This document shows, in pieces, positions 1 to 64,000 of a DNA stretch of 64,000 nt. How positions within the stretch are numbered: position 1 is the stretch's first letter; every line of letters begins with the position of its first letter. The position numbers and the translations under genes are program-made. This DNA comes from an uncultured cyanobacterium (lineage in GTDB: Bacteria; Cyanobacteriota; Cyanobacteriia; PCC-6307; Cyanobiaceae). The stretch covers positions 1 to 64,000 of the forward strand of contig CAIXBB010000003.1 of the NCBI GenBank assembly GCA_903917565.1, given 5' to 3'. Under the pieces are notes generated by a model that was not told the origin of the DNA, did not search any database, and worked only from the letters and a program-made list of their open reading frames with translations.

Positions 1-74
1 GCCACGCTCTGCCGTTGCGGCGGGGTCATCCGCCTCCTCACATCAGCCTTGACGGCCTCGCTGTAGCGACGCAT
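1..74 (-). CDS. Transposase, N-terminal fragment (cut by window edge)
   Basis: A minus-strand frame opens with ATG at 74 and runs off the left edge, giving 24 visible codons. The start reads MRRYSEAVKADVRRRMTPPQ, which resembles the N-terminus of small IS3-type transposase (OrfA, helix-turn-helix) proteins common in cyanobacteria. The rest of the element lies outside the window. A near-perfect inverted repeat sits just upstream (90-140), and the following 350 bases are much lower in GC than the rest of the window, which fits a mobile-element edge. The family call is from recollection of such N-termini and is moderate. Confidence 0.55.
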   Translation of the reverse strand, partial: MRRYSEAVKADVRRRMTPPQRQSV

Positions 75-89
75 TGGTCATGTCCTCAA

Positions 90-140
90 GCCCCCGGGTG
101 TACGAATGAGAGGGGTGACATCTTTCCTGAACCCGGGGGC
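90..140. repeat. Inverted repeat beside the transposase fragment
   Basis: Ten-base arms GCCCCCGGGT (90-99) and ACCCGGGGGC (131-140) are exact reverse complements separated by 31 bases. The repeat lies 16 bases upstream of the transposase start. It could be part of the element end, a transposase binding site or a hairpin that limits transcription into the element. No target-site duplication can be checked because only one end is present. Confidence 0.5.
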
Positions 141-498
141 AAGCGGCCAAGTATCTAATCAGGTTAACGCAGGCCTCGCAATCTGTCACTATATAGTCAC
201 CTTGGTTGTGGCTTGGAGGCCAAGGACGCAGTGTCACCGGCATCATACTGCTATTTGCGGAAGTTTACACTAATCACTTAGCCTGTGCCTTTTGGCGAGC
301 AATCAAAGATCCGAACCCTCCTGTCCTTTTTCAAGATCTATATGTTGTCTATGGTTTGCGTGAAGTTGAAGTTTTCACGAGTAGAGATCTGATCATCGTC
401 GTTTGTTGCGCAATCTGCCTAAGCTTCGTACGACTAATGCGTCTGGGTTTCCCCATCCGATCTGCGATTAACAGCTTAGTTAATATGGCTAGGAACCA
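141..498. other. Low-GC stretch without a supported gene
   Basis: This stretch has visibly lower GC (about half) than the very GC-rich surroundings. I see no reading frame with convincing family similarity. It lies between the transposase fragment and the helicase gene, so it is probably foreign or decayed DNA and may carry the helicase promoter. Confidence 0.5.
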
Positions 499-3400
499 AT
501 GCCCGACCAGGTCCCACTCCCCGGCCTTTACCAGCAACTCCTTACCGAGGGCCTCGAACAACAGCTTCGCCAACTCCAGGAAACGCTGGTTGCCACCGAC
601 GGCCTGGATCCCCAGGAAGCCCCGCGCCTGCTGGCCCGGCACCTGGCGGGTCTGGCCCGCATTGCCCTGGAGCACCTGAGCGGTGGTGCCACTCCTGAGC
701 ATCAGCTGGCCCTGGTGAACCAACTGGTGGGCCTGCTCCAGAGCCAGGCACCCCGCGCCATCTCCACGGCCGACCTGCTGCACCCCTCTGCCCGCTTGCT
801 CTCGGAGATCCGAGCCACGGCGCTCTTGCCCGGCCAGGCCGCCACCATCACCCCGCTCATCCCCCTGGCCGACAGCACCCTGCTGGTGAACGCCAGCGGC
901 GAACCGTCGGTGGGGCAGGCGTTGATCCACGAAATCCCCTCCGCCCAGCGGATCGACCTGCTCTGCGCCTTCATCAAGTGGAGCGGCCTACGCCTGCTCC
1001 AGCCGGCCCTCTCCGCCTTCCTACAGGCCCAGCCCCGCCGCCCGTTGCGGGTGCTCACCACCGTCTACCTGGGCGCCACCGACCGCCGCGCCCTCGATTG
1101 GCTGGTGGCCCATGGCGCCGAGGTGCGCGTCAGCTACGACACCCGCCGCACCCGGTTGCACGCGAAGGCGTGGTTGTTCCATCGACCTGGCCTCACGGGC
1201 TCCGCCCCTGCCTCCACCGCCTACATCGGCTCCTCCAACCTCTCCACCGCCGCGTTGCACGACGGCCTGGAGTGGAACGTGCGCCTCTCCGCCCACGACA
1301 ACGAGGGCATCCTGGCCAAGTTCCAGGCCGCCTTTGAGAGCTACTGGGAGGAGGGCGAGTTCGAGCCCTACCGGGCCAGCGAACTGGAGCAGCGCCGCTT
1401 TGATCGGGCCGTGCGCGAGGAGTCGGCGGGGGATTCAGCGGCGGAAGCCACCCCGCTCAGCTTCTTCGACATCCGCCCCTACGCCTACCAGCAGGAGATC
1501 CTCGACAAGCTCTCGGCCGAGCGCAGCCTGCACAACCGCTGGCGCAACCTGGTGGTGGCCGCCACCGGCACCGGCAAAACCGTGATCGCCGCCCTTGATT
1601 ACGCCCGCCAGGCCGGTCCGGGTCACCCGAGCCTGCTGTTCGTGGCCCACCGGCGCGAGATCCTGCAGCAGAGCCTCGCCACCTTCCGTCAGGTGCTGCG
1701 CGATGGCTCCTTCGGCGAGCTGCTGGTGGATGGCCAGCGCCCCAGCCAGTGGCGCCATGTGTTCGCCTCGGTGCAGTCACTCGCTGGGCTGGAACCGGCG
1801 GGCCTGGCGCCGGACACGTTCGACGTGGTGATCGTCGATGAGTTCCACCACGCCGCCGCCGCCAGCTACGAGCGCTGGCTGGCCCACCTGAGGCCGTCCT
1901 TGCTGCTGGGTCTCACCGCCACCCCCGAGCGCACCGGCGGCGAGGACATCCTCCATTGGTTCGAGGGCCGCATGGCCGCCGAACTGCGCCTGTGGAGCGC
2001 CCTCGAGCAGGGCCTGTTGTGCCCCTTCCACTACTTCGGCCTCCACGACGGCACCGACCTGTCGCGGATCGAATGGCGCCGCAACGGCTACGCCACAGAA
2101 GCCCTCTCCAACCTCTACACCGCCGACGACGCCCGCCTGCGCCTGATCCTGCGCGAACTCGCCGCCAAGGTCACCCACCTGGAGTCGATGCGAGCCCTGG
2201 GCTTCTGCGTGAGCGTGGAGCACGCCCATTGGATGGCCCGCAAGTTTGTGGCCGCCGGCCTGCGCGCCGCCGCCCTGGATGCCTCCAGCCCCCGCGACGA
2301 GCGCGCCGAGCAGATCCGCCGCCTGCGCTCCGGCGAGCTGCAGATCCTGTTCGCCGTGGATCTGTTCAACGAAGGCCTCGACATCCCCGAGATCGACACG
2401 GTGCTGTTCCTGCGCCCCACCGAGAGCCACCTGGTGTTCCTGCAGCAGCTCGGCCGCGGTCTGCGCCTCTGCCGGGGCAAAAGCTGCCTCACGGTGCTGG
2501 ATTTCATCGGACAGGCCCACCGCAACTTCCGCTTCGACCTCCGCTACCGCGCCCTGCTCGGCGGCACCCGCGACCAGCTCAAACAGCAGATCAAGGAGGG
2601 CTTTCCCTTCCTGCCGGCCGGCTGCAGCCTGCAGCTCGATCGGGTGTCGAGCGAGCGGGTGCTGGCCAATCTGCGCGAGTCACTTCCCAGCCGCCGGCCC
2701 CAGCTGCTGGCGGAATGCCGCCGCCTCGGGCGCTGTTCGCTGGCGGAATTGCTGGAGGGGCTGGGGATGGAGCTGGGGGAGTTTTACAAGGTGGCGGGGT
2801 CATGGGCGTTGTTGCAGCGGGAGCTGGGGTGGGTAGCAGCGGGGTTGACCTCGGGTGGTGCCACGGCAGATGAAGAGCGGCTGGGGCGGGGGATCGCTGG
2901 TGGCCTGCTGCATCTCGATGACCCTGAGCGGTTGCGTTGGCTGGTGGATCAGTTGGAGCGGCCCGTGGCACCCGATCCGGCGGGCTTCGATCCCATCACC
3001 GAGCGCCGCTGGCGGATGCTGATGGCCCAGCTGTGGGGCAGCGGCCGCCAGCACCTGCCACTGGCCGAGGCCCTCGTGCGTCTCTGGGCCGCCGCCGCAA
3101 TCCGCGCCGAGCTGGTGGAGCTGCTTGAGCTGCTGCTGGAGCGCACCGACCACCTGGTGAGCCCGCTCGACTGGGACCGCGCCGATCCGCCCCCCATCCC
3201 CCTCAAACTCCACAGCCGCTATTCCCGCGCCAAGGTGTTCGCCGCCTTTGGGCTGCTGAACGAGGCCCGCCCCTTCCCCGGCCGGGAGGGAGTCTTCTTC
3301 GATGAAGCCACCCAGTGCGACGTCTTCTTCATCACCCTCAAGAAATCTGAGCGCCTGTTCTCCCCCACCACCCGCTACAACGACTACGCCATCTCCCCGT

Positions 3401-3663
3401 GGGAGTTCCACTGGGAGAGCCAGAGCCTCACGCGGGAAGCGTCCGCCACCGGGCAGCGCTACATCCACCACGTCGAGCACGGCAGCAGGGTGTTGCTGTT
3501 CGTTCGTGAGGAGAACAAGCACGTCGGTGTGACGCTGCCGTTGCTGTGCCTGGGGTTCGCGGATTACGTGAGCCACCAGGGCGAGCGGCCGATGGCGATT
3601 CGTTGGCGGCTGCAGAGGGCGATTCCCGCGGCGTTCGTTCCGGAGTTGGCGTTGGCGGTTTAG
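499..3663 (+). CDS. PLD-like nuclease / SF2 helicase / DUF3427 fusion protein
   Basis: A 1054-residue protein with three parts. Residues about 145-290 carry a phospholipase D-type nuclease motif (HAK at 221-223, GSSN at 244-247). Residues about 325-690 form an SF2 DEAD/DEAH-type helicase with Walker A ATGTGKT (355-361), DEFHH (447-451), TATPER (473-478) and a motif VI region LGRGLRLCRGKS. The remaining C-terminus is DUF3427-like and ends with MAIRWRLQRAIPAAF. Such fusions are usually found in mobile or defence regions and probably process nucleic acid. Substrate is unknown. It is followed 43 bases later by an MntA/HepT pair, and pieces of its 3' end recur four times downstream. ATG at 499 gives a full-length N-terminus. 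Confidence 0.85.
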   Translation: MPDQVPLPGLYQQLLTEGLEQQLRQLQETLVATDGLDPQEAPRLLARHLAGLARIALEHLSGGATPEHQLALVNQLVGLLQSQAPRAISTADLLHPSARLLSEIRATALLPGQAATITPLIPLADSTLLVNASGEPSVGQALIHEIPSAQRIDLLCAFIKWSGLRLLQPALSAFLQAQPRRPLRVLTTVYLGATDRRALDWLVAHGAEVRVSYDTRRTRLHAKAWLFHRPGLTGSAPASTAYIGSSNLSTAALHDGLEWNVRLSAHDNEGILAKFQAAFESYWEEGEFEPYRASELEQRRFDRAVREESAGDSAAEATPLSFFDIRPYAYQQEILDKLSAERSLHNRWRNLVVAATGTGKTVIAALDYARQAGPGHPSLLFVAHRREILQQSLATFRQVLRDGSFGELLVDGQRPSQWRHVFASVQSLAGLEPAGLAPDTFDVVIVDEFHHAAAASYERWLAHLRPSLLLGLTATPERTGGEDILHWFEGRMAAELRLWSALEQGLLCPFHYFGLHDGTDLSRIEWRRNGYATEALSNLYTADDARLRLILRELAAKVTHLESMRALGFCVSVEHAHWMARKFVAAGLRAAALDASSPRDERAEQIRRLRSGELQILFAVDLFNEGLDIPEIDTVLFLRPTESHLVFLQQLGRGLRLCRGKSCLTVLDFIGQAHRNFRFDLRYRALLGGTRDQLKQQIKEGFPFLPAGCSLQLDRVSSERVLANLRESLPSRRPQLLAECRRLGRCSLAELLEGLGMELGEFYKVAGSWALLQRELGWVAAGLTSGGATADEERLGRGIAGGLLHLDDPERLRWLVDQLERPVAPDPAGFDPITERRWRMLMAQLWGSGRQHLPLAEALVRLWAAAAIRAELVELLELLLERTDHLVSPLDWDRADPPPIPLKLHSRYSRAKVFAAFGLLNEARPFPGREGVFFDEATQCDVFFITLKKSERLFSPTTRYNDYAISPWEFHWESQSLTREASATGQRYIHHVEHGSRVLLFVREENKHVGVTLPLLCLGFADYVSHQGERPMAIRWRLQRAIPAAFVPELALAV

Positions 3664-3705
3664 CGTTTGCGGAACTCCTCAGCGCACGAAAGGCCTGGAG
3701 TGCCC

Positions 3706-3993
3706 ATGCGTCTTGCCGAGCTGCAGCAACTGGCCCCCCAGCTCCATCAGCTGCTTGCTCGCCATGGAGCCAGTAATCCGGCTGTGTTCGGCTCCGTGGC
3801 GCGGGATCAGGCTTCGCCCAGCAGCGATGTGGATCTGCTCGTGGACCTTCCGGCCGGCGCCAGCCTGTTCGACCGTGTCGAGCTGAAATCGGCTCTGGAG
3901 GATCTGCTGCTCACCCGGGTGGATCTGATCCGCCGCCGCAACCTCAAGCCCGAACTCAAAGCCACGGTGGAAGCCGAAGCCATCCCCCTGTGA
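3706..3993 (+). CDS. MntA-type minimal nucleotidyltransferase antitoxin
   Basis: A 95-residue MNT-fold protein. It carries the GSx10DxD motif (GSVARDQASPSSDVD), which in MntA antitoxins holds metal and ATP for AMP transfer onto the partner HepT toxin. Start ATG at 3706 is chosen because upstream residues do not fit the family. Its stop overlaps the hepT-like start by one base (TGATG), so the two are translationally coupled. The order antitoxin then toxin and the spacing are typical of MntA/HepT operons. Function is inferred from family and context. Confidence 0.85.
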   Translation: MRLAELQQLAPQLHQLLARHGASNPAVFGSVARDQASPSSDVDLLVDLPAGASLFDRVELKSALEDLLLTRVDLIRRRNLKPELKATVEAEAIPL

Positions 3994-4325
3994 TGGACGC
4001 GAGAGATCGCCAGGCTCTGATCGATATCAGGGATGTGCTGGATCGGGCTCTCGGGTACCCGATTGACAGCGAAGAAACGTTCTTCGCCAAGGATTACCTG
4101 CAGGATGCCGTGATCCGTTGTCTTGAGATTCTTGGCGAGGCCACCAAACGCCTCAGACCTGAGTTGCGTCTGCTTCACCCCGATCTGCCCTGGCGGGCCA
4201 TGGCAGGGATGCGCGATGTGCTGATTCATGCTTACGACCAGGTGGATCTCGAAGAGGTTTGGTTGGCCTATCAGCGCTTTCCGCAGATCCGTCTCCAGAT
4301 CGACGCCATCCTCAATCAGGGCTGA
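3993..4325 (+). CDS. HepT-like HEPN ribonuclease toxin (DUF86)
   Basis: A 110-residue HEPN/DUF86 protein with an intact RX4HXY motif (R74-DVLI-H79-A-Y81), the catalytic signature of HepT RNases. In characterised systems the neighbouring MntA AMPylates the Tyr of this motif and silences the toxin. The ATG at 3993 shares its A with the antitoxin stop codon. The gene is directly followed by a decayed fragment of the upstream helicase 3' end. Contrast the second HepT-like copy at 7712, where the His is lost. Confidence 0.85.
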   Translation: MDARDRQALIDIRDVLDRALGYPIDSEETFFAKDYLQDAVIRCLEILGEATKRLRPELRLLHPDLPWRAMAGMRDVLIHAYDQVDLEEVWLAYQRFPQIRLQIDAILNQG

Positions 4326-4343
4326 GGACGCCAGCCACCCCAG

Positions 4344-4622
4344 CCACCGCGAAGGCGTGCTCTGGCGCCAGCCCAGTGCCACCGATCTGCTGTTCATCAC
4401 CCTGCGCACAAGCAAAGCCCTCTTCTCCCCCTCCACCCGCTCCCGCGACCTGGCCCTCAGTCCCTCCCTGTTCCACTGGGAGAGTCAGAGCACCACCAGG
4501 CCGCCTTCGCCACCGGCCAGCGCACCATCCACCACGAAGGCGAGCGGCCGATGGCAATTCGTTGGCGGCTGCACAGGGCGATTCCGGGGGCCTTCTACCC
4601 GGAGCTGGCGGTGGCGGTGTGA
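4344..4622 (+). pseudogene. Helicase DUF3427 3'-end remnant (divergent copy)
   Basis: Translation around 4355-4500 (LLFITLRTSKALFSPSTR, then FHWESQS) matches the C-terminal DUF3427 region of the helicase at 499 but is clearly divergent. The frame then shifts near 4500 and continues as ATGQ-like then GERPMAIRWRLHRAIPGAF, ending at TGA 4620-4622. Relative to the intact gene about 30 codons (the LLFVREEN and LCLGFADYV stretch) are deleted between IHH and GERP. It has no start and cannot encode a working protein. Its divergence suggests it came from a different paralogue than the copy at 5413. Confidence 0.8.
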
Positions 4623-4647
4623 GTGCCAACCCCATCGCTCGTTCAGT

Positions 4648-5052
4648 TCACACTTCCGGCTTGTCAGAGCCAAGCAGAATCCTCAGGGCCTGCCTCAGCT
4701 TGCTGGCGAACTCCACCAGTTCTGCTTGTTCCTCGGCTGAGGTTTCAAAACCCGGGTAGCGAGCGAGAACCGCTCCTGAAGAGAGGTCAGCCAGTTCTTC
4801 GCCATCCCAGCTCCATTGGCCATCCACAGCTTCCAGCTGGCGGGACAGGGCGGCCAGATCATGGATCTTGTCGACCGGCTGCCCGAGCTGAATCAACCGG
4901 GCTTTGAGCAGTTTCTCGACACATTGCTGGGCGTGGAACACCACCGCATCACGCAGGCCGGGTGTGTTTCTGGTCAGGAGTATCTCCAGGGCTTCCCAAT
5001 CGCCTTCGGCCTTGGCTATCCACTCCGGAACGGCTGACCAGGGTTCAGCCAT
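4648..5052 (-). CDS. HEPN domain protein, partner of a nucleotidyltransferase
   Basis: A 134-residue HEPN protein starting MAEPWSAVPEWIAKAEGDWE. The FHAQQCVEKLLKARL helix followed by the KIHDLAAL segment is the usual signature of HEPN proteins that pair with minimal nucleotidyltransferases. No clear RX4-6H catalytic motif is visible, so it may not be a nuclease in itself. The start (5052) overlaps the end of the upstream nucleotidyltransferase gene by 8 bases. The pair lies opposite to the surrounding plus-strand TA genes. Toxin-antitoxin role is inferred. Confidence 0.8.
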   Translation of the reverse strand: MAEPWSAVPEWIAKAEGDWEALEILLTRNTPGLRDAVVFHAQQCVEKLLKARLIQLGQPVDKIHDLAALSRQLEAVDGQWSWDGEELADLSSGAVLARYPGFETSAEEQAELVEFASKLRQALRILLGSDKPEV

Positions 5053-5386
5053 GCAGCACCTCGCCATGATCAAGCGCCTCGCGCACGACCGGATCGCCCC
5101 CCCGGTAGCGAACCTCAATCTCCTCGGGCCGCCGGACCAGGAGATCCAGGGGAAATAGTGCCTGACAGAGTCGGCGCATTTCACGGATCTTGGCCAGGTG
5201 GCGTCCCTCGAAGGGCATCACCACCAGGATGTCGGCATCGGAATCCCAGCGCGCCTCTCCACGAGCCAAAGAACCGAACAGGATCACCTTCTCGGGGGCG
5301 TAGCGCTCCACCAGCCGCTGCGTGAAAGCCAGCAGCGCCTCACGGGTAACCAGAGGTGTCGGCGTGGTGGTCATGGGCTTCATCAT
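5045..5386 (-). CDS. Minimal nucleotidyltransferase (MNT), partner of HEPN protein
   Basis: A 113-residue nucleotidyltransferase with GSx10DxD (GSLARGEARWDSDAD) near residue 39. The adjoining ILVVMPFEG strand and the C-terminal LDLLVRRPEEIE segment fit the small MNT family. ATGs at 5386, 5383 and 5374 are all possible starts. The gene is first in a two-gene minus-strand operon with the HEPN gene. Its start lies only about 30 bases from the junction of a partial helicase duplication, so its promoter sits at a recombination boundary. Confidence 0.82.
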   Translation of the reverse strand: MMKPMTTTPTPLVTREALLAFTQRLVERYAPEKVILFGSLARGEARWDSDADILVVMPFEGRHLAKIREMRRLCQALFPLDLLVRRPEEIEVRYRGGDPVVREALDHGEVLHG

Positions 5387-5412
5387 CGCGAAGCTTCAAC
5401 AAGCAGGCCACG

Positions 5413-6681
5413 GTGCTGTTCCTGCGGCCCACCGAGAGCGCGATCGTGTTCCTGCAGCAGCTCGGCCGCGGTTTGCGCCTCTGCCGGGGCAAAAGCTGCC
5501 TCACCGTGCTGGATTTCATCGGCCAGGCCCATCGCAACTTCCGCTTCGATCTGCGCTACCGCGCCCTGCTCGGCGGCACCCGCGACCAGCTGGAGCAGCA
5601 GATCGAGCAGGGGTTTCCCTTCCTGCCGGCCGGCTGCAGCCTGCAGCCTGCAGCTCGATCGCGTCTCCAGCGAGCGGGTGCTTTCAAATTTGCGCGAGTC
5701 GATGCCCAGCCGCCGCCCCCAGCTGCTCACCGAAGCCCGCCGCCTCGGGCGCTGTTCGCTGGCGGCGTTGCTGGAGGGGCTTGGGATGGAGCTGGGGGAG
5801 TTCTACCGGGTGGCGAAGTCCTGGGCGTTGCTGCAGCGGGAGCTGGGGTGGGTGGCGGCGTCGACGCCGTCGGGTGGGCCCACGGCGGATGACGAGAGGC
5901 TGGGGCGGGGGATCGCCGGCGGCCTGCTGCATCTGGACGACCCCGAGCGGTTGCATTGGCTGGTGGATCAGCTGCAGCGCCCCGTGGCGCCCGATCCGGC
6001 GGGTTTGGATCCTGTGGCCGAGCGCCGCTGGCGGATGCTGATGGCCCAGCTCTGGGGCAGCGGTCGGCAGCACCTGCCCCTGGCGGAGGCGTTGGTGCGG
6101 CTCTGGGCCGCCGCCGCGATCCGCGCCGAGCTGGTGGAGCTGTTCGAGCTGCTGCACGAGCGCACCGACCACCTGGTGGCGCCGCTCGCTTGGGGCCGCG
6201 CCGATTCGCCTCCCATCCCCCTCAAACTCCACGGCCGCTATGCCCGCGCCGAGGTGTTCGCCGCCTTCGGCATGCTCAACGAGGCCCGGCCCTTCCCAGG
6301 CCGGGAGGGAGTCTTCTTCGATGAGGCGACCCAGTGCGATGTCTTCTTCATCACCCTCAAGAAATCCGAACGCCTGTTCTACCCACCACCCGCTACAACG
6401 ACTAGGCCATCTCCCCGTGGGAGTTCCACTGGGAAAGCCAGAGCCTCACCTTGGAAGCGTCACCCACTGGGCAGCGCTACATCCACCACATCGAGCGGGG
6501 CAGCCAGGTGCTGCTGTTCGTGCGGGAGGAGAACAAGCGTGGAGGGGTGACGCTGCCGTTCCTGTGCCTCGGCTTTGCCGATTACGTGAGCCACGAGGGG
6601 GAGCGGCCGATGGCGATCCGCTGGCGGCTGCACAGGGCGATACCGGCGGCGTTCGTGCCGGAGCTGGCGTTGGCGGTTTAG
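5413..6681 (+). pseudogene. Partial duplicate of helicase/DUF3427 gene (3' 1.26 kb)
   Basis: Aligns base for base with 2401-3663 of the intact helicase gene, starting at VLFLRPTES and running to the stop. It lacks the PLD domain and helicase motifs I-V. Three lesions are visible: a 7-base tandem slip (an extra CTGCAGC near 5640-5660) shifts the frame, a one-base loss near 6380 shifts it again, and TAC has become TAG at about 6403-6405. The end is restored as AIPAAFVPELALAV. High identity indicates recent duplication compared with the remnants at 4344 and 7285. It ends 10 bases before a DUF433/DUF5615 pair. Confidence 0.92.
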
Positions 6682-6690
6682 CGTTGATCC

Positions 6691-6924
6691 ATGGACATCC
6701 AGGCAAGGATCACCATCAACCCGGCGGTGCGCTTCGGCAAGCCGTGCGTTCGTGGTACTCGCCTCACCGTGGGAGATGTGCTCGGTTCTCTGGCCAGCGG
6801 CATGAGTGAAGCGGAATTGCTGGAAGACTTCCCGCAGCTCAGCCACGACGACGTGCTGGCCTGCCTGGCCTATGCGGCAGATCGGGAACGTTGCCTGATC
6901 ACCCTGTCCTCATCGGCGGCGTGA
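6691..6924 (+). CDS. DUF433 antitoxin-like protein
   Basis: A 77-residue DUF433 protein (INPAVRFGKPCVRGTR, then a LLEDFPQLSHDDVLACLAYA helix). DUF433 is a small helix-turn-helix family commonly encoded just upstream of DUF5615 PIN-like proteins and regarded as the antitoxin. The start lies 10 bases after the stop of the helicase duplicate, and the stop overlaps the next gene as GTGA, so the two are coupled. Role as antitoxin is inferred from family and layout. Confidence 0.85.
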   Translation: MDIQARITINPAVRFGKPCVRGTRLTVGDVLGSLASGMSEAELLEDFPQLSHDDVLACLAYAADRERCLITLSSSAA

Positions 6925-7277
6925 GCGTCCGCCTACTGCTGGACGAGAACCTCTCAGAACGGCTACTACCACTGATCTTGGATCGGTTCCCCGATTCCAG
7001 CCATGTGCGGCTGCTCGGCCTGGGTGGAGCGGATGATCCGGTGATCTGGGAGCAGGCCAGATCTGATGGTGCTCTGTTGGTAACCAAGGACGAGGATTTT
7101 CTCCGGCTCAGCGTGACGCGCGGTTTCCCTCCCAAGGTGATCTGCCTGGACATCGGTAACGCCGGCAATGCTGCAACGGCGGCTCTGCTGCTTGCTCACG
7201 TCGAGGCCATTGAGGCTTTCTCAACCCATCCCGAGGCTGGATTCCTGCTTCTGAGGCCAGGTGGCCAGGCTCCATAG
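6921..7277 (+). CDS. DUF5615 PIN-like toxin
   Basis: A 118-residue protein starting at GTG 6921 (VSVRLLLDENLS). It has the DUF5615/Mut7-C-like PIN signature: an early Asp-Glu-Asn (LLDENLS), a central ALLVTKDEDFL, and a later PKVICLDIGN strand. These acidic residues form the metal site of PIN-type nucleases. The GTGA overlap with the DUF433 gene supports this start over an upstream TTG at 6891. It probably acts as a toxin RNase, inferred from family. Confidence 0.83.
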   Translation: MSVRLLLDENLSERLLPLILDRFPDSSHVRLLGLGGADDPVIWEQARSDGALLVTKDEDFLRLSVTRGFPPKVICLDIGNAGNAATAALLLAHVEAIEAFSTHPEAGFLLLRPGGQAP

Positions 7278-7284
7278 AAGATTC

Positions 7285-7393
7285 AGTGTCACGAAAGCGA
7301 GCGGATCCTGTTGGTCACTCAGTGGAGACCCACTGGCAGCTGGAGCGGGAGATCCCGGTGGCGTGGCTGCCGGTGATGGCTTTGGCGGCTTAG
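7285..7393 (+). pseudogene. Very short helicase 3'-end remnant
   Basis: The last codons read HWQLEREIPVAWLPVMALAA then TAG at 7391-7393. They match the helicase C-terminus (RWRLQRAIPAAFVPELALAV). The part before them (HESER, 7292 onward) resembles the preceding HQGER segment but in a shifted frame. This looks like the tail of yet another DUF3427 gene, ending 38 bases before an MntA-like gene. It is too short for certainty, but the position repeats the pattern seen at 3663 and 6681. Confidence 0.6.
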
Positions 7394-7431
7394 CGTCATG
7401 CCAGGCCCCGCCTCAGCGCTCACTGCCGGCC

Positions 7432-7728
7432 ATGGAAGTCAGTTCCGAAACCTTGATCAGCCAGTTGCGCCAGCACGCGCCCATCTGGAGTGAGCGTTTC
7501 GGCGTGCGCAGCCTGCGGATCTTCGGCTCCTGGGCCCGTGGCACAGCAACACCGAGCAGCGATGTGGATCTGCTGGTGGCCTTCGACGGCCCTGCCACCG
7601 CCAGACGCTTCTATGGCCTCCAGCTGTTCCTGGAAGACCTGCTCCAGCAACCTGTCGATCTGGTGACGGAACAAGCACTCCGGCAGGAGATTAGGCCAGC
7701 GGTGGAGGCGGATGCCATCACCCTCTGA
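7432..7728 (+). CDS. MntA-type minimal nucleotidyltransferase (second copy)
   Basis: A 98-residue MNT protein with GSx10DxD (GSWARGTATPSSDVD) and a C-terminal LVTEQALRQEIRPAVEADAI segment like the first copy at 3706. ATG at 7432 is the best start. The gene overlaps the following HepT-like gene by 17 bases. The two MntA genes share short stretches of identical DNA around the GSx10DxD codons but differ elsewhere, so they are paralogues, not a recent duplication. Confidence 0.84.
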   Translation: MEVSSETLISQLRQHAPIWSERFGVRSLRIFGSWARGTATPSSDVDLLVAFDGPATARRFYGLQLFLEDLLQQPVDLVTEQALRQEIRPAVEADAITL

Positions 7729-8068
7729 CGGCAGTCCGAAACGTGACTGGCGCCTCTATGCGCAGGGCATGGATCGGTTTGCCCATCGTGCCGTGCGCTA
7801 CTGCACTGAGCTGGACCGTGCGCAGTTCGAGTCGAATCAGCTGATGCAGGATGCCGTTCTTCGCAACATCGAGCTGATCGGCGAGGCCGCCACTCGCATC
7901 CCAGAGGAGGTGAAGCTTGCTCATCCTGAGATCCCCTGGCGGGAGATCATCGCGATGCGCAATCAACTCATCCGCGCCTACCTGGGGGTCGATCTTGATG
8001 TGGTGTGGGATGTGATCCAGGTGGAATTGCCGCTGCTTATCCTTCAGCTGAAGGCCGTGATGGCCTGA
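7712..8068 (+). CDS. HepT-like HEPN protein with altered catalytic motif
   Basis: A 118-residue DUF86/HepT-like protein overlapping the MNT gene. The helix with NQLMQDAVLRNIELIGEAA is typical of the family. At the RX4HXY site it reads R83-NQLI-R88-A-Y90: the catalytic His is Arg (CGC at 7973-7975; a single transition from CAC). The Tyr that MntA modifies is kept. The protein may therefore have lost RNase activity or be a decaying or escaped toxin. The alternative start ATG at 7769 would not change the motif. Confidence 0.82.
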   Translation: MPSPSDGSPKRDWRLYAQGMDRFAHRAVRYCTELDRAQFESNQLMQDAVLRNIELIGEAATRIPEEVKLAHPEIPWREIIAMRNQLIRAYLGVDLDVVWDVIQVELPLLILQLKAVMA

Positions 8069-8090
8069 CGGGCAGGGGCCATTCACGGGC

Positions 8091-8120
8091 CTACTATTCA
8101 TCACCCTGCGCAGGTCGGCT
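8091..8120 (+). pseudogene. Possible trace of helicase DUF3427 sequence
   Basis: Thirty bases encode [10 protein letters not shown], matching LLFITLRTSK in the remnant at 4344 and the VFFITLKKSE of the intact gene. Nothing else of the gene is left. It abuts the selO stop and may mark the right border of the island. Short enough to be chance, though its place after the fourth TA pair fits the pattern. Confidence 0.4.
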
Positions 8121-9844
8121 CATGAAGAACAGCTGTAGTGCGACACCCCTCCGGCGTTGAAGAATTCCCGGGGCTTCAGACAGTCGTAGGTCGCCGCCAA
8201 CTCCGGAGATAGCTCCTCGTAGGGATGGCGGAACACCTCCTGCAGCTCACTGACCAGGCCATAGTCACCCTGCGCCGCCTGTTCATAGGCGGGGGCGATC
8301 AGCCATTCGCGCCAGGTGACCTTGGGGTTGACGCGCTTCATCGCTGCCGAGGTCGCGGTGATGTCGCCGTCTGCCGTGAGGCGATCCCGCCACCGCTGCA
8401 GCCAGCTTTCCCATCGCCCATCGAGCGGCTCGGAGCTGGGCACGTAGAAGCTCTCCTTCAGAGCTGAGAGGTGCTCCGGGATCTCGGACAGCCTGCGGAA
8501 CAGGATCGTGTAGTCCACCTTGGAGAGCACCATCAGCTCCAGCAGCTCATTCACCAGCGCGGCGTCGTAGCTGATCAGGCCGAGCTTGCTGGCCCACATG
8601 GCCTCGATCTCCTCCTGCATCGCGCCTGCGAAGCCATCCCGGATCTGATCCAGTCGCGCCAGCGCCTGCGTGTTGCCCTCGAGCAGCGGCCGGATGGCTG
8701 TCCAGAACATCTGATAGTTGGCTTCGGCGGCCAGCGGTTGGTTGAAGAAGGAGAAATGCTCGCCGCCTCCCGTCCAGGGCTGAAACCTGGGGTCGAACAG
8801 TTCGCAGAAGCCGAAGGGGCCGTAGTCGAGGGTGTAGCCACCGGCGGCGCAGTTGTCGCTGTTGAAATTGCCCTGGCAGTAGCCCACGCGCATCCAGTGG
8901 GCCACCAGTGCGGTGAGCCGTCCGCGAAACAATCCCGCCAGCTCCACCACCTGATCGCTGAACTCCAGACCCGGATCAATCTCCGGCCGGTAGTTCCGCT
9001 CGATCAGGTGCTGAACGATCAGCCTCAGCTCGTGCAGCGCCTCCAGATGGGCACCGCTGCGGACGCGGCGGGCGAACAGCTCCAGCTGGCCCACCCGCAG
9101 AAACGATGGTGCCACCCGTGTGGTGATCGCCGCCGGGTTGTCCACCAGGATGTCGGGATCGAACGAGCGGGAGTTCAGCGCATACCAGGGCCGGCGCACG
9201 GTTTCGGACCTGGACACATAGAGCGTCAGGGAGCGGGAGGTGGGAACCCCCAGGGCGTGCATGAACTCCTGCGCCAGAAACTCCCGCACGCTGGAGCGCA
9301 GCACGGCGCGGCCATCGGCGCCACGGCAGTAGGGCGTGGGGCCACCGCCTTTCAATTGCATCTCCCAACGCTTGCCGTTGAAGACGCCTTCAAACACGGA
9401 AATGGCCCGCCCATCGCCGTAGCCGTTGCCGGTGCCGAACGGGCACTGCTGGATGTACTCAGTGCCGTAGATCGAGAGGGCATACCCGGTCGCCCACCCG
9501 AACGATCGCATCGGCTCTGTGGCCACCGTGATGTCGCCGGAAAACAGTCGGCGGAACTGGTCGTCGTGGGCCAGCGCCTCGCTCAGGCCCAGCTCGTTGA
9601 ACAGGGTTCTGCTGTACGCCACAACCTCCGGCACTGGAATCGGCGTGGGTGTCACCGGCACGTAATGACCGGAGAACACCTGGCGGGGCTGGTGATCGTG
9701 GCCGTCGCCGGTGGCCTGAGGATCCGCCTGCAGGGAATCCAGCAACGAATAGTCGACCCGTTGGGCAAACTCAGCGAAGGTTGTTGTCAGCACGGGTCTC
9801 TCGGGTTTTGCATTGTCGGGGCATGGCCCTGACGCTGAGGTCAT
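8120..9844 (-). CDS. selO: Protein adenylyltransferase SelO (YdiU/UPF0061)
   Basis: A 574-residue protein of the SelO family, a pseudokinase fold that transfers AMP from ATP to Ser, Thr or Tyr of target proteins and is linked to redox homeostasis. Family blocks visible include [22 protein letters not shown]-like [31 protein letters not shown] (nucleotide loop), [20 protein letters not shown] (metal-binding Asn/Asp) and FFNQPLAAE. ATGs at 9844 and 9847 are adjacent; longer upstream extension is unlikely. Bacterial SelO lacks the C-terminal selenocysteine; here the tail ends HYSCSS, with a Cys. Confidence 0.93.
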
Positions 9845-9959
9845 CATCCTGGCGAGCCTGCCCCCAGCAACTGCCGCACCAGCGGGGGTCACGGCTTCGG
9901 GTGCCTGGTTCGGGTGCCTAGGTTTAGCCCCTACCCCTCCTGCCGCCGCCAGAGAGCCC

Positions 9960-10169
9960 ATGAACCCGACCCTCAAAGGTGTTACCTACGTGAGTGTGTG
10001 GGTGGTGCTGTGGGGCACGGCGGCCTCCCTGGCCGATGTCGTGCTGCTGGACCGTGGCGCCTACGAAGCCGGCACCATCGGCCAGGGGATCACCTTCGCC
10101 GCCTACGGCATCGCCGCGGTGGTGCTGGCCGTGCGCCTGGCGGGGCGCTTCCTCAAACCTGAGCCCTGA
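9960..10169 (+). CDS. Small membrane protein, two predicted helices
   Basis: A 69-residue protein starting [20 protein letters not shown]. It has two hydrophobic stretches (about residues 8-26 and 42-60) joined by a charged loop with DRGAYEAGT, and a basic C-terminus ([11 protein letters not shown]). No family is recognised for certain; similar small proteins are frequent in picocyanobacteria. It lies divergently from selO and 32 bases before the glutathione transferase gene, so it may be co-transcribed with the latter. Confidence 0.65.
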
Positions 10170-10201
10170 GGTTGCCCCTGCCGCCCAGCTGATCCTTCCC
10201 C

Positions 10202-10861
10202 ATGGCCATCACCCGCCTCAAGCTCTTCCACGCCCCCGCCTCCCGCAGCGCCCGGGTGCGCTGGACGCTGCACGAGGTGGTGGGCGAGGGCTTCGAGCTG
10301 GAGCGGCTCGATCTGGCCAGGGGTGACCAGTTCGCCCCCGCCTTTGCGGCCCTCAACCCCAACCGATCCGTGCCGGTGCTGCAGGTGCACCGGCACGACG
10401 GCAGCGTGCAGACCCTGATCGAGAGCGCCGCGATCGTGCTGTTTCTGGCCGAGGCCTACCCCGCCGCTGGGCTGCTGCCGCCTGAACTCGGCTCTCCCGA
10501 GCGGGCGGACGTGCTGCAGATGCTCCAGTTCGGCGCCACCAGCGCCGATCGCCTGCTCTGGCAGATCCGCCTGCACGAGAAAGTGCTGCCCCCCGCGGAA
10601 CGGGATCCCGGCGAGGTTGAGCGCTCGCGCCGCCGCTTCCAGCAGCAGGTGGAGCCCCAGCTGGCCGAGCGGCTCCGCCAGGGCCCTCACCTCTGCGGCA
10701 GCGCCTTCAGCGCCGCTGATCTGGTCATGGGCCACAACGTGCTCTGGGCCCGCTCCTGTGGCCTCTGCGGCGAGCGCCTCTTCCAGCGCTACCTGGCCCT
10801 GCTGGGCCGCCGCCCAGCCTTCGCGCGGGCCTTCGACGACGTCATGGCCCTGCAGGCCTGA
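10202..10861 (+). CDS. Glutathione S-transferase family protein
   Basis: A 219-residue two-domain GST. The N-terminal thioredoxin-like domain includes LFHAPASRSARVRW (putative active-site Ser), NPNRSVPVLQV with the cis-Pro, and ESAAIVLFLAEAYP (the glutathione-binding Glu-Ser). The C-terminal helical domain has the FSAADLVMGHNV N-capping-box motif. It probably conjugates or reduces hydrophobic or oxidised compounds with glutathione in the cytosol. The substrate cannot be told from sequence. Confidence 0.9.
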   Translation: MAITRLKLFHAPASRSARVRWTLHEVVGEGFELERLDLARGDQFAPAFAALNPNRSVPVLQVHRHDGSVQTLIESAAIVLFLAEAYPAAGLLPPELGSPERADVLQMLQFGATSADRLLWQIRLHEKVLPPAERDPGEVERSRRRFQQQVEPQLAERLRQGPHLCGSAFSAADLVMGHNVLWARSCGLCGERLFQRYLALLGRRPAFARAFDDVMALQA

Positions 10862-11087
10862 ACCCGTTGCTCACGTCGTCCTCCTCCCAGCGCGAGTCCG
10901 TGATGTTCACCTCCAGTTCGCCGGGGCCTGCGGCCCGAGACATGCGCCAACTCAGCTCCCCTGCCATGGCAGGCCCTCAAAGCTCCTTCACCCGTTTCAC
11001 CGCCCAACCCGCCTCCACCGCAGTGACCGCGGCCACCAGAAACAGCGCCCCAGCACAAACCACATCGGGCGCTGCATCGCCGGCTGA

Positions 11088-11429
11088 TCAGCTCCAGCGC
11101 AGGCCAAAGGCCCCTGCGCAGACCACGGCGACCATCCCCGGTTGCTGGAGAACCGCCCGTGTCGGCCGCAGGAGCATCCCAGTCTGCCCCAGCAGATTCA
11201 GACTGGTGCCCACGAGCAGGATCACCCCTTCACCGCGGTAAATCCCCCAGGTGGTGATCAACCTGGCGATCGCGGCCGAGAGAACCCCGCCGAGGGTGAG
11301 CAGGGCCAGCAGAGGGTTGGCGGCCAGCGCGCCCTGCACCTGCACGGAGGAGACATCGACCCCAGGAAGGCGCTGAAGGATGTGAAAGGCGGCAAGGCCG
11401 ATCCACCGATCCAGCAACGGGAGTCCCAT
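11088..11429 (-). CDS. Hypothetical membrane protein, possibly truncated by a stop
   Basis: A 113-residue protein with about three or four hydrophobic segments (LAANPLLALLTLGGVLSAAI, VILLVGTSLNLLGQTGMLL, MVAVVCAGAFGL). It ends at TGA 11088-11090. The same frame continues for another 36 codons to TGA 10977-10979 and contains a further hydrophobic helix (CAGALFLVAAVTAVEAGWAV) with a basic end KRVKEL. The gene may therefore have suffered a nonsense mutation, or a second small gene follows. No family recognised. Confidence 0.55.
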   Translation of the reverse strand: MGLPLLDRWIGLAAFHILQRLPGVDVSSVQVQGALAANPLLALLTLGGVLSAAIARLITTWGIYRGEGVILLVGTSLNLLGQTGMLLRPTRAVLQQPGMVAVVCAGAFGLRWS

Positions 11430-11529
11430 GCCTGCATGGTGCGCAGGCTTGGAGGCGTGCGCCAGCCGGGGTCCACCAGAAGCGCTTCGGGATGGGGCCT
11501 GTTCTGGGGTGACGGCTGAAAGCGTGGCA

Positions 11530-13758
11530 ATGACTACAAATCAATCGAATCCGCCAACTAAAGTGACCAAGGCGTTTTCGGCGGATCAATCTCTGGTGTG
11601 GATGCGTCGTCTCTCCAGGGATTCAGTCAATCAGCTGAGCATCAAATCCAAGCTGATTCTGATGCTCCTGCTGGTGAGTGGCTTTTCCACACTTTTCACC
11701 GCAGCACTGGGTTATCGCAGCGGCCAGATCAATCTCACCAACCGCGTCTTCAATCAGCTCACCAGCGTTCGCGCTTCCAAGGCCTATCAGATTGAGTCCT
11801 ATTTCAAAAATATCCAGAATCACACCCAGACCCTCAGTGAGGATCTCTCCATCGTCGCCGCGATTGAAGAGTTTGATTCCGCCTTCCAGCAGCTGGAGAA
11901 GACACCCCAGCCTGCCGCAGCAACCAAAGTTCTTGAGGGCTACTACCGCAGGGAATTCCTGCCCCGGCTCGACAAATACCACGTCGGCACACCAAATCTG
12001 CCCGCCTACCTGGCCAGCGATCCGGCCACCCGCCACCTCCAGTACAACTACATCGCCGCCAATCCCAATCCCGTCGGCAAGAAACAACAACTCGTAGCCG
12101 CCACCGATGGCAGCGCCTACACAAAAGTGCATAGTCGCTATCATCCGATCTTTCGCAATATTGTTTCCAGATTTGGCTACTACGACATGTTCCTCATCAA
12201 TCCGAAGGGACAGATCGTCTACACCGTTTTCAAGGAGACGGATTACGCCACCAATCTGGAGAATGGCCCCTACAAGGACAGCAATCTGGCCCAGCTGGTG
12301 CGGGACGTGATCGCCTCGAAGGAGAAGGGATTCACCCAGCTGGTCGACTTTGCCGCCTACGCCCCCTCCTACGGCACGCCCGCCGCCTTCATTGCCGCAC
12401 CCATCTACGACGGCTCGAAGCTGGTGGGGGTTCTGGCCTTCCAGTTGCCTGTCAACGAGATCAACAACGTCATGACCGGCAACCAGGACTGGCAAAGGGA
12501 TGGACTTGGGAAATCAGGCGAAACCATCCTGGTGGGCGACGACAACCTGATGCGCTCGGCCTCCCGTTTTTTCCTTGAGGATCCCAAGGCCTATCTGGCC
12601 CAGCTGGAATCGCGCGGCTTCAAGAAGGACGCCATCGCCCGACTGAGCCAGTACAACACCACGATCCTGCAGCAACCCGTGGCGACCCCGGCGGTGACGA
12701 AGGCCATCGCCGGTGGGACGGGCACCCTGCGCGTGGTCGACTACCGCGGCGTGCCCGTGCTCAGTTCCTATGCACCGCTGCAGATCGATGGGCTCCACTG
12801 GGTGATCCTCTCCCAGATGGACCTGGCCGAGGCCTACGCCCCGATCCATGCCTTCCAACGCCAGATCCTGATCACGGCCACCCTGCTGATCCTTGTCGTC
12901 ACACTGCTGGCCATGGCCCTGGCCCATCTGTTCGTCAAGCCCGTCCAGCAACTGATCGACAGTGCCCGCCGGGTCAGCTCCGGGGAGCTGGCCAGCATCC
13001 CCGATCTCAACTCCAGAGACGAGTTCGGCGAACTGGCCCAGTCCTTCAATGCCATGGTGCGCAGCCTCCAGACCCAGACGGCCCTCGTCGATCAGACCAA
13101 CCAGGAGAACGAGCGCCTGCTGTTCAGCGTGTTTCCAGCCGCCATCGCAAGGCGGCTGCAGAGGGGCGAAACCCAGATCGCCGAAGAGGTCACCAACGTG
13201 GCGGTGCTGTTCGCCGATCTCAAGGGGTTTTCCCGGCTCGTGTCCTCCCTCAGTGCCCATGAGTCGCTGGCCATTCTCAACGATCTGGTGGCCTCCTTCG
13301 ATGACCTGGCCGCCCGTTTCGGCCTGGAGAAGGTGAAGACGATCGGCGACAGCTACCTGGCCGTCTGCGGCCTCTCGGTGCCGTACCTCGATCATGACAA
13401 ACGGGCCATTGATTGCGCCATCGAGATGCAGGGCGTCCTGCGGCGTTTCAACCTCGAACGTGGTTTTCAACTCGGTATCCAGATCGGCATCCACTCCGGC
13501 GACATCGTCGCCGGCATCGTTGGCAAGAGCCGGGTTGTCTATGACATCTGGGGGGAAACGGTGAAGCTGACCCATAGCCTCAGCCAGGCCTGCCCTGCCG
13601 GCGCTGTGTTCGTCTCCGAGGTGGTGCACCACCGGCTCGAGGATCTCTACCCCTTCGAACGCATCGCCGCGGCCAACGGGGCCCAGGAGGCACCGCCGGC
13701 CTGGCGGCTCACCGGCGCCGCCGTTCCCACCGCCGGTGAGGCCCTGGCCAAGCCATGA
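11530..13758 (+). CDS. Membrane class III adenylate/guanylate cyclase with extracytoplasmic sensor and HAMP
   Basis: A 742-residue receptor cyclase. TM1 lies around residues 36-57, followed by a large Cache-like periplasmic domain (about 60-430), TM2 (about 440-465), HAMP (about 466-518; RRVSSGELASIPDLNSRDEFG) and the class III cyclase domain (about 550-720). Metal-binding Asp residues are present (FADLKGF, D563; KTIGDSY, D607) and D672 stands in YDIWG. But the transition-state Asn and Arg of the usual VNxAxR helix are replaced (VKLTHSL: Lys679, Ser683), so activity or product may differ. The stop overlaps the channel gene start (ATGA). ATG 11530 is chosen because earlier residues are not family-like. 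Confidence 0.9.
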   Translation: MTTNQSNPPTKVTKAFSADQSLVWMRRLSRDSVNQLSIKSKLILMLLLVSGFSTLFTAALGYRSGQINLTNRVFNQLTSVRASKAYQIESYFKNIQNHTQTLSEDLSIVAAIEEFDSAFQQLEKTPQPAAATKVLEGYYRREFLPRLDKYHVGTPNLPAYLASDPATRHLQYNYIAANPNPVGKKQQLVAATDGSAYTKVHSRYHPIFRNIVSRFGYYDMFLINPKGQIVYTVFKETDYATNLENGPYKDSNLAQLVRDVIASKEKGFTQLVDFAAYAPSYGTPAAFIAAPIYDGSKLVGVLAFQLPVNEINNVMTGNQDWQRDGLGKSGETILVGDDNLMRSASRFFLEDPKAYLAQLESRGFKKDAIARLSQYNTTILQQPVATPAVTKAIAGGTGTLRVVDYRGVPVLSSYAPLQIDGLHWVILSQMDLAEAYAPIHAFQRQILITATLLILVVTLLAMALAHLFVKPVQQLIDSARRVSSGELASIPDLNSRDEFGELAQSFNAMVRSLQTQTALVDQTNQENERLLFSVFPAAIARRLQRGETQIAEEVTNVAVLFADLKGFSRLVSSLSAHESLAILNDLVASFDDLAARFGLEKVKTIGDSYLAVCGLSVPYLDHDKRAIDCAIEMQGVLRRFNLERGFQLGIQIGIHSGDIVAGIVGKSRVVYDIWGETVKLTHSLSQACPAGAVFVSEVVHHRLEDLYPFERIAAANGAQEAPPAWRLTGAAVPTAGEALAKP

Positions 13759-15215
13759 ACACGGCGATGCCGCTGTGGATGTGGGGCCTCGGCCTGGCCG
13801 TCGGCTTTCCCCTGGTCACGGTGCTGCTGGGGGAGGTGATCCACCGGCTCAAACGGCGCGGCCGGGCCATCGCCAGCACGGTGCGGCTGGTGCGGAATGT
13901 GCTGCTGCCGATGCTGGTGCTGATGGTGTTCCTGCAGCACCTGCTCCAGGTCGATCCCGGCACCCGCCTGTTCCGCACCATCGAGACGGTGTTCTGGGTG
14001 TGCGTGATCCACGCCGCCCTCTCCCTGCTCAACGTGATCCTGTTCGAGCAGGCCGAAGACGACACCTGGCGCTCGCAGGTGCCGAAGCTGCTGATCGATC
14101 TGGCCCGCCTGTTCCTGATCCTGCTCGGGACGGCGTTCGTGCTGGCCTCGGTGTGGAACGCCGATCTGGCCGGTCTGGTCACCGCCCTGGGGGTGAGTTC
14201 GATCGTGATCGGTCTGGCCCTGCAGGACACCCTCGGCAGCGTCATGTCCGGAATCGCGTTGCTGTTCGAGCGCCCCTTCACGGTGGGGGACTGGCTCGAG
14301 GTGGGCGGGGTGGTGGGCCAGGCGATCGACATCAACTGGCGCGCCGTGCGGCTGCTGACCCTGGAGCAGGAAATGGTGGTGATCCCCCACAAACTGATCA
14401 GCAGCGAGGTGATCCGCAACTTCACCAAGCCCACCCCGATCCATGCCGAACGCATCCAGATCGGCTTCTCCTATAACGATCCACCCAACCTGGCCCGGCA
14501 GGTCCTCAAGAGCACCGCCCTGGAAACCAAGGGCATCCTGCTGGATCCAGAACCGGATGTGTTCACCCTGGCCTATGCCGACTCCGCTGTGACCTACGAG
14601 GTGAAGTTCTTCATCCGGGACTACGGCGACATCGAGCAGATCCGTGAACGTTTCATGACCAGGGTGTGGTACGCGGCCAAGCGCAACAACCTCTCGATTC
14701 CCTTCCCGATCCGCACGGTTTATAACTTCCATGGGCCCACGAGCCAACAGAAAGGACTCGCCAAGAAGTTCAGCGAAAGCCTGCAGGCCATCCCCTCCTA
14801 CGTCCCGATCAATCGCGAGGAGCACAGCGTCGCCCCCTCCGCATCAGGAATTTCATTGCAGCACTTTGCCGCCGGTGAGAAGGTGATCCGCCAGGGCCAG
14901 ATGGGCAATGAGCTTTACATCATCGTGGCCGGGCAGGCGCTGATGACACGACGGAATGAAGCCGGAGAGGATCTGGAACTCCTCTCCCTCCGAAGCGGCG
15001 AATTCTTCGGTGAGATGAGTCTCTTTTCCGGCGAACCCAGTGCCGTGACGATCGCGGCCAGCAACGACCTGGAGGTGATGAACATCTCCGCCACGGTGGT
15101 CAACCAGATGATCGACCGTCAGCCCAGCTTTGCCCGCGAAATCGGCCAGATCATCGAGAGCCGCCGCCTGGCCATCCACGAGACGACCCAGGCCCTGCCC
15201 CGCCCCGCCACCTAG
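13755..15215 (+). CDS. MscS-type mechanosensitive channel with C-terminal cyclic-nucleotide-binding domain
   Basis: A 486-residue protein. Five hydrophobic segments fill residues 1-170, the last being the MscS pore helix (GVSSIVIGLALQDTLGSVMSG) followed by the MscS beta domain (FTVGDWLEVGGVVGQAIDIN, VVIPHKLISSEVIRNF). Residues about 360-475 are a CNBD (AAGEKVIRQGQMGNELYIIV; FFGEMSLFSGEPSAVTIAA). In canonical CNBDs an Arg following the Pro binds the cyclic phosphate; here it is Ser429. Such bacterial CNG channels gate ions by ligand or tension in the plasma membrane. Its ATG lies inside the cyclase stop overlap (ATGA), strongly suggesting that the cyclase makes its ligand. Confidence 0.93.
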   Translation: MNTAMPLWMWGLGLAVGFPLVTVLLGEVIHRLKRRGRAIASTVRLVRNVLLPMLVLMVFLQHLLQVDPGTRLFRTIETVFWVCVIHAALSLLNVILFEQAEDDTWRSQVPKLLIDLARLFLILLGTAFVLASVWNADLAGLVTALGVSSIVIGLALQDTLGSVMSGIALLFERPFTVGDWLEVGGVVGQAIDINWRAVRLLTLEQEMVVIPHKLISSEVIRNFTKPTPIHAERIQIGFSYNDPPNLARQVLKSTALETKGILLDPEPDVFTLAYADSAVTYEVKFFIRDYGDIEQIRERFMTRVWYAAKRNNLSIPFPIRTVYNFHGPTSQQKGLAKKFSESLQAIPSYVPINREEHSVAPSASGISLQHFAAGEKVIRQGQMGNELYIIVAGQALMTRRNEAGEDLELLSLRSGEFFGEMSLFSGEPSAVTIAASNDLEVMNISATVVNQMIDRQPSFAREIGQIIESRRLAIHETTQALPRPAT

Positions 15216-15232
15216 GACGACCCATCTCCGCC

Positions 15233-15540
15233 ATGCCGCCACCCCTCGACCGTCGCCAGCTGCTCTCCCTCTCCGGCCTGGCGCTGGGGGCGGGCCTCTG
15301 GCAGATCTGGAAGCCGGCCGGGTGGCGGGCAGCGATGGCTGCAACCTCTTCACGGCACCGGTACGGCGGGAGGTCACTCCCCTGAGCATCGGCACCCCGA
15401 TGGCCACCCGAAAACGCTGCAACGGGGCCGGGGTGGTGGAGCAGGAGCGCCAGTGCCTGGCCGCCTTGCCCACGGCCGCCAGCCTGCGGCTCGAAGGAGA
15501 GCCCCTCGCGCTCAGCAGCCCAAGCCCAACCACCCGCTAA
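15233..15540 (+). pseudogene. META-domain exported protein, frameshifted
   Basis: ATG at 15233 opens a Tat-like signal peptide (DRRQLLSLSGLALGAGLWQI). The frame soon runs into a stop, but a shifted frame from about 15318 continues with AGRVAGSDGCNLF, TPMATRKRC and VVEQERQCLAALP. These are the conserved pieces of META/HslJ domains (GSDGCN and the following Cys, then a helix). The first strands of the domain are missing, so an internal deletion joined the signal peptide to the middle of the domain out of frame. Starts 17 bases after the channel gene. Confidence 0.65.
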
Positions 15541-15566
15541 CTTTTCAGCCGCAGTGCGGCCCGCGT

Positions 15567-16304
15567 ATGGATCTGCCGAGGGTGGTGTTCTTCGGTCGCA
15601 CCGGCGCCGATGCGCTGGCGTTCTTCAACCTTGATCTGGCGGCCTGGCGCGGCAGCCGGGTGCTCGATTGCCCCGGTGGACCCGGTTCCTTCACCGCCCT
15701 GGCCCGCGCCGCCGGGGTGGAGAGCGTGGCGGCCGATCCCCTTTACACCCTGTCGCTGCCGGAGCTGGAGCGCCGCTGCCGCGACGACGTCGCCTTCACC
15801 ATGGAGCGCCTGGCCCTGAGTCCGACGCTGCGTCCGGACTTCGACTTGCCACGGTTTCGCCAGGGGAAGCTGGAGGCCCTGGAGGCCTTCCTGGCCGACC
15901 GGCGGGACCATCCGCAGGCCTACCGAGCCGCAGCCCTGCCGTCCCTGCCCTTCGGAGCGGCCAGCTTCGATCTGGTGCTCTGCGGCCATCTCCTGTTCTG
16001 TTACGCCCCGATCGCCGACGGCGGACTCAGCGAACAGCCCGACTTCGACCTCGACTGGCACCGGCGCGCCCTGGCCGAACTGCTGCGGGTGAGCCGGCGG
16101 GAGGTGCGGCTCTACCCCGCCCACACGATCGAACGTCACCCCCGGGTGCATCCCTGGGTGGAACCCCTGCTGGCCTCCCTGCCGCCGGGGTGGAAAGGAC
16201 AACTCGAGCCCACCGCCTACGACGAGGGCTTCGAGGGCGAGACGCCGATGCTGCTGCTGCGGCGCCTCAACGCCGCTGAGGCCAGCGGATCAGGCAGGCT
16301 GTGA
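15567..16304 (+). CDS. SAM-dependent methyltransferase-like protein
   Basis: A 245-residue protein with a Rossmann-type opening (VLDCPGGPGSFTALARAAG, resembling the SAM-binding GxGxG loop), then VESVAADPLY, and a later FGAASFDLVLCGHLLFCYA, where motif IV would sit. The LAELLRVSRREVRLYP strand fits the post-catalytic beta strand. Substrate unknown. ATG 15567 chosen because the methyltransferase fold begins soon after. It is found as a conserved hypothetical in picocyanobacteria as far as I can judge; function is inferred only from fold. Confidence 0.7.
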   Translation: MDLPRVVFFGRTGADALAFFNLDLAAWRGSRVLDCPGGPGSFTALARAAGVESVAADPLYTLSLPELERRCRDDVAFTMERLALSPTLRPDFDLPRFRQGKLEALEAFLADRRDHPQAYRAAALPSLPFGAASFDLVLCGHLLFCYAPIADGGLSEQPDFDLDWHRRALAELLRVSRREVRLYPAHTIERHPRVHPWVEPLLASLPPGWKGQLEPTAYDEGFEGETPMLLLRRLNAAEASGSGRL

Positions 16305-16425
16305 TCACGAATCCTAAGCCAATTATCGTATATTTCAATACAAAAAGTGGGGAATGTAACGGCCAGTTGCCTGTTTTCGCCCCTTGAGACACACTGAGAA
16401 AAAAATGAACCAGGAGTGAATCCCC

Positions 16426-17136
16426 ATGACGTATCTGACCTGGAGGCGGGAGCTCGTGCGCTACGCCATCGATCAGATGCTCGCTGCCATCGATCCCGAC
16501 CGCGGCCCCTTCGGGGATGGTGGTGTGCTGTTCAACAAGATGATGAAGAACCTGCGCCAGAGCCTGTCGGCCCAGGAGATCCTGGCCGCGGCCGACGACA
16601 TCCTCACCGCCCAACGGGGGTTCTACCAGGGACGCAGCTGCGAGGTGGCCCAGGCCCTCAAGGTGTGCCTGTCGATGCCCGCGGAGAAGCAGGGCCTTGA
16701 ACGGCGGCTCGTGCTCGACCGCGAGCGGGTGGAGCAGAACGTCTTCGGCCATGACGCCAACCTGCTGCTGGTCTGGAATGGGCAGCGCAACAGCCCCATC
16801 GAGGAGCTCAGCGCCGCCGGCCTCAGCGAGCGCTTCCCCTGCCAGGGCAGTGAGGCCCGCTGGAACACCAGCGAGTTCGTGGCCCTGCTGGAAGCCCGAG
16901 GCCTGCAGTGCCGCCGCACCCGGGTGGCCCAGGAGATCGTGGCGGAAGATCCCGCCACCGCCCCCTCCGGCGGCACGGTGGTGCTGGTGTTCCCCACCGA
17001 CCCCGGCACGCGCCCCTGGGTGGCCACCGTGGCCGTGGCCCTGCACGGCGAGGAGCTGCCCGAAAGCGAACCGCCCACCTTCGACGGCTACCAGGCCATG
17101 CGGGTGGTGGTGGGTCCGACCAGGACCTCGGCATAA
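16426..17136 (+). CDS. Conserved hypothetical protein (unknown function)
   Basis: A 236-residue soluble protein starting MTYLTWRRELVRYAIDQMLA, with a good AGGAG ribosome site 10 bases upstream. No domain recognised. The first half is helical, the middle has DANLLLVWNGQRNSPIEELS, and the C-terminal part is beta-rich (GGTVVLVFPTDPGTRPWV). The last 49 bases overlap the 3' end of the ATP-grasp gene on the other strand. Upstream (16305-16425) is an AT-rich gap likely to hold the promoter. Confidence 0.65.
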   Translation: MTYLTWRRELVRYAIDQMLAAIDPDRGPFGDGGVLFNKMMKNLRQSLSAQEILAAADDILTAQRGFYQGRSCEVAQALKVCLSMPAEKQGLERRLVLDRERVEQNVFGHDANLLLVWNGQRNSPIEELSAAGLSERFPCQGSEARWNTSEFVALLEARGLQCRRTRVAQEIVAEDPATAPSGGTVVLVFPTDPGTRPWVATVAVALHGEELPESEPPTFDGYQAMRVVVGPTRTSA

Positions 17137-18029
17137 CGGCCGAAGGCCTCCCCCTCGCTGAGAAACAGCCGGGGGATCACCAGTTCACACTCCAGCAGCA
17201 GCAGCTCGCCCCCCTCATCGCGGATCCCGTCGATGCGGGCATAGGGGAGCACCCCGAAGCGCCGCCGGAGCCTCTCCTCCACAGCGCAGGCCCAGTGCCG
17301 TTCCGAGGCGCTCGCTTCCCGCAGCCGGTTCCGGCCCCCGAAACCTTCGTGGGCGATCCAGCCCACTGCCGCCACGCTCTTCTCCACGGCGTGGGAGAAC
17401 CGCCCACCCAGAAACACCGCGCTGAACTCCCCCGCCCGGGAGATCGCCGGCAGGAACCGCTGCACGCACACCTCCCCGTCCTGGGCCAGCCGGGCCAGCC
17501 AGCCGTCGCCATCGCCGGCGTCCCTGGGGGTGGTGCCATCGGCTGCGGTGATTGCCAGGCCCTGACCCTCACGGCGCACCCGGTAGGTGTGCCAGCTCCT
17601 GGCGCCGATCGACGGTTTGAGCACCGCCTCGCGCCAGCCGCACGCGTCAAGCAGGCCCGCCAATGAACCACGCCAGCCGCGGGGCAGCCAGCGGCTGGGG
17701 ATCAGGGCCACCCCCTCCCGCTCCAGCTGGGGCAGGTAATCGCTCTTGGCATGGCCCGCCACGATCACCGGCAGCGGATTGGCCAGAGGCACCCCGAGGG
17801 CCCCGAGGCGCTCCGCCAGGGCCTTGATCCGGGGCAGGAAGTCCGGGTGGCGATGGCTGTCGCGGCAGTCGCGCACACTCACCCGATCGAAGCGCCCCCA
17901 GTGGATGGCCCCGCCAGCACCCAGCGTGGGCAGGGGCACCAGCTCGCTGGCGATGCCGCCCTGGGCGAGAAAGCTCATCAGCGCCGGGGTCTCGTCGTGG
18001 ATCCGCCCCAGGTGCAGCAGGGCGATCAA
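17088..18029 (-). CDS. ATP-grasp domain protein
   Basis: A 313-residue protein with ATP-grasp features: VLKPSIGARSWHTYRV (nucleotide-binding Lys loop), VCVQRFLPAI, AVFLGGRFSHAVEKS (a RimK-like beta pair) and LLLLECELVIPRLFL, where Glu-Cys-Glu likely binds Mg-ATP. It probably ligates a carboxylate to an amine or thiol; substrates unknown. The start is TTG at 18029, overlapping the previous gene stop as TTGA; no ATG fits before the first strand (IALLHLGR). The gene is convergent with, and overlaps, the hypothetical gene at 16426. Confidence 0.75.
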   Translation of the reverse strand: MIALLHLGRIHDETPALMSFLAQGGIASELVPLPTLGAGGAIHWGRFDRVSVRDCRDSHRHPDFLPRIKALAERLGALGVPLANPLPVIVAGHAKSDYLPQLEREGVALIPSRWLPRGWRGSLAGLLDACGWREAVLKPSIGARSWHTYRVRREGQGLAITAADGTTPRDAGDGDGWLARLAQDGEVCVQRFLPAISRAGEFSAVFLGGRFSHAVEKSVAAVGWIAHEGFGGRNRLREASASERHWACAVEERLRRRFGVLPYARIDGIRDEGGELLLLECELVIPRLFLSEGEAFGRYAEVLVGPTTTRMAW

Positions 18030-18424
18030 GCCGGCAGGATGCCCCACTCGCGCTTCACCTGAACGCTGGTGATCTCCCAGGCCTCCTCGGCCGCCACGAC
18101 CGGTCCATGGCGTTCCAGCGGCGCCAGGCCCCGCCTGGCGAATTCGTTCTGGAGCAACAGCTGGAACAGCACGCCCTGGGACACCAGCCCGTTGAGACGC
18201 CCCTCGCCCCCCACCCGGGCCATCAACACCGGATGGCCCTGGCAGTCGCGCAGGGCCCGCAGCTGCTGCTGCAGCCACACCCGCTCGTACTGGAGCATCG
18301 CGTCGCTGCAGCGGGACAGATTCTCCCGATAGCAACCGGCATGGCACTTGATGGCCCCTTCCGAAAGGCCAGCCGCAGCGCCGGCGTCCTTCAGCAGCTG
18401 CATCGCTTCGCTCAGGAAACTCAC
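18026..18424 (-). CDS. Hypothetical protein upstream of ATP-grasp gene
   Basis: About 132 residues if started at GTG 18424 (an ATG at 18403 is the alternative). It is helical and Cys-containing (IKCHAGCYRENLSRCSDAML), with a C-terminal SVQVKREWGILPA. No family recognised. It forms a two-gene minus-strand unit with the ATP-grasp gene, coupled by the TTGA overlap, so it may supply a substrate or partner. The stretch 18425-18574 is AT-rich and probably carries the promoter. Confidence 0.6.
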   Translation of the reverse strand: MSFLSEAMQLLKDAGAAAGLSEGAIKCHAGCYRENLSRCSDAMLQYERVWLQQQLRALRDCQGHPVLMARVGGEGRLNGLVSQGVLFQLLLQNEFARRGLAPLERHGPVVAAEEAWEITSVQVKREWGILPA

Positions 18425-18574
18425 TGGTGTGCACCCATTCCTCAGCAACGCTAGAAACAGCACCTGCCGATTCCCACATACCGCGGGGAGCGGCAATAAT
18501 CCGTAGCGAAGAGAAAGGAAAGTAAAAATCAGTGGCGGTTGCTACATCCTCCGGGTCGGCGCGTTCCGGGGGCC

Positions 18575-19687
18575 TCAGAGCCACTGCTTGCGGCGGAAAT
18601 AGAGGTACAGGCTGACGCCGATCACGATCATCACTGCCCAAACCGAGTAATATCCACCCCGCCACTGCAGCTCGGGCATTTCCTTGAAGTTCATGCCATA
18701 CACGCCGGCAATGAAGGTGAGGGGGATGAAGATTGTGGAGATGATCGTCAACACCTTCATCACCTCGTTCATCCGATGGCTGAGGGTCGACAGATAGGTG
18801 TCGTGCATGCCCCCAAGGATGTCGCGGTGGGTTTCAACCAGATCGATGATCTGGATGCTGTGGTCATAGAGATCGCGCCAGAACACCCGGCTCTCCGCTG
18901 TCAGCAACGAGGATTCGCTCTTGACGATCATGGCCACCTCCTCGCGGATCGGCCAGACGGCCTTGCGCAGGCTCAGGATGGACCGCTTGAGACCATGAAT
19001 ATCCTTGATGTCGCCGGGGTGGGGATCCTCGAGCAGTCGGTCATCCACCTCCTCGATGATGTCCCCCATTCGCTCCACGGCGAGGAAGTAGTTGTCAACA
19101 ACGGCGTCCATCAGGGAGTAGGCGAGGTAATCGGCCTTCATCCAGCGGATCCGGCCGCTGGCGGCGCGGATGCGATCACGCACCCCATCGAACACATCGC
19201 CATCATCCTCAAGGAACGAAATCACGAAGTGATCACCGAGGATCACGCTCACGTGCTCGATATCGATGGTGTGGGTGTCTTCGTTGAAGGCGATCATCTT
19301 CAGCACCATGAAGATGTAGCCCGGAAACTCCTCCACCTTGGGGCGCTGGGTGGTGTTGGCGATGTCCTCCAGCGTCATCGGATGGATGCCGAAGCACTCG
19401 CCGAGGCGCTCCACCAGCTCGACGTCATGGACGCCGCTGACGTTCATCCAGGTGATGCTGTCCTCGCGCACCACGGCAGTGCAGCCACGCACCGAGACGT
19501 CCTCCTCTTCCGACCAGGCATGGCCGTCGTAGTGGATGACATCGATCTGCACCTTCGCCAGCCGCTGCTCGCCGACGAACACGACGGCGCCGGGGATGGC
19601 CCCGGGCCTGATCCGCCTGGCGCGGATGCCGCCGGTGCCGGCGGTGCTGCGGAGGCGCGGTGGTTGTCTCGACGGCCTGGTCTTCAT
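18575..19687 (-). CDS. corA: CorA-type magnesium/cobalt transporter
   Basis: A 370-residue CorA family protein. The long cytoplasmic funnel domain (ALSHRMNEVMKVLTIIS helix at its end) leads to two C-terminal transmembrane segments joined by the signature GMN loop (VYGMNFKEMPELQW). The positively charged tail RRKQWL is typical. It forms a pentameric channel for Mg2+ uptake. ATG 19687 is chosen over 19705. A basic N-terminal tail of about 30 residues precedes the conserved region. Confidence 0.93.
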   Translation of the reverse strand: MKTRPSRQPPRLRSTAGTGGIRARRIRPGAIPGAVVFVGEQRLAKVQIDVIHYDGHAWSEEEDVSVRGCTAVVREDSITWMNVSGVHDVELVERLGECFGIHPMTLEDIANTTQRPKVEEFPGYIFMVLKMIAFNEDTHTIDIEHVSVILGDHFVISFLEDDGDVFDGVRDRIRAASGRIRWMKADYLAYSLMDAVVDNYFLAVERMGDIIEEVDDRLLEDPHPGDIKDIHGLKRSILSLRKAVWPIREEVAMIVKSESSLLTAESRVFWRDLYDHSIQIIDLVETHRDILGGMHDTYLSTLSHRMNEVMKVLTIISTIFIPLTFIAGVYGMNFKEMPELQWRGGYYSVWAVMIVIGVSLYLYFRRKQWL

Positions 19688-19738
19688 CGCCCGGCCTGGA
19701 AGCAACAGGATTGCAGGGAGCCTATCGGCATCCCTGGC

Positions 19739-20641
19739 TCAGAGAAAGTCAGGCCGCAGTCGATGGCTGAGCTCCAGCGACTGCCGCAGCTCCAACCATT
19801 GCTCTCCAGCCACCATCGCTTCGAGGGACGCCAGGGAGTGGCGGTAGTGCCCAAGGGCCTCCAGCAGCGCCACCCGGTTGGTGCGCGCCATCAACATTCC
19901 CAGCTCGGGATTGCCGCCGCCGACGCGGGTGGTGTCAGCAAAACCGCTGGAGGCCAGGGCCCGCTCCAGGCCCGCCCCGGCATCCTCCCCTGCGCAGGGC
20001 TCGCCACCGCCGGCATCGGCCGCCTGCAGCAGGGCCGCCCCCACCAGCACCGGCAGATGGGAGATGAGGGCCACGGCCCGGTCGTGGGCCTCGGCGTCAC
20101 AGCACAACCAACGGGCCCCGAGGACCTCCGCCAGCTCCCGCACCGCCTGCAGCGCCGCCGGATCGGTGCCCGCCTCCGGGGTCGCCACCCACGGCCTGCC
20201 GCGGAACAGGCCGGGCTCCCCCGCTTCCACCCCGGCCCGGGCGGTGCCCGCCATCGGGTGAGAGGCCACGAAGCGGGACGGTCGAGGACCGCCTCCGGCC
20301 GCCGCCAGCAGCTCCTGCCAGCGGCGCAGCACCGGCCCCTTCACCGAGCCCACATCGGTGATCACCGCCCCGCCCGGCAGGGCCGCCACCAGGGCGGGCT
20401 CCGGATCCAGCAGGCGGTCGAGGGGCAGGGCCAGCACCACCAGGCCGCACCCCTCCAGCACGGCCGGATCGGTGCTCACCTCCTGGGCCAGCCCGCGCTC
20501 CCTGGCCCGCGCGGCGGTGGCCGGCCGGTGCACCAGGGCTCGCACCCGCGCCCCGGCCGCCATCAGATCCAGGCCGAGCGAACCCCCGATCAGCCCCAGG
20601 CCCACCACGCCCACCGGTTCGCGCTGCCAGAGGGATGTCAT
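19739..20641 (-). CDS. tyrA: Prephenate/arogenate dehydrogenase (TyrA)
   Basis: A 300-residue enzyme with N-terminal Rossmann domain VGVVGLGLIGGSLGLDL (GxGxxG), VITDVGSVKG and SHPMAGTARAGVEAG, the substrate-binding block of the TyrA family, followed by the helical dimerisation domain (HDRAVALISHLPVLVGAAL). It makes tyrosine precursors by oxidative decarboxylation; cyanobacterial members usually use arogenate and NADP. It is divergent from the helicase-like gene at 20685, with only 43 bases between. Confidence 0.92.
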   Translation of the reverse strand: MTSLWQREPVGVVGLGLIGGSLGLDLMAAGARVRALVHRPATAARARERGLAQEVSTDPAVLEGCGLVVLALPLDRLLDPEPALVAALPGGAVITDVGSVKGPVLRRWQELLAAAGGGPRPSRFVASHPMAGTARAGVEAGEPGLFRGRPWVATPEAGTDPAALQAVRELAEVLGARWLCCDAEAHDRAVALISHLPVLVGAALLQAADAGGGEPCAGEDAGAGLERALASSGFADTTRVGGGNPELGMLMARTNRVALLEALGHYRHSLASLEAMVAGEQWLELRQSLELSHRLRPDFL

Positions 20642-20684
20642 CGTCGCTGCGGATCGGCTTGGGCCAGCTTCCTACGATCCAGCC

Positions 20685-22142
20685 ATGTTGGAAGCCCGCG
20701 CCCACCAGCACCTCAAGGCTCTCCTGCAGCGAGAGGGGGTGGAACGCTGGCCCCATCACCTCACCCTCAGCCGCCTGGTGGCCCGCAGCCTGCGCCGTGT
20801 CGACCACACCCTGGTGCGCCTGGCCCCCGGCACCGCCCCCAGCTGGTGGATCAGCCTGCTGGTGCCCCTGGCCCTCAGTGAAACGCCCCTGGCCCTGGTG
20901 GTGACCCCGGCCCTGCGCCAGCGGTTGCTGCTGGTGGAATGGCCGCGCCTGCACAGCGTCGGACTGGAACTGGCCTGCTGGGAAGGGCCCGGCGCACCGG
21001 CCGGCACCCGGCTCTGGCTGCTCGACCACCGGGAGCTGGTGGCAGCCTGGCGCAGCGGCGACCTGGGGGAGCGGCAACTGGTGATCCCCGAGGCCGAGTT
21101 ACTGGAAGCGGCACTGCGCCAGGCCCTGGAGGTGGAACTGGAACCCCGTCACTGGGATCAGCTGCGACGCGCCCAGCCCAGCGCCGAAGCCTGCCTGCTC
21201 AGCCTGCATGAACGGCTCAGCCGCCGGGTGCTGGCCCATCCCCGCTCCCCGCACCGATTGGTGGCCCTGGAGGATGACGACGAAGCCCCCCTGCGCCACC
21301 TGCTGCGCCTGCTCGAGCCGCTGCCGGAGCCATGGCCGCGCTGGCTGAGCGCCGGACCCGGCTGGAGCAGCTGGGCCCGGGTGGATCCATCCCTGCTGCA
21401 GTGGAACCTGCTGCGCCAGCCGCTCGAACCCCTGAACGAACTGGCCGGTCTGCTGGTGGGACGGGGGGCGGTGCTGATCGGTGAGCTGGCCACCGGCCGG
21501 GCGGCGGAGGGCCAACCCGCCTCCGGGGCCGCCCTGGGGCTGGAGCCGGCGGTGGTCCTGGATCTGGCCGATCCCCCCCTGTCCGACCCCCTGCCTTTGT
21601 TCGCCCCCCTGCGCCAGCCGCTGCCCAACAGCCCCCACTACGCCCAGCACCTGCTGGAGCAGGCCCGGCGGCTGGTGCTGGGCCAGAGTGGCCTCACGGT
21701 GGTGCTGGTCGACGATCCAGCCCTGTGCCTGGGCCTGGCCAGCGGCCTGGCCGCAGAGTTCGGCAGCCGGGTGTGCCACCAGAGCACGTCACCGGAGAGC
21801 AACGGCGTGGTCTGCTGCAGCTGGAGCTGGTGGCTGGAGCACCAGCCGCGGCTGCCTCTGCCCTGCCAGGTGGTGGTGGGCCTGCTGCCGATCGCCAGCC
21901 TGGAGGATCCCCTCACCGCCGCCCGGGTCAGGGTGATGCGCCAGCAGGGCCGCGACTGGTTCCGGGAACTGCTGCTGCCGGAGGCCCTCAACCGGCTGCA
22001 GCGGGGCGTGGCCGGGCTGCGGCGGAGCGGTGGCCGGCTGGCGGTGCTGGATGGCCGCCTGCGGGGCCGCAGCTGGGGACGGCTGGTGTTCACCGCCCTC
22101 GAACCCTGGGTCGAGCTGGTTCGGCTGCGGCCCGACCCCTAG
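20685..22142 (+). CDS. DinG-like helicase relative lacking Walker motifs
   Basis: A 485-residue protein. Its C-terminus (LNRLQRGVAGLRRSGGRLAV then LDGRLRGRSWG) matches helicase motif VI and the following strand of DinG/XPD-like helicases. The N-terminal ATPase half is present by layout (LALVVTPALRQRLL resembles motif Ia), but the Walker A position reads APGTAPSWW with no GKT, and no DEAH is seen. I infer a catalytically dead or strongly altered helicase paralogue. No iron-sulfur Cys cluster is visible. Conserved in picocyanobacteria as a helicase-like hypothetical as far as I recall. Confidence 0.6.
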   Translation: MLEARAHQHLKALLQREGVERWPHHLTLSRLVARSLRRVDHTLVRLAPGTAPSWWISLLVPLALSETPLALVVTPALRQRLLLVEWPRLHSVGLELACWEGPGAPAGTRLWLLDHRELVAAWRSGDLGERQLVIPEAELLEAALRQALEVELEPRHWDQLRRAQPSAEACLLSLHERLSRRVLAHPRSPHRLVALEDDDEAPLRHLLRLLEPLPEPWPRWLSAGPGWSSWARVDPSLLQWNLLRQPLEPLNELAGLLVGRGAVLIGELATGRAAEGQPASGAALGLEPAVVLDLADPPLSDPLPLFAPLRQPLPNSPHYAQHLLEQARRLVLGQSGLTVVLVDDPALCLGLASGLAAEFGSRVCHQSTSPESNGVVCCSWSWWLEHQPRLPLPCQVVVGLLPIASLEDPLTAARVRVMRQQGRDWFRELLLPEALNRLQRGVAGLRRSGGRLAVLDGRLRGRSWGRLVFTALEPWVELVRLRPDP

Positions 22143-22170
22143 CCTGCAGCCAGTTGCCGTCAAAACCCAG

Positions 22171-22422
22171 ATGGGGGAAGCCAAACGCCGGGCCGAACAG
22201 GGCTTGCCGCCCCGCGACAAGCCGCGTGTCAGCAAGGCCAAGGACGTCGACACCTCCCCTCGGATCGTCTCCTGGCTGCCCCTCACCCGCAACCAGGCCT
22301 CCCGCTTCGTGGCGGTCACCACCAAGGGCGCCTGGATCGGCATCGGCGGCCTGGCGCTGCTGTGGATCACCGTGCGCTTCATCGGCCCGGCGGCCGGCTG
22401 GTGGTCCCTGTCCGACGGCTGA
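22171..22422 (+). CDS. DUF2839 family small membrane protein
   Basis: An 83-residue protein starting MGEAKRRAEQGLPPR, the hallmark N-terminus of cyanobacterial DUF2839 proteins. A single hydrophobic helix occurs near residues 52-72 (AWIGIGGLALLWITVRFIG). Function unknown; probably a thylakoid or plasma membrane protein with its N-terminus in the cytoplasm. Follows the helicase-like gene by 28 bases and may be co-transcribed. Confidence 0.8.
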   Translation: MGEAKRRAEQGLPPRDKPRVSKAKDVDTSPRIVSWLPLTRNQASRFVAVTTKGAWIGIGGLALLWITVRFIGPAAGWWSLSDG

Positions 22423-22554
22423 GGACACTGCCGCCGTGGCGCTGAAGCGCTGCTGCCGTGGGAGGGCGGGTGCCGGTCTCCACATATGAGCATTTGCACC
22501 TAGCACGAATTGGAAGAAATCCTTATGATCTGCGGATTGTGATGGGCACTTCCC

Positions 22555-22884
22555 ATGTTTCTCCGGCTGGCCGAGCAATACCGCTCGGTCGTTGAGGATC
22601 TGATCCTGAGCCTCCAGGCCCTGGCAGTGTCCCTGCGGAAACAGGGCAATGTGGCCACCTGCTACACCTGCGGCGATGGCCGCGAGGGCCATGGCGCCTC
22701 CCTTGTGGCCGACCTGGGCGATAACCACATGGTGCGTCTGCTGGTGTCCGATTTCGGCATCAGCTGGGTGGAATTCCGCAACGGCCAGGAGCTGGTGAAG
22801 CTGGAGGGCGCCGATGCCATCCAGGAGCTTCAGCGGGTGGCACTGGTGCTTCAACCCTCCAGCGAACCGATTGCGGCTCCCTGA
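22555..22884 (+). CDS. DUF1815 family cyanobacterial protein
   Basis: A 109-residue protein starting MFLRLAEQYRSVVEDLILSL, diagnostic of DUF1815, a cyanobacteria-specific family of unknown role. A CYTC pair (residues 38-41) could bind metal or form a disulfide. The gene converges on recA, with a perfect 10-base-pair hairpin between them. Confidence 0.85.
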   Translation: MFLRLAEQYRSVVEDLILSLQALAVSLRKQGNVATCYTCGDGREGHGASLVADLGDNHMVRLLVSDFGISWVEFRNGQELVKLEGADAIQELQRVALVLQPSSEPIAAP

Positions 22885-22888
22885 GAGA

Positions 22889-22913
22889 GCTCCTGGAGCC
22901 AGCCTCCAGGAGC
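22889..22913. terminator. Hairpin between DUF1815 and recA
   Basis: Perfect stem GCTCCTGGAG / CTCCAGGAGC with a five-base loop, placed in the 36-base gap between two converging genes. Neither side has a T-run, so it is not a textbook intrinsic terminator, but it may stop or stabilise both transcripts. Confidence 0.45.
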
Positions 22914-22920
22914 CCGGTGA

Positions 22921-24126
22921 TCAGCCGGCGGCTGGGAGCTCCTCCAGATCGCCGGCGTCGTCACCGGCTTGGGGCTTGGCGGCCGCGAGCTTGGCCGCCG
23001 CCGCCAGCGGCTTCATCGAGTTGGCGGTGACCTCGGAACCCTCGGTGAGCTTCTTGCGGGTGAGCTGCTCGATCACCTCCTTCGGCTCAGGGTTCTGCTC
23101 CAGCCAGGTGATCGTGTTGTCGCGGCCCTGGCCGATGTTGTCGCCCTCGTAGCTGTACCAGGCGCCCTTGCGGGTGACCACGCCCGTTTCCTCCGCCAGA
23201 TCCAGCAGACAGCCCAGGGTGCTGATGCCACGGCCGAAGAGGATGTCGAACTCGGCGATCCGGAAGGGGGGCGCCACCTTGTTCTTGGCCACCTTCACCT
23301 TGGCCCGGATGCCGTACTCCTCGGTGCCGCGCTTGAGGGTCTGGATGCGGCGGATGTCGAGCCGCACCGAGGCGTAGAACTTGAGGGCGTTGCCACCGGT
23401 GGTGGTTTCCGGGTTGCCGTAGGTGACGCCGATCTTCTGGCGCAGCTGGTTGAGGAAGATCACCGTGCAGCCGGATTTGCCGATGTTGCCGGTGATCTTG
23501 CGCATGGCCTGGCTCATCAGCCGGGCCTGGCTGCCCACCGCCAGATCACCCATCTCCCCCTCGATCTCCGCCCGGGGCGTCAGGGCTGCCACCGAGTCGA
23601 CGACGACAACGTCAACGGCGGCCGAGCGCACCAGCTGATCGACGATCTCCAGGGCCATCTCGCCGGTATCCGGCTGGGAGACCAGCAGGTTCTCGATGTC
23701 GACCCCCAGGGCGGCGGCATAGACCGGGTCGAGGGCATGCTCGGCGTCGACGAAGGCCGCCACGCCACCACGCTTCTGGACCTCGGCGATGGCGTGGAGG
23801 GTGAGGGTGGTCTTGCCGGAGCTCTCCGGCCCGTAGACCTCCACCACCCGGCCCTTGGGATAGCCGCCCCCCAGGGCCAGGTCGAGGGTGAGCGCCCCGG
23901 TGGGGACCGTTTCCACCCGCATGCGGGAGGCATCCCCCAGCCGCATGATCGAACCCTTGCCGAAATTGCGCTCGATCTGGGTCAGCACCAGGCCCAGGGC
24001 CTTGTCGCGCTCCGCGGCGGCCCGGGGGTCGCCACTGGGGGCGGCGGCGGAGACGTAGGAGGTGGACGTGGAGGGGGAGCCGGAGGAGGCAGAGGAGGCG
24101 GAGGAGGCCCTGGAATCGGCAGGCAT
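22921..24126 (-). CDS. recA: Recombinase A
   Basis: A 401-residue RecA. Walker [11 protein letters not shown], Walker [11 protein letters not shown], loop L2 ([20 protein letters not shown]) and the C-terminal [14 protein letters not shown] block are all intact. It forms filaments on ssDNA, drives strand exchange and activates LexA cleavage. A Ser-rich N-terminal extension of about 30 residues ([18 protein letters not shown]) precedes the core, longer than usual; ATG 24126 is the only good start near. A LexA-like palindrome lies 150 bases upstream. Confidence 0.97.
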
Positions 24127-24275
24127 GGTGGGGGGAGTGGGTGATGGAACGGGCCGCAGCAGGCTGGAGCCGTCGAAGCGGTGGGTGGAGGCGGAGATTG
24201 GGGGCCGGAACCGGGCGCCATCCTGCGACCTCTGGACAACCAGTGCCACCCGGAGAGGCCGGCGTATCAATCTGT

Positions 24276-24289
24276 AGTACGGGCGTACT
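24276..24289 (-). promoter_or_regulatory. LexA-type operator upstream of recA
   Basis: The palindrome AGTACGGGCGTACT has six-base arms around a central GG. It is close to the cyanobacterial LexA box (RGTACNNNDGTWCB), differing at the D position. It lies 150 bases before the recA start and 9 bases after the stop of the upstream HAD gene, fitting SOS control of recA. The recA promoter would overlap it. Confidence 0.65.
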
Positions 24290-24297
24290 CTAGCGGT

Positions 24298-25077
24298 TCA
24301 TGGCCATTGCGCCAGGGGGGCCTCGAAACCGGCGGGCTCCAGCCAGCGGATCCCCAGGGGGGCCAGCCCGTCCCCGTCACCAGGGCCCAGGTACCCCCAC
24401 GACACCAGATAGCAGCGCACCGCCTCCAGCCCCGGGGTCCGCCGCACCAGCTCCAGGGTGGGACGGCGGTCCTCCACGAACCACAGCGGCCGCTCGCCTG
24501 GATCCTGCTCGGCCACCAGCCGCCCCAGCACCGAAGGCTTGCTGCCCTGTTCGTGGCCGAACAGGGCCAGAGGGCTGAGACCGGCGGCGGCCAGCAGACG
24601 GGCGGCGAAGGCCCCGCCCTTCGTGGTGAGCACGGCCCAGTCGGCCCCCTCCGCCGCCAGCCGGCCCAGCCGCGCCTCCACGCCGGGGTAGAAGCGGTGC
24701 AGGGCCAGCCAGGCGTCGAGGTCGGTGGCGATGGCCCCCTGGCGCAGGCCCTCGAGCGCCCGCTGCAGCTGCTCGGTGCTCCAGCCCCAGCGCTCCAGGG
24801 CCCGGGCCAGGAAGCTGTCGTAGTCGGCCACGGCGGCGTCGAGGTCGATGTCGGGCCTTCCCAGCTCGGCGGCCATCAGCACCATCTCCCAGCCCTTGTG
24901 GATCAGGGGCCGCAGCCGGGCGAAACCCGCCGGCGCCTGCTCAGGAAGGTGCCACGGCGCGGTGGCACTCCCGGCCACCAGGGCCAGGGCCGCCCGCCGG
25001 GCCGACCACCAGTATTCGGCCATGCCGTCCACCAGCACCCCATCGAAATCGAACACCAGCAGAGGGCGTTCAGGCAC
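24298..25077 (-). CDS. HAD-superfamily hydrolase (phosphatase)
   Basis: A 259-residue HAD protein. Motif I DFDGVLVDG (nucleophile D10, acid D12), motif II VLTTKGG, motif III Lys in QGSKPSVLGR and acidic motif IV WFVEDRR are all visible, so it should be an active phosphatase. Cap helices with Trp-rich residues (MAEYWWSARRAAL) lie after motif I. Substrate unknown. It lies downstream of tRNA-Gln and upstream of recA on the same strand. Confidence 0.85.
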   Translation of the reverse strand: MPERPLLVFDFDGVLVDGMAEYWWSARRAALALVAGSATAPWHLPEQAPAGFARLRPLIHKGWEMVLMAAELGRPDIDLDAAVADYDSFLARALERWGWSTEQLQRALEGLRQGAIATDLDAWLALHRFYPGVEARLGRLAAEGADWAVLTTKGGAFAARLLAAAGLSPLALFGHEQGSKPSVLGRLVAEQDPGERPLWFVEDRRPTLELVRRTPGLEAVRCYLVSWGYLGPGDGDGLAPLGIRWLEPAGFEAPLAQWP

Positions 25078-25098
25078 CGGCGGGAAAGAGAGAAAAAA

Positions 25099-25170
25099 CT
25101 GGGCCGCTAGGATTCGAACCTAGGAATGTCGGGACCAAAACCCGATGCCTTACCGCTTGGCGACGGCCCA
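25099..25170 (-). tRNA. tRNA-Gln (TTG)
   Basis: 72 nt on the minus strand. The acceptor TGGGCCG pairs with CGGCCCA, followed by discriminator G. The anticodon stem TCGGG/CCCGA holds loop TTTTGGT, giving anticodon TTG. The T-arm CTAGG TTCGAAT CCTAG is perfect. No CCA is encoded. Confidence 0.95.
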
Positions 25171-25281
25171 ATCAACCCATGGGATGGGATAGACGTCGGT
25201 CTGGAACCGGCGCCTTGCTAGTTACCCACAGCGGCTGGTCCTTCGTCAACTCGCCCGCGTCCACCCTGGCGGCAGGCCCCT

Positions 25282-26958
25282 TCAGGCGGGAAAGACCCGC
25301 AGCCGCTGCTGACGGCCGCGGCCGAAGACCGCACTGCGCAGCCCGTAGTGATGCACCAGCTCGGCCTGCAGGCCCCGCACCGCTTCGCTGCGGGGCAGCA
25401 GCTCCACGGGCCGGCCCTGGGGCAGCACCACGTGCTCCACCGCAAGCCGGCATTCCTCCAGGGCCGCATGGGCGTCGTCGAGGCGGGCCGGAGCGACACC
25501 GGGGGCGGCCGACTCCTCGGCTCCGGCCTCGCCGCCTCCCCCCCGCCGCTCCAGCAGGCGTTCCATGGCCCGCTGCAGCTGGTGGGGCGTGTCCGACTTG
25601 ATCACCAGGATCGGCAGGCCGAGATCGCGGGCCTGGCGCCGCAGCTCCGGATCAAGGCCCAGCTGGCCGCGCACGCTCAGCACCGCATCCGCCTGCTCCG
25701 GCTCCTCCACCACCTGCACCGGCAGCTGGCGGCGGCGCACCGCCTCCTCCAGCTGCTCGGCCGCCAGCCCCACCCCGAAGACCCGCAGGGCCGGAACCGC
25801 CGGGGCCGCGCTGGAGGCGGCTGGCCGGGGTGCTGCCGGATCGGGCAGGGGCACCACCGCCAGGGGGGCGGGCCCGGGGCGTCGGGGGGCCGGGGCGCTG
25901 GCCCAGGAGAGCGGGGGGGCCGGGCGAACGGGGCCGTCGTCGCGCAGCACCAGGCTCCCGTCGCTGCCCAGCTCCCGCACCTGGGGGTGGGTGGGCTGGC
26001 CGCGCAACAGCAGATCGACGGTGCCGGCCACGTCGCGGTGCACCAGCCAGCGGTGGCGGCTGTGCATCTCCACCGCCAGGGGAAAGGTGGGCTCTGCCGC
26101 CCGCTCCAGCACGGTCTTCTGGGTGCGACGGCGGCGGGCCTCCTCGTCCCCGAGGGTCACCGACTGGATCCCGCCCACCAGGTCGCTGAGGGTGGGGTTG
26201 CGGATCAGGTTGGCAAGCTCATTACCGTGGGCCGTGGCCACGAGCATCACGCCCCGTTCGGCGATGGTGCGGGCCGCCTGGGCCTCCAGTTCGGTACCGA
26301 TCTCATCGATCACGATGACCTCGGGCATGTGGTTCTCCACCGCCTCGATCATCACCTGGTGCTGCAGCTCCGGGCGCGCCACCTGCATCCGCCTGGCTCG
26401 CCCGATGGCGGGGTGGGGGATGTCGCCGTCACCGGCGATCTCATTGCTGGTGTCGATCACCACCACCCGGCGCTGCAGGTCGTCGGCGAGCACCCGGGCG
26501 ATCTCCCGCAGGGCCGTGGTCTTGCCGACCCCCGGACGGCCCATCAGCAGCAGTGACTGCCCCGTGTCCAGCAGGTCGCGCACCATCGCCACCGTGCCGA
26601 ACACCGCCCGGCCCACCCGGCAGGTGAGGCCCACCACGTCGCCGGTGCGGTTGCGGATGGCGCTGATGCGGTGCAGGGTGCGCTCGATGCCGGCCCGGTT
26701 GTCGCCACCGAAGGGGCCAAGACGGTGGATGACAGCGGCCAGATCGTCGCGCCCCACGGGCCGCTGATCCAGGTCGATCGTGCGACCGGAGAAGCGGGCC
26801 TCGGGCAGTCGGCCGAGATCGAGCACCACCTCCAACAGCTGGTCGCAACCACCGCAGGCGGTCAATCCCCGCTGCACGGGCTCGGGCAGCACCGCCAGCA
26901 GTCGATCCAGGTCGTCGGTGACCCGCTGGGGGAAGGAAGGGACTCCGGGCTGAGGCAC
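25282..26958 (-). CDS. Ycf45/SpoIIIAA-like AAA ATPase with R3H domain
   Basis: A 558-residue protein. An AAA ATPase core (about residues 100-310) has Walker A GRPGVGKTTALREIA, Walker B PEVIVIDEIGTE and a following HGNELANLIRNP block, matching the plastid Ycf45/SpoIIIAA-like family. A Pro/Ala-rich linker (about 330-400) follows, and the C-terminus resembles an R3H single-strand nucleic-acid domain (LLPRSEAVRGLQAELVHHY). It may be an RNA- or DNA-dependent motor; the substrate is unknown. It lies 111 bases upstream of tRNA-Gln on the same strand. Confidence 0.85.
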   Translation of the reverse strand: MPQPGVPSFPQRVTDDLDRLLAVLPEPVQRGLTACGGCDQLLEVVLDLGRLPEARFSGRTIDLDQRPVGRDDLAAVIHRLGPFGGDNRAGIERTLHRISAIRNRTGDVVGLTCRVGRAVFGTVAMVRDLLDTGQSLLLMGRPGVGKTTALREIARVLADDLQRRVVVIDTSNEIAGDGDIPHPAIGRARRMQVARPELQHQVMIEAVENHMPEVIVIDEIGTELEAQAARTIAERGVMLVATAHGNELANLIRNPTLSDLVGGIQSVTLGDEEARRRRTQKTVLERAAEPTFPLAVEMHSRHRWLVHRDVAGTVDLLLRGQPTHPQVRELGSDGSLVLRDDGPVRPAPPLSWASAPAPRRPGPAPLAVVPLPDPAAPRPAASSAAPAVPALRVFGVGLAAEQLEEAVRRRQLPVQVVEEPEQADAVLSVRGQLGLDPELRRQARDLGLPILVIKSDTPHQLQRAMERLLERRGGGGEAGAEESAAPGVAPARLDDAHAALEECRLAVEHVVLPQGRPVELLPRSEAVRGLQAELVHHYGLRSAVFGRGRQQRLRVFPA

Positions 26959-27087
26959 GGAGGAGGATGGAGATCCCAGGGCAGCTGATTCCTTTCAATG
27001 GGCCCTTTCTAGCGACGGTCACGGGCAACTCGGAAATCGTTCAGGCCAGCCACAGTTGGACCTCATCGCAGCTCCACGCGCCCCCCC

Positions 27088-27705
27088 ATGGCCCATGCCC
27101 TTCCCGAGCACGGCACCCTGCTCCACGTGGGCTGCGGACCGAAACGCATCGAGCACACCCCCTTCGCCGGCAGCGATTGGCAGGAGGTGCGTTTCGACAT
27201 CGACCCGGCGGTGATGCCCGACCTGCTGGGAAGCCTCACCGACCTGGGTGCCGTGGCAGACGCCTCCATGGACGCCCTGTTCTCCTCCCACAACCTTGAG
27301 CACCTCTATGCCCATGAGGTGCCCATGGCCCTGGCGGAGTTCCGGCGTGTCCTGCGCCCGGGCGGTGTGGCCGTGATCACCTGCCCGGACCTGCAGGGGG
27401 TGGCGGCCCTGGTGGCGCAGGACCAGTTGCTGAATCCGGCCTACGTCAGTGGCATGGGACCGATCACCCCCCTCGACATGCTGTACGGCCACCGTGCCTC
27501 GCTGGCGGCCGGCAACCTGCACATGGCTCACCGCTGCGGGTTCACCCGGACGGTGCTGCAGGCCACCGTGCTGGAGGCGGGCTTCACCCAGTGCGCCAGC
27601 CTGCGGCGCTCCAAGACCTATGACCTGTGGATTATGGCCACCGTGGCGATGTGGCCGGAGGAGGCGCTGCAGGCGACGGCACGCCGTCTGCTGCCGGCCG
27701 GCTGA
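27088..27705 (+). CDS. Class I SAM-dependent methyltransferase
   Basis: A 205-residue methyltransferase with motif I HVGCGPKRIEH, motif II VRFDIDP, motif IV SHNLEHLYAHEV and post-motif LRPGGVAVITCPDLQG, as in methyltransferase domain 11 enzymes. Substrate unknown. Plus-strand singleton between two minus-strand genes. Confidence 0.85.
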   Translation: MAHALPEHGTLLHVGCGPKRIEHTPFAGSDWQEVRFDIDPAVMPDLLGSLTDLGAVADASMDALFSSHNLEHLYAHEVPMALAEFRRVLRPGGVAVITCPDLQGVAALVAQDQLLNPAYVSGMGPITPLDMLYGHRASLAAGNLHMAHRCGFTRTVLQATVLEAGFTQCASLRRSKTYDLWIMATVAMWPEEALQATARRLLPAG

Positions 27706-27725
27706 AGCGCCACCGACCCACCGGT

Positions 27726-28748
27726 TCAGGGATCCAGGCCAAGCCAGGGCTGGACGAGTTCCTGAACCTGGGCAAGGGCCCCTGGCCAGAGGTCAGGGGC
27801 ATCGAGCAACCGCCGGCCACGCCCCTGGGCCTCCGCCAGCCAGGGTCTGAGCAGGACGCGGACCACGCTGCCGAACCCCACACCGGCGACGCCTCCACGC
27901 CGGCCGGGAAGGCGTCGCAGCAGAGGCAGGGTGTGGGCGTTGGTGCCACCGGCCAGCTGCAGCGGGCCCGGCGGCGCCAGCGGACCCAGCCGCTCCAACA
28001 GCCCCACCGCCGCATGGGCCGTGCCGGCCCCCACATCCCCGCTCATCGGCCGCCCGTCCAGCTGCCAGAGCGGCCGGAAGCCGGCCCCGCGCAGCAGGCG
28101 GAAACGCTGCCAGAGCTCCGCCGCCAGCCCCTCGGCCGTGGCCCCCCCATCCAGGCCGGCGCTCACCGCCACCCGGCGCAGCTCCACCCCGCTGGCGACC
28201 AGCTGCACCACCCGTTCGGCGAAGGCCCCCAGCCGCCCAGGCTGGGTGTGCAGCTCGACCGCGTCGGGGGCCAGCTCCGCCAGCAGGGCCCCCACCGCGG
28301 CCGGCTCCAGCACCTGGCTGCGCTCCGCGATCAGCCCCAGGGGACAGGCGGGCAGGCAGCGGCCGCAGCCGTAGCAGCGCTCCTCCACCACCCCCCGCCC
28401 GTCGATGGCCAGGGCGGGGCAGACCCGCTCGCAGGGCCGCGGGCAGGAGGACGGACAGCGCCGCGGATCGAACCAGGCCTTGCGGAAATGGGGGTCGAGA
28501 CCATCACTGAGGCTGACCATCAGCCAGGGGCGCGCCGCGCCGTGGGCTTCCGCCCAGGCCATGCCGCGCCGCGCCGCGGCCACCACGGCCGGATCGGCGG
28601 CCACATCGATGCAGTGCACCCCGGCCAGGGCATGGATGCCGGCCAGATCCTCGATGGCGGCCAGATCCTGATTGCTGGCCCCGCCGATCAGCTTCACCCA
28701 GCCGCCGTGGGCCAGGGCCTGCTCCGGGTCCCGGGCCATGGCCGCCAT
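27726..28748 (-). CDS. ldpA: LdpA, light-dependent period protein (Fe-S, clock input)
   Basis: A 340-residue protein resembling cyanobacterial LdpA. Eight cysteines in two ferredoxin-like clusters (CPSSCPRPCERVC and CYGCGRCLPACP) should bind two 4Fe-4S clusters. In S. elongatus LdpA senses redox state and tunes the circadian period, associating with KaiA and CikA. The N-terminal part (WVKLIGGASNQDLAAIEDLA) and the C-terminal DUF-type domain fit. ATG at 28748 or 28739 are both possible. Neighbour of ndhN, another redox gene. Confidence 0.8.
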   Translation of the reverse strand: MAAMARDPEQALAHGGWVKLIGGASNQDLAAIEDLAGIHALAGVHCIDVAADPAVVAAARRGMAWAEAHGAARPWLMVSLSDGLDPHFRKAWFDPRRCPSSCPRPCERVCPALAIDGRGVVEERCYGCGRCLPACPLGLIAERSQVLEPAAVGALLAELAPDAVELHTQPGRLGAFAERVVQLVASGVELRRVAVSAGLDGGATAEGLAAELWQRFRLLRGAGFRPLWQLDGRPMSGDVGAGTAHAAVGLLERLGPLAPPGPLQLAGGTNAHTLPLLRRLPGRRGGVAGVGFGSVVRVLLRPWLAEAQGRGRRLLDAPDLWPGALAQVQELVQPWLGLDP

Positions 28749-28792
28749 GGGTTACGCAACAGGGAGGGCTGATCCTGCCACCACTTGCGGGC

Positions 28793-30049
28793 TCAGCCGA
28801 CCTGGGGCAGTTCCGGCTCAGCCTGGGGCTGGGCAAGCCCCAGACGGTTCACCAGCCAGGGGGCGGTGAACCCCTGCAGCCCCACGGTCATCAGGATCGT
28901 CAGGAACACCAGCCCCTTGAGGACACCTCCACCGGGGACCTCGGCCCGGTCGAGCTCGAGGGCGAAGAGGCTCACCACCGCCGCCGTGACGATCCCCCGC
29001 GGGGCAATCCAGCTGAGCAGCGCCTTCTCCTTCCAGTCGAGGCTGGGCAGGCCCAGGCCCGTGAGTTGGATCAGAGGCCAGCGCACCAGCATCAGGGCCA
29101 GCACGCAACCCAGGCCACCCAGGCCGAGGGGACTCAGTTCCGCCCAGGAGACATCGGCCGCCAGCAGCGGGAACAGCACGGTGATGGCCAGCATGGCCAG
29201 CTGGCGGATCAGGGCATCGAGCTGGGTGGCGGCGGCATCGAGGCGCAACCCCACGACCACCCCGGCGCTCACCGCCGCGGGCAGGCCCGATTCCGGCAGC
29301 AGGGCCTCACAGCCGCTGAACATCAGGAAGAGAACCCCCAGGGTGAGTTGCAGCTCCAGGCTGTTGGGCTCCGCCGAGGCCGGCCCATCCCGGCCCCTGG
29401 CCGCCGCCACGGCGCCCAGCCGGATGAGGGCCTCCGAAAGCAGCAGGCCGGCCAGGGCGCCGAGGCCCACCCCGCCCCCCAGGCGCAGCACCAACCGGGA
29501 GGCCACCTCCTGCCAGCCGCCCAGGTCGCCCAGGGTCACCTGGAGCAGCACCAGACCCAGCACGGCGCTGAACGGCTCGAGGATCAGGCCCTCCGCCTCC
29601 AGCAGCTGGCCCAGTTTCGGAGCCAGCCGCAGCTGACGCACCATCGGGGTGACCACCGTGGGGCCGGTGGCCAGGGCGATGGCGCCGTAGACCAGCGACA
29701 GGGACCAGGGCAGACCGGCCAGGGCATGGGCCAGCAGGGCGGCCATGGGCAGCCCCAGCACCAGACGCACCAGCACCAGCTGGAGCACGGAACGCTGCAG
29801 GTCGCGGCCGGCCAGGCGCAGGTTGAGCCCCCCATCGAAGAGCACCAGGCTCACCAGCAGACCCACGAGCGGCTCCAGGCCGGCGCCGAGATTCTCGGGA
29901 TGGACGAGGTCGAAGCCGGCGTGGCCCGCCAGCAGGCCCATCCCCAGCAGCAGCACCACCGCCGGCTGGCCGGTGACCCAGGCCGTGGCCTGGGCAAGGG
30001 AGCCGGCGAAGAAGGCCGAACCCCAGATCAGTGCCAGCCGCTCACTCAA
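28793..30049 (-). CDS. Cation:proton antiporter (CPA family, NhaP/KefC-like)
   Basis: A 418-residue membrane protein with about 12 hydrophobic segments. Signatures: LVLFDGGLNLRL, ATGPTVVTPMVRQL and KALLSWIAPRGIVTAAVVSL. The position usually holding Asp in EGxLIDP reads EGLILEP, a conservative Glu. It exchanges Na+ or K+ for H+ across the plasma or thylakoid membrane. No TrkA-C regulatory domain is present. The gene is downstream of ndhN on the same strand, separated by 48 bases. Confidence 0.85.
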   Translation of the reverse strand: MSERLALIWGSAFFAGSLAQATAWVTGQPAVVLLLGMGLLAGHAGFDLVHPENLGAGLEPLVGLLVSLVLFDGGLNLRLAGRDLQRSVLQLVLVRLVLGLPMAALLAHALAGLPWSLSLVYGAIALATGPTVVTPMVRQLRLAPKLGQLLEAEGLILEPFSAVLGLVLLQVTLGDLGGWQEVASRLVLRLGGGVGLGALAGLLLSEALIRLGAVAAARGRDGPASAEPNSLELQLTLGVLFLMFSGCEALLPESGLPAAVSAGVVVGLRLDAAATQLDALIRQLAMLAITVLFPLLAADVSWAELSPLGLGGLGCVLALMLVRWPLIQLTGLGLPSLDWKEKALLSWIAPRGIVTAAVVSLFALELDRAEVPGGGVLKGLVFLTILMTVGLQGFTAPWLVNRLGLAQPQAEPELPQVG

Positions 30050-30097
30050 CGCCCTTGGAGTCCGCGGGACGGGCCCAGGCTATGGGCTGAAACCGGC

Positions 30098-30559
30098 TCA
30101 GGCAGGAACGAGTTGCTCCAGGGGCTGCCAGCGCAGAGCGCGGGCGCCGCCCATCTCCACCACCAGCTTCAGCCGCGGTTCGCGTCGGCTGAGGTCGCAG
30201 AGGGCGCCGAGCTCGGAGCTGCTGAGCACCTGGCCCTCCAGCAGCCACAGCAGCACCGGCCCCTCGCCGGCCAGCTGGGGGCCCAGCAGGGGCATCACCC
30301 GCTGCACCTCGCCCACGGCGGCGGCCCGGCCGACGCTGTGGTGACCCAGGTGGGGCGGACGGATGCCATGCAGCTGCAGCAAGTAGGCCTCCGGATCCCC
30401 CAGCCCCCGGGCGGAGGTGAGATGGGCCCGGTAACCGGCCGCCCTCAGCCGCCGCAGCAAACGCGTTTCGGCACCCCCCTCCAGGGGAACGAACAGGGCA
30501 AGGGCACCGCAGCGCTCCAGGTCGGTACGGAAACCACGGCCGGTCATCAGCAGGGGCAT
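30098..30559 (-). CDS. ndhN: NAD(P)H-quinone oxidoreductase subunit N
   Basis: A 153-residue NdhN with the family start [20 protein letters not shown] and block [20 protein letters not shown]. NdhN is a peripheral subunit of the cyanobacterial NDH-1 complex in cyclic electron flow and respiration. ATG 30559 is chosen because it begins the conserved N-terminus; an ATG-like start at 30631 would add an unconserved tail. Confidence 0.93.
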
Positions 30560-30972
30560 CGGAGCGGCAGGCAAATCGCCGCGTGAGTCTGGCAGCCGAT
30601 GCGGGGCCGCGTAGGTGGTGGTGCACACCATGGGGTAGTGTTGACTCTTGTGCCGAAGATCTGTGCCCGTCCGCTAGCCGGGCCTCCAGAGAACGGTACG
30701 GGGTCCGTCAGTGGTGACGAACCCTTTCTGGCCCGTACGACTCCCGCAGCGCTCCGTCGCTGGTTGGGTCGTCGGGATACTGCCAGAGGCCTCACCGCTT
30801 CCGGAAAGTCCCAGCCCGCTGATTCGCCTCGCTAGCTCCTGACCCTCGGGTCAATCTGCGATTCCACGAATTCAGCCCCCCGCCGCCCAGCGGTTCCCCC
30901 ACGGATTTCGGGTCTCGGCCCTTGTCCCTGGCGGTACGCCGCGGCAGTCCAGCTGGTGTTGTTCTCCCTCCC
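30560..30972. other. Intergenic leader between ndhN and rplC
   Basis: The gap between the divergent ndhN and the ribosomal cluster must hold both promoters and probably a leader for the S10-type operon. A GTG/TTG-initiated frame ends at about 30835 (tail ending [13 protein letters not shown]), but its coding status is not supported by any family I recognise. A TTGACT box occurs near 30650 without a convincing partner -10. Confidence 0.4.
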
Positions 30973-31620
30973 ATGTCCATCGGCATTCTCGGGAAGAAGC
31001 TGGGTATGTCCCAGTTCTTCAACGAAGAAGGCAAATCCATTCCGGTCACCCTGATCGAAGCGGGTCCCTGCCGCATCACCCAACTCAAGAGCGAAGCCAC
31101 CGACGGTTACACCGCGGTGCAGCTCGGCTTCGGCGACATCCGCGAGAAGCTCGTCAACAAGCCCGCCAAGGGCCACCTGGTCAAATCCGGTGAGGCGCCC
31201 CTGCGGCACCTCAAGGAGTACCGGCTGGAGGCCATCGATGGCCTCGAGCTGGGGGCACCCGTCACCGTCGGTGACTTCAGCCCCGGCCAGAAGGTTGATG
31301 TCAGCGGCGACACGATCGGCCGCGGCTTCTCGGGCTATCAGAAGCGCCACGGCTTCAGCCGCGGCCCGATGAGCCACGGTTCCAAGAACCACCGCGAACC
31401 GGGTTCCACCGGCGCCGGCACCACCCCCGGCCGGGTCTACCCCGGCAAGCGGATGGCCGGCCGTTACGGCGGCAAGCAGATCACCACGCGCGGCCTCACC
31501 ATCCTCAAGGTGGATGCGGAACGCAATCTGCTCGTCGTGAAGGGCTCGGTACCCGGCAAGCCCGGCGCCCTGCTCGACATCCGCCCGGCCCGGCGGGTGG
31601 GCGTCCCCGCAGCGAACTGA
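30973..31620 (+). CDS. rplC: 50S ribosomal protein L3
   Basis: 215 residues. [16 protein letters not shown] start and the central [18 protein letters not shown] loop (reaching the peptidyl transferase centre) identify L3, including the Gly-Ser-rich hairpin. It is the first gene of the cluster; rpsJ and tuf lie elsewhere, as usual in cyanobacteria. ATG 30973 is preferred over an upstream TTG frame extension. Confidence 0.97.
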
Positions 31621-31631
31621 GGAGAACACCC

Positions 31632-32267
31632 ATGACTGACTGTGTGATCCGCGACTGGCAAGGCAAGGAGAGCGGCAAGGCTCCCCTCGACCTCAAGGTC
31701 GCCAAGGAAACATCCGCCAACGGCCTGCTGCACAGGGCCGTGGTGCGCCAGCTGGCCCATGCCCGTCAGGGCACCGCCAGCACCCTCACCCGTGCCGAAG
31801 TGGCCGGTGGCGGCCGCAAGCCCTACAAGCAGAAGGGCACCGGCCGGGCCCGCCAGGGCTCGATCCGCACCCCCCTGCGGCCGGGTGGTGGCGTGATCTT
31901 CGGACCCAAGCCCCGCAGCTATGCCGTGGCGATGAACCGCAAGGAGCGTCGTCTGGCCCTGCGCACCGCCCTGATGAGCCGCGTCGCGGACATCACCGTG
32001 GTGAAGGGCTTCGCCGCAGGGCTCGACACCCCCAAGACCAAGGAGATCACCTCCGCCCTGGCCCGCTTCGGCATCGAGGCCGGCGCCAAGGTGCTGCTGA
32101 TCCTCGACGGCGCCCCCGAGGCGGTCTCCCGCTCGGTGCGCAACCTCGAGAAGGTGAAGCTGATCGCCGCTGATCAGCTCAACGTGTTCGATCTGCTCCA
32201 TGCCAACAAGCTGGTGCTCAGCGAAGAGGCACTGGCGAAGATTCAGGAGGTCTACGGCGATGTCTGA
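31632..32267 (+). CDS. rplD: 50S ribosomal protein L4
   Basis: 211 residues. The [15 protein letters not shown] loop that lines the exit tunnel is conserved, and the C-terminal part ends [23 protein letters not shown] ribosome site sits before the ATG. In other bacteria L4 represses its own operon. Overlaps rplW by 8 bases. Confidence 0.97.
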
Positions 32268-32562
32268 GCGTTTTGCAGGCCGGCTGGCGGACGTGATCCG
32301 TCGCCCGCTGATCACCGAGAAGGCCACCCGGGCCATCGAGATCAACCAGTACACCTTCGAGGTGGACCATCGGGCCGCCAAGCCCGACATCAAGGCGGCC
32401 GTCGAGCATCTGTTCGACGTCAAGGTCGTCGGCGTCAGCACCATGAATCCCCCTCGCCGCTCCCGTCGGGTGGGGCGCTTCGCCGGCAAACGCGCCCAGG
32501 TGAAGAAAGCGGTGGTGCGCCTCGCCGAAGGCAACGCCATCCAGTTGTTCCCTGAGTCCTGA
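32260..32562 (+). CDS. rplW: 50S ribosomal protein L23
   Basis: 100 residues. [15 protein letters not shown] and the later [15 protein letters not shown] fit L23, at the tunnel exit where trigger factor and SRP dock. ATG 32260 overlaps the end of rplD; codon start [13 protein letters not shown]. Confidence 0.96.
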
Positions 32563-32577
32563 GGGATCTGAAACGTC

Positions 32578-33441
32578 ATGGCAATCCGCAACTACAGGCC
32601 CAACACTCCCGGCACCCGCACGCTGGTCGTCACCGACTTCAGCGACATCACGGGCAAGAACCGGGAACGGGGCCTGGTGGTGTCCAAGCACCGCCACAAG
32701 GGCCGCAACAACCGCGGCGTGATCACCTGCCGCCACCGCGGCGGTGGCCACAAGCGCCTCTACCGCATCGTCGACTTCCGTCGCGATAAGCACGGGGTGA
32801 GCGCCAAGGTGGCCGCAATCCACTACGACCCGCACCGCAACGCCCGTCTGGCGCTGCTCTACTACACCGACGGCGAGAAGCGCTACATCCTCGCGCCCGC
32901 CAACGTGGCCGTTGGGCAGAGCGTCATCTCCGGTCCCGACGCCCCGATCGAGAACGGCAACGCCCTGCCCCTCTCGGCCATCCCGCTCGGCTCGAGCGTT
33001 CACAACGTGGAGCTCTACGCCGGCCGCGGCGGCCAGATGGTCCGCACCGCCGGGGCCAGTGCCCAGGTGGTGGCCAAGGAGGGCGACTACGTCGCCCTCA
33101 AGCTTCCCTCCACCGAGGTGCGGCTGGTGCGCCGGGAGTGCTACGCCACCCTCGGTGAGGTGGGCAACGCCGAACAGCGCAACACCAGCCTGGGCAAGGC
33201 CGGCCGCAAGCGCTGGCTGGGCCGCCGTCCGGAAGTGCGGGGCAGCGTGATGAACCCCTGCGACCACCCCCACGGGGGCGGCGAAGGCCGGGCACCGATC
33301 GGCCGTTCCGGTCCCGTCACGCCCTGGGGCAAACCCGCCCTGGGCCTCAAGACCCGCAAGCGCAACAAGCCGAGCAACCGGTTCGTGCTGCGGAAACGAC
33401 GCCGCACCTCCAAACGGAGCCGTGGCGGACGCGACTCCTGA
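32578..33441 (+). CDS. rplB: 50S ribosomal protein L2
   Basis: 287 residues, the cyanobacterial length. [20 protein letters not shown] and the C-terminal [19 protein letters not shown] (with the catalytic-site His near the end) are intact. Binds the interface of 23S domains and peptidyl transferase centre. Starts 15 bases after rplW. Confidence 0.97.
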
Positions 33442-33476
33442 TGACCCACACCGCTCTGCTGTTCGCCTGATCCGCC

Positions 33477-33752
33477 ATGGGACGCTCACTCAAAAAAGGC
33501 CCGTTCGTCGCCGACCACCTGCTTCGCAAGGTCGAGAAGCAGAACGCTGCCGACGACAAGACCGTGATCAAGACCTGGTCACGGGCCTCCACCATCCTGC
33601 CGATGATGATCGGCCACACCATTGCCGTTCACAACGGCAAGGCCCACGTGCCCGTCTACGTGACGGAGCAGATGGTGGGCCACAAGCTGGGCGAATTCGC
33701 CCCTACCCGCACATTCCGCGGTCACATCAAAGACAAGAAGGGAGGCCGCTGA
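33477..33752 (+). CDS. rpsS: 30S ribosomal protein S19
   Basis: 91 residues. [20 protein letters not shown] and the C-terminal [18 protein letters not shown] tail are typical S19. It binds 16S head near the A site. 4 bases before rplV. Confidence 0.97.
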
Positions 33753-33756
33753 TCCG

Positions 33757-34116
33757 ATGGCAACCACCACACCCGACACCCAGGCCCTGGCCCACGGCCG
33801 CTTCATCCGCGGTTCCGTGTCCAAGGTGCGCCGGGTTCTCGATCAGATCCGGGGTCGCACCTACCGCGACGCCCTGATCATGCTCGAGTTCATGCCCTAC
33901 CGCTCCACCGGCCCGATCACCAAGGTGCTCCGCTCCGCGGTCGCCAATGCCGAGCACAACCTCGGCCTCGATCCGGCCACCCTGGTGATCAGCCAGGCCA
34001 GCGCCGACATGGGACCGTCCCTGAAGCGGTTCCGGCCCCGTGCCCAGGGCCGCGCCTTCGCCATCAAAAAACAGACCTGCCACATCAGCATTGCTGTGGC
34101 AGCGCCCACCGCCTGA
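33757..34116 (+). CDS. rplV: 50S ribosomal protein L22
   Basis: 119 residues. Short N-terminal extension [11 protein letters not shown], then [18 protein letters not shown] and C-terminal hairpin with [18 protein letters not shown] that lines the exit tunnel, where macrolide-resistance changes arise in other species. Confidence 0.97.
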
Positions 34117-34135
34117 CCCCCGAGGACACCGCCCG

Positions 34136-34864
34136 ATGGGACACAAGATCCATCCAACCGGCCTGCGCCTGGGGATCACCCAGGACCACCGCTCCCGCTG
34201 GTACGCCCCAAGCAAGACCTACCCCGTCCTCCTTCAGGAGGACGACCGGATCCGGTCGTTCATCAACAAGAAGTACGCCGCCGCCGGCATCAGCGACGTG
34301 CTGATCGCCCGTAAGGCCGACCAGCTCGAAGTGGAACTCAAGACCGCCCGACCGGGCGTTCTTGTGGGCCGCCAGGGCAGCGGCATCGAGGAGCTCCGCA
34401 CCGGCATCCAGAAGACCCTCGGCGATGCCCACCGTCAGGTGCGCATCAACGTGGTCGAGGTGGAGCGGGTCGACGCCGACGCCTTCCTGCTGGCCGAGTA
34501 CATCGCCCAGCAGCTGGAGAAGCGGGTGGCCTTCCGGCGCGTCATGCGCATGGCGGTGCAACGCGCCCAGCGGGCCGGGGTGCTGGGTCTGAAGCTCCAG
34601 GTGAGCGGCCGCCTCAACGGCGCCGAAATCGCCCGGACGGAGTGGACCCGCGAGGGTCGCGTGCCCCTGCACACGCTCCGCGCCGACATCGACTACGCCA
34701 CCAAGGTGGCCACCACCACCTACGGGGTGCTGGGCATCAAGGTCTGGGTGTTCAAAGGAGAGGTGCTTCCCGGTCAGCAAGACCAGCTGCCCGTGGGTGG
34801 AGCACCGAAACGCCGGGCGAACCGCCGGCCGCAACAGTTCGAAGACCGCTCCAACGAGGAGTGA
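34136..34864 (+). CDS. rpsC: 30S ribosomal protein S3
   Basis: 242 residues. [17 protein letters not shown] start and the KH-domain [17 protein letters not shown] loop are typical of S3. mRNA entry-channel basic residues are retained in the C-terminus ([13 protein letters not shown]). ATG 34136 sits 16 bases before the frame where MPRAAP-type upstream residues would be, so this start is firm. Confidence 0.97.
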
Positions 34865-34880
34865 TCAGGAGGCCTGAACC

Positions 34881-35339
34881 ATGCTGAGTCCAAAACGCGT
34901 CAAGTTCCGAAAACAGCAGCGAGGCCGCATGCGCGGCGTCGCCACGCGCGGCAACACCATCGCCTTCGGCGATTTCGCCCTGCAGGCCCAGGAGTGCGGG
35001 TGGATCACCTCCCGTCAGATCGAGGCCAGCCGCCGTGCCATGACCCGCCACGTCAAGCGGGGGGGCAAGATCTGGATCCGGATCTTCCCCGACAAGCCCG
35101 TCACCATGCGGGCGGCCGAAACCCGCATGGGTTCCGGTAAGGGCAACCCGGAATTCTGGGTGGCCGTGATCAAGCCGGGCCGCATTCTCTTCGAGATGGG
35201 CGGCCCCGAGATCACTCCCGAGATCGCCAAGGAAGCCATGCGCCTGGCCCAGTACAAACTGCCGGTCAAGACGAAGTTCCTCGCCCTGGCCGATCAGGAG
35301 GCAGCCGCCCCCGAACCCGCCCTCGCAGTGGAGTCCTGA
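34881..35339 (+). CDS. rplP: 50S ribosomal protein L16
   Basis: 152 residues. [19 protein letters not shown] and AGxxR-type [18 protein letters not shown] blocks match L16. A strong ribosome site AGGAGG (34867-34872) lies ahead of ATG. C-terminal tail ([15 protein letters not shown]) is longer than in E. coli. Confidence 0.97.
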
Positions 35340-35341
35340 CC

Positions 35342-35554
35342 ATGGCCCGTCCCACCATCACCGACGTGCGTTCGCTCAGCGACGCCCAGATCGGCGAACA
35401 GATCGACGGCGTCCGTCGCGAACTGTTCGACCTCCGCTTCCAGCAGGCCACCCGCCGTCTGGAGCACCCGCACCGCTTCAAGGAGGCCCGCATCAAGCTG
35501 GCCCACCTGCTGACGGTGCAGGAGGAGCGTCAACGCTCCACCGTCGCCTCCTGA
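35342..35554 (+). CDS. rpmC: 50S ribosomal protein L29
   Basis: 70 residues. The [20 protein letters not shown] and [18 protein letters not shown] helices are typical of L29, next to L23 at the tunnel exit. Starts two bases after rplP stop. Confidence 0.95.
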
Positions 35555-35571
35555 TTCCCCCCTCGATCCCC

Positions 35572-35823
35572 ATGGCACTCAAGGAAAGGGTCGGCACCGT
35601 CGTCAGCGACAAGATGGACAAAACGGTGGTGGTGGCGGTGGAAAACCGCTTCCCTCACCCCATCTATCAGAAGACCGTCCGCCGCACCACCCGCTACAAA
35701 GCCCACGACGAAGCCAACAGCTGCCGCGTGGGTGACCGGGTCCGGATCACCGAGACCCGCCCCCTCAGCCGCACCAAACGTTGGGCCGTGGCCGAAGTTC
35801 TCTCCACCACCAGCGCCGGCTGA
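35572..35823 (+). CDS. rpsQ: 30S ribosomal protein S17
   Basis: 83 residues. [20 protein letters not shown] followed by [16 protein letters not shown] is the S17 OB-fold. Binds 16S 5' domain early in assembly. Confidence 0.96.
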
Positions 35824-35833
35824 GGAACCCCCC

Positions 35834-36199
35834 ATGATTCAGCAGGAAACCTTCCTCAACGTCGCTGACAACAGCGGCGCCAAGCGCATCCAGTGCATCC
35901 GGGTGCTCGGCACCAACCGTCGCTACGCCCACGTGGGCGATGTGATCGTGGCTGCCGTCAAGGACGCCATGCCCAACATGGGCGTCAAGAAGTCGGATGT
36001 GGTCAAGGCCGTGGTGGTGCGCACCCGGGCCACGCTGCGCCGTGACACCGGCAACGCCATTCGCTTCGACGACAACGCCGCGGTGATCCTGGGCAACGAC
36101 AACAACCCCAAGGGCACCCGGGTCTTCGGTCCGGTCGCCAGGGAGCTGCGCGAGCGCAACTTCACCAAGATCGTGTCCCTCGCCCCGGAGGTCATCTGA
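35834..36199 (+). CDS. rplN: 50S ribosomal protein L14
   Basis: 121 residues. [19 protein letters not shown] and the C-terminal [18 protein letters not shown] identify L14, which contacts the small subunit and RsfS. Ends one base before rplX start (TGAGATG). Confidence 0.97.
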
Positions 36200-36200
36200 G

Positions 36201-36557
36201 ATGGCCACCGCAACCCCCAAGGCCAGGCCCGTCCAGCGCATCAAGATGCGCATCCGCAAAGGTGACACCGTCCAGGTGATCGCCGGCAAGGATCGGGGCA
36301 AGACCGGCGAGGTGCTGCGCACCCTGCCCAACGAGAACCGTGTCGTGGTGCAGGGCATCAATCTGCGCACCCGCCACGTCAAACCCACCCAGGAAGGCGA
36401 GACGGGCCGCATCGTCACCGAGGAAGCGTCCCTGCACGCTTCCAACGTGATGCTGTACTCCACCGCCAACAAGGTCGCCAGCCGGGTGGAGATCGTCGTC
36501 CAGGAGGACGGCAGCAAGAAGCGCCGCCTCAAGAAGACCGGGGAGGTGCTCGACTGA
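36201..36557 (+). CDS. rplX: 50S ribosomal protein L24
   Basis: 118 residues. KOW motif [19 protein letters not shown] is intact, plus a [13 protein letters not shown] strand. Assembly-initiating protein. A 122-base gap follows before rplE with no further gene seen (36558-36679). Confidence 0.96.
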
Positions 36558-36679
36558 CCGCCCCCCACCGCGTCGCCCCCCACGCCCCACCGCGCGACGC
36601 CCTCACCGCTCCGCTTCCCTGCTCCCCTCCCCCGTCCGCCTTCTGACCACGTCCAGAAGCGCCCCCCCATCCCCCCGTC

Positions 36680-37219
36680 ATGTCACTCAAACAGCGCTAC
36701 CGGGAGACGATCCAGCCCAAGCTGCTGAAGGATCTCAACCTCTCCAACGTCCATGAGGTTCCCAAGGTGGTCAAGGTCACCGTCAACCGGGGCCTCGGTG
36801 AAGCCGCCCAGAACGCCAAGGCCCTTGAGGCCTCGATCACCGAACTGGCGACCATCACCGGTCAGAAGGTGGTGGTGACCCGCGCCAAGAAGGCCATCGC
36901 CGGCTTCAAGATCCGCCAGGGCATGCCGATCGGCGTGGCCGTCACCCTGCGGGGCGAGCGGATGTATGCCTTCCTGGAGCGTCTCATCCACCTGGCGCTG
37001 CCACGCATCCGCGACTTCCGCGGCGTGAGCCCCAAGAGCTTCGACGGCCGGGGCAACTACACCCTGGGGATCCGGGAGCAGATCATCTTCCCCGAGATCT
37101 CCTTCGACAAGATCGATGCCATCCGGGGGATGGACGTCACGATCGTGACCAACGCCCGTAACGACGAAGAGGGCCGGGCCCTCCTCCGCGAAATGGGAAT
37201 GCCGTTCCGCAATACCTGA
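36680..37219 (+). CDS. rplE: 50S ribosomal protein L5
   Basis: 179 residues. [20 protein letters not shown] and [15 protein letters not shown] are L5 blocks; binds 5S rRNA. The rpsN gene common between rplE and rpsH in other bacteria is absent here, the usual cyanobacterial arrangement. Confidence 0.97.
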
Positions 37220-37239
37220 GCCCCCTCCCGGACACGACC

Positions 37240-37641
37240 ATGGCCAACCACGACCCGATCTCAGACATGCTCACGCGCCTTCGCAACGCGAGTGAGAAGC
37301 GCCACGAGCGCACCAGGATTCCCGCTTCGCGGATGTCCCGCAGCATCGCCAACGTGCTGCAACATGAAGGCTTCATCGCCGCCATCACCGAAGAAGGCGA
37401 AGGCGTGCAGCGCCAGCTGGTGCTTGAGCTGAAATACAGCGGCAAGCACCGCCAGCCCACCATCCGCTCCGTGCAGCGGGTGAGCAAGCCAGGCCTGCGC
37501 ATCTACAAGAACACCCGCCAGCTGCCCAAGGTGCTGGGCGGCCTCGGCGTGGCGATCATCTCCACCTCCCGGGGTGTGATGAGCGACCGTGATGCCCGCA
37601 AGCAGGGCGTCGGCGGCGAAGTGCTCTGCTACGTCTACTGA
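37240..37641 (+). CDS. rpsH: 30S ribosomal protein S8
   Basis: 133 residues. [20 protein letters not shown] and the C-terminal [20 protein letters not shown] match S8, a central 16S binder and a known repressor of the spc operon in E. coli. Confidence 0.97.
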
Positions 37642-37657
37642 TCCCAGGAGTTGTTCC

Positions 37658-38197
37658 ATGTCTCGTATCGGTAAAGCCCCGATCCCCATCCCCGACAAGG
37701 TCACCGTCAGCCTCGATGGCCTGGCTGTCACCGTGAAGGGTCCCAAGGGGGAACTCAGCCGCGTTCTCCCGGAGGGCGTCAGCGTCAGCCAGGAAGGCGG
37801 CACGGTGGTGGTGAGCCCCACCAGCACCCACCGCCGCTCCCGTGAGCGCCACGGCCTCAGCCGCACCCTCGTCGCCAACATGGTGGAAGGGGTCAGCCAG
37901 GGCTTCACCCGCAAGCTCGAGATCGTCGGCGTCGGCTACCGCGCCCAGGTCCAGGGCCGCAAGCTCGTGGTCAGCGCCGGCTACAGCCACCCGGTGGAGA
38001 TGGTCCCCCCCGAAGGGGTCACCTTCTCGGTCGAGAACAACACCTCGGTCTTCGTCTCCGGCCCCGACAAGGAGCTGGTGGGCAACGAGGCGGCCAAGAT
38101 CCGCGGCATTCGTCCGCCCGAGCCCTACAAGGGCAAGGGCATCAAGTACGAAGGTGAGCGGATTCTGCGCAAGGCCGGCAAGACCGGCAAGAAATGA
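37658..38197 (+). CDS. rplF: 50S ribosomal protein L6
   Basis: 179 residues. [20 protein letters not shown] and C-terminal [20 protein letters not shown] are the two L6 hallmarks. GGAG ribosome site precedes ATG 37658. Confidence 0.97.
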
Positions 38198-38229
38198 GGT
38201 CTGCTCGAGCGTCATCCGTCTGATCCCCC

Positions 38230-38595
38230 ATGTCTACCCTCTCCCGCAAACAGCAGACCCAGAAGCGTCACCGCCGCCTGCGTCGTCTGCTCTCCGGCAC
38301 CGCCAACCGTCCCAGGCTGGCTGTGTTCCGCTCCAACAATCACATCTACGCCCAGGTCATCGACGACGACGCCCAGAGCACCCTCTGCGCGGCGTCCACC
38401 CTCGACAAGGACCTGCGCACCAGCGTCCAGGCCAGCTCCACCTGTGACGCCTCCGTCGCGGTGGGCCAGCTCGTTGCCCAGCGCGCCCTCGCCAAGGGCA
38501 TCCAGCAGGTGGTCTTCGATCGCGGCGGCAACCTGTACCACGGCAGGGTCAAGGCCCTTGCTGACGCCGCCCGGGAAGCGGGCCTTCAGTTCTGA
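38230..38595 (+). CDS. rplR: 50S ribosomal protein L18
   Basis: 121 residues. [20 protein letters not shown] and [20 protein letters not shown] are L18 blocks; binds 5S rRNA with L5. Basic N-terminus ([14 protein letters not shown]). Confidence 0.97.
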
Positions 38596-38609
38596 TCCCT
38601 GCTCTCACC

Positions 38610-39278
38610 ATGACCGAAACCAACGACCAGATCCAGACCGGCGCCGTGCCTGCGGCCTCCGACGTCCCCGCCGCTGCCGAAGGCCAGCAGGAGCAGCGCC
38701 GGGGCAGCGGTGGCGGTGGCCGTGGCGATGCCAAGGGTGACCGCCGGGGCGGCGGCGGCGGCCGCGGCCGTGACAACCGCCGCGGCCAGGAACGCGACTC
38801 CGAATGGCAGGAGCGGGTGGTGCAGATCCGCCGTGTCTCCAAGACCGTCAAGGGCGGCAAGAAGATGAGCTTCCGGGCCATCGTCGTCGTCGGCAACGAG
38901 CGCGGCCAGGTGGGCGTGGGCGTCGGCAAGGCCGGCGATGTCATCGGCGCCGTCCGCAAGGGTGTGGCCGATGGCAAGAAGCATCTGGTCAAGGTGCCCC
39001 TCACCCGCACCAGTTCGATCCCCACCCTCAGCAACGGCCGCGACGGCGCCGCCAGCGTGCTGATCCGGCCGGCTGCCCCCGGTACCGGGGTGATCGCGGG
39101 CGGTTCGATCCGCACCGTGCTCGAACTGGCCGGTATCAAGAATGTGCTGGCGAAGCGGCTGGGCTCCAAGACCCCGCTCAACAACGCCCGCGCCGCCATG
39201 CAGGCCCTCGAAGGTCTGCGCACCCACAAGGAGACCGCCAAGGAGCGGGGCATCTCCCTTGAGCAGATTTACTCCTGA
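38610..39278 (+). CDS. rpsE: 30S ribosomal protein S5 with Gly/Arg-rich extension
   Basis: 222 residues. The S5 core begins around residue 63 ([18 protein letters not shown]) and contains [20 protein letters not shown], with the mRNA-helicase-like loop. The first 60 residues are a low-complexity region rich in Gly, Arg and Gln ([28 protein letters not shown]), longer than the usual S5 tail. It may bind RNA. rpmD (L30) is absent before rplO, normal in cyanobacteria. Confidence 0.96.
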
Positions 39279-39286
39279 AGCCCGCC

Positions 39287-39742
39287 ATGACCTCCTTCTC
39301 TCTCAACAACCTCCAGCCCCAGAAGGGCTCCCGCAAGCGCAAGCTTCGTAAAGGTCGCGGCATTGCCGCCGGCCAGGGCGCCAGCTGCGGTTTCGGCATG
39401 CGCGGCCAGAAATCCCGCTCCGGCAGCCCCACCCGCCCCGGCTTCGAGGGTGGCCAGATGCCCCTCTATCGCCGGATTCCGAAGCTCAAGCACTTCCCGG
39501 TCATCAACCCCACGCACTACACCGTGATCAACGTGTCACGGCTGGGTGTGCTGAAGGCGGGCACCACGGTCAGTCTCGACTCCCTGGAGCAGGCGGGCCT
39601 GGTCACCAGCCCCCGATACCCGCTCAAAGTGCTCGGCAACGGCGAGCTCACGGTGAAACTGACGGTCCAGGCCGCCGCCTTCACGGCGTCGGCCCGCGCC
39701 AAGATCGAAGCCGCCGGCGGCACCTGCGAGATCATCGACTGA
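39287..39742 (+). CDS. rplO: 50S ribosomal protein L15
   Basis: 151 residues. The Gly-rich N-terminus [20 protein letters not shown] and [13 protein letters not shown] blocks are typical of L15, which crosses 23S rRNA late in assembly. Confidence 0.97.
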
Positions 39743-39850
39743 GCCCGGGCCGTTGCCCTGCCTCCAGCCCGGAGCCGTCTGCCCGTAGCCTTGTGCCGCG
39801 GCAGGCGGCTCCGGTCGTATCGACCCGTTCCCCCCACCCCCGTCATCACC

Positions 39851-41170
39851 ATGCTCCTCAGCAGGGGGCGCAATCCGAGCGCCGCTGAAATCCTCGTCCA
39901 GCTGGTCCAGTCGAAGGGCCTGCGGGATCGGGTGCTCACCACCCTGGGCCTGCTGCTGCTGGTGCGACTAGGCATCTACATCCCGGTGCCTGGCATCGAC
40001 CGGGTCGCCTTCCAGTCGTTCATCCGCCAGGGCGGGCAGCTGATCGGCTTCCTCGACATCTTCACCGGCGGCGGCCTCTCCACCCTGGGCGTGTTCGCCC
40101 TGGGCATCCTGCCCTTCATCAATGCCTCGATCATCATCCAGCTGATGACGGCGGCGGTCCCCCAGCTTGAGGAGCTGCAGAAGAACGAGGGGGAGGCCGG
40201 CCGGCGCAAGCTGGCCCAGTTCACCCGCTATCTGGCCCTGGGCTGGGGCATCCTGCAGAGCGTCGTCTTTTCTCTGATCCTGCGGCAGTACGCCCTGCCT
40301 GGCCTGCCCGAATGGCTGTTCGTCGTCCAGACGAGCCTGGCCCTGGTCACCGGCTCGATGGTGGTGATGTGGGTCAGCGAGGTGATCACCGAACGGGGCA
40401 TCGGCCAGGGGGCCTCCCTGGTGATCTTCATCAACATCGTGGCCACCCTGCCCAAGGCCCTGGGCTCCACCATCCAGCTGGCCCAGAGCGGCGACCGGGC
40501 CACGGTGGGCGGCATCGTCGTGCTGGTGCTCGTCTTCCTGGTGACGATCGTGGGGATCATCTTCCTGCAGGAGGGCAGCCGCCGCATTCCGATCGTGAGC
40601 GCCAAGCGCCAGGTGGGCGGCGCCAGCACCCTGGCCTCGCGCCAGAGCTACCTGCCCCTCAAGCTCAATGCCGGCGGCGTGATGCCGATCATCTTCGCTT
40701 CGGCGGTGGTCTTCCTGCCGCTCACCATCGCCAACCTCACCAAGAGCCCCTGGCTGATCCGGGTGGCCGGCTACCTCAACCCCACCAGCAGCACCCCCTG
40801 GGTCTACGCCCTGGTGTACTTCGCCCTGATCTGCGGCTTCGCCTTCTTCTACGCCTCCCTCACCGTCAACCCGGTGGACATCGCCACCAACCTGAAACGT
40901 TCCGGCGTCGCCATCCCCGGCGTGCGTCCCGGTTCAGCCACCGCCGACTACCTCTCCGGCGTGTCCAATCGGCTCACCCTGCTGGGGGGCCTGTTCCTTG
41001 GGGCGATCGCGATCATTCCTTCGGCGGTGGAGGGCGCCACCCAGGTGCGCACCTTCCAGGGCCTGGGGGCCACCTCCCTGCTGATCCTGGTGGGAGTGGC
41101 CATCGACACCGCCAAGCAGGTCCAGACCTACGTCATCTCCCAGCGCTACGAAGGACTGGTCCGGCAATAG
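39851..41170 (+). CDS. secY: Protein translocase subunit SecY
   Basis: 439 residues, ten transmembrane segments. MLLSRGRNPSAAEILVQLVQ start, plug region GGGLSTLGVFALGILPFINA, and C-terminal TQVRTFQGLGATSLLILVGV identify SecY, the channel of Sec export to the thylakoid and plasma membranes. ATG 39851 preferred over 39791. Coupled to adk downstream (25-base gap). Confidence 0.97.
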   Translation: MLLSRGRNPSAAEILVQLVQSKGLRDRVLTTLGLLLLVRLGIYIPVPGIDRVAFQSFIRQGGQLIGFLDIFTGGGLSTLGVFALGILPFINASIIIQLMTAAVPQLEELQKNEGEAGRRKLAQFTRYLALGWGILQSVVFSLILRQYALPGLPEWLFVVQTSLALVTGSMVVMWVSEVITERGIGQGASLVIFINIVATLPKALGSTIQLAQSGDRATVGGIVVLVLVFLVTIVGIIFLQEGSRRIPIVSAKRQVGGASTLASRQSYLPLKLNAGGVMPIIFASAVVFLPLTIANLTKSPWLIRVAGYLNPTSSTPWVYALVYFALICGFAFFYASLTVNPVDIATNLKRSGVAIPGVRPGSATADYLSGVSNRLTLLGGLFLGAIAIIPSAVEGATQVRTFQGLGATSLLILVGVAIDTAKQVQTYVISQRYEGLVRQ

Positions 41171-41195
41171 GCCCCTTTCCCCCCATCTCCCTCCC

Positions 41196-41747
41196 ATGAA
41201 ACAGCGACTCCTCTTCCTCGGCCCTCCCGGCGCCGGCAAGGGAACCCAGGCCGAGCTCCTGGCCGAACGCCACCAGCTGCTGCATCTCTCCACCGGTGAA
41301 CTGCTGCGGGCGGAGGTGAAGGCCGGCACCTCCCTGGGACAGGAGGCGGAGGCGGTGATGGCCCGCGGGGAGCTGGTCAGCGATGCCTTGGTGCTGGCCA
41401 TCGTGCGCAACCGGCTGGAGGGCCACCAGGGGGGCTGGCTCCTGGATGGCTTTCCCCGCAACCTGGCCCAGGCCGAGGCCCTTGACGGACTGCTGGCGGA
41501 GCTCGATCAGCGCATTGAGCGGGTGTTGCTGCTGGAGCTGGAGGATGGGGTGCTGATCCAGCGCCTGCTCTCTCGGGGCCGGGCCGACGACAACGAAGCG
41601 GTGATCCGCAACCGCCTGGTGGTGTACCAGGAGCAGACCGCCCCCCTGATCGAGCACTACCGGAATCTGGGCCTGCTCCGCAGCGTCGAGGCCTCCGGCA
41701 CGGTGGCGGAGATCGAGGACAGGATCGTAGCGAGCGTTGTTGACTGA
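41196..41747 (+). CDS. adk: Adenylate kinase
   Basis: 183 residues. P-loop GPPGAGKGTQAELLAERH, HLSTGELLRAEV and DGFPRNLAQAEAL are intact. It is a short-lid form: the long LID loop and Cys4 zinc site are missing (RGRADDNEAVIRNRL), as in other cyanobacteria. Makes ADP from AMP and ATP. Confidence 0.96.
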   Translation: MKQRLLFLGPPGAGKGTQAELLAERHQLLHLSTGELLRAEVKAGTSLGQEAEAVMARGELVSDALVLAIVRNRLEGHQGGWLLDGFPRNLAQAEALDGLLAELDQRIERVLLLELEDGVLIQRLLSRGRADDNEAVIRNRLVVYQEQTAPLIEHYRNLGLLRSVEASGTVAEIEDRIVASVVD

Positions 41748-41790
41748 TGTGATAGGGTAGCTGTTTGCAAATTCGGAGAGCACAACTCCC

Positions 41791-41904
41791 ATGAAGGTGC
41801 GTGCCTCAGTCAAGAAGATGTGCGACAAATGCCGGGTGATCCGTCGCCACGGCAGGGTCATGGTGATCTGCACCAACCCGAAGCACAAGCAGCGTCAGGG
41901 TTGA
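41791..41904 (+). CDS. rpmJ: 50S ribosomal protein L36
   Basis: 37 residues, [20 protein letters not shown] and so on. The Cys-Cys-Cys-His zinc pattern (CDKC, C at [10 protein letters not shown]) is retained, so it is the zinc-bound form. Small gene between adk and rpsM; the infA gene often found here is absent. Confidence 0.95.
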
Positions 41905-41970
41905 CCCCCCACGCTTTTGAGGCTGCCGCCGCCGGCAGCCACCCCCATTGCCCTCTGATCGTTTCCTGAC

Positions 41971-42336
41971 GTGGCTCGGATCGCCGGTGTCGATATCCCT
42001 CGTGACAAGAGGGTTGAGATCTCACTCACTTACGTTTACGGGATCGGGCTCACCAGGGCCCGCAAGATTCTCGCCAAATCGGGGGTCAGCCCCGACATCC
42101 GGGTGAAGGACCTCAGCGATGGCGACGTGCAGAAGCTGCGCGGCGCCGCCGATTCCTTCGTGCTCGAGGGCGACCTGCGCCGGGAGGAGGGCATGGCCCT
42201 CAAGCGGCTGCAGGACATCGGCTGCCTGCGGGGTCGCCGCCATCGCATGGGCCTGCCCGTGCGCGGTCAGCGCACCCGCACCAATGCCCGCACCCGCCGC
42301 GGCGCCCGTAAGACCGTGGCCGGCAAGAAGAAGTGA
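41971..42336 (+). CDS. rpsM: 30S ribosomal protein S13
   Basis: 121 residues beginning at GTG 41971 ([20 protein letters not shown]). Middle [18 protein letters not shown] and C-terminal [19 protein letters not shown] are typical. Contacts tRNA in the P site. A 171-base gap to rpsK (42337-42507) shows no gene. Confidence 0.96.
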
Positions 42337-42507
42337 GTTCCGGGCCTCCGGGCCCGTTCTCCCCTCGCTGCCTGCTGCACCCCCGGCCTGCAGCTCCTCG
42401 TGGCAGCCGCCAGGCCCCCAGTCCCGCCGCCCTCCAGCTTCCGGAGGTCGTCACCGGGACTCCCCCAGTCCTCCCGATCACCTCCCTGCCTCCGCAGGGC
42501 CACCGCC

Positions 42508-42900
42508 ATGGCCAAACCAGCCAAGAAAACAGGCCCCAAGAAGGCCAAGCGCAATGTCCCCAACGGGGTCGCGCACATTCAGAGCACGTTCAACAACACG
42601 ATCGTCTCCATCACCGACACCGCCGGTGAAGTGGTGAGCTGGTCGTCCGCCGGTGCCAGCGGCTTCAAGGGCGCCCGTAAGGGCACCCCATTCGCCGCCC
42701 AGACCGCCGCCGAAGCGGCCGCCCGTCGGGCCCTCGAGCAAGGCATGCGTCAGATCGAAGTATTGGTGCGCGGTCCCGGCTCCGGGCGCGAGACCGCCAT
42801 CCGGGCCCTGCAGGTGGCCGGACTCGAGATCACCCTGATCCGCGATGTCACCCCCCTGCCCCATAACGGCTGTCGCCGGGCCAAGCGTCGCCGGGTCTGA
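42508..42900 (+). CDS. rpsK: 30S ribosomal protein S11
   Basis: 130 residues. [20 protein letters not shown] and [13 protein letters not shown] are S11 blocks, ending [20 protein letters not shown] 42508 chosen at start of basic N-terminus. Confidence 0.97.
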
Positions 42901-42972
42901 GTCGTCCTGACTCCCGTCCGACTTCCCAGGGCCGCTGCCGCGGCCACCTTTCCTTTCTCACCACCTCTGACC

Positions 42973-43911
42973 GTGTTGCACTACCAGATCGATCGGGTCG
43001 AGCACCAGGTTGCCGACGACCGTTCCCAGACGGGCGTCTTCGTGATCGGCCCCCTGGATCGGGGCCAGGCGACCACCCTCGGCAACGCCCTGCGGCGGGT
43101 GCTGATCGGTGGTCTCGAAGGAAGCGCCATCACGGCGGTGCGCCTCTCCGGGGTCAACCATGAGTACGCCACGGTGCCCGGCGTGCGCGAGGATGTCCTC
43201 GACATCCTGCTCAACTGCAAGTCGGTCCCCGTCAACAGCCGCAGCCGTGATCTGGAGATCGGCCGCCTGATGGTCAACGGCCCGGCGAGGGTCACCGCGT
43301 CGGATCTGCAGTTCTCCCCCCAGGTCCAGGTCATCGACGGCGATCGGGAGATCGCCACCGTGGCCGAGGGGCACAGCCTCGAGATGGAGGTCCATGTGGA
43401 GCGCGGCATCGGCTACCGGCCGGTGGATCGCCACAACGAGGACACCGCCGCCATCGACCTGCTTCAGATCGATGCGGTCTTCATGCCCGTCCGCCGGGTC
43501 AACTACACCGTTGATGAAACCGCTGTCGGAGAAGGCGGTTCGGCCCACGAGCGCCTGCGCATCGAGATCGAGACCAACGGCAGCGTCACCCCCGACGACG
43601 CCATGGCCCAGGCGGCCAACCAGCTGATGGAGCTGTTCCAGCCCCTGGCCACCCTCACCATGACCGAGGAGCCCGGCCTGGAACCCGAGCCTTCGGCCGA
43701 GGCCCAGATCCCCCTGGAGGAACTGAACCTCTCCGTCCGCGCCTACAACTGTCTGAAGCGGGCCCAGGTCAATTCCGTTTCCGACCTCATGGGCTTCAGC
43801 TACGAAGACCTCCTGGAGATCAAGAACTTCGGATCCAAGTCCGCCGACGAGGTGATCGAGGCTCTCGAGAGGATCGGCATCTCCCTGCCCCAGAGCCGCA
43901 CCAGCGGCTGA
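42973..43911 (+). CDS. rpoA: RNA polymerase alpha subunit
   Basis: 312 residues from GTG 42973. The dimerisation NTD ([20 protein letters not shown]) and the DNA-binding CTD ([34 protein letters not shown]) are present, joined by an acidic linker (EPEPSAEAQ). Assembles polymerase and contacts activators and UP elements. Confidence 0.97.
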
Positions 43912-43957
43912 AGGGCGGTTTTCCCTTCCCCGTTTCGCCACCCGCCCCGTCCCCACC

Positions 43958-44308
43958 ATGCGACACCAGTGCCGAGTCCCCCTGTTGGGACGCCCCGCCG
44001 ACCAACGCAAGGCCATGCTGCGTGGTCTGACCACCCAGCTCATCCGTGAAGGCCGCGTCACCACCACCAAGGCCAGGGCCAAGGCCCTCCGTGATGAAGC
44101 GGAGCGCATGATCACCCTGGCCAAGGACGGCACCCTCGCCGCCCGTCGCCGCGCCATTGGCTACATCTACGACAAGCAGCTGGTCCACGCCCTGTTTGAC
44201 AAGGCCCAGGACCGCTACGGCGATCGCCAGGGTGGCTACACCCGCATCATCCGTACGGTACGCCGCCGGGGCGACAACGCCGAAATGGCGATCATCGAGC
44301 TGGTCTGA
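43958..44308 (+). CDS. rplQ: 50S ribosomal protein L17
   Basis: 116 residues. [20 protein letters not shown] and the [20 protein letters not shown] end are L17 features. Its TGA (44306-44308) overlaps the non-standard start of truA. Confidence 0.97.
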
Positions 44309-45150
44309 AAAGGATCGCCCTTTCGCTGCAGTACGAGGGATCCTCGTTCCATGGCTGGCAGCGGCAGGCCCACCACAGCAGCGTTCAGGAAACCCTGGAG
44401 GGGGCGATCGCCGCACTCGACCCGCACCGGCCCGCCCAGGCGGTGGCCGCCGGTCGCACCGACAGTGGCGTCCATGCCGCCGCCCAGGTGGTCCACTTCG
44501 ATGCCAGCGGCCCCATCCCCGTGTCCCGCTGGGCGAAGGCCCTCAACGGCCGTCTGCCGCCCACGATCCGGGTGAGGGCGGCCGCCGAGGTCCCCGCCCA
44601 CTGGCATGCCTGCTTCAGCGCCACCTACCGGCGCTACCGCTACACGATCCATAACGGCCGCACCCCCAACCTGTTCCTGGCCCCCTGGAGCTGGCACCGC
44701 TACCAGTGGCGCCTTGACGAGGCACGCATGGTCCGCTGCCTGGAGGCGCTGCTCGGAGAACACGACTTCTCCGCCTTCCAGCGGGCCGGCAGCCGCCGCG
44801 CCCATGCCCGCACCACCCTCCAGGAGGTTCAGATCGATCGCCAGGGGGATCTGCTGGTCACCGAGGTGCAGGCCAGCGGCTTTCTCTACGGCATGGTGCG
44901 CCTGCTGATGGGCCAGCTGGTGGCTGTGGGGGAGGGTCGCCTCGAGACAGGGGAGTTCCTGCACCGCTGGCGCAGTGGCGCCCGCCACGCGGTGAAGGAG
45001 GCCGCACCGCCCCAGGGCCTCTGCCTGCTGCGGGTGGGTTACCCGGAGGAGGTCTTCCCTGAAGCCGCCTGTTATGATTGCCAACCGCGATTTCTGTTGG
45101 AATCGTGCGATCCTCCCGCCGATCCGTTCGCCGGCGATCCGATCGGTTGA
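44305..45150 (+). CDS. truA: tRNA pseudouridine(38-40) synthase
   Basis: 281 residues if begun at CTG 44305. N-terminal [19 protein letters not shown], catalytic [17 protein letters not shown] (Asp in GRTDSGV) and [19 protein letters not shown] are all conserved. There is no ATG, GTG or TTG in frame between the end of rplQ and 44443, which would cut off the N-terminal third of domain one. CTG at 44305 lies at CTGA overlapping the L17 stop, so re-initiation at CTG is the best reading. Modifies U38-40 of tRNA anticodon arms. Confidence 0.93.
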
Positions 45151-45297
45151 GCGGCCTGCAGGGAAGCCCCGTCCGGTGGCACCATGCGGAGCCCGCCTCT
45201 CCGAATTCGCCGGATCCGGCGACACGGTAGGGTCGAATCTCCCTGTCCCGACCCATCCGGCTGCGATGGGCTCACCCCAAACCGGCCCGCCGGCGCG

Positions 45298-45750
45298 ATG
45301 AACAAGACAACCCCACCCTCCATCGATTCGCTCGAGCGCCAGTGGTATCTGGTCGACGCAGCGGATCAGACCCTCGGCCGTCTCGCCAGTGAGGTGGCCC
45401 AGGTGCTGCGCGGCAAGAACAAGCCCACCTTCACGCCTCACCTCGACACCGGTGATTTCGTGGTCGTCATCAATGCCGACAAGGTGCGCGTCAGCGGCAA
45501 CAAGGCCACCCAGAAGATCTACCGGCGCCATTCCGGCCGTCCCGGCGGCATGAAGACCGAAACCTTCGAGCACCTCCAGGCCCGCCTGCCGGAGCGCATC
45601 ATCGAGAAGGCGATCAAGGGCATGCTTCCCCACAACGCCCTGGGTCGTCAGCTGTTCCGCAAGCTCAAGGTCTACAAGGGCGCCGAGCATCCCCACGCCG
45701 CCCAGCAGCCCCAGCCCCTCGCCCTCGATCCCGCCGCCGCCGCCCAATGA
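45298..45750 (+). CDS. rplM: 50S ribosomal protein L13
   Basis: 150 residues. [20 protein letters not shown] and [20 protein letters not shown] are L13 blocks, followed by a C-terminal tail rich in Ala and Pro. ATG 45298; the gap to truA (45151-45297) holds no other gene. Ends overlapping rpsI by four bases (ATGA). Confidence 0.97.
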
Positions 45751-46154
45751 CCAGCACCTCCAACCGCGTCGTCTACTGGGGCACCGGCCGTCGAAAGACC
45801 GCCGTGGCCCGTGTGCGGGTGGTGCCCGGCAGCGGCAGCGTCACCATCAACGGCCGCCCCGGTGACAACTACCTCAACTACAACCCCGTCTACCTGGCGG
45901 CGGTGAAGGCCCCCCTGCAGACCCTGGGCCTGGAAGCCCAGTACGACCTGCTGGTGAACGTGCGCGGCGGTGGCCTCACCGGCCAGGCCGATGCCATCAA
46001 ACAGGGTGCGGCCCGCGCCCTCTGCGATCTGTCCCCCGACAACCGCAAGCCTCTCAAGATCGAAGGCCACCTGAGCCGCGATCCCCGGGCCAAGGAGCGT
46101 CGCAAGTACGGCCTCAAGAAAGCCCGCAAGGCTCCCCAGTTCTCCAAGCGCTGA
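45747..46154 (+). CDS. rpsI: 30S ribosomal protein S9
   Basis: 135 residues. [19 protein letters not shown] start and the C-terminal [14 protein letters not shown], whose terminal Lys-Arg touches P-site tRNA. Follows rplM as ATGA. Confidence 0.97.
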
Positions 46155-46162
46155 TTTCCGTC

Positions 46163-46459
46163 ATGCCGAAAGCCGACATTCATCCCACCTGGTATCCGGA
46201 CGCCAAGGTGATCTGCAACGGGGAGGTGGTGATGACCACCGGCTCCACCCACCCCGAGCTCACGGTCGACGTGTGGAGCGGCAACCACCCCTTCTATACC
46301 GGCACCCAGAAGATCCTCGACACCGAAGGCCGGGTGGACCGCTTCATGCGCAAATATGGCATGGGCAGCACCGATTCCGCCTCCGGAGCGAAGAAAGCCG
46401 CCAAGCCTGCGGAAGCCCCCACCACCGAGGCGGAGGCGCCCGCTACCGCTGAGGCCTGA
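46163..46459 (+). CDS. rpmE: 50S ribosomal protein L31
   Basis: 98 residues. [20 protein letters not shown] and [20 protein letters not shown] match L31. Only one Cys is present, so this is the zinc-free form, not the CxxC form. A 30-residue low-complexity tail ([19 protein letters not shown]) is added. A clear terminator follows at 46521. Confidence 0.96.
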
Positions 46460-46520
46460 GCGCCTCAGCCTCAAGCCGCCCGCCCGAATCGGACAGCTGA
46501 TTCGTCCCGGTGATTCTCTG

Positions 46521-46553
46521 GCCGGGTGCCTCCAGCACCCGGCTTTCTTGTTT
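46521..46553 (+). terminator. Intrinsic terminator after rpmE
   Basis: Stem GCCGGGTGC (46521-46529) / GCACCCGGC (46535-46543) with a five-base loop, followed by TTTCTTGTTT. It ends the rplC-rpmE cluster at the RNA level, 13 bases before prfA. Confidence 0.8.
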
Positions 46554-46565
46554 CGGGTGCCGCCC

Positions 46566-47681
46566 ATGGATTCCGAGCTGCTGCAATCCCGGCTGGATAC
46601 CACCTGCCGCACCTTCCAGGCCCTGGAGCGCCAGCTGGCGGACCCGGCGGTGGCTTCTGATCCTGACCGCCTGCAGGCGATCGCCCGGGAACGGGCACGG
46701 CTGGAGCCCCTGGTCAACGACTACGCACGGTTGCGCAAGCTGGAGCAGGAACGGGAGGAGGCCCGTTTCCTGCTCAAGGCCCACCGCGACGACCCCGACG
46801 GCGAGGAACTGGTGGCCCTGGCCACCGAGGAGCTGGTCAGCCTTGAAAGCCTGATCAGTGCCCTGAACGCGCGGCTCACCCTGAGCCTGCTGCCCTCGGA
46901 TCCCCGCGACGAGCGCAGCGTCATGCTGGAGATCCGCGCCGGGGCCGGCGGCGATGAGGCCAGCCTGTGGGCGGGTGATCTGGCCCGCATGTATGAGCGC
47001 TATGCCCAGAGTCAGGGCTGGCAGGTGCAACCCGTCAGTGCCTCGGAGGCCGACTTGGGCGGCTACAAGGAGCTGATCCTCGCCATCCGCGGCGATGGGG
47101 TCTACAGCCGGCTGAAGTTCGAGGCGGGCGTGCATCGGGTGCAGCGGGTGCCGGCCACCGAATCCCAGGGGCGGGTGCACACCTCCACCGCCACCGTGGC
47201 GGTGATGCCTGAGGCCGATCCGGTGGAGGTGCAGATCGATCCGGGCGATCTGGATATCAGCACGGCCCGCTCAGGCGGCGCCGGCGGCCAGAACGTCAAC
47301 AAGGTGGAAACGGCGGTCGATCTGCTGCACAAGCCCACCGGCATCCGGGTGTTCTGCACCCAGGAACGCTCCCAGCTGCAGAATCGGGAACGGGCGATGG
47401 AGATCCTGCGGGCCAAGCTCTACGAGCGCCAGCTGGCGGAAGCGAACGCCGAGGAGCGCTCCGTGCGCCGCGCCCAGGTGGGCAGCGGCGACCGCAGCGA
47501 GAAGATCCGCACTTACAACGCCAAGGACAACCGGGTGACCGACCATCGGCTGGGACGCAACTTCTCCCTCGAGCCCGTGCTGGCCGGCCAGATCGAGGAC
47601 CTGATCGGCGCCTGCATCGCCGAGGAGCAGCGCCAGGGTCTCGAAGCGCTCGCCCTCGAGGCTGCCGGCGCCGGCGGATGA
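46566..47681 (+). CDS. prfA: Peptide chain release factor 1
   Basis: 371 residues. The GGQ motif ([16 protein letters not shown]) hydrolyses peptidyl-tRNA, and PAT in [16 protein letters not shown] is the RF1 codon-reading tripeptide for [25 protein letters not shown] is also typical. ATG 46566 lies right after the terminator, so it may have its own promoter. Confidence 0.97.
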
Positions 47682-47707
47682 ACGCCGTGGATGGGCGGAA
47701 GGGACGA

Positions 47708-48208
47708 TCAGGCGCCGATGACGTACTTGGCCCATTCCTGGTGCTGGCCGGAGCGGATGCGGCGGTTGGCCTCGAAGCTCAGGCTGCCCAGGGGGCGGCG
47801 GGGCTCCCGGGTCAGGGGCATGCCCGCCTCCCGCGGGGTGCGGTTGCCCTTGCGCACGTTGCAGGGCAGACAGGCGGTGGTGACGTTCTCCCAGACGTCG
47901 GTGCCGCCCCGGCTGCGGGGCACCACATGGTCGATGGAGAGCTGCTCGCCGTTGAAGCCGCAGTACTGGCAGGCGTGGCCGTCGCGGTGGAAGACGTTGC
48001 GGCGCGTGAGGGGGAGTGGCTTGTAGGGCACCCGCACGAACTGGCGCAGCCGGATCACCGTGGGCAGGAAATGGTCGGGGCGAATCGACTTTTCAGGGTC
48101 GTGCTCGAGCCCCTCGGCCTTCCCCTTGAGCAGCATCACCATGGCCCGGCGCCAGGTGGTGATGTTCAGCGGTTCGTAGGACGCATTCAGAACGAGTACG
48201 TGGCCCAT
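47708..48208 (-). CDS. HNH endonuclease
   Basis: A 166-residue cyanobacterial HNH protein. MGHVLVLNASYEPLNITTWR start, zinc-Cys pair CQYCGFNGEQL, the HNH core SIDHVVPRSRGGTDVWENVT and the second pair CLPCNVRKGNRTP are present. Widely conserved in cyanobacteria, role unknown. ATG 48208 fits the conserved start; an ATG at 48232 is possible. Confidence 0.9.
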   Translation of the reverse strand: MGHVLVLNASYEPLNITTWRRAMVMLLKGKAEGLEHDPEKSIRPDHFLPTVIRLRQFVRVPYKPLPLTRRNVFHRDGHACQYCGFNGEQLSIDHVVPRSRGGTDVWENVTTACLPCNVRKGNRTPREAGMPLTREPRRPLGSLSFEANRRIRSGQHQEWAKYVIGA

Positions 48209-48282
48209 TCCAGTCCGCTGGATAGGAGGCATGCTAACGGGATTCCCATGAATTCCATGGCCCACCCCCTGCGCCGGCGTCC

Positions 48283-49482
48283 ATGACCAGTTCCTCACTC
48301 GCCCCCACCAGCGCGACGGAGGAGACCCCGCAGCCGCGGCAGCGGGCCTGGGTGGAGGTGAACACCGCAGCCATCCAGGCCAACGTGCGGGCCCTGCAGC
48401 GCCACATCGGACCGGCCACCCAGCTGATGGCCGTGGTCAAGGCCGATGCCTACGGCCACGGCGCCCTGGCGGTGGCCCGCGCCGCCCTGGAGGCGGGGGC
48501 GGCCTGTTTCGGGGTCGCCACCCTGGCCGAGGGGGTGCAGTTGCGCCGCGCCGGCATCTCTGCTCCGGTGCTGGTGCTGGGCAACCTCACCCAGCCCGAG
48601 GAGCTGCGCAGCTGCCTGCGCTGGCAGCTGATGCCGACGCTCAGCAGCATGCGGGAGGCTCTGCTCTGCCAGAACCTGGCCAGCGGCAGCGGCCGCACCA
48701 TGGCCGTCCAGCTCAAGCTGGACACCGGCATGGCCCGGCTCGGCGCCGACTGGCAGGAGGGGCCGAGGCTGGTGGCGGCCCTGCGGGGCATGGAAGCCAT
48801 CGACCTGGCGGGCATCTATTCGCACCTGGCCTGCGCCGATGCCGCTCCGGACGAGGACGACGGCCTCAACGCGCTCCAGCAGCGGCGCTTCGAGAGCGTC
48901 CTCTCGAGCCTGGCCGAGCAGGGCCTGCCGGCCGGCTGCCGGCACCTCGCCAATTCGGCCGGCACCCTGCGGGGGCACCAGCAGCACTATGACCTCGTCC
49001 GGGTGGGTCTGGCCCTCTACGGCCAGCCGCCGGCGTCCCATCTGGCTGGTGTGGTGTCCCTGCGGCCGGCCCTGCAGATCCACGCCCGCGTCACCCTGCT
49101 GCGCCAGGTGGGGGCGGGGGTCGGGGTCAGCTACGGCCACCGCTTCCGCACCAGCCGGCCCAGCCGCCTGGCGGTGGTGTCGATCGGCTACGCCGACGGG
49201 GTACCCCGGCAGCTCTCCAACCGCATGGACGTGCTCTACGACGGCCGTCCCCTGCCCCAGGTGGGTGCCATCACCATGGACCAGTTGGTGATTGACGCCA
49301 CCGAGGCCCCCCGGATTGAGGTGGGCAGCATGGTCACCCTGCTGGGCGAACAGGAGGGGCAGATCATCAGCCCCCTCGACTGGAGCGAGCGCTGCGGCAC
49401 GATCCCCTGGGAGATCCTCTGCGGCTTCAAGCACCGCCTGCCGCGCCTGGCGGTGCCCCTGGAGACGGCGTCCGAGCCCTGA
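48283..49482 (+). CDS. alr: Alanine racemase
   Basis: 399 residues. MAVVKADAYGHGALAVARAA carries the PLP Lys, and C-terminal RVTLLRQVGAGVGVSYGHRF with Tyr of the second active site (YADGVPRQLSNRMDV) is intact. Makes D-Ala for peptidoglycan. A basic N-terminal extension of about 20 residues precedes the core. Confidence 0.95.
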   Translation: MTSSSLAPTSATEETPQPRQRAWVEVNTAAIQANVRALQRHIGPATQLMAVVKADAYGHGALAVARAALEAGAACFGVATLAEGVQLRRAGISAPVLVLGNLTQPEELRSCLRWQLMPTLSSMREALLCQNLASGSGRTMAVQLKLDTGMARLGADWQEGPRLVAALRGMEAIDLAGIYSHLACADAAPDEDDGLNALQQRRFESVLSSLAEQGLPAGCRHLANSAGTLRGHQQHYDLVRVGLALYGQPPASHLAGVVSLRPALQIHARVTLLRQVGAGVGVSYGHRFRTSRPSRLAVVSIGYADGVPRQLSNRMDVLYDGRPLPQVGAITMDQLVIDATEAPRIEVGSMVTLLGEQEGQIISPLDWSERCGTIPWEILCGFKHRLPRLAVPLETASEP

Positions 49483-49500
49483 TAAGCTCTCTGGGCCACT

Positions 49501-49589
49501 GGAGAGGTGGCTGAGTGGTTGAAAGCGGCTCCCTGCTAAGGAGTTACAGGAGGCAACTTCTGTCGAGGGTTCGAATCCCTCCCTCTCCG
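49501..49589 (+). tRNA. tRNA-Ser (GCT)
   Basis: 89 nt type II tRNA. Acceptor GGAGAGG pairs with CCTCTCC, discriminator G. Anticodon loop CTGCTAA gives GCT. Long variable arm (TTACAGGAGGCAACTTCTGT region) confirms class Ser. T-arm GAGGG TTCGAAT CCCTC. Confidence 0.95.
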
Positions 49590-49741
49590 TTCCAGGCCCT
49601 TCCGGGGCCATCCGCACCAGGTCCGATCAGAGCCTGGCGACGCCGCTCCGCCCCCAGGCCGGAGCGGGCAGGGACTTGAAACAGATGGCGAACGGCAACC
49701 AGTCAAGCGGCAGGAGCTCTGGGGGCCGATCGTAGGCAGGC

Positions 49742-50662
49742 TCAGGCGTCCAGGAGGGCGGCGGCGATGGCCGGCAGCAGCGTGGCATCGGCGGCCCGGG
49801 CCCGTCCCTCGCTGAACACCACAAGCAGCATCGGGGCCTTCCCATCCACCTCCATGTAGGCGGCATCGTGGCGGGCCTGGCTCATCCAGCCAGCCTTGCT
49901 CCACAGCCGGGCCCCCGCCGGCAGCCCAGCCCCGAGGAAGCCATCCACCTGATTTTCGGGGTCGGCGGCCCGCGCCTGGGGATCGAGGGAGCGCCCCAGC
50001 AGCGCCATCATGCGGCGGGAGGCCGGCGGGGACACCGCAGCGCCGGCCATCACCCAGTGCAGCAGACGGGCCGTGAAATCGGTGCTCAGGCGGTTGCGGT
50101 TCTCCAGCTGGGGCCCATAGAAATCCCGCTCGCGGCCATAGGGCCCCTCCGCCCAGGTCTTCTGGCAGGCGTTCACCCCCGCCACCTCGCTCCAGCCGAG
50201 GCGGGCCAGCCAGTCGTTGACCACCTGGCGCTGGCGGCACCAGGCCGCGGCCCGCCCGGGGGGCAGGGATGGACCGCTGGTGGTGCCGGTGAGCAGATCC
50301 ACCACGAAGCTGGTGGCCTCGTTGCCGGAGTCGCGCACCATGTCCGCCAGGGCCCGGCGCAGCTCCGGCCCCTCCTCGATCAGTTGGCGTTGCAGCCAGG
50401 CTTCGGCGGCCACGAGATACACCAGCTTCACAACGCTGGCTGGATAGCGCGGCGTCTCCCCATCCCAGCCCGCTCCGGTCACGGTCTGGTCCCAGAAACC
50501 ATCCTGGCCCAACCCTTCGGCCCCGCCCACCAGGGAAGCCCCGTAGCGGAGCCAGGTGATCGAGAGCTGCTCCCCCAGTCCTGGGCGCCCTTCCTGTTCC
50601 AGTTGGCCGATGAGCTGGCGCAGGGCCTGGCCCATGGCCGGATCCGGGCTGTAGAACGCCAT
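49742..50662 (-). CDS. Serine hydrolase of beta-lactamase class A fold
   Basis: 306 residues. Catalytic SVVK (PASVVKLVYL) is the SxxK nucleophile, SGNE (RDSGNEATSF) stands for SDN, and KAG (LWSKAGWMS) for KTG. Closest to class A beta-lactamase-like PBPs but the Glu166 omega loop is not evident, so it may be a PBP-like peptidase rather than a beta-lactamase. No signal peptide recognised. ATG 50662; a GTG at 50674 is an alternative. Confidence 0.78.
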   Translation of the reverse strand: MAFYSPDPAMGQALRQLIGQLEQEGRPGLGEQLSITWLRYGASLVGGAEGLGQDGFWDQTVTGAGWDGETPRYPASVVKLVYLVAAEAWLQRQLIEEGPELRRALADMVRDSGNEATSFVVDLLTGTTSGPSLPPGRAAAWCRQRQVVNDWLARLGWSEVAGVNACQKTWAEGPYGRERDFYGPQLENRNRLSTDFTARLLHWVMAGAAVSPPASRRMMALLGRSLDPQARAADPENQVDGFLGAGLPAGARLWSKAGWMSQARHDAAYMEVDGKAPMLLVVFSEGRARAADATLLPAIAAALLDA

Positions 50663-50680
50663 CAACGGCGGCACCTTGCG

Positions 50681-51415
50681 ATGGCGACCTTAGGCAACCT
50701 ACCGGCGCCGGGCTGTACCTGGACCCTGACCCGGCCGCTGCAGGCCTACAGCCGGCCGCAGGGGCCGGGGCTGGCCACCGAGATCCGGGCGGGGCGGCAC
50801 CTGAGGCTGCTGGCGGAGGCCCCCATCGTCGCCGGCGCCGAGACCCGCCTGCGGGTGCGGCTGCATGAGGACGGTTACCCCTGCTGGGTGGAGGCCCTCG
50901 CCCTCGGGAGCCACGGGCACCCTGCCCCGCCGCCGCCGCTGCCCCGTCTCGATCGCGCCAGGATCGCCGACCGCCTGGGGGTGGTGCTCGCCTTCGCCGA
51001 GACCGCCCGTCACCGTCCCAACCGCTACCTCTGGGGGGGCACCCTGGGCCCCGATTTCGACTGCTCGGGGCTGGTGCAGACCGCCTTCGCCCAGGCCGGC
51101 ATCTGGCTGCCCCGGGATGCCTACCTGCAGGAGCGCTTCTGCCGCCCGGTGGCCGTGGCCAGCGGCAACACCTGCCTGCTGCTTCCGGGGGACCTGCTCT
51201 TCTTCGGCACCCCTCAGCGCTGCACCCACGTGGCCCTGCACCTGGGCGGCGGCCGCTACCTGCACAGCTCCGGACGCCAGCACGGCCGTGACGGGATCGG
51301 CATCGACGACCTCCATCCCCGCAACCGCGATCCGGTGGCGCGCCACTACCGCGCCGAACTGCGGAGCGCGGGCAGGGTGATGCACACCCACGACGGCAGT
51401 CCCCTGCCCCCTTAG
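50681..51415 (+). CDS. NlpC/P60 family cell-wall hydrolase
   Basis: 244 residues. The C-terminal NlpC/P60 domain has catalytic Cys DFDCSGLVQTAFAQAG and His CTHVALHLGGG. The N-terminal part (about residues 1-100) resembles SH3b-type wall-binding repeats. Cleaves stem peptides of peptidoglycan. It starts only 18 bases from the divergent hydrolase at 49742, so the two share a control region. Confidence 0.87.
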   Translation: MATLGNLPAPGCTWTLTRPLQAYSRPQGPGLATEIRAGRHLRLLAEAPIVAGAETRLRVRLHEDGYPCWVEALALGSHGHPAPPPPLPRLDRARIADRLGVVLAFAETARHRPNRYLWGGTLGPDFDCSGLVQTAFAQAGIWLPRDAYLQERFCRPVAVASGNTCLLLPGDLLFFGTPQRCTHVALHLGGGRYLHSSGRQHGRDGIGIDDLHPRNRDPVARHYRAELRSAGRVMHTHDGSPLPP

Positions 51416-51461
51416 GGAGCGGGTCCCGGGCGGGTACCGTGCAGCCTGAACGGAAAGGGCC

Positions 51462-52430
51462 ATGGCGGAGTCCACCAGCCTGTCGGTGGTGGTGCCCCTC
51501 TACAACGAGGAGTCCAGCGTGCCGCTGCTCGTGGAGAAGCTGCTGGCGGCCCTGAGGCCCCTGGAGCGGCCGTTCGAGCTGGTGCTGGTGGACGATGGCT
51601 CCAAGGACGGCACCCAGGCCGTGCTGCGTCATCTGGCCGGGCAGGTGCCGGAGCTGGTGGCCGTGCTTTTGCGCCGCAACTACGGACAGACGGCCGCCAT
51701 GGCCGCCGGGTTCGATGCCAGCGGCGGCGGGGTGATCGTCACCCTCGACGGGGATCTCCAGAACGATCCCGCCGACATCCCGCTGCTGCTGGCCCGTCTT
51801 GAGCAGGACGACCTTGACCTGGTGAGCGGCTGGCGCCAGCAGCGTCAGGACGGGGCCCTCACCCGGCTGCTGCCGTCCCTGGTGGCCAACCGCCTGATCG
51901 CCCGGGTCACCGGGGTGCAGCTGCACGACTACGGCTGCTCCCTGAAGGCGTACCGGCGGGAGGTGGTCAGCGACATGAACCTCTACGGGGAACTGCACCG
52001 ATTCCTGCCGGCCCTGGCCTTCATCGAAGGGGCCCGGATCGGCGAGGTGAGGGTGTCCCACCAGGCCCGCCGGTACGGCCGCAGCAACTACGGCATCGAC
52101 CGCACCTTCCGGGTGTTGATGGACCTGCTGACGGTGTGGTTCATGAAGCGCTTCCTGACCCGACCGATGCACGTGTTCGGCTTCGCCGGCCTGCTGGCCC
52201 TGGGAGCGGGCCTGGCCATCGCCTTGTGGCTGGTGGGTGAGAAGCTGCTGCTCGGGGCCGACATCGGCAACCGCCCCCTGCTGCTCATGGCAGTGCTGGC
52301 GATCCTCAGCGGGGTGCAGCTGTTCAGTTTCGGGTTGCTGGCGGAACTGCAGATGCGTACTTACCACGAAAGCCAGGGCCGGCCGATCTACCGGGTGCGG
52401 GCCACGGTGCGTGGCGGTTCCCGGTCCTGA
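51462..52430 (+). CDS. Glycosyltransferase family 2 with C-terminal membrane anchor
   Basis: 322 residues. GT2 motifs VVVPLYNEESSVPLL, LVDDGSKDGT, LDGDLQNDP (metal-binding Asp) and YGCSLKAYRREV are present. Two C-terminal helices (HVFGFAGLLALGAGLAIALW, LLMAVLAILSGVQLFSF) anchor it, as in DPM1/Bactoprenol-sugar synthases. Likely makes polyprenyl-phosphate-hexose for cell-envelope glycans. Confidence 0.88.
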   Translation: MAESTSLSVVVPLYNEESSVPLLVEKLLAALRPLERPFELVLVDDGSKDGTQAVLRHLAGQVPELVAVLLRRNYGQTAAMAAGFDASGGGVIVTLDGDLQNDPADIPLLLARLEQDDLDLVSGWRQQRQDGALTRLLPSLVANRLIARVTGVQLHDYGCSLKAYRREVVSDMNLYGELHRFLPALAFIEGARIGEVRVSHQARRYGRSNYGIDRTFRVLMDLLTVWFMKRFLTRPMHVFGFAGLLALGAGLAIALWLVGEKLLLGADIGNRPLLLMAVLAILSGVQLFSFGLLAELQMRTYHESQGRPIYRVRATVRGGSRS

Positions 52431-52542
52431 CCTTCGCGGAGCATGGAAGGGCTGGCTGAACTTTTATGTCGCCCCCCGCTTCCCCGAGAAGCCAGGCAGG
52501 AAGGGGTCCTTACAGTACCGGCGGTTCCTATTGGCCCAAGCC

Positions 52543-52659
52543 ATGACTGGTGAATTTGCCGTTGCCTGGTTGCCGTCCGTTCTGGTTCCCCTGGTGGGAA
52601 TCCTCGGCGCAGCGGTGGCCATGGCCCTGCTGTTCAACGTGGTCGAGGCGACCGACTGA
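52543..52659 (+). CDS. psaI: Photosystem I subunit PsaI
   Basis: 38 residues, one transmembrane helix: [19 protein letters not shown] then [20 protein letters not shown] short luminal N-terminus and acidic end are typical. PsaI helps PsaL bind for trimer formation. Upstream (52431-52542) lies a likely promoter. Confidence 0.93.
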
Positions 52660-52721
52660 CGACCGCCCCAGGCCCCAGCGTCATTCGCCTCCCCCTTCGA
52701 AGACCCTCCGATCCGCCCCCC

Positions 52722-53213
52722 ATGACCGTGACCCCCGTCGCCGACCCGACCGTCGGCAATCTGGCCACCCCTGTCAACAGCAGCTATTTCACCAAGGCCT
52801 TCCTGAACGCGCTGCCGGCCTACCGGCCCTCCCTCTCCCCCAACCGTCGTGGTCTTGAGGTGGGCATGGCCCATGGCTACTTCCTCTATGGCCCCTTCGC
52901 CTACACCGGCCCCCTGCGCGCCACCGAGTTCGCCAGCACCGTCGGCCTGCTTGGCGCCATCGGCCTGGTGTCGATCCTGACCATCTGCCTGTCGATCTAT
53001 GGCACCGCCGGCAGCGGTCCCAACATCCAACCCCCCGACGCCACCATCGACAACCCGCCAGCCGACCTGTTCACCAAAGCCGGCTGGGCGGAATTCGCCA
53101 GCGGCTTCTGGCTGGGTGGCTGCGGCGGCGCCGCCTTCGCCTGGTTCCTCTGCAGCACCGCAATTCAGTCCCCTCTGGCGAACATCGCCGGGGGCGTCTG
53201 GAGCGTCGGCTGA
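52722..53213 (+). CDS. psaL: Photosystem I subunit PsaL (reaction centre XI)
   Basis: 163 residues with two or three helices. [40 protein letters not shown] and C-terminal [10 protein letters not shown] identify PsaL, which sits at the trimer axis and holds PsaI. Follows psaI by 62 bases, a conserved pair. Terminator after at 53266. Confidence 0.96.
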
Positions 53214-53265
53214 GGTCCTGAGATCGTCCATCCATCCCCGCTGGCCCCAAAGCCAGGATGTCCAC

Positions 53266-53291
53266 AAACCCTGCTTCGGCAGGGTTTTTTT
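53266..53291 (+). terminator. Intrinsic terminator after psaL
   Basis: Stem AAACCCTGC (53266-53274), TTCG tetraloop, GCAGGGTTT (53279-53287), then a T-run. Also could work in the other strand for psaB via its A-run, though psaB has its own at 53566. Confidence 0.88.
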
Positions 53292-53565
53292 GTGTTGCCC
53301 CAGCCCATGGCGTTCCGGCGAGGTTCGGGACAGAGGAGCCAGGCCCCTCCCGCACGGTCTTGTGGGTCGCTGGCCAGTGAAGGATGAGGGATGAAAGGGC
53401 CCTGCCAGCGATGGGGCCTTGCCTGGCTTCTCCGCCTTTGGTGCGGCCACCGGATCGAAAGCGTGGGAGCAGCAGCGGTAGGACCACCGTTCAAGCCCCA
53501 GGCGGGGATGAGGAGCGACAAGAGCCCCAGGTTCGTCAGGGGCCAGGCCGGTGCCTGCGTCCATG
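53292..53565. other. Gap between the convergent psaL and psaB terminators
   Basis: About 270 bases between the two terminators with GC-rich DNA and open frames on both strands, none of which shows similarity I can recognise. I see no gene. Confidence 0.5.
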
Positions 53566-53590
53566 AAAAACCCCCGGCCGAAGCCGGGGG
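53566..53590 (-). terminator. Intrinsic terminator after psaB
   Basis: Read on the minus strand: CCCCCGGC, TTCG loop, GCCGGGGG, then TTTTT. Lies 39 bases beyond the psaB stop, facing the psaL terminator. Confidence 0.88.
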
Positions 53591-53629
53591 TGGAACCGTC
53601 CCTCGAAAGGGGAGCAAGACGCTGTGGGA

Positions 53630-55858
53630 TCAGCCGAACTTGCCTGAAGTGGAGGCGATCAGGAAGGCGGCGTACGTGAGGATGTAGCCGATCGTGAAGT
53701 GGGCAAGACCCACCACACGGGCCTGAACGATCGAGAGAGCGACTGGCTTGTCGCGCCAGCCCACCAGGTTGGCAAGGGGCGTGCGCTGATGCGCCCAGAC
53801 GATGGTTTCGATCAGCTCCTGCCAGTAACCCCGCCAGGAGATCAGGAACATGAAGCCGGTGGCCCACACCAGGTGACCGAAGAGGAACATCCAGGCCCAG
53901 ACGGCCAGGTTGTTGGACCCTCCTGGGTTATAGCCGTTGATCAACTGGGAGCTGTTGAGCCACAGGTAATCGCGGAACCAGCCCATGAGATAGGTGCTTG
54001 ATTCGTTGAACTGGGCCACGTTGCCCTGCCAGATGGCGAGGTGCTTCCAGTGCCAGTAGAAGGTGACCCAACCCACGGTGTTCAGGGCCCAGAAGACAGC
54101 CAGATAGAAGGCGTCCCAGGCAGAGATGTCGCAGGTGCCGCCACGGCCGGGGCCGTCGCAGGGGAAGGAGTAGCCGAAGTCCTTCTTGTCGGGCATCAGC
54201 TTGGAACCCCGGGCATCCAGGGCACCCTTCACCAGGATCAGGGTGGTGGTGTGCAGACCCAGGGCGATGGCGTGGTGGACCAGGAAGTCACCAGGGCCGA
54301 TCTGCAGGAACAGGGAGTTGTTGCCCGCATTGATGGCATCCAGCCAGCCCGGCAGCCAGACGGCGCCGTTGTTGGGCCACGCCGTCGAGGCGATGCTGTC
54401 CGAGTTGGCCAGCAGCACGTCCATCCCGTACAGGGCCTTGCCACTGGCAGCCTGAACGAACTGGGCAAAGACGGGCTCCACCAGGATCTGCTTCTCGGGG
54501 GTACCGAAGGCGACCACCACGTCGTTGTGGACGTAGAGACCCAGGGTGTGGAAGCCGAGGAACAGGGAGACCCAGCTGAGGTGGCTGATGATGGCTTCCT
54601 TGTGCTCGAGCATCCGGGCAAGAACGTTGTTCTTGTTGGCTTCCGGGTCGTAGTCGCGGATGAAGAAGATCGCACCGTGGGCGAAGGCACCGCACATCAG
54701 GAAGATGGCGATGTACTGGTGGTGTGTGTAGAGCGCAGCCTGGGTGGTGTAGTCCTTGGCGATGAACGCATAGGACGGCAGTGCATACATGTGCTGCGCC
54801 ACCAGGCTGGTCACAACTCCCAAGGAAGCCAGGGCAAGGCCCAGCTGGAAGTGGAGGGAGTTGTTGATGGTGTCGTACAGCCCCCTGTGACCGGCCCCGA
54901 GAGCGCCACCGAAGGGAGTTCCCTTCGGTGGGTTATGGGCTTCGAGGATCTCCCGGATCGAGTGGCCGATCCCGAAGTTGGTCCGGTACATGTGGCCGGC
55001 GATCACGAAGATGCATCCGATGGCCAGATGGTGGTGGGCGATGTCCGTGAGCCACAGTGCTTCTGTCTGGGGGTGGAAACCACCCAGGAAGGTGAGGATC
55101 GCGGTGCCTGCACCCTCAGAGGTACCGAACAGCTGATTGGCGCTGTCGGGGTTCTGGGCATAGACCCCCCAGTTGCCGGTGAAGAACGGAGCCAGACCCG
55201 CGGGGTGGGGCGAGACCGAGAGGAAGTTGTCCCACCCGACGTGCTGTCCCCTGGACTCGGGAATGGCGACGTGGACCAGGTGACCGGTCCAGGCGATGGA
55301 ACTGAAGCCGAACAGCACAGCCAGGTGATGGTTGAGCCGGGACTCGGCGTTCTTGAACCAGGCCAGGGAAGGCAGGAACTTGGGCTGGAGATGGAGCCAG
55401 CCGGCGAACAGGGCCCATGCCGACAGGATCAGCATGAAGATGGAACCCTGATAGAGCTCCATGTTGGTCGTCATGCCGATCGTGTACCACCAGTGGTACA
55501 GACCGGAATAGGCGATGTTCACCGGGGAGGAAGCGCCCGCCTGGGTGAAGGCGTCGATGGCGCCCTGGCCGAAGTGGGGATCCCAGATCGCGTGAGCGAT
55601 GGGACGTACATGCAGCGGATCGGCGACCCACTGCTCAAAGTTGCCCTGCCAGGCGATATGGAACAGGTTGCCCGAAACCCAGAGGCCGATGATCGCCAGA
55701 TGACCGAAGTGGGTGGAGAACAGCTTTTGGTAAAGCCGCTCCTCCGTCATTCCGTCATGGCTCTCGAAGTCGTGAGCCGTGGCGATGCCGTACCAGATAC
55801 GGCGGGTTGTCGGGTCCTGTGCCAGACCCTGGCTGAACGAAGGAAATTTCGTTGCCAT
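53630..55858 (-). CDS. psaB: Photosystem I P700 apoprotein A2
   Basis: 742 residues, eleven helices. The FX cluster loop [18 protein letters not shown] supplies two of four cysteines. [20 protein letters not shown] start and C-terminal [20 protein letters not shown] are conserved. It pairs with PsaA to bind P700, A0, A1 and FX in the thylakoid membrane. It lies 20 bases downstream of psaA, forming the universal psaAB operon. Confidence 0.98.
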
Positions 55859-55878
55859 TGGGAAAGGTCAGGTGGAGG

Positions 55879-58182
55879 TCAGCCGACCGCGATGAGTCGG
55901 GACAGGAAGAAGGCCCAGGTGGTCGCGATACCGCCCAGCAAGTAGTGGGCGACACCGACGGCACGGCCTTGGGTGATGGAAAGCGCCCGCGGTTGGATGG
56001 CGGGAGCCACCTTCAGCTTGTTGTGAGCCCAGACAATGGACTCGATCAGTTCCTGCCAGTAGCCGCGGCCGCTGAAGAGGAACATGAGGCTGAAGGCCCA
56101 GACGAAGTGGGCACCCAGGAACATCAGACCGTAGGCACTGGAGGACGAGCCGTAGCTGTTCAGTACCTGGGCGGCCTGAGCCCACAGGAAGTCCCGGAGC
56201 CAACCATTGATGGTGATGGCGCCCTGGGCGAAGTTGCCGTTGGTGATGTGCTGGACGCTGCCGTCGGCATTGACGGTGCCCCACACGTCGCTCTGCATCT
56301 TCCAGCTGAAGTGGAAAATGACGATCGACAGGGAGTTGTACATCCAGAACAGGCCGAGGAACACGTGGTCCCAGGCCGACACCTGACAGGTACCGCCACG
56401 GCCGGGGCCGTCGCAGGGGAAGCGGAAGCCCAGGTTCGCCTTGTCGGGGACGAGGCGGGAGCTGCGCGCATAGAGCACACCCTTCAGCAGGATCAGCACG
56501 GTGACGTGGATCGTGAAGGCGTGGATGTGGTGGACCATGAAGTCGGCCGTTCCCAGGGGGATCGGCGCGGCAGCCACCTTGCCACCAACGGCCACGACGG
56601 CGCCGTTGAACACTTCGCTAACACCAGCCAGCGCATTGGGAGCGGTGGTGCCGGCGGCAGCGGCGTGCAGACCCTGGATCCATTGCGCGAAGACGGGCTT
56701 CAGCTGGATCGCAGTGTCGCTGAACATGTCCTGGGGACGACCCAGGGCACTCATGGTGTCGTTGTGGATGTAGAGGCCGAAGCTGTGGAAGCCCAGGAAA
56801 ATGCACACCCAGTTGAGGTGGCTGATCAGGGCATCACGGGCTTTCAGCACCCGATCCAGCACGTTGTCGATATTCTTGGCCGGGTCGTAGTCGCGGATGA
56901 GTGCGATGGCCGAATGGGCGCCGGCTCCGACGATCAAGAAGCCGCCGATCCACATGTGGTGGGTGAACAGCGACAGCTGGGTCGGGTAATCGATGCCGAT
57001 GTAGGGATACGGAGGCATCGCATACATGTGGTGCGCCACGATGATCGTGAGCGAACCCAGGAGTGCGAGATTCAGACCCAGCTGGGCGTGCCAGGAGGTG
57101 GTCAGGAATTCGTAGAGCCCATCGTGACCTTTGGGCGCGGGGAACAGCAGGGGATCACCCTTCTGGCCCTCGAGAATTTCCTTGATGCTGTGGCCGATGC
57201 CCCAGTTGGTGCGGTACATGTGGCCAGCCACGATGAACAGCACCGCGATCGCCAGATGGTGATGGGCGATGTCGGTCATCCAGAGGCTGCCGGTCACAGG
57301 ATTCAGACCACCCTTGAAGGTGAGGAAATCGCTGTAGGCGGCCCAGTTGCCGGTGAAGAAGGCGGAGATCCCCGCGCCGAATCCGGGGAACAACTGGGCC
57401 AGCAGATCCTGGTTGAGAAACTCGTGGGGGAGTGGGATGTCGGCCACCGAAGCGATGGTCTTGCCGTTCAGCACCAGCGGGTTGCCGGCGTCGATGGCGT
57501 CCATCAACTGGGTGGTGGGCAGCGACACGTGCAGCAGGTGTCCCGTCCAGGACAGGGACCCGAGCCCGAGCAGGCCGGCCAGGTGGTGGTTGAGCATGGA
57601 CTCAACGTTCTGGAACCACTCCAGCTTCGGCGCTGCCTTGTGGTAGTGGAAGACACCGGCGTTGAGCATGAGGCCGGCCATCACCAAGGCACCGATGGCG
57701 GTGCAGAGGAGCTGGAACTCGCTGGTGAAACCCCAGGCTCTCCACACGTGGAAGAGGCCGGAGGTGATCTGGATGCCGTGGAAGCCGGCACCCACATCGC
57801 CGTTGAGAATTTCCTGGCCGAAGATCGGCCAAACCACCTGAGCACTGGGTTTGACGTGCAGGGGGTCGGCCAGCCAGCCGGTGTAGTTGGAGAAGCGGGC
57901 TCCGTGATAGAAGGCGCCGCTCAGCCAGATGAAGATCACGGCCAGATGGCCGAAGTGAGCGCTGAAGATCTTCCGGGAGACCTCTTCAAGATCGCTCGTG
58001 TGGCTGTCGAAATCGTGAGCGTTGGCGTGGAGGTTCCAAACCCAGGTGGTGGTTTTGGGACCTTTGGCGAGGGTGCGATCGAAATGCCCGGGCTTGCCGA
58101 GAACATCGAAGTCGACCGGAACGGGGTTCCGGTCAACCATGTCCTTCGCCTTGTTCCCACGCTCTGGTGGGCTGATGGTCAT
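55879..58182 (-). CDS. psaA: Photosystem I P700 apoprotein A1
   Basis: 767 residues. [20 protein letters not shown] start, FX loop [18 protein letters not shown], and C-terminal [20 protein letters not shown] are typical. Heterodimer partner of PsaB. First gene of the minus-strand psaAB operon, likely expressed from upstream at 58381. Confidence 0.98.
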
Positions 58183-58604
58183 CGAGACGTTCCTCGAGGG
58201 ACGGGGTCGAGGTGGAGGTCCACCCCTTCGACGGACGCCGGGGACAGGTCATGCGACCGTCCCGGCCCCATCGGTGGGCCCCATGGCCGGGAAGACCCGA
58301 CCATGGGCACCAGTCGCGAGATGGGGGAAATCCCTTGCCACGACTGGGGCTTTGGGCCCCGAAAGGGGACCGCTGGCGGAAGTATAGGGGTCGAAAACAA
58401 GGCGAATCGGCCGCCAGTTACAAAGGTTTAATCCCGGCGGTTCCAAGGCTGCGACAGCGGTCTGACCGCATGTTGTCAACAACGTAACAAACAGAAAAAC
58501 CGTGGGGTTTCTATAACCTCCTGCTCAATTCATCGGCCATTTCGACAGCCGATTACCCCCCTCAGGCTCCGAAGCAGAATGGCGCCACGGATGGCGGAGC
58601 CCGC
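58183..58604. other. Upstream region shared by psaA and the exported-protein gene
   Basis: A 420-base gap with no gene. It must hold the psaA promoter and a long 5' leader, plus the promoter of the plus-strand gene at 58605 (a TATAAC box occurs at 58512-58517 without a clear -35). Confidence 0.5.
58381..58386 (-). promoter_or_regulatory. Candidate -10 box of psaA
   Basis: TATACT on the minus strand about 199 bases before the psaA start. No convincing -35 lies 17 bases upstream, so the call is tentative; psaA promoters in cyanobacteria often use activators and long leaders. Confidence 0.3.
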
Positions 58605-59789
58605 GTGAGCGACAGGAGTGAGAGGCCAGGGACCGCAGGACGAGGAGCCGGCAGGTCTTCCTGCTGGGCCGCCCTGCTGTCGGCGGTCCTGCTCCTGGTG
58701 CTCACCCTGGCGCCGCCAGCCGCGCTGGCGTTCAGACTGCCGGGCCGCCGGCCGCCGGCACCAGCCGCGCCACCCCTGGCACCGGGGCGGTCCAGCCAGC
58801 AGGAAGTGGCCCCTCCCCTGGCGGTCCAGCAGTTGCAGGAGGCCCTCGAGGGGAGGCGGCCACGGCTGGAGATCCTCTCCCCCGCCGACGGTGCCCTGCT
58901 GCCGGCCGGTCCCTGGACCCTGCGGCTGCAGGTGGAGGACTGGCCCCTGGTGGACGCCGGGCCCCTCGGCCTCGGACCCCATGTGGTGGTGCAGCTGGAC
59001 GGGGATCCCCCCCTTCCCCTGACCGGCAGCACCACCACCATGCGGCCGCTGGAGCCGGGCAGCCATCGGCTCACCGTCTATGCCGCAAGGCCCTGGGGCG
59101 AGGCGGTGAAGACCCCCGGTGCCCAGCGCCAGATCCGGCTGCACAGGGTCGCGGCCAACGCCTTGAGCCAACCCGCCCCGGGCAGCCCCCAGCTGATCGC
59201 CGTCAGCCCTCGGGGAACGGCGGCCAGCACGCCCCTGCTGCTCGACTGGCTGCTGCTGGAGGCCCCGCTGCAGAACCTGCGCAGCGGCGATGCCAGCTGG
59301 CGGCTGCGGGTCAGCATCAATGGTGACAGCTTCCTGGTGGATCAACAGACGCCCCTCTGGCTGGAAGGCTGGCGCAGCGGCAGCAATGCGATCCAGCTCG
59401 ACCTCCTCGATGGCCTCGGCGAACCCCTCAACCCACCGTTCAACAGCCTGGTGGCTGAAGTCACCCTGCAGAGCGGCGCCGAAGCACCCCGCTGGCAAGG
59501 GGGCCGCCTGGAGCCCGCCGAACTGGCCAGCCTGCTGGGTGAGGCCCCGGCGCCCGGAGAGCCAGAGCCAGAGCCAGAGCCAGAACAGGGTTCCGCCCCC
59601 GATCCGGCGGAAGAGGCCCTGTCCGAAGCTGAAACAACGATCCAGCTCGAGGCAGGGCCAGCAACCGAGCTGGAGGTCGATGACCTGGCGGAGCGTGAGA
59701 GTGCCCAGCCAGACCTTCCCCATCCACCGGAGCCCCCAACCCAAGCCGACGTCGCAGCGGCCCCCCTTGCTGGGAGCCTCGTGCCGTGA
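58605..59789 (+). CDS. Exported protein of unknown function, Pro/Glu-rich C-terminus
   Basis: 394 residues starting at GTG. A signal peptide (WAALLSAVLLLVLTLAPP then AALA, cut near residue 42) precedes a beta-rich middle with Ig-like or bacterial sandwich strands (LEILSPADGALLPAGPWTLR, HVVVQLDGD, GSHRLTVYAARPWGE). The C-terminus is acidic with a GAGCCA hexanucleotide repeat coding for Glu-Pro repeats. Its stop overlaps the cobalamin gene start as GTGA, so the two form an operon. Function unknown. Confidence 0.65.
   Translation: MSDRSERPGTAGRGAGRSSCWAALLSAVLLLVLTLAPPAALAFRLPGRRPPAPAAPPLAPGRSSQQEVAPPLAVQQLQEALEGRRPRLEILSPADGALLPAGPWTLRLQVEDWPLVDAGPLGLGPHVVVQLDGDPPLPLTGSTTTMRPLEPGSHRLTVYAARPWGEAVKTPGAQRQIRLHRVAANALSQPAPGSPQLIAVSPRGTAASTPLLLDWLLLEAPLQNLRSGDASWRLRVSINGDSFLVDQQTPLWLEGWRSGSNAIQLDLLDGLGEPLNPPFNSLVAEVTLQSGAEAPRWQGGRLEPAELASLLGEAPAPGEPEPEPEPEQGSAPDPAEEALSEAETTIQLEAGPATELEVDDLAERESAQPDLPHPPEPPTQADVAAAPLAGSLVP
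59559..59582 (+). repeat. Hexanucleotide repeat coding for Glu-Pro
   Basis: Four perfect copies of GAGCCA in the exported-protein gene, coding for alternating Glu and Pro. Such repeats can change in number by slippage. Confidence 0.85.
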
Positions 59790-61564
59790 GCGGCACCCAA
59801 CGCGCCATCGTCGGCCTCGGCTTCGGCCCGACGGCCGCACCGATGCTGCAACGGCTCGCCCAGGCCGGCCTGCTGCGGACGGTGCGGGGCCCGGATGACA
59901 AGGCGGCGGCCGTCTGGCTGGCGGAGCACTGGGGGGCCGCAGAAGCGGTGGTGGCCGTCGGGGCCTGCGGCCTGGTGACCCGGCTGATCGCCCCCCTGAT
60001 CGCTGACAAGGACAGCGATCCGGCCGTGCTGGTGGTGGATCCCCAGGGACGTTTCGTGGTGCCGCTGCTGGGGGGCCACCACGCCGGTGGCGATCGGCTC
60101 ACCAAGGAGATCGCCGCCCTGGTCGACGGCGAGGCCGTGCTCACCGGCGCCAGCGCCGCCCGGGGCCAGCTGCCCCTCGATGCCTTCGGCCAGGCCTGGG
60201 GATGGCGCCGGGGCGGGGGCGACTGGCGGAGCCTGATGGTGGAGGCGGCCCGCGGCGACCAGACCAGCCTGCGGCAGGAGAGCGGTAACACCCTCTGGCA
60301 GACGCTGGAGGCCGCCGACACCGATGGGGCCAGCGCCCCGGCGGCCCTGGTGATCAGCCCCCACGGTGGCGAGGGCTGCCGCTGGCACCCCCCCACCCTG
60401 TGGCTGGGTCTCGGCTGCGAGCGGGACACGAGCCTGTCGGTGCTGGAGCGCCTGTTGGCCGAGGGGCTGGCGCAGCACGGGCTGGCCCTCGAGGCCGTGG
60501 CTGGTCTGGCCAGCATCGATCGCAAGGGGGATGAGCCCGCCCTGCTGGCCCTGGCGGAGCAGCGGGGCTGGCCCCTGCGTCTCTACGACGCCCCCACCCT
60601 GGCGGAGGTTGCCGTCCCCCATCCCTCAGAGCCGGTGGCCAGGGAGATGGGCACGCCGAGCGTGGCCGAGGCCGCCGCACTCCAGGCGGCGTTCCAGGCC
60701 GGAGGGACGGCCCGCCTGCTGGTGGAGAAGCGGATCGAGCGGGCCATGGCCGGGGAGCGGGGTGCCGCCACCCTGGCGGTGGCCCTGGCCGGACGCCAGT
60801 GGGCCCCGCAGCGGGGCAGCCTGCATCTGGTGGGCAGCGGTCCGGGCTCGATCGATCTGCTCAGTGGCGATGCCCGCCGGGCACTGGCCGCCGCAACGAT
60901 CTGGGTGGGCTACGGGCTCTACCTCGACCTGCTGGAACCGCTCAGGCGACCCGACCAGCTGCGCCGTGAGGGTCGTCTGACCGAGGAGACGGCCCGTTGC
61001 GCCGAGGCCCTCGACCTGGCCCGCCAGGGCCTCGACGTGGCACTGATCTCCTCAGGGGACAGCGGCATCTATGGCATGGCGGGGCTGGCCCTGGAGCTCT
61101 GGCTGCAGCTGCCGGCCCTCGACCGTCCCGCCTTCACGGTGCACCCGGGGCTGTCGGCCCTGCAGCTGGCCGCCGCACGGGCCGGCGCGCCGCTGATGCA
61201 CGACTTCTGCACGATCAGCCTCAGCGACCGCCTCACCCCCTGGGAGGTGATCGAACGGCGGCTGAGGGGCGCCGCCAGCGGCGATTTCGTCGTGGCCCTC
61301 TACAACCCCCGTTCGCTCGGCAGGCCCTGGCAGCTGGGCCGGGCCATCGAACTGCTGGGCGAGGGCCGGCCGGCCACGACGCCGGTACTGCTGGCCCGTC
61401 AGCTGGGGCGCAGCGAAGAGAAGCTCAGCCTGCACACCCTGGGCTCCCTGCCCGAGGACCAGGTGGACATGCTCACCCTGGTGCTGGTCGGCAACAGCTC
61501 CACCCGTGTCCAGGACGGCCGCATGGTGACTCCACGGGGGTACCCGGGAGCTGCTCTGGCCTGA
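59786..61564 (+). CDS. cobJ: CbiG / precorrin-3B C17-methyltransferase (CobJ) fusion
   Basis: 592 residues. The N-terminal half is CbiG-like (AVVAVGACGLVTRLIAPLIA, VVPLLGGHHAGGDRLTKEIA, CbiG C domain WLGLGCERDTS). From about residue 344 it is CobJ/CbiH (LHLVGSGPGSIDLLSGDARR, SSGDSGIYGMAGLALEL, TIVALYNPRS-like VVALYNPRSLGRP). CobJ contracts the corrin ring by methylating C17; CbiG opens the lactone in the anaerobic route. The fusion is usual for cyanobacteria making pseudocobalamin. Start GTG inside the upstream stop. Confidence 0.93.
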   Translation: MSGTQRAIVGLGFGPTAAPMLQRLAQAGLLRTVRGPDDKAAAVWLAEHWGAAEAVVAVGACGLVTRLIAPLIADKDSDPAVLVVDPQGRFVVPLLGGHHAGGDRLTKEIAALVDGEAVLTGASAARGQLPLDAFGQAWGWRRGGGDWRSLMVEAARGDQTSLRQESGNTLWQTLEAADTDGASAPAALVISPHGGEGCRWHPPTLWLGLGCERDTSLSVLERLLAEGLAQHGLALEAVAGLASIDRKGDEPALLALAEQRGWPLRLYDAPTLAEVAVPHPSEPVAREMGTPSVAEAAALQAAFQAGGTARLLVEKRIERAMAGERGAATLAVALAGRQWAPQRGSLHLVGSGPGSIDLLSGDARRALAAATIWVGYGLYLDLLEPLRRPDQLRREGRLTEETARCAEALDLARQGLDVALISSGDSGIYGMAGLALELWLQLPALDRPAFTVHPGLSALQLAAARAGAPLMHDFCTISLSDRLTPWEVIERRLRGAASGDFVVALYNPRSLGRPWQLGRAIELLGEGRPATTPVLLARQLGRSEEKLSLHTLGSLPEDQVDMLTLVLVGNSSTRVQDGRMVTPRGYPGAALA

Positions 61565-61582
61565 GGGCCGGCACAAAAACAA

Positions 61583-61656
61583 TCGGGATGACAGGATTCG
61601 AACCTGCGGCCCCTTCGTCCCGAACGAAGTGCGCTACCAAGCTGCGCCACATCCCG
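61583..61656 (-). tRNA. tRNA-Pro (CGG)
   Basis: 74 nt on the minus strand. Acceptor CGGGATG pairs with CATCCCG, discriminator A. Anticodon stem CTTCG/CGAAG holds TTCGGGA, anticodon CGG. T-arm GCAGG TTCGAAT CCTGT. Confidence 0.95.
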
Positions 61657-61743
61657 ATGGCCAGACTTTAGGGGATGGAGCGCAGTGAACCGGAGGCCAC
61701 GTCCGCGGTGAGCGCCCTCCCTACAGTCCGCCCAGCCCAGCCG

Positions 61744-62646
61744 ATGCCCGTGCCCATCAGCGACCCCCGGCCCGCCGCCGCCAAGCCACCCTGGTTGCGG
61801 GTCAAGGCGCCGCAGCGGGAGCGGATCGGGGCAGTGGCGGACCTGCTGGTCGACCTCAAGCTCAACACGGTCTGCCAGGAGGCCAGCTGCCCGAACATCG
61901 GCGAGTGCTTCGCCGGAGGCACCGCCACCTTCCTGATCATGGGGCCGGGCTGCACCCGGGCCTGCCCTTACTGCGACATCGACTTCGACCGCAGCGTGCG
62001 TCCCCTCGACCCCACCGAGCCCGAACGGCTGGGGGAGGCGGTGCGGCGCCTGGGCCTGAGCCATGTGGTGATCACCTCGGTCAACCGGGACGATCTGGCC
62101 GATGGTGGCGCCAGCCAGTTCGTCGCCTGCATCGAGGCCGTCCGCCGCAACGCGCCCCTCACCACGATCGAGGTGCTCCTGCCGGATCTCTGCGGCACCT
62201 GGGAGGCCCTGGCGGTGGTGATGGCGGCGGCGCCGGAGGTGCTCAACCACAACATCGAGACCGTGCCCCGGCTCTACCGCCAGGTGCGGCCCCAGGGAGT
62301 GTACGAACGCTCGCTGGAACTGCTGCGCCGGGTGCGGGAGGGCTGGCCGCGCACCTACACCAAATCGGGCCTGATGGTGGGCCTGGGGGAAAGCGACACG
62401 GAGGTGCACGACGTGATGGCCGATCTGCGCGCCCAGGCCGTCGACATCGTGACGATCGGCCAGTACCTCTCTCCCGGCCCCAAACACCTGGCGGTACAGC
62501 GATTCGTCGCCCCTGAGGTGTTCGAGGGCTTCCGACGCCACGGGGAAGCCGACCTGGGCTTCCTGCAGGTGGTGAGCAGTCCGCTCACCAGGAGCAGCTA
62601 CCACGCCGGCGAGGTGCGGCGCCTGATGCGCGAGCACCCGCGCTGA
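61744..62646 (+). CDS. lipA: Lipoyl synthase
   Basis: 300 residues from ATG 61744 (an ATG at 61675 would add 23). N-terminal auxiliary cluster [12 protein letters not shown] and radical-SAM [11 protein letters not shown] are intact, plus the C-terminal RSSYHAGE with its Ser ligand. Inserts sulfur into octanoyl groups of dehydrogenases. Two copies of lipA are common in cyanobacteria; this is one. Confidence 0.95.
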
Positions 62647-62732
62647 GAAAGGCCGGACTCCCTCACCCTTCCCCTGGCCCTCTCCATCAGCTGCAGCACC
62701 ACCTGGCTGCCGCATCGATCGCCGTAGCCGGG

Positions 62733-62786
62733 ATGAACAACGACGACAAGTTTGCCGCGTTCAAGATGGTCTACGAGGACTTCTGA
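62733..62786 (+). other. Very short open frame after lipA
   Basis: A 17-residue frame MNNDDKFAAFKMVYEDF lies between lipA and the glutamate synthase end. It could be the tail of a lost gene or chance. No family recognised. Confidence 0.2.
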
Positions 62787-62805
62787 ACCAGTCCCGCAGG
62801 CCTGC

Positions 62806-64000
62806 TCAGGCCGCCGCCACGGCTTGCCGTTGGGCCAGACCCACCGTGGCCTTCTCGCTGGGGGGCACCAGCACCTGGAAACGTCCCTTCCAGGTGGGCC
62901 ATTCGGCCAGGATCGCCGCGGCCTTGGTGCTACCGGTGGCCTGCAGGTGGGCCTCCAGCAGGGGCCGCAGCAGCCCTTCCTGCTCGGGGGTGGTGAGGGG
63001 CACCATCTCCACCGACTCGGGATTGAGGCGGGCCGCCAGGCCGCCGGTCTCGTCCAGCAGGAAGGCCACCCCGCCAGTCATGCCGGCGGCCACGTTGCGG
63101 CCGGTGCCGCCGAGCACCACCACCACACCGCCGGTCATGTACTCGCAGCAGTGGTCGCCGACCCCCTCCACCACGGTGCGGGCGCCACTGTTGCGCACGG
63201 CGAAGCGCTCGCCGGCCCGGCCGAGGGCGAACAGCTCACCTCCCGTGGCGCCGTAGAGGCAGGTGTTGCCGAGGATCACCTGGGCCCCGGGATCGGTGCC
63301 GCCGGCCGGTGGCACCACGGTGATGCGACCACCATTGATGCCCTTGCCCACGTAGTCGTTGGCCTCCCCCACGAGGCGCAGGTCCATGCCCTGGAGCATG
63401 AAGGCACCGAAGCTCTGGCCCGCCGCGCCGTTGAAGGTGAGGGCGAGGCCCCCCTGGAAGCCGGTGTTGCCGTGCAGGGCAGCGATCTCGCCGGCCAGGC
63501 GGGCCCCCACACTGCGGTCGGTGTTGGCGATCGGCAGCTGACGCACGACGTGGCCGTGACCCTCGATCGCCGCGCACACGTCCGGATCGGCCAGCAGCTG
63601 GTCCTCAAGGACCGGGCCGTTGTCATGGGCGACGTCGTCGTGGCGCAGCCAGGAGCGGTCGGCGGCGGAAGGGATCGGATCGAGCAGGCAGGAGAGGTCG
63701 AGGGCACCGGTCTTGGTGAGGCGGATGGCGCGGGGAGCCAGCAGATCGGTGCGGCCGATCAGGTCCTCGAGGCGGGCCACGCCCAGCACGCTGAGCAGCT
63801 GCCGCACCTCCTCGGCCACAAAGACAAAGAAGTTGACGACAGACTCGGGCAGGCCGGTGAAGCGCTTGCGCAGGGCTTCCTTCTGGGTGGCAACCCCCAC
63901 CGGGCAGTTGTTGGTGTGGCAGACGCGGGCCATGATGCAGCCCTCGGCGATCATGGCCACCGAGCCGAAGCCGAACTCCTCGGCCCCGAGCAGGGCAGCG
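62806..64000 (-). CDS. gltB: Glutamate synthase large subunit, C-terminal part (cut by window edge)
   Basis: About 398 C-terminal residues are visible. EGCIMARVCHTNNCPVGVAT is the central FMN/3Fe-4S block with its cysteines; then the GltB/FwdC beta-helix (GGRITVVPPAGGT, NTCLYGATGGELFALGRAGE). The frame runs past 64000 on the minus strand (SVA preceded by GAEEFGFG). In cyanobacteria both ferredoxin- and NADH-dependent forms exist; this part cannot separate them. It transfers glutamine amide to 2-oxoglutarate. Confidence 0.93.
   Translation of the reverse strand, partial: AALLGAEEFGFGSVAMIAEGCIMARVCHTNNCPVGVATQKEALRKRFTGLPESVVNFFVFVAEEVRQLLSVLGVARLEDLIGRTDLLAPRAIRLTKTGALDLSCLLDPIPSAADRSWLRHDDVAHDNGPVLEDQLLADPDVCAAIEGHGHVVRQLPIANTDRSVGARLAGEIAALHGNTGFQGGLALTFNGAAGQSFGAFMLQGMDLRLVGEANDYVGKGINGGRITVVPPAGGTDPGAQVILGNTCLYGATGGELFALGRAGERFAVRNSGARTVVEGVGDHCCEYMTGGVVVVLGGTGRNVAAGMTGGVAFLLDETGGLAARLNPESVEMVPLTTPEQEGLLRPLLEAHLQATGSTKAAAILAEWPTWKGRFQVLVPPSEKATVGLAQRQAVAAA

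Follow-up and report, generated by a model that had tools for sequence, protein, structure and literature searches.

A 64,000-nt stretch of DNA from an uncultured cyanobacterium of the Cyanobiaceae family (hereafter, the window) encodes a transmembrane receptor with a class III cyclase domain, directly followed by an MscS-family channel with a C-terminal cNMP-binding domain (CNBD). Read from domain names, the pair looks like a cAMP circuit, and the first-pass annotation had proposed that a nucleotide made by the cyclase gates the channel. How, then, does the receptor act on its neighbour? Since most copies of the pair, that of the window among them, have lost residues required for making or binding cAMP, the receptor probably controls the channel in another way, perhaps by touching it.

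Organization of the receptor and channel genes

The two genes and their domains are as follows.

11533..13758, + strand: receptor (pseudo)cyclase gene, 741 aa, from ATG at 11533 to TGA at 13758; layout TM, dCache, TM, HAMP, signalling helix, class III cyclase domain (TM segments and helix predicted)
12160..12810, + strand: dCache sensor domain, residues 210–426 (Pfam PF02743, dCache_1; 45.5 bits, cut-off 45)
12919..13071, + strand: HAMP domain, residues 463–513 (Pfam PF00672)
13183..13644, + strand: class III cyclase domain, residues 551–704 (Pfam PF00211, Guanylate_cyc; 129 bits, cut-off 21.9)
13755..13758, + strand: ATGA stop/start overlap of 4 bases, channel ATG (13755–13757) over receptor TGA (13756–13758)
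13755..15215, + strand: MscS-family channel gene with C-terminal CNBD, 486 aa
14226..14699, + strand: MscS beta domain and C-terminal cage, residues 158–315 (Pfam PF00924, PF21082)
14859..15119, + strand: CNBD, residues 369–455 (Pfam PF00027; 67.6 bits, cut-off 27.5)
15093..15170, + strand: C-helix of the CNBD, residues 447–472, unusually conserved in the channel family

The start of the receptor is uncertain (11428, which gives the longest ORF, 11533, or slightly downstream), and the receptors of close relatives start near window residue 13 or later. All Pfam matches of the channel, namely MS_channel_2nd (158–225), MS_channel_3rd (234–315) and cNMP_binding (369–455), exceed their cut-offs. 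With both its beta and C-terminal domains recognized, the channel belongs to the MscS superfamily, and its sequence matches include the solved MscS, MscK and YnaI. A dCache-HAMP-class III receptor and an MscS-CNBD channel overlap by ATGA on the + strand, which confirms the arrangement noted in the first-pass annotation. All nine closest pairs, as well as L142 and L143, likewise have an ATG at offset −4, and the receptor and channel are probably translationally coupled via this overlap.

Conservation of the gene pair among cyanobacteria

Among 43 loci encoding channels of this family, 40 have the receptor gene upstream of the channel on the same strand. The candidate channel start overlaps the receptor stop or lies at most 100 bases past it in 30 of the 40 linked pairs; the other ten have gaps of 109–960 bases, of which those in L164 and L168 could hold an ORF of more than 100 aa. 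The gene order recurs among relatives down to ~36% identity, indicating that the pair is not due to chance. Both genes occur in at least 25 of 386 genomes of the cyanobacterial phylum and a single gene in none at the cut-offs used, these tallies being lower bounds with at most two (A2) or four (A1) candidates scored per genome. The channel cut-off (1e-90) was chosen after the lists were seen; the next phylum match below it, from G241 (6.5e-88), has the CNBD arginine discussed below. Related genomes among the 386 are not independent, and co-occurrence was used as counts alone.

The distances in the receptor and channel trees correlate with r of 0.956 over 39 pairs, and none of 2000 permutations gave a value as high. 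Dropped from the receptor trees were L158 and L076 (both with an incomplete receptor), L079, L169 and L170, and from the channel tree L158, L076, L079 and L081; L061 and L062, which are the G113 and G124 contigs, respectively, were each counted once. The pair was found in many cyanobacterial families, and the mirroring of the trees extends through deep paralogues. Together with the complete co-occurrence, the linkage in 40 of 43 loci strongly bears out the pairing across cyanobacteria and the dedicated two-gene unit that the first-pass annotation had envisaged. Literature searches returned no paper on the receptor-channel pair among the matches listed.

Several loci depart from the common arrangement. 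The receptor and channel genes of G305 are separated within the genome, the channel copy L171 has no adjoining receptor, and L158 (G430) combines a broken receptor gene with an intact channel. In L169, the receptor has an MCP domain and no cyclase output, and L170 aligns like L169. A receptor-only search, which stands outside the co-inheritance counts, detected the receptor in 19 of 60 relatives, and a channel scan of genome contigs returned three named close relatives as well as a match confined to the CNBD. We also considered and rejected carry-over of the wider gene neighbourhood. In the subset of family loci compared, three of the four genes flanking the window pair have matches in some, and the GST-like ORF in none.

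Degeneration of the cyclase domain

In an alignment with intact cyclases, the window cyclase retains the metal-binding aspartates D562 and D606 and the base residues K602 and D671, which we take to be the adenine-selecting Lys and Asp. Three further positions are replaced in the same alignment.

13480..13482, + strand: Q650, replacing the triphosphate-positioning arginine
13564..13566, + strand: K678, replacing the ribose-orienting asparagine
13576..13578, + strand: S682, replacing the transition-state arginine

The roles of these Asn and Arg residues in class III cyclases are set out in PMC2576301. Compared with an active class III adenylyl cyclase, the window domain has both metal aspartates and the residues for adenine selection, but neither the ribose Asn nor the Arg residues for the transition state and the triphosphate; all three are also lost in its eight closest relatives. 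The cyclase domain of the window receptor is thus probably catalytically inactive, although ATP binding and slow turnover may still be possible, given that both metal aspartates and the base residues are kept. The C-terminal tail of the receptor (705–741), the expected site of the VKGKG loop, is weakly constrained (dN/dS of 0.36–0.49). By comparison, three comparisons among three close genomes gave dN/dS of 0.04–0.08 for the cyclase domain and 0.03–0.07 for the CNBD. Both domains are under purifying selection and neither looks like a decaying relic, an explanation that was rejected for the cyclase domain in the window clade.

Among 41 paired cyclases, all seven scored residues are kept in only two (L153 and L155) and the transition-state Arg in four; this tally includes a first-metal entry for L158 that is an alignment artefact of its broken gene. 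The complete L153 and L155 domains and the two others with the transition-state Arg suggest that catalysis may matter in that sub-clade. At the other extreme, L075–L077 and L163–L168 have lost both metal aspartates and most base residues, and still keep the pairing. The losses differ among sub-clades, suggesting that they took place repeatedly. In one sub-clade (both of the two loci tested), a globin lies after the degenerate cyclase domain, as if this domain were a scaffold.

Four other class III domains are encoded in the same genome. One of them, L079, presumably a CHASE2-type cyclase, was aligned residue by residue; it keeps both metals, the Asn and both Arg, and only the base-selecting Asp among the seven is changed (to Ala). 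In a motif scan, clear cyclase motifs besides those of the window itself were found only in L002 (the same gene).

Loss of the phosphate-binding arginine in the channel

The CNBD of the window channel differs at a key position of its phosphate-binding cassette.

15039..15041, + strand: S429, replacing the cassette arginine (GEPSAVT as compared with, e.g., GEPRSAT)

PMC10959531 describes the role of this arginine in binding the cyclic phosphate. The arginine is found in none of the 43 family channels, as opposed to all 22 other MscS-CNBD channels examined, and even the channels paired with the complete cyclases of L153 and L155 lack it. The window protein thus has the C-terminal cNMP-binding domain of a bCNG channel without the cassette arginine, and probably fails to answer cAMP. 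When conservation within the family was related to that of other MscS-CNBD channels, the C-helix had the highest ratio of nine segments (2.09), with a small lead over the MscS beta segment (2.00) and the transmembrane part (1.94), whereas the phosphate cassette had the lowest (1.29), its mean identity within the family being 0.71.

A comparable replacement is described, also in PMC10959531, for the trypanosomatid PKA regulatory subunit, where polar residues take the place of this arginine, the domain binds purine nucleosides and PKA no longer answers cAMP. The window channel shares half of this nucleoside-binding signature: Ser429 is polar, but Ser422 occupies the position of the ribose-binding glutamate, which in PKA takes the place of an Ala, and no Glu was seen at the equivalent position in the aligned family channels. 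A further difference is that the PKA domain resides on a kinase subunit and not on a channel.

Possible modes of communication between receptor and channel

KCNH (EAG/hERG) channels contain a cyclic-nucleotide-binding homology domain and are not gated by cyclic nucleotides; unlike the window channel, they have another pore fold, and the window channel is co-encoded with a degenerate cyclase receptor. We consider the chances about even that the pseudocyclase receptor controls its co-translated MscS channel without cAMP, most likely by contact with the CNBD. The dCache domain would sense an external signal and relay it via HAMP and the signalling helix to the cyclase-fold domain, whose cAMP output would no longer reach a useful rate. 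The conformation of this fold, rather than a product, would set the gating of the channel. The cytoplasmic CNBD is the most likely contact site, with the conserved C-helix as a candidate surface, and the contact would shift the ease with which the channel opens under membrane tension. AlphaFold models built from four sequences (the window and L061–L063) had pLDDT of 39 and 33, too low to bear on this contact. That the cyclase domain acts as a signalling scaffold and the cyclic-nucleotide domain of the tension-gated channel as its docking site is a tentative proposal, to which we give somewhat less than an even chance.

The circuit of the first-pass annotation, in which cAMP made by the receptor gates the channel through binding to its CNBD, agrees with the domain set, the gene overlap and the conserved pairing, as well as with the metal and base residues of the window cyclase, the complete L153 and L155 domains and the listing of bCNG channels as cyclic-nucleotide-gated MscS-superfamily members in the reference list of PMC4560390. 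Nevertheless, Q650, K678 and S682 replace key catalytic residues in the window, with the same losses in its eight closest relatives, and Ser429 stands for an arginine missing in 43 of 43 family channels. Gating by a cyclase-made nucleotide is unsupported here and rather improbable for the window pair, while it may still apply to the small number of relatives whose cyclase is complete (L153 and L155). Somewhat less doubtful, but still unlikely, is a non-canonical ligand that the receptor sets or reports: the CNBD might bind a nucleoside or a compound that the altered cyclase uses or makes, or else the cyclase domain might sense ATP. ATP could bind to the remaining metal and base residues, the trypanosomatid PKA domain without the arginine has a nucleoside ligand, and cassette conservation within the family remains fair; against this, the PKA-type glutamate is absent, and the loss of metals and most base residues in L075–L077 and L163–L168 means that one ligand chemistry cannot account for every pair.

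Two other explanations would dispense with signalling between the partners or bring in a third protein. Operon partners are not required to interact, and the channels of L171 and G305 do without a linked receptor, so the genes might merely share a transcription unit that responds to the same stress, with neither protein acting on the other. The spread of the pair over many cyanobacterial families, trees that mirror each other through deep paralogues and the complete co-occurrence in the 386 genomes at the cut-offs used make this very unlikely. Least probable of all is that the receptor forms half of a heterodimer, with a second class III protein in the cell supplying the ribose and transition-state residues that complement its metal side. 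The window domain does look like such a half, with metal residues and without the Asn and Arg, and the genome offers four other class III domains; however, the one that was aligned (L079) itself has both metals, the Asn and both Arg, the metal side is also lost in other paired lineages, and the dedicated neighbour is a channel and not a cyclase.

If contact between receptor and channel were the mode of control, the pair would represent a bacterial receptor and channel between which a second-messenger pathway has collapsed into a protein contact, with both nucleotide folds retained, raising the question of product-free signalling by a cyclase fold. In this widely kept two-gene unit, a degenerate enzyme goes together with an apparent receptor for its product that has lost the key binding residue. 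The cAMP circuit read from domain names is probably wrong in this case, and the annotation as cyclic-nucleotide-gated may be mistaken for some channels; the missing residues in both nucleotide domains were beyond the reach of a first reading of the sequence.

Related receptors and channels

Three rhizobial receptors (L183–L185, on Sinorhizobium and Ensifer plasmids) have the same dCache-HAMP-class III architecture and align with 89% of the window receptor at ~38% identity. Unlike the window receptor, all three keep the seven residues and the VKGKG loop, and they are unpaired: no MscS-CNBD-like frame was found within 4–5 kb on either side. Generic MscS-CNBD-like matches do occur on rhizobial plasmids, none beside the L183–L185 receptors examined; plasmid records of all organisms with such matches number 126, at less than 60% identity. 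Intact unpaired rhizobial receptors can thus be compared with mostly degenerate paired cyanobacterial ones.

The bCNG channels, which are reportedly the subject of Caldwell 2010 and Malcolm 2012, resemble the window channel in combining an MscS core with a C-terminal CNBD. The window family differs in lacking the phosphate arginine, a contrast drawn from the 22 other MscS-CNBD channels and not from published bCNG proteins. In a set of 75 MscS-CNBD channels, which leaves out two or more weaker matches that extend into the CNBD, a class III domain lies within 5 kb of the channel in at least 32. The L079 island from the window genome is of this kind. Like the window pair, it has a class III cyclase adjoining an MscS-CNBD channel, whereas gene order and strand vary among islands of this type and the L079 channel keeps the arginine. 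The neighbours at L079 fit the circuit proposed in the first-pass annotation better than the window pair does.

Gene pair in the window

The cyclase receptor and the MscS channel with a C-terminal cyclic-nucleotide-binding domain (CNBD) are encoded in tandem:

11533-13758, + strand, receptor gene, 741 aa, from ATG 11533 to TGA 13758, start uncertain
13755-15215, + strand, channel gene, 486 aa, from ATG 13755 to the stop at 15215, overlapping the receptor gene by 4 bases (ATGA)

These gene coordinates, together with the Pfam domains, agree with the first-pass annotation of a cyclase receptor overlapping an MscS-CNBD channel by ATGA. The receptor contains dCache_1, HAMP and Guanylate_cyc domains and the channel contains two MscS domains and cNMP_binding, all above the cut-off (dCache_1 barely). 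Solved MscS-family proteins match the channel half by sequence and PKA regulatory subunits match the CNBD half; among the best 60 of 142 sequence matches, no single best stretch spans both halves.

Conservation of the pairing in cyanobacteria

Among 201 genomes of the window's family, close homologues of the channel (E < 1e-90; family channels) were found at 15 loci in 14 genomes, 13 of which also encode a full-length receptor. The gene upstream of the channel in the remaining genome, G143, cannot be judged, because the channel ORFs lie ~560 bases from the contig start; this channel (L078, 562-2066) is split into two ORFs. Across 386 phylum genomes, family channels and full-length receptors (in two pieces in G430) occur in an identical set of 25 genomes, with 26 of the 28 channel loci linked to a receptor gene. 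Both searches and one locus from Cyanobium sp. FGCU6 (L063) give 43 channel loci in total, of which 40 are linked pairs, always with the receptor first and on the same strand. The pairing, for which a check across cyanobacteria had been proposed, does recur.

A candidate channel start overlaps the receptor stop or follows it by at most 100 bases in 30 of the 40 linked pairs, and in 11 an ATG lies precisely at the 4-base overlap; the remaining 10 pairs have gaps of 109-960 bases. An ORF of more than 100 aa fits in the gap at two loci, on the opposite strand in L168 and as a 141-aa same-strand ORF in L164 (G494, 4168-5127). Besides G143, linkage has two exceptions: G305, where both genes are present but apart, each amid other genes, and G321, where a second family-channel copy (L171, 6893-8353) stands alone with no receptor gene upstream, followed by a gene whose product resembles a phosphate-type binding lipoprotein. 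In G430 (L158, 5424-8713), the receptor gene is broken into ORFs of 560 and 205 aa about 1 kb apart, and the channel is whole. The main clades of the receptor and channel trees agree, and the distances correlate at 0.956 (39 pairs including the unlinked G305), a value reached in none of 2000 permutations.

Loss of catalytic residues in the cyclase domain

The catalytic residues named in a study of a guanylate cyclase structure (PMC2576301) are two metal Asp, a ribose-orienting Asn, an Arg for the transition state, and an Arg and a Lys for the triphosphate. Aligned to intact cyclases, the window cyclase keeps both metal Asp (562 and 606), has Q650, K678 and S682 in place of the triphosphate Arg, ribose-orienting Asn and transition-state Arg, respectively, and has no VKGKG-like loop. 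It also keeps K602 and D671, which we take to be the base-selecting residues. Of the seven residues scored in 41 paired cyclases, the transition-state Arg is the one most often lost (kept in 4), followed by the triphosphate Arg (13), the first metal Asp (21, the L158 entry being an artefact of the broken gene) and the ribose Asn (23). Retention reaches 30 for both the base Asp and the second metal Asp, and 31 for the base Lys; two cyclases, L153 and L155, have the full set. The cyclases of L075-L077 and L163-L168 have lost both metal Asp and the transition-state Arg, yet their channels still adjoin. All six receptors of the L163-L168 sub-clade carry a C-terminal extension, which is a globin domain following the degenerate cyclase domain in both members tested (L163 and L166); attachment of an extra sensor to a domain that lacks catalytic residues is in keeping with a role as scaffold.

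Decay of the nucleotide domains was considered and ruled against by low dN/dS values in three comparisons among the three closest genomes: the cyclase domain gives 0.04-0.08 and the CNBD 0.03-0.07, similar to the MscS part (0.02-0.09). The receptor C-terminal tail is the only loose part (0.36-0.49).

Nucleotide-binding domain of the channel

The phosphate-binding cassette reads FGEMSLFSGEPSAVT in the window channel versus FGEMTLFLDAPRSAT in L079, another MscS-CNBD channel of the same genome. The Arg that holds the cyclic phosphate is missing from all 42 aligned family channels and also from L078, and it is kept in all 22 MscS-CNBD channels outside this group with aligned sequence (the window's family alone lists some 75 such matches). 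It is absent even from the channels paired with the two complete cyclases; therefore, the channel side may have lost its canonical contact earlier than most cyclases lost theirs. The L063 and L149 channels have an Arg one position later (PSR versus PRS), which, judging from the alignment, might be a substitute contact.

Relative to the other MscS-CNBD channels, conservation increased most in the CNBD C-helix (residues 447-472; ratio 2.09), followed by the MscS beta segment (2.00), and least in the phosphate-binding cassette (1.29), as computed on 13 and 19 dereplicated rows, the latter remaining from the 22 channels after removal of those more than 85% alike. The C-helix value is a weak hint of a new surface.

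Possible mode of signalling

The circuit suggested by the first-pass annotation, in which the receptor makes a nucleotide that gates the channel, is opposed by the three substitutions in the window cyclase and by the family-wide absence of the CNBD Arg. We give about an even chance to a mechanism in which the receptor signal would pass through HAMP to the cyclase-fold dimer, whose shape would bias the channel made along with it, with contact as the most likely route; contact, gating effect and signal are what we infer for this pair. Of the two main alternatives, a channel response to another ligand instead of cAMP seems unlikely. Weak classical cAMP signalling is more doubtful still: the kept metal Asp notwithstanding, the window cyclase lacks the ribose Asn, both Arg and the loop, and pairing persists where metal and transition-state residues are gone. 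No description of the pair was found in the literature searched, which did not take in the primary bCNG papers. In our assessment, the pair brings familiar domains and an established class of channel together in a conserved unit with nucleotide chemistry largely lost.

Unpaired receptors and other cyclase-channel neighbours

Receptors of the same architecture occur on rhizobial plasmids (~38% identity over 89%; 19 records cover at least 80% of the receptor). In the three examined, unlike in the window receptor, the seven scored residues are all intact and the VKGKG loop is present. No MscS-CNBD-like frame turned up when the 4-5 kb on either side of them was searched with a profile in all six frames. 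A fully supported branch separates rhizobial from paired receptors in the receptor tree, on which the transition-state Arg requires 3 changes by unordered parsimony, or 4 or 5 losses, counted by hand, if regain is excluded. One such plasmid has a second annotated cyclase-domain gene ~4 kb downstream of the unpaired receptor (L183, 11203-11989). Similar sensor modules also feed MCPs in cyanobacteria (L169) and on proteobacterial plasmids.

In the window's own genome, the Arg-bearing L079 channel adjoins a class III cyclase that keeps both metal Asp, the Asn and both Arg:

C45:75000-94000, - strand, L079 channel at 9634-11394 and cyclase at 7682-9832

In the window's family, at least 32 of the 75 other MscS-CNBD channels have a class III domain within 5 kb, in varying order and strand. 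If a circuit with a cyclase-made nucleotide is present in these cells, neighbours of the L079 type are the first place to look. Contig C45 holds four class III domains within about 24 kb.
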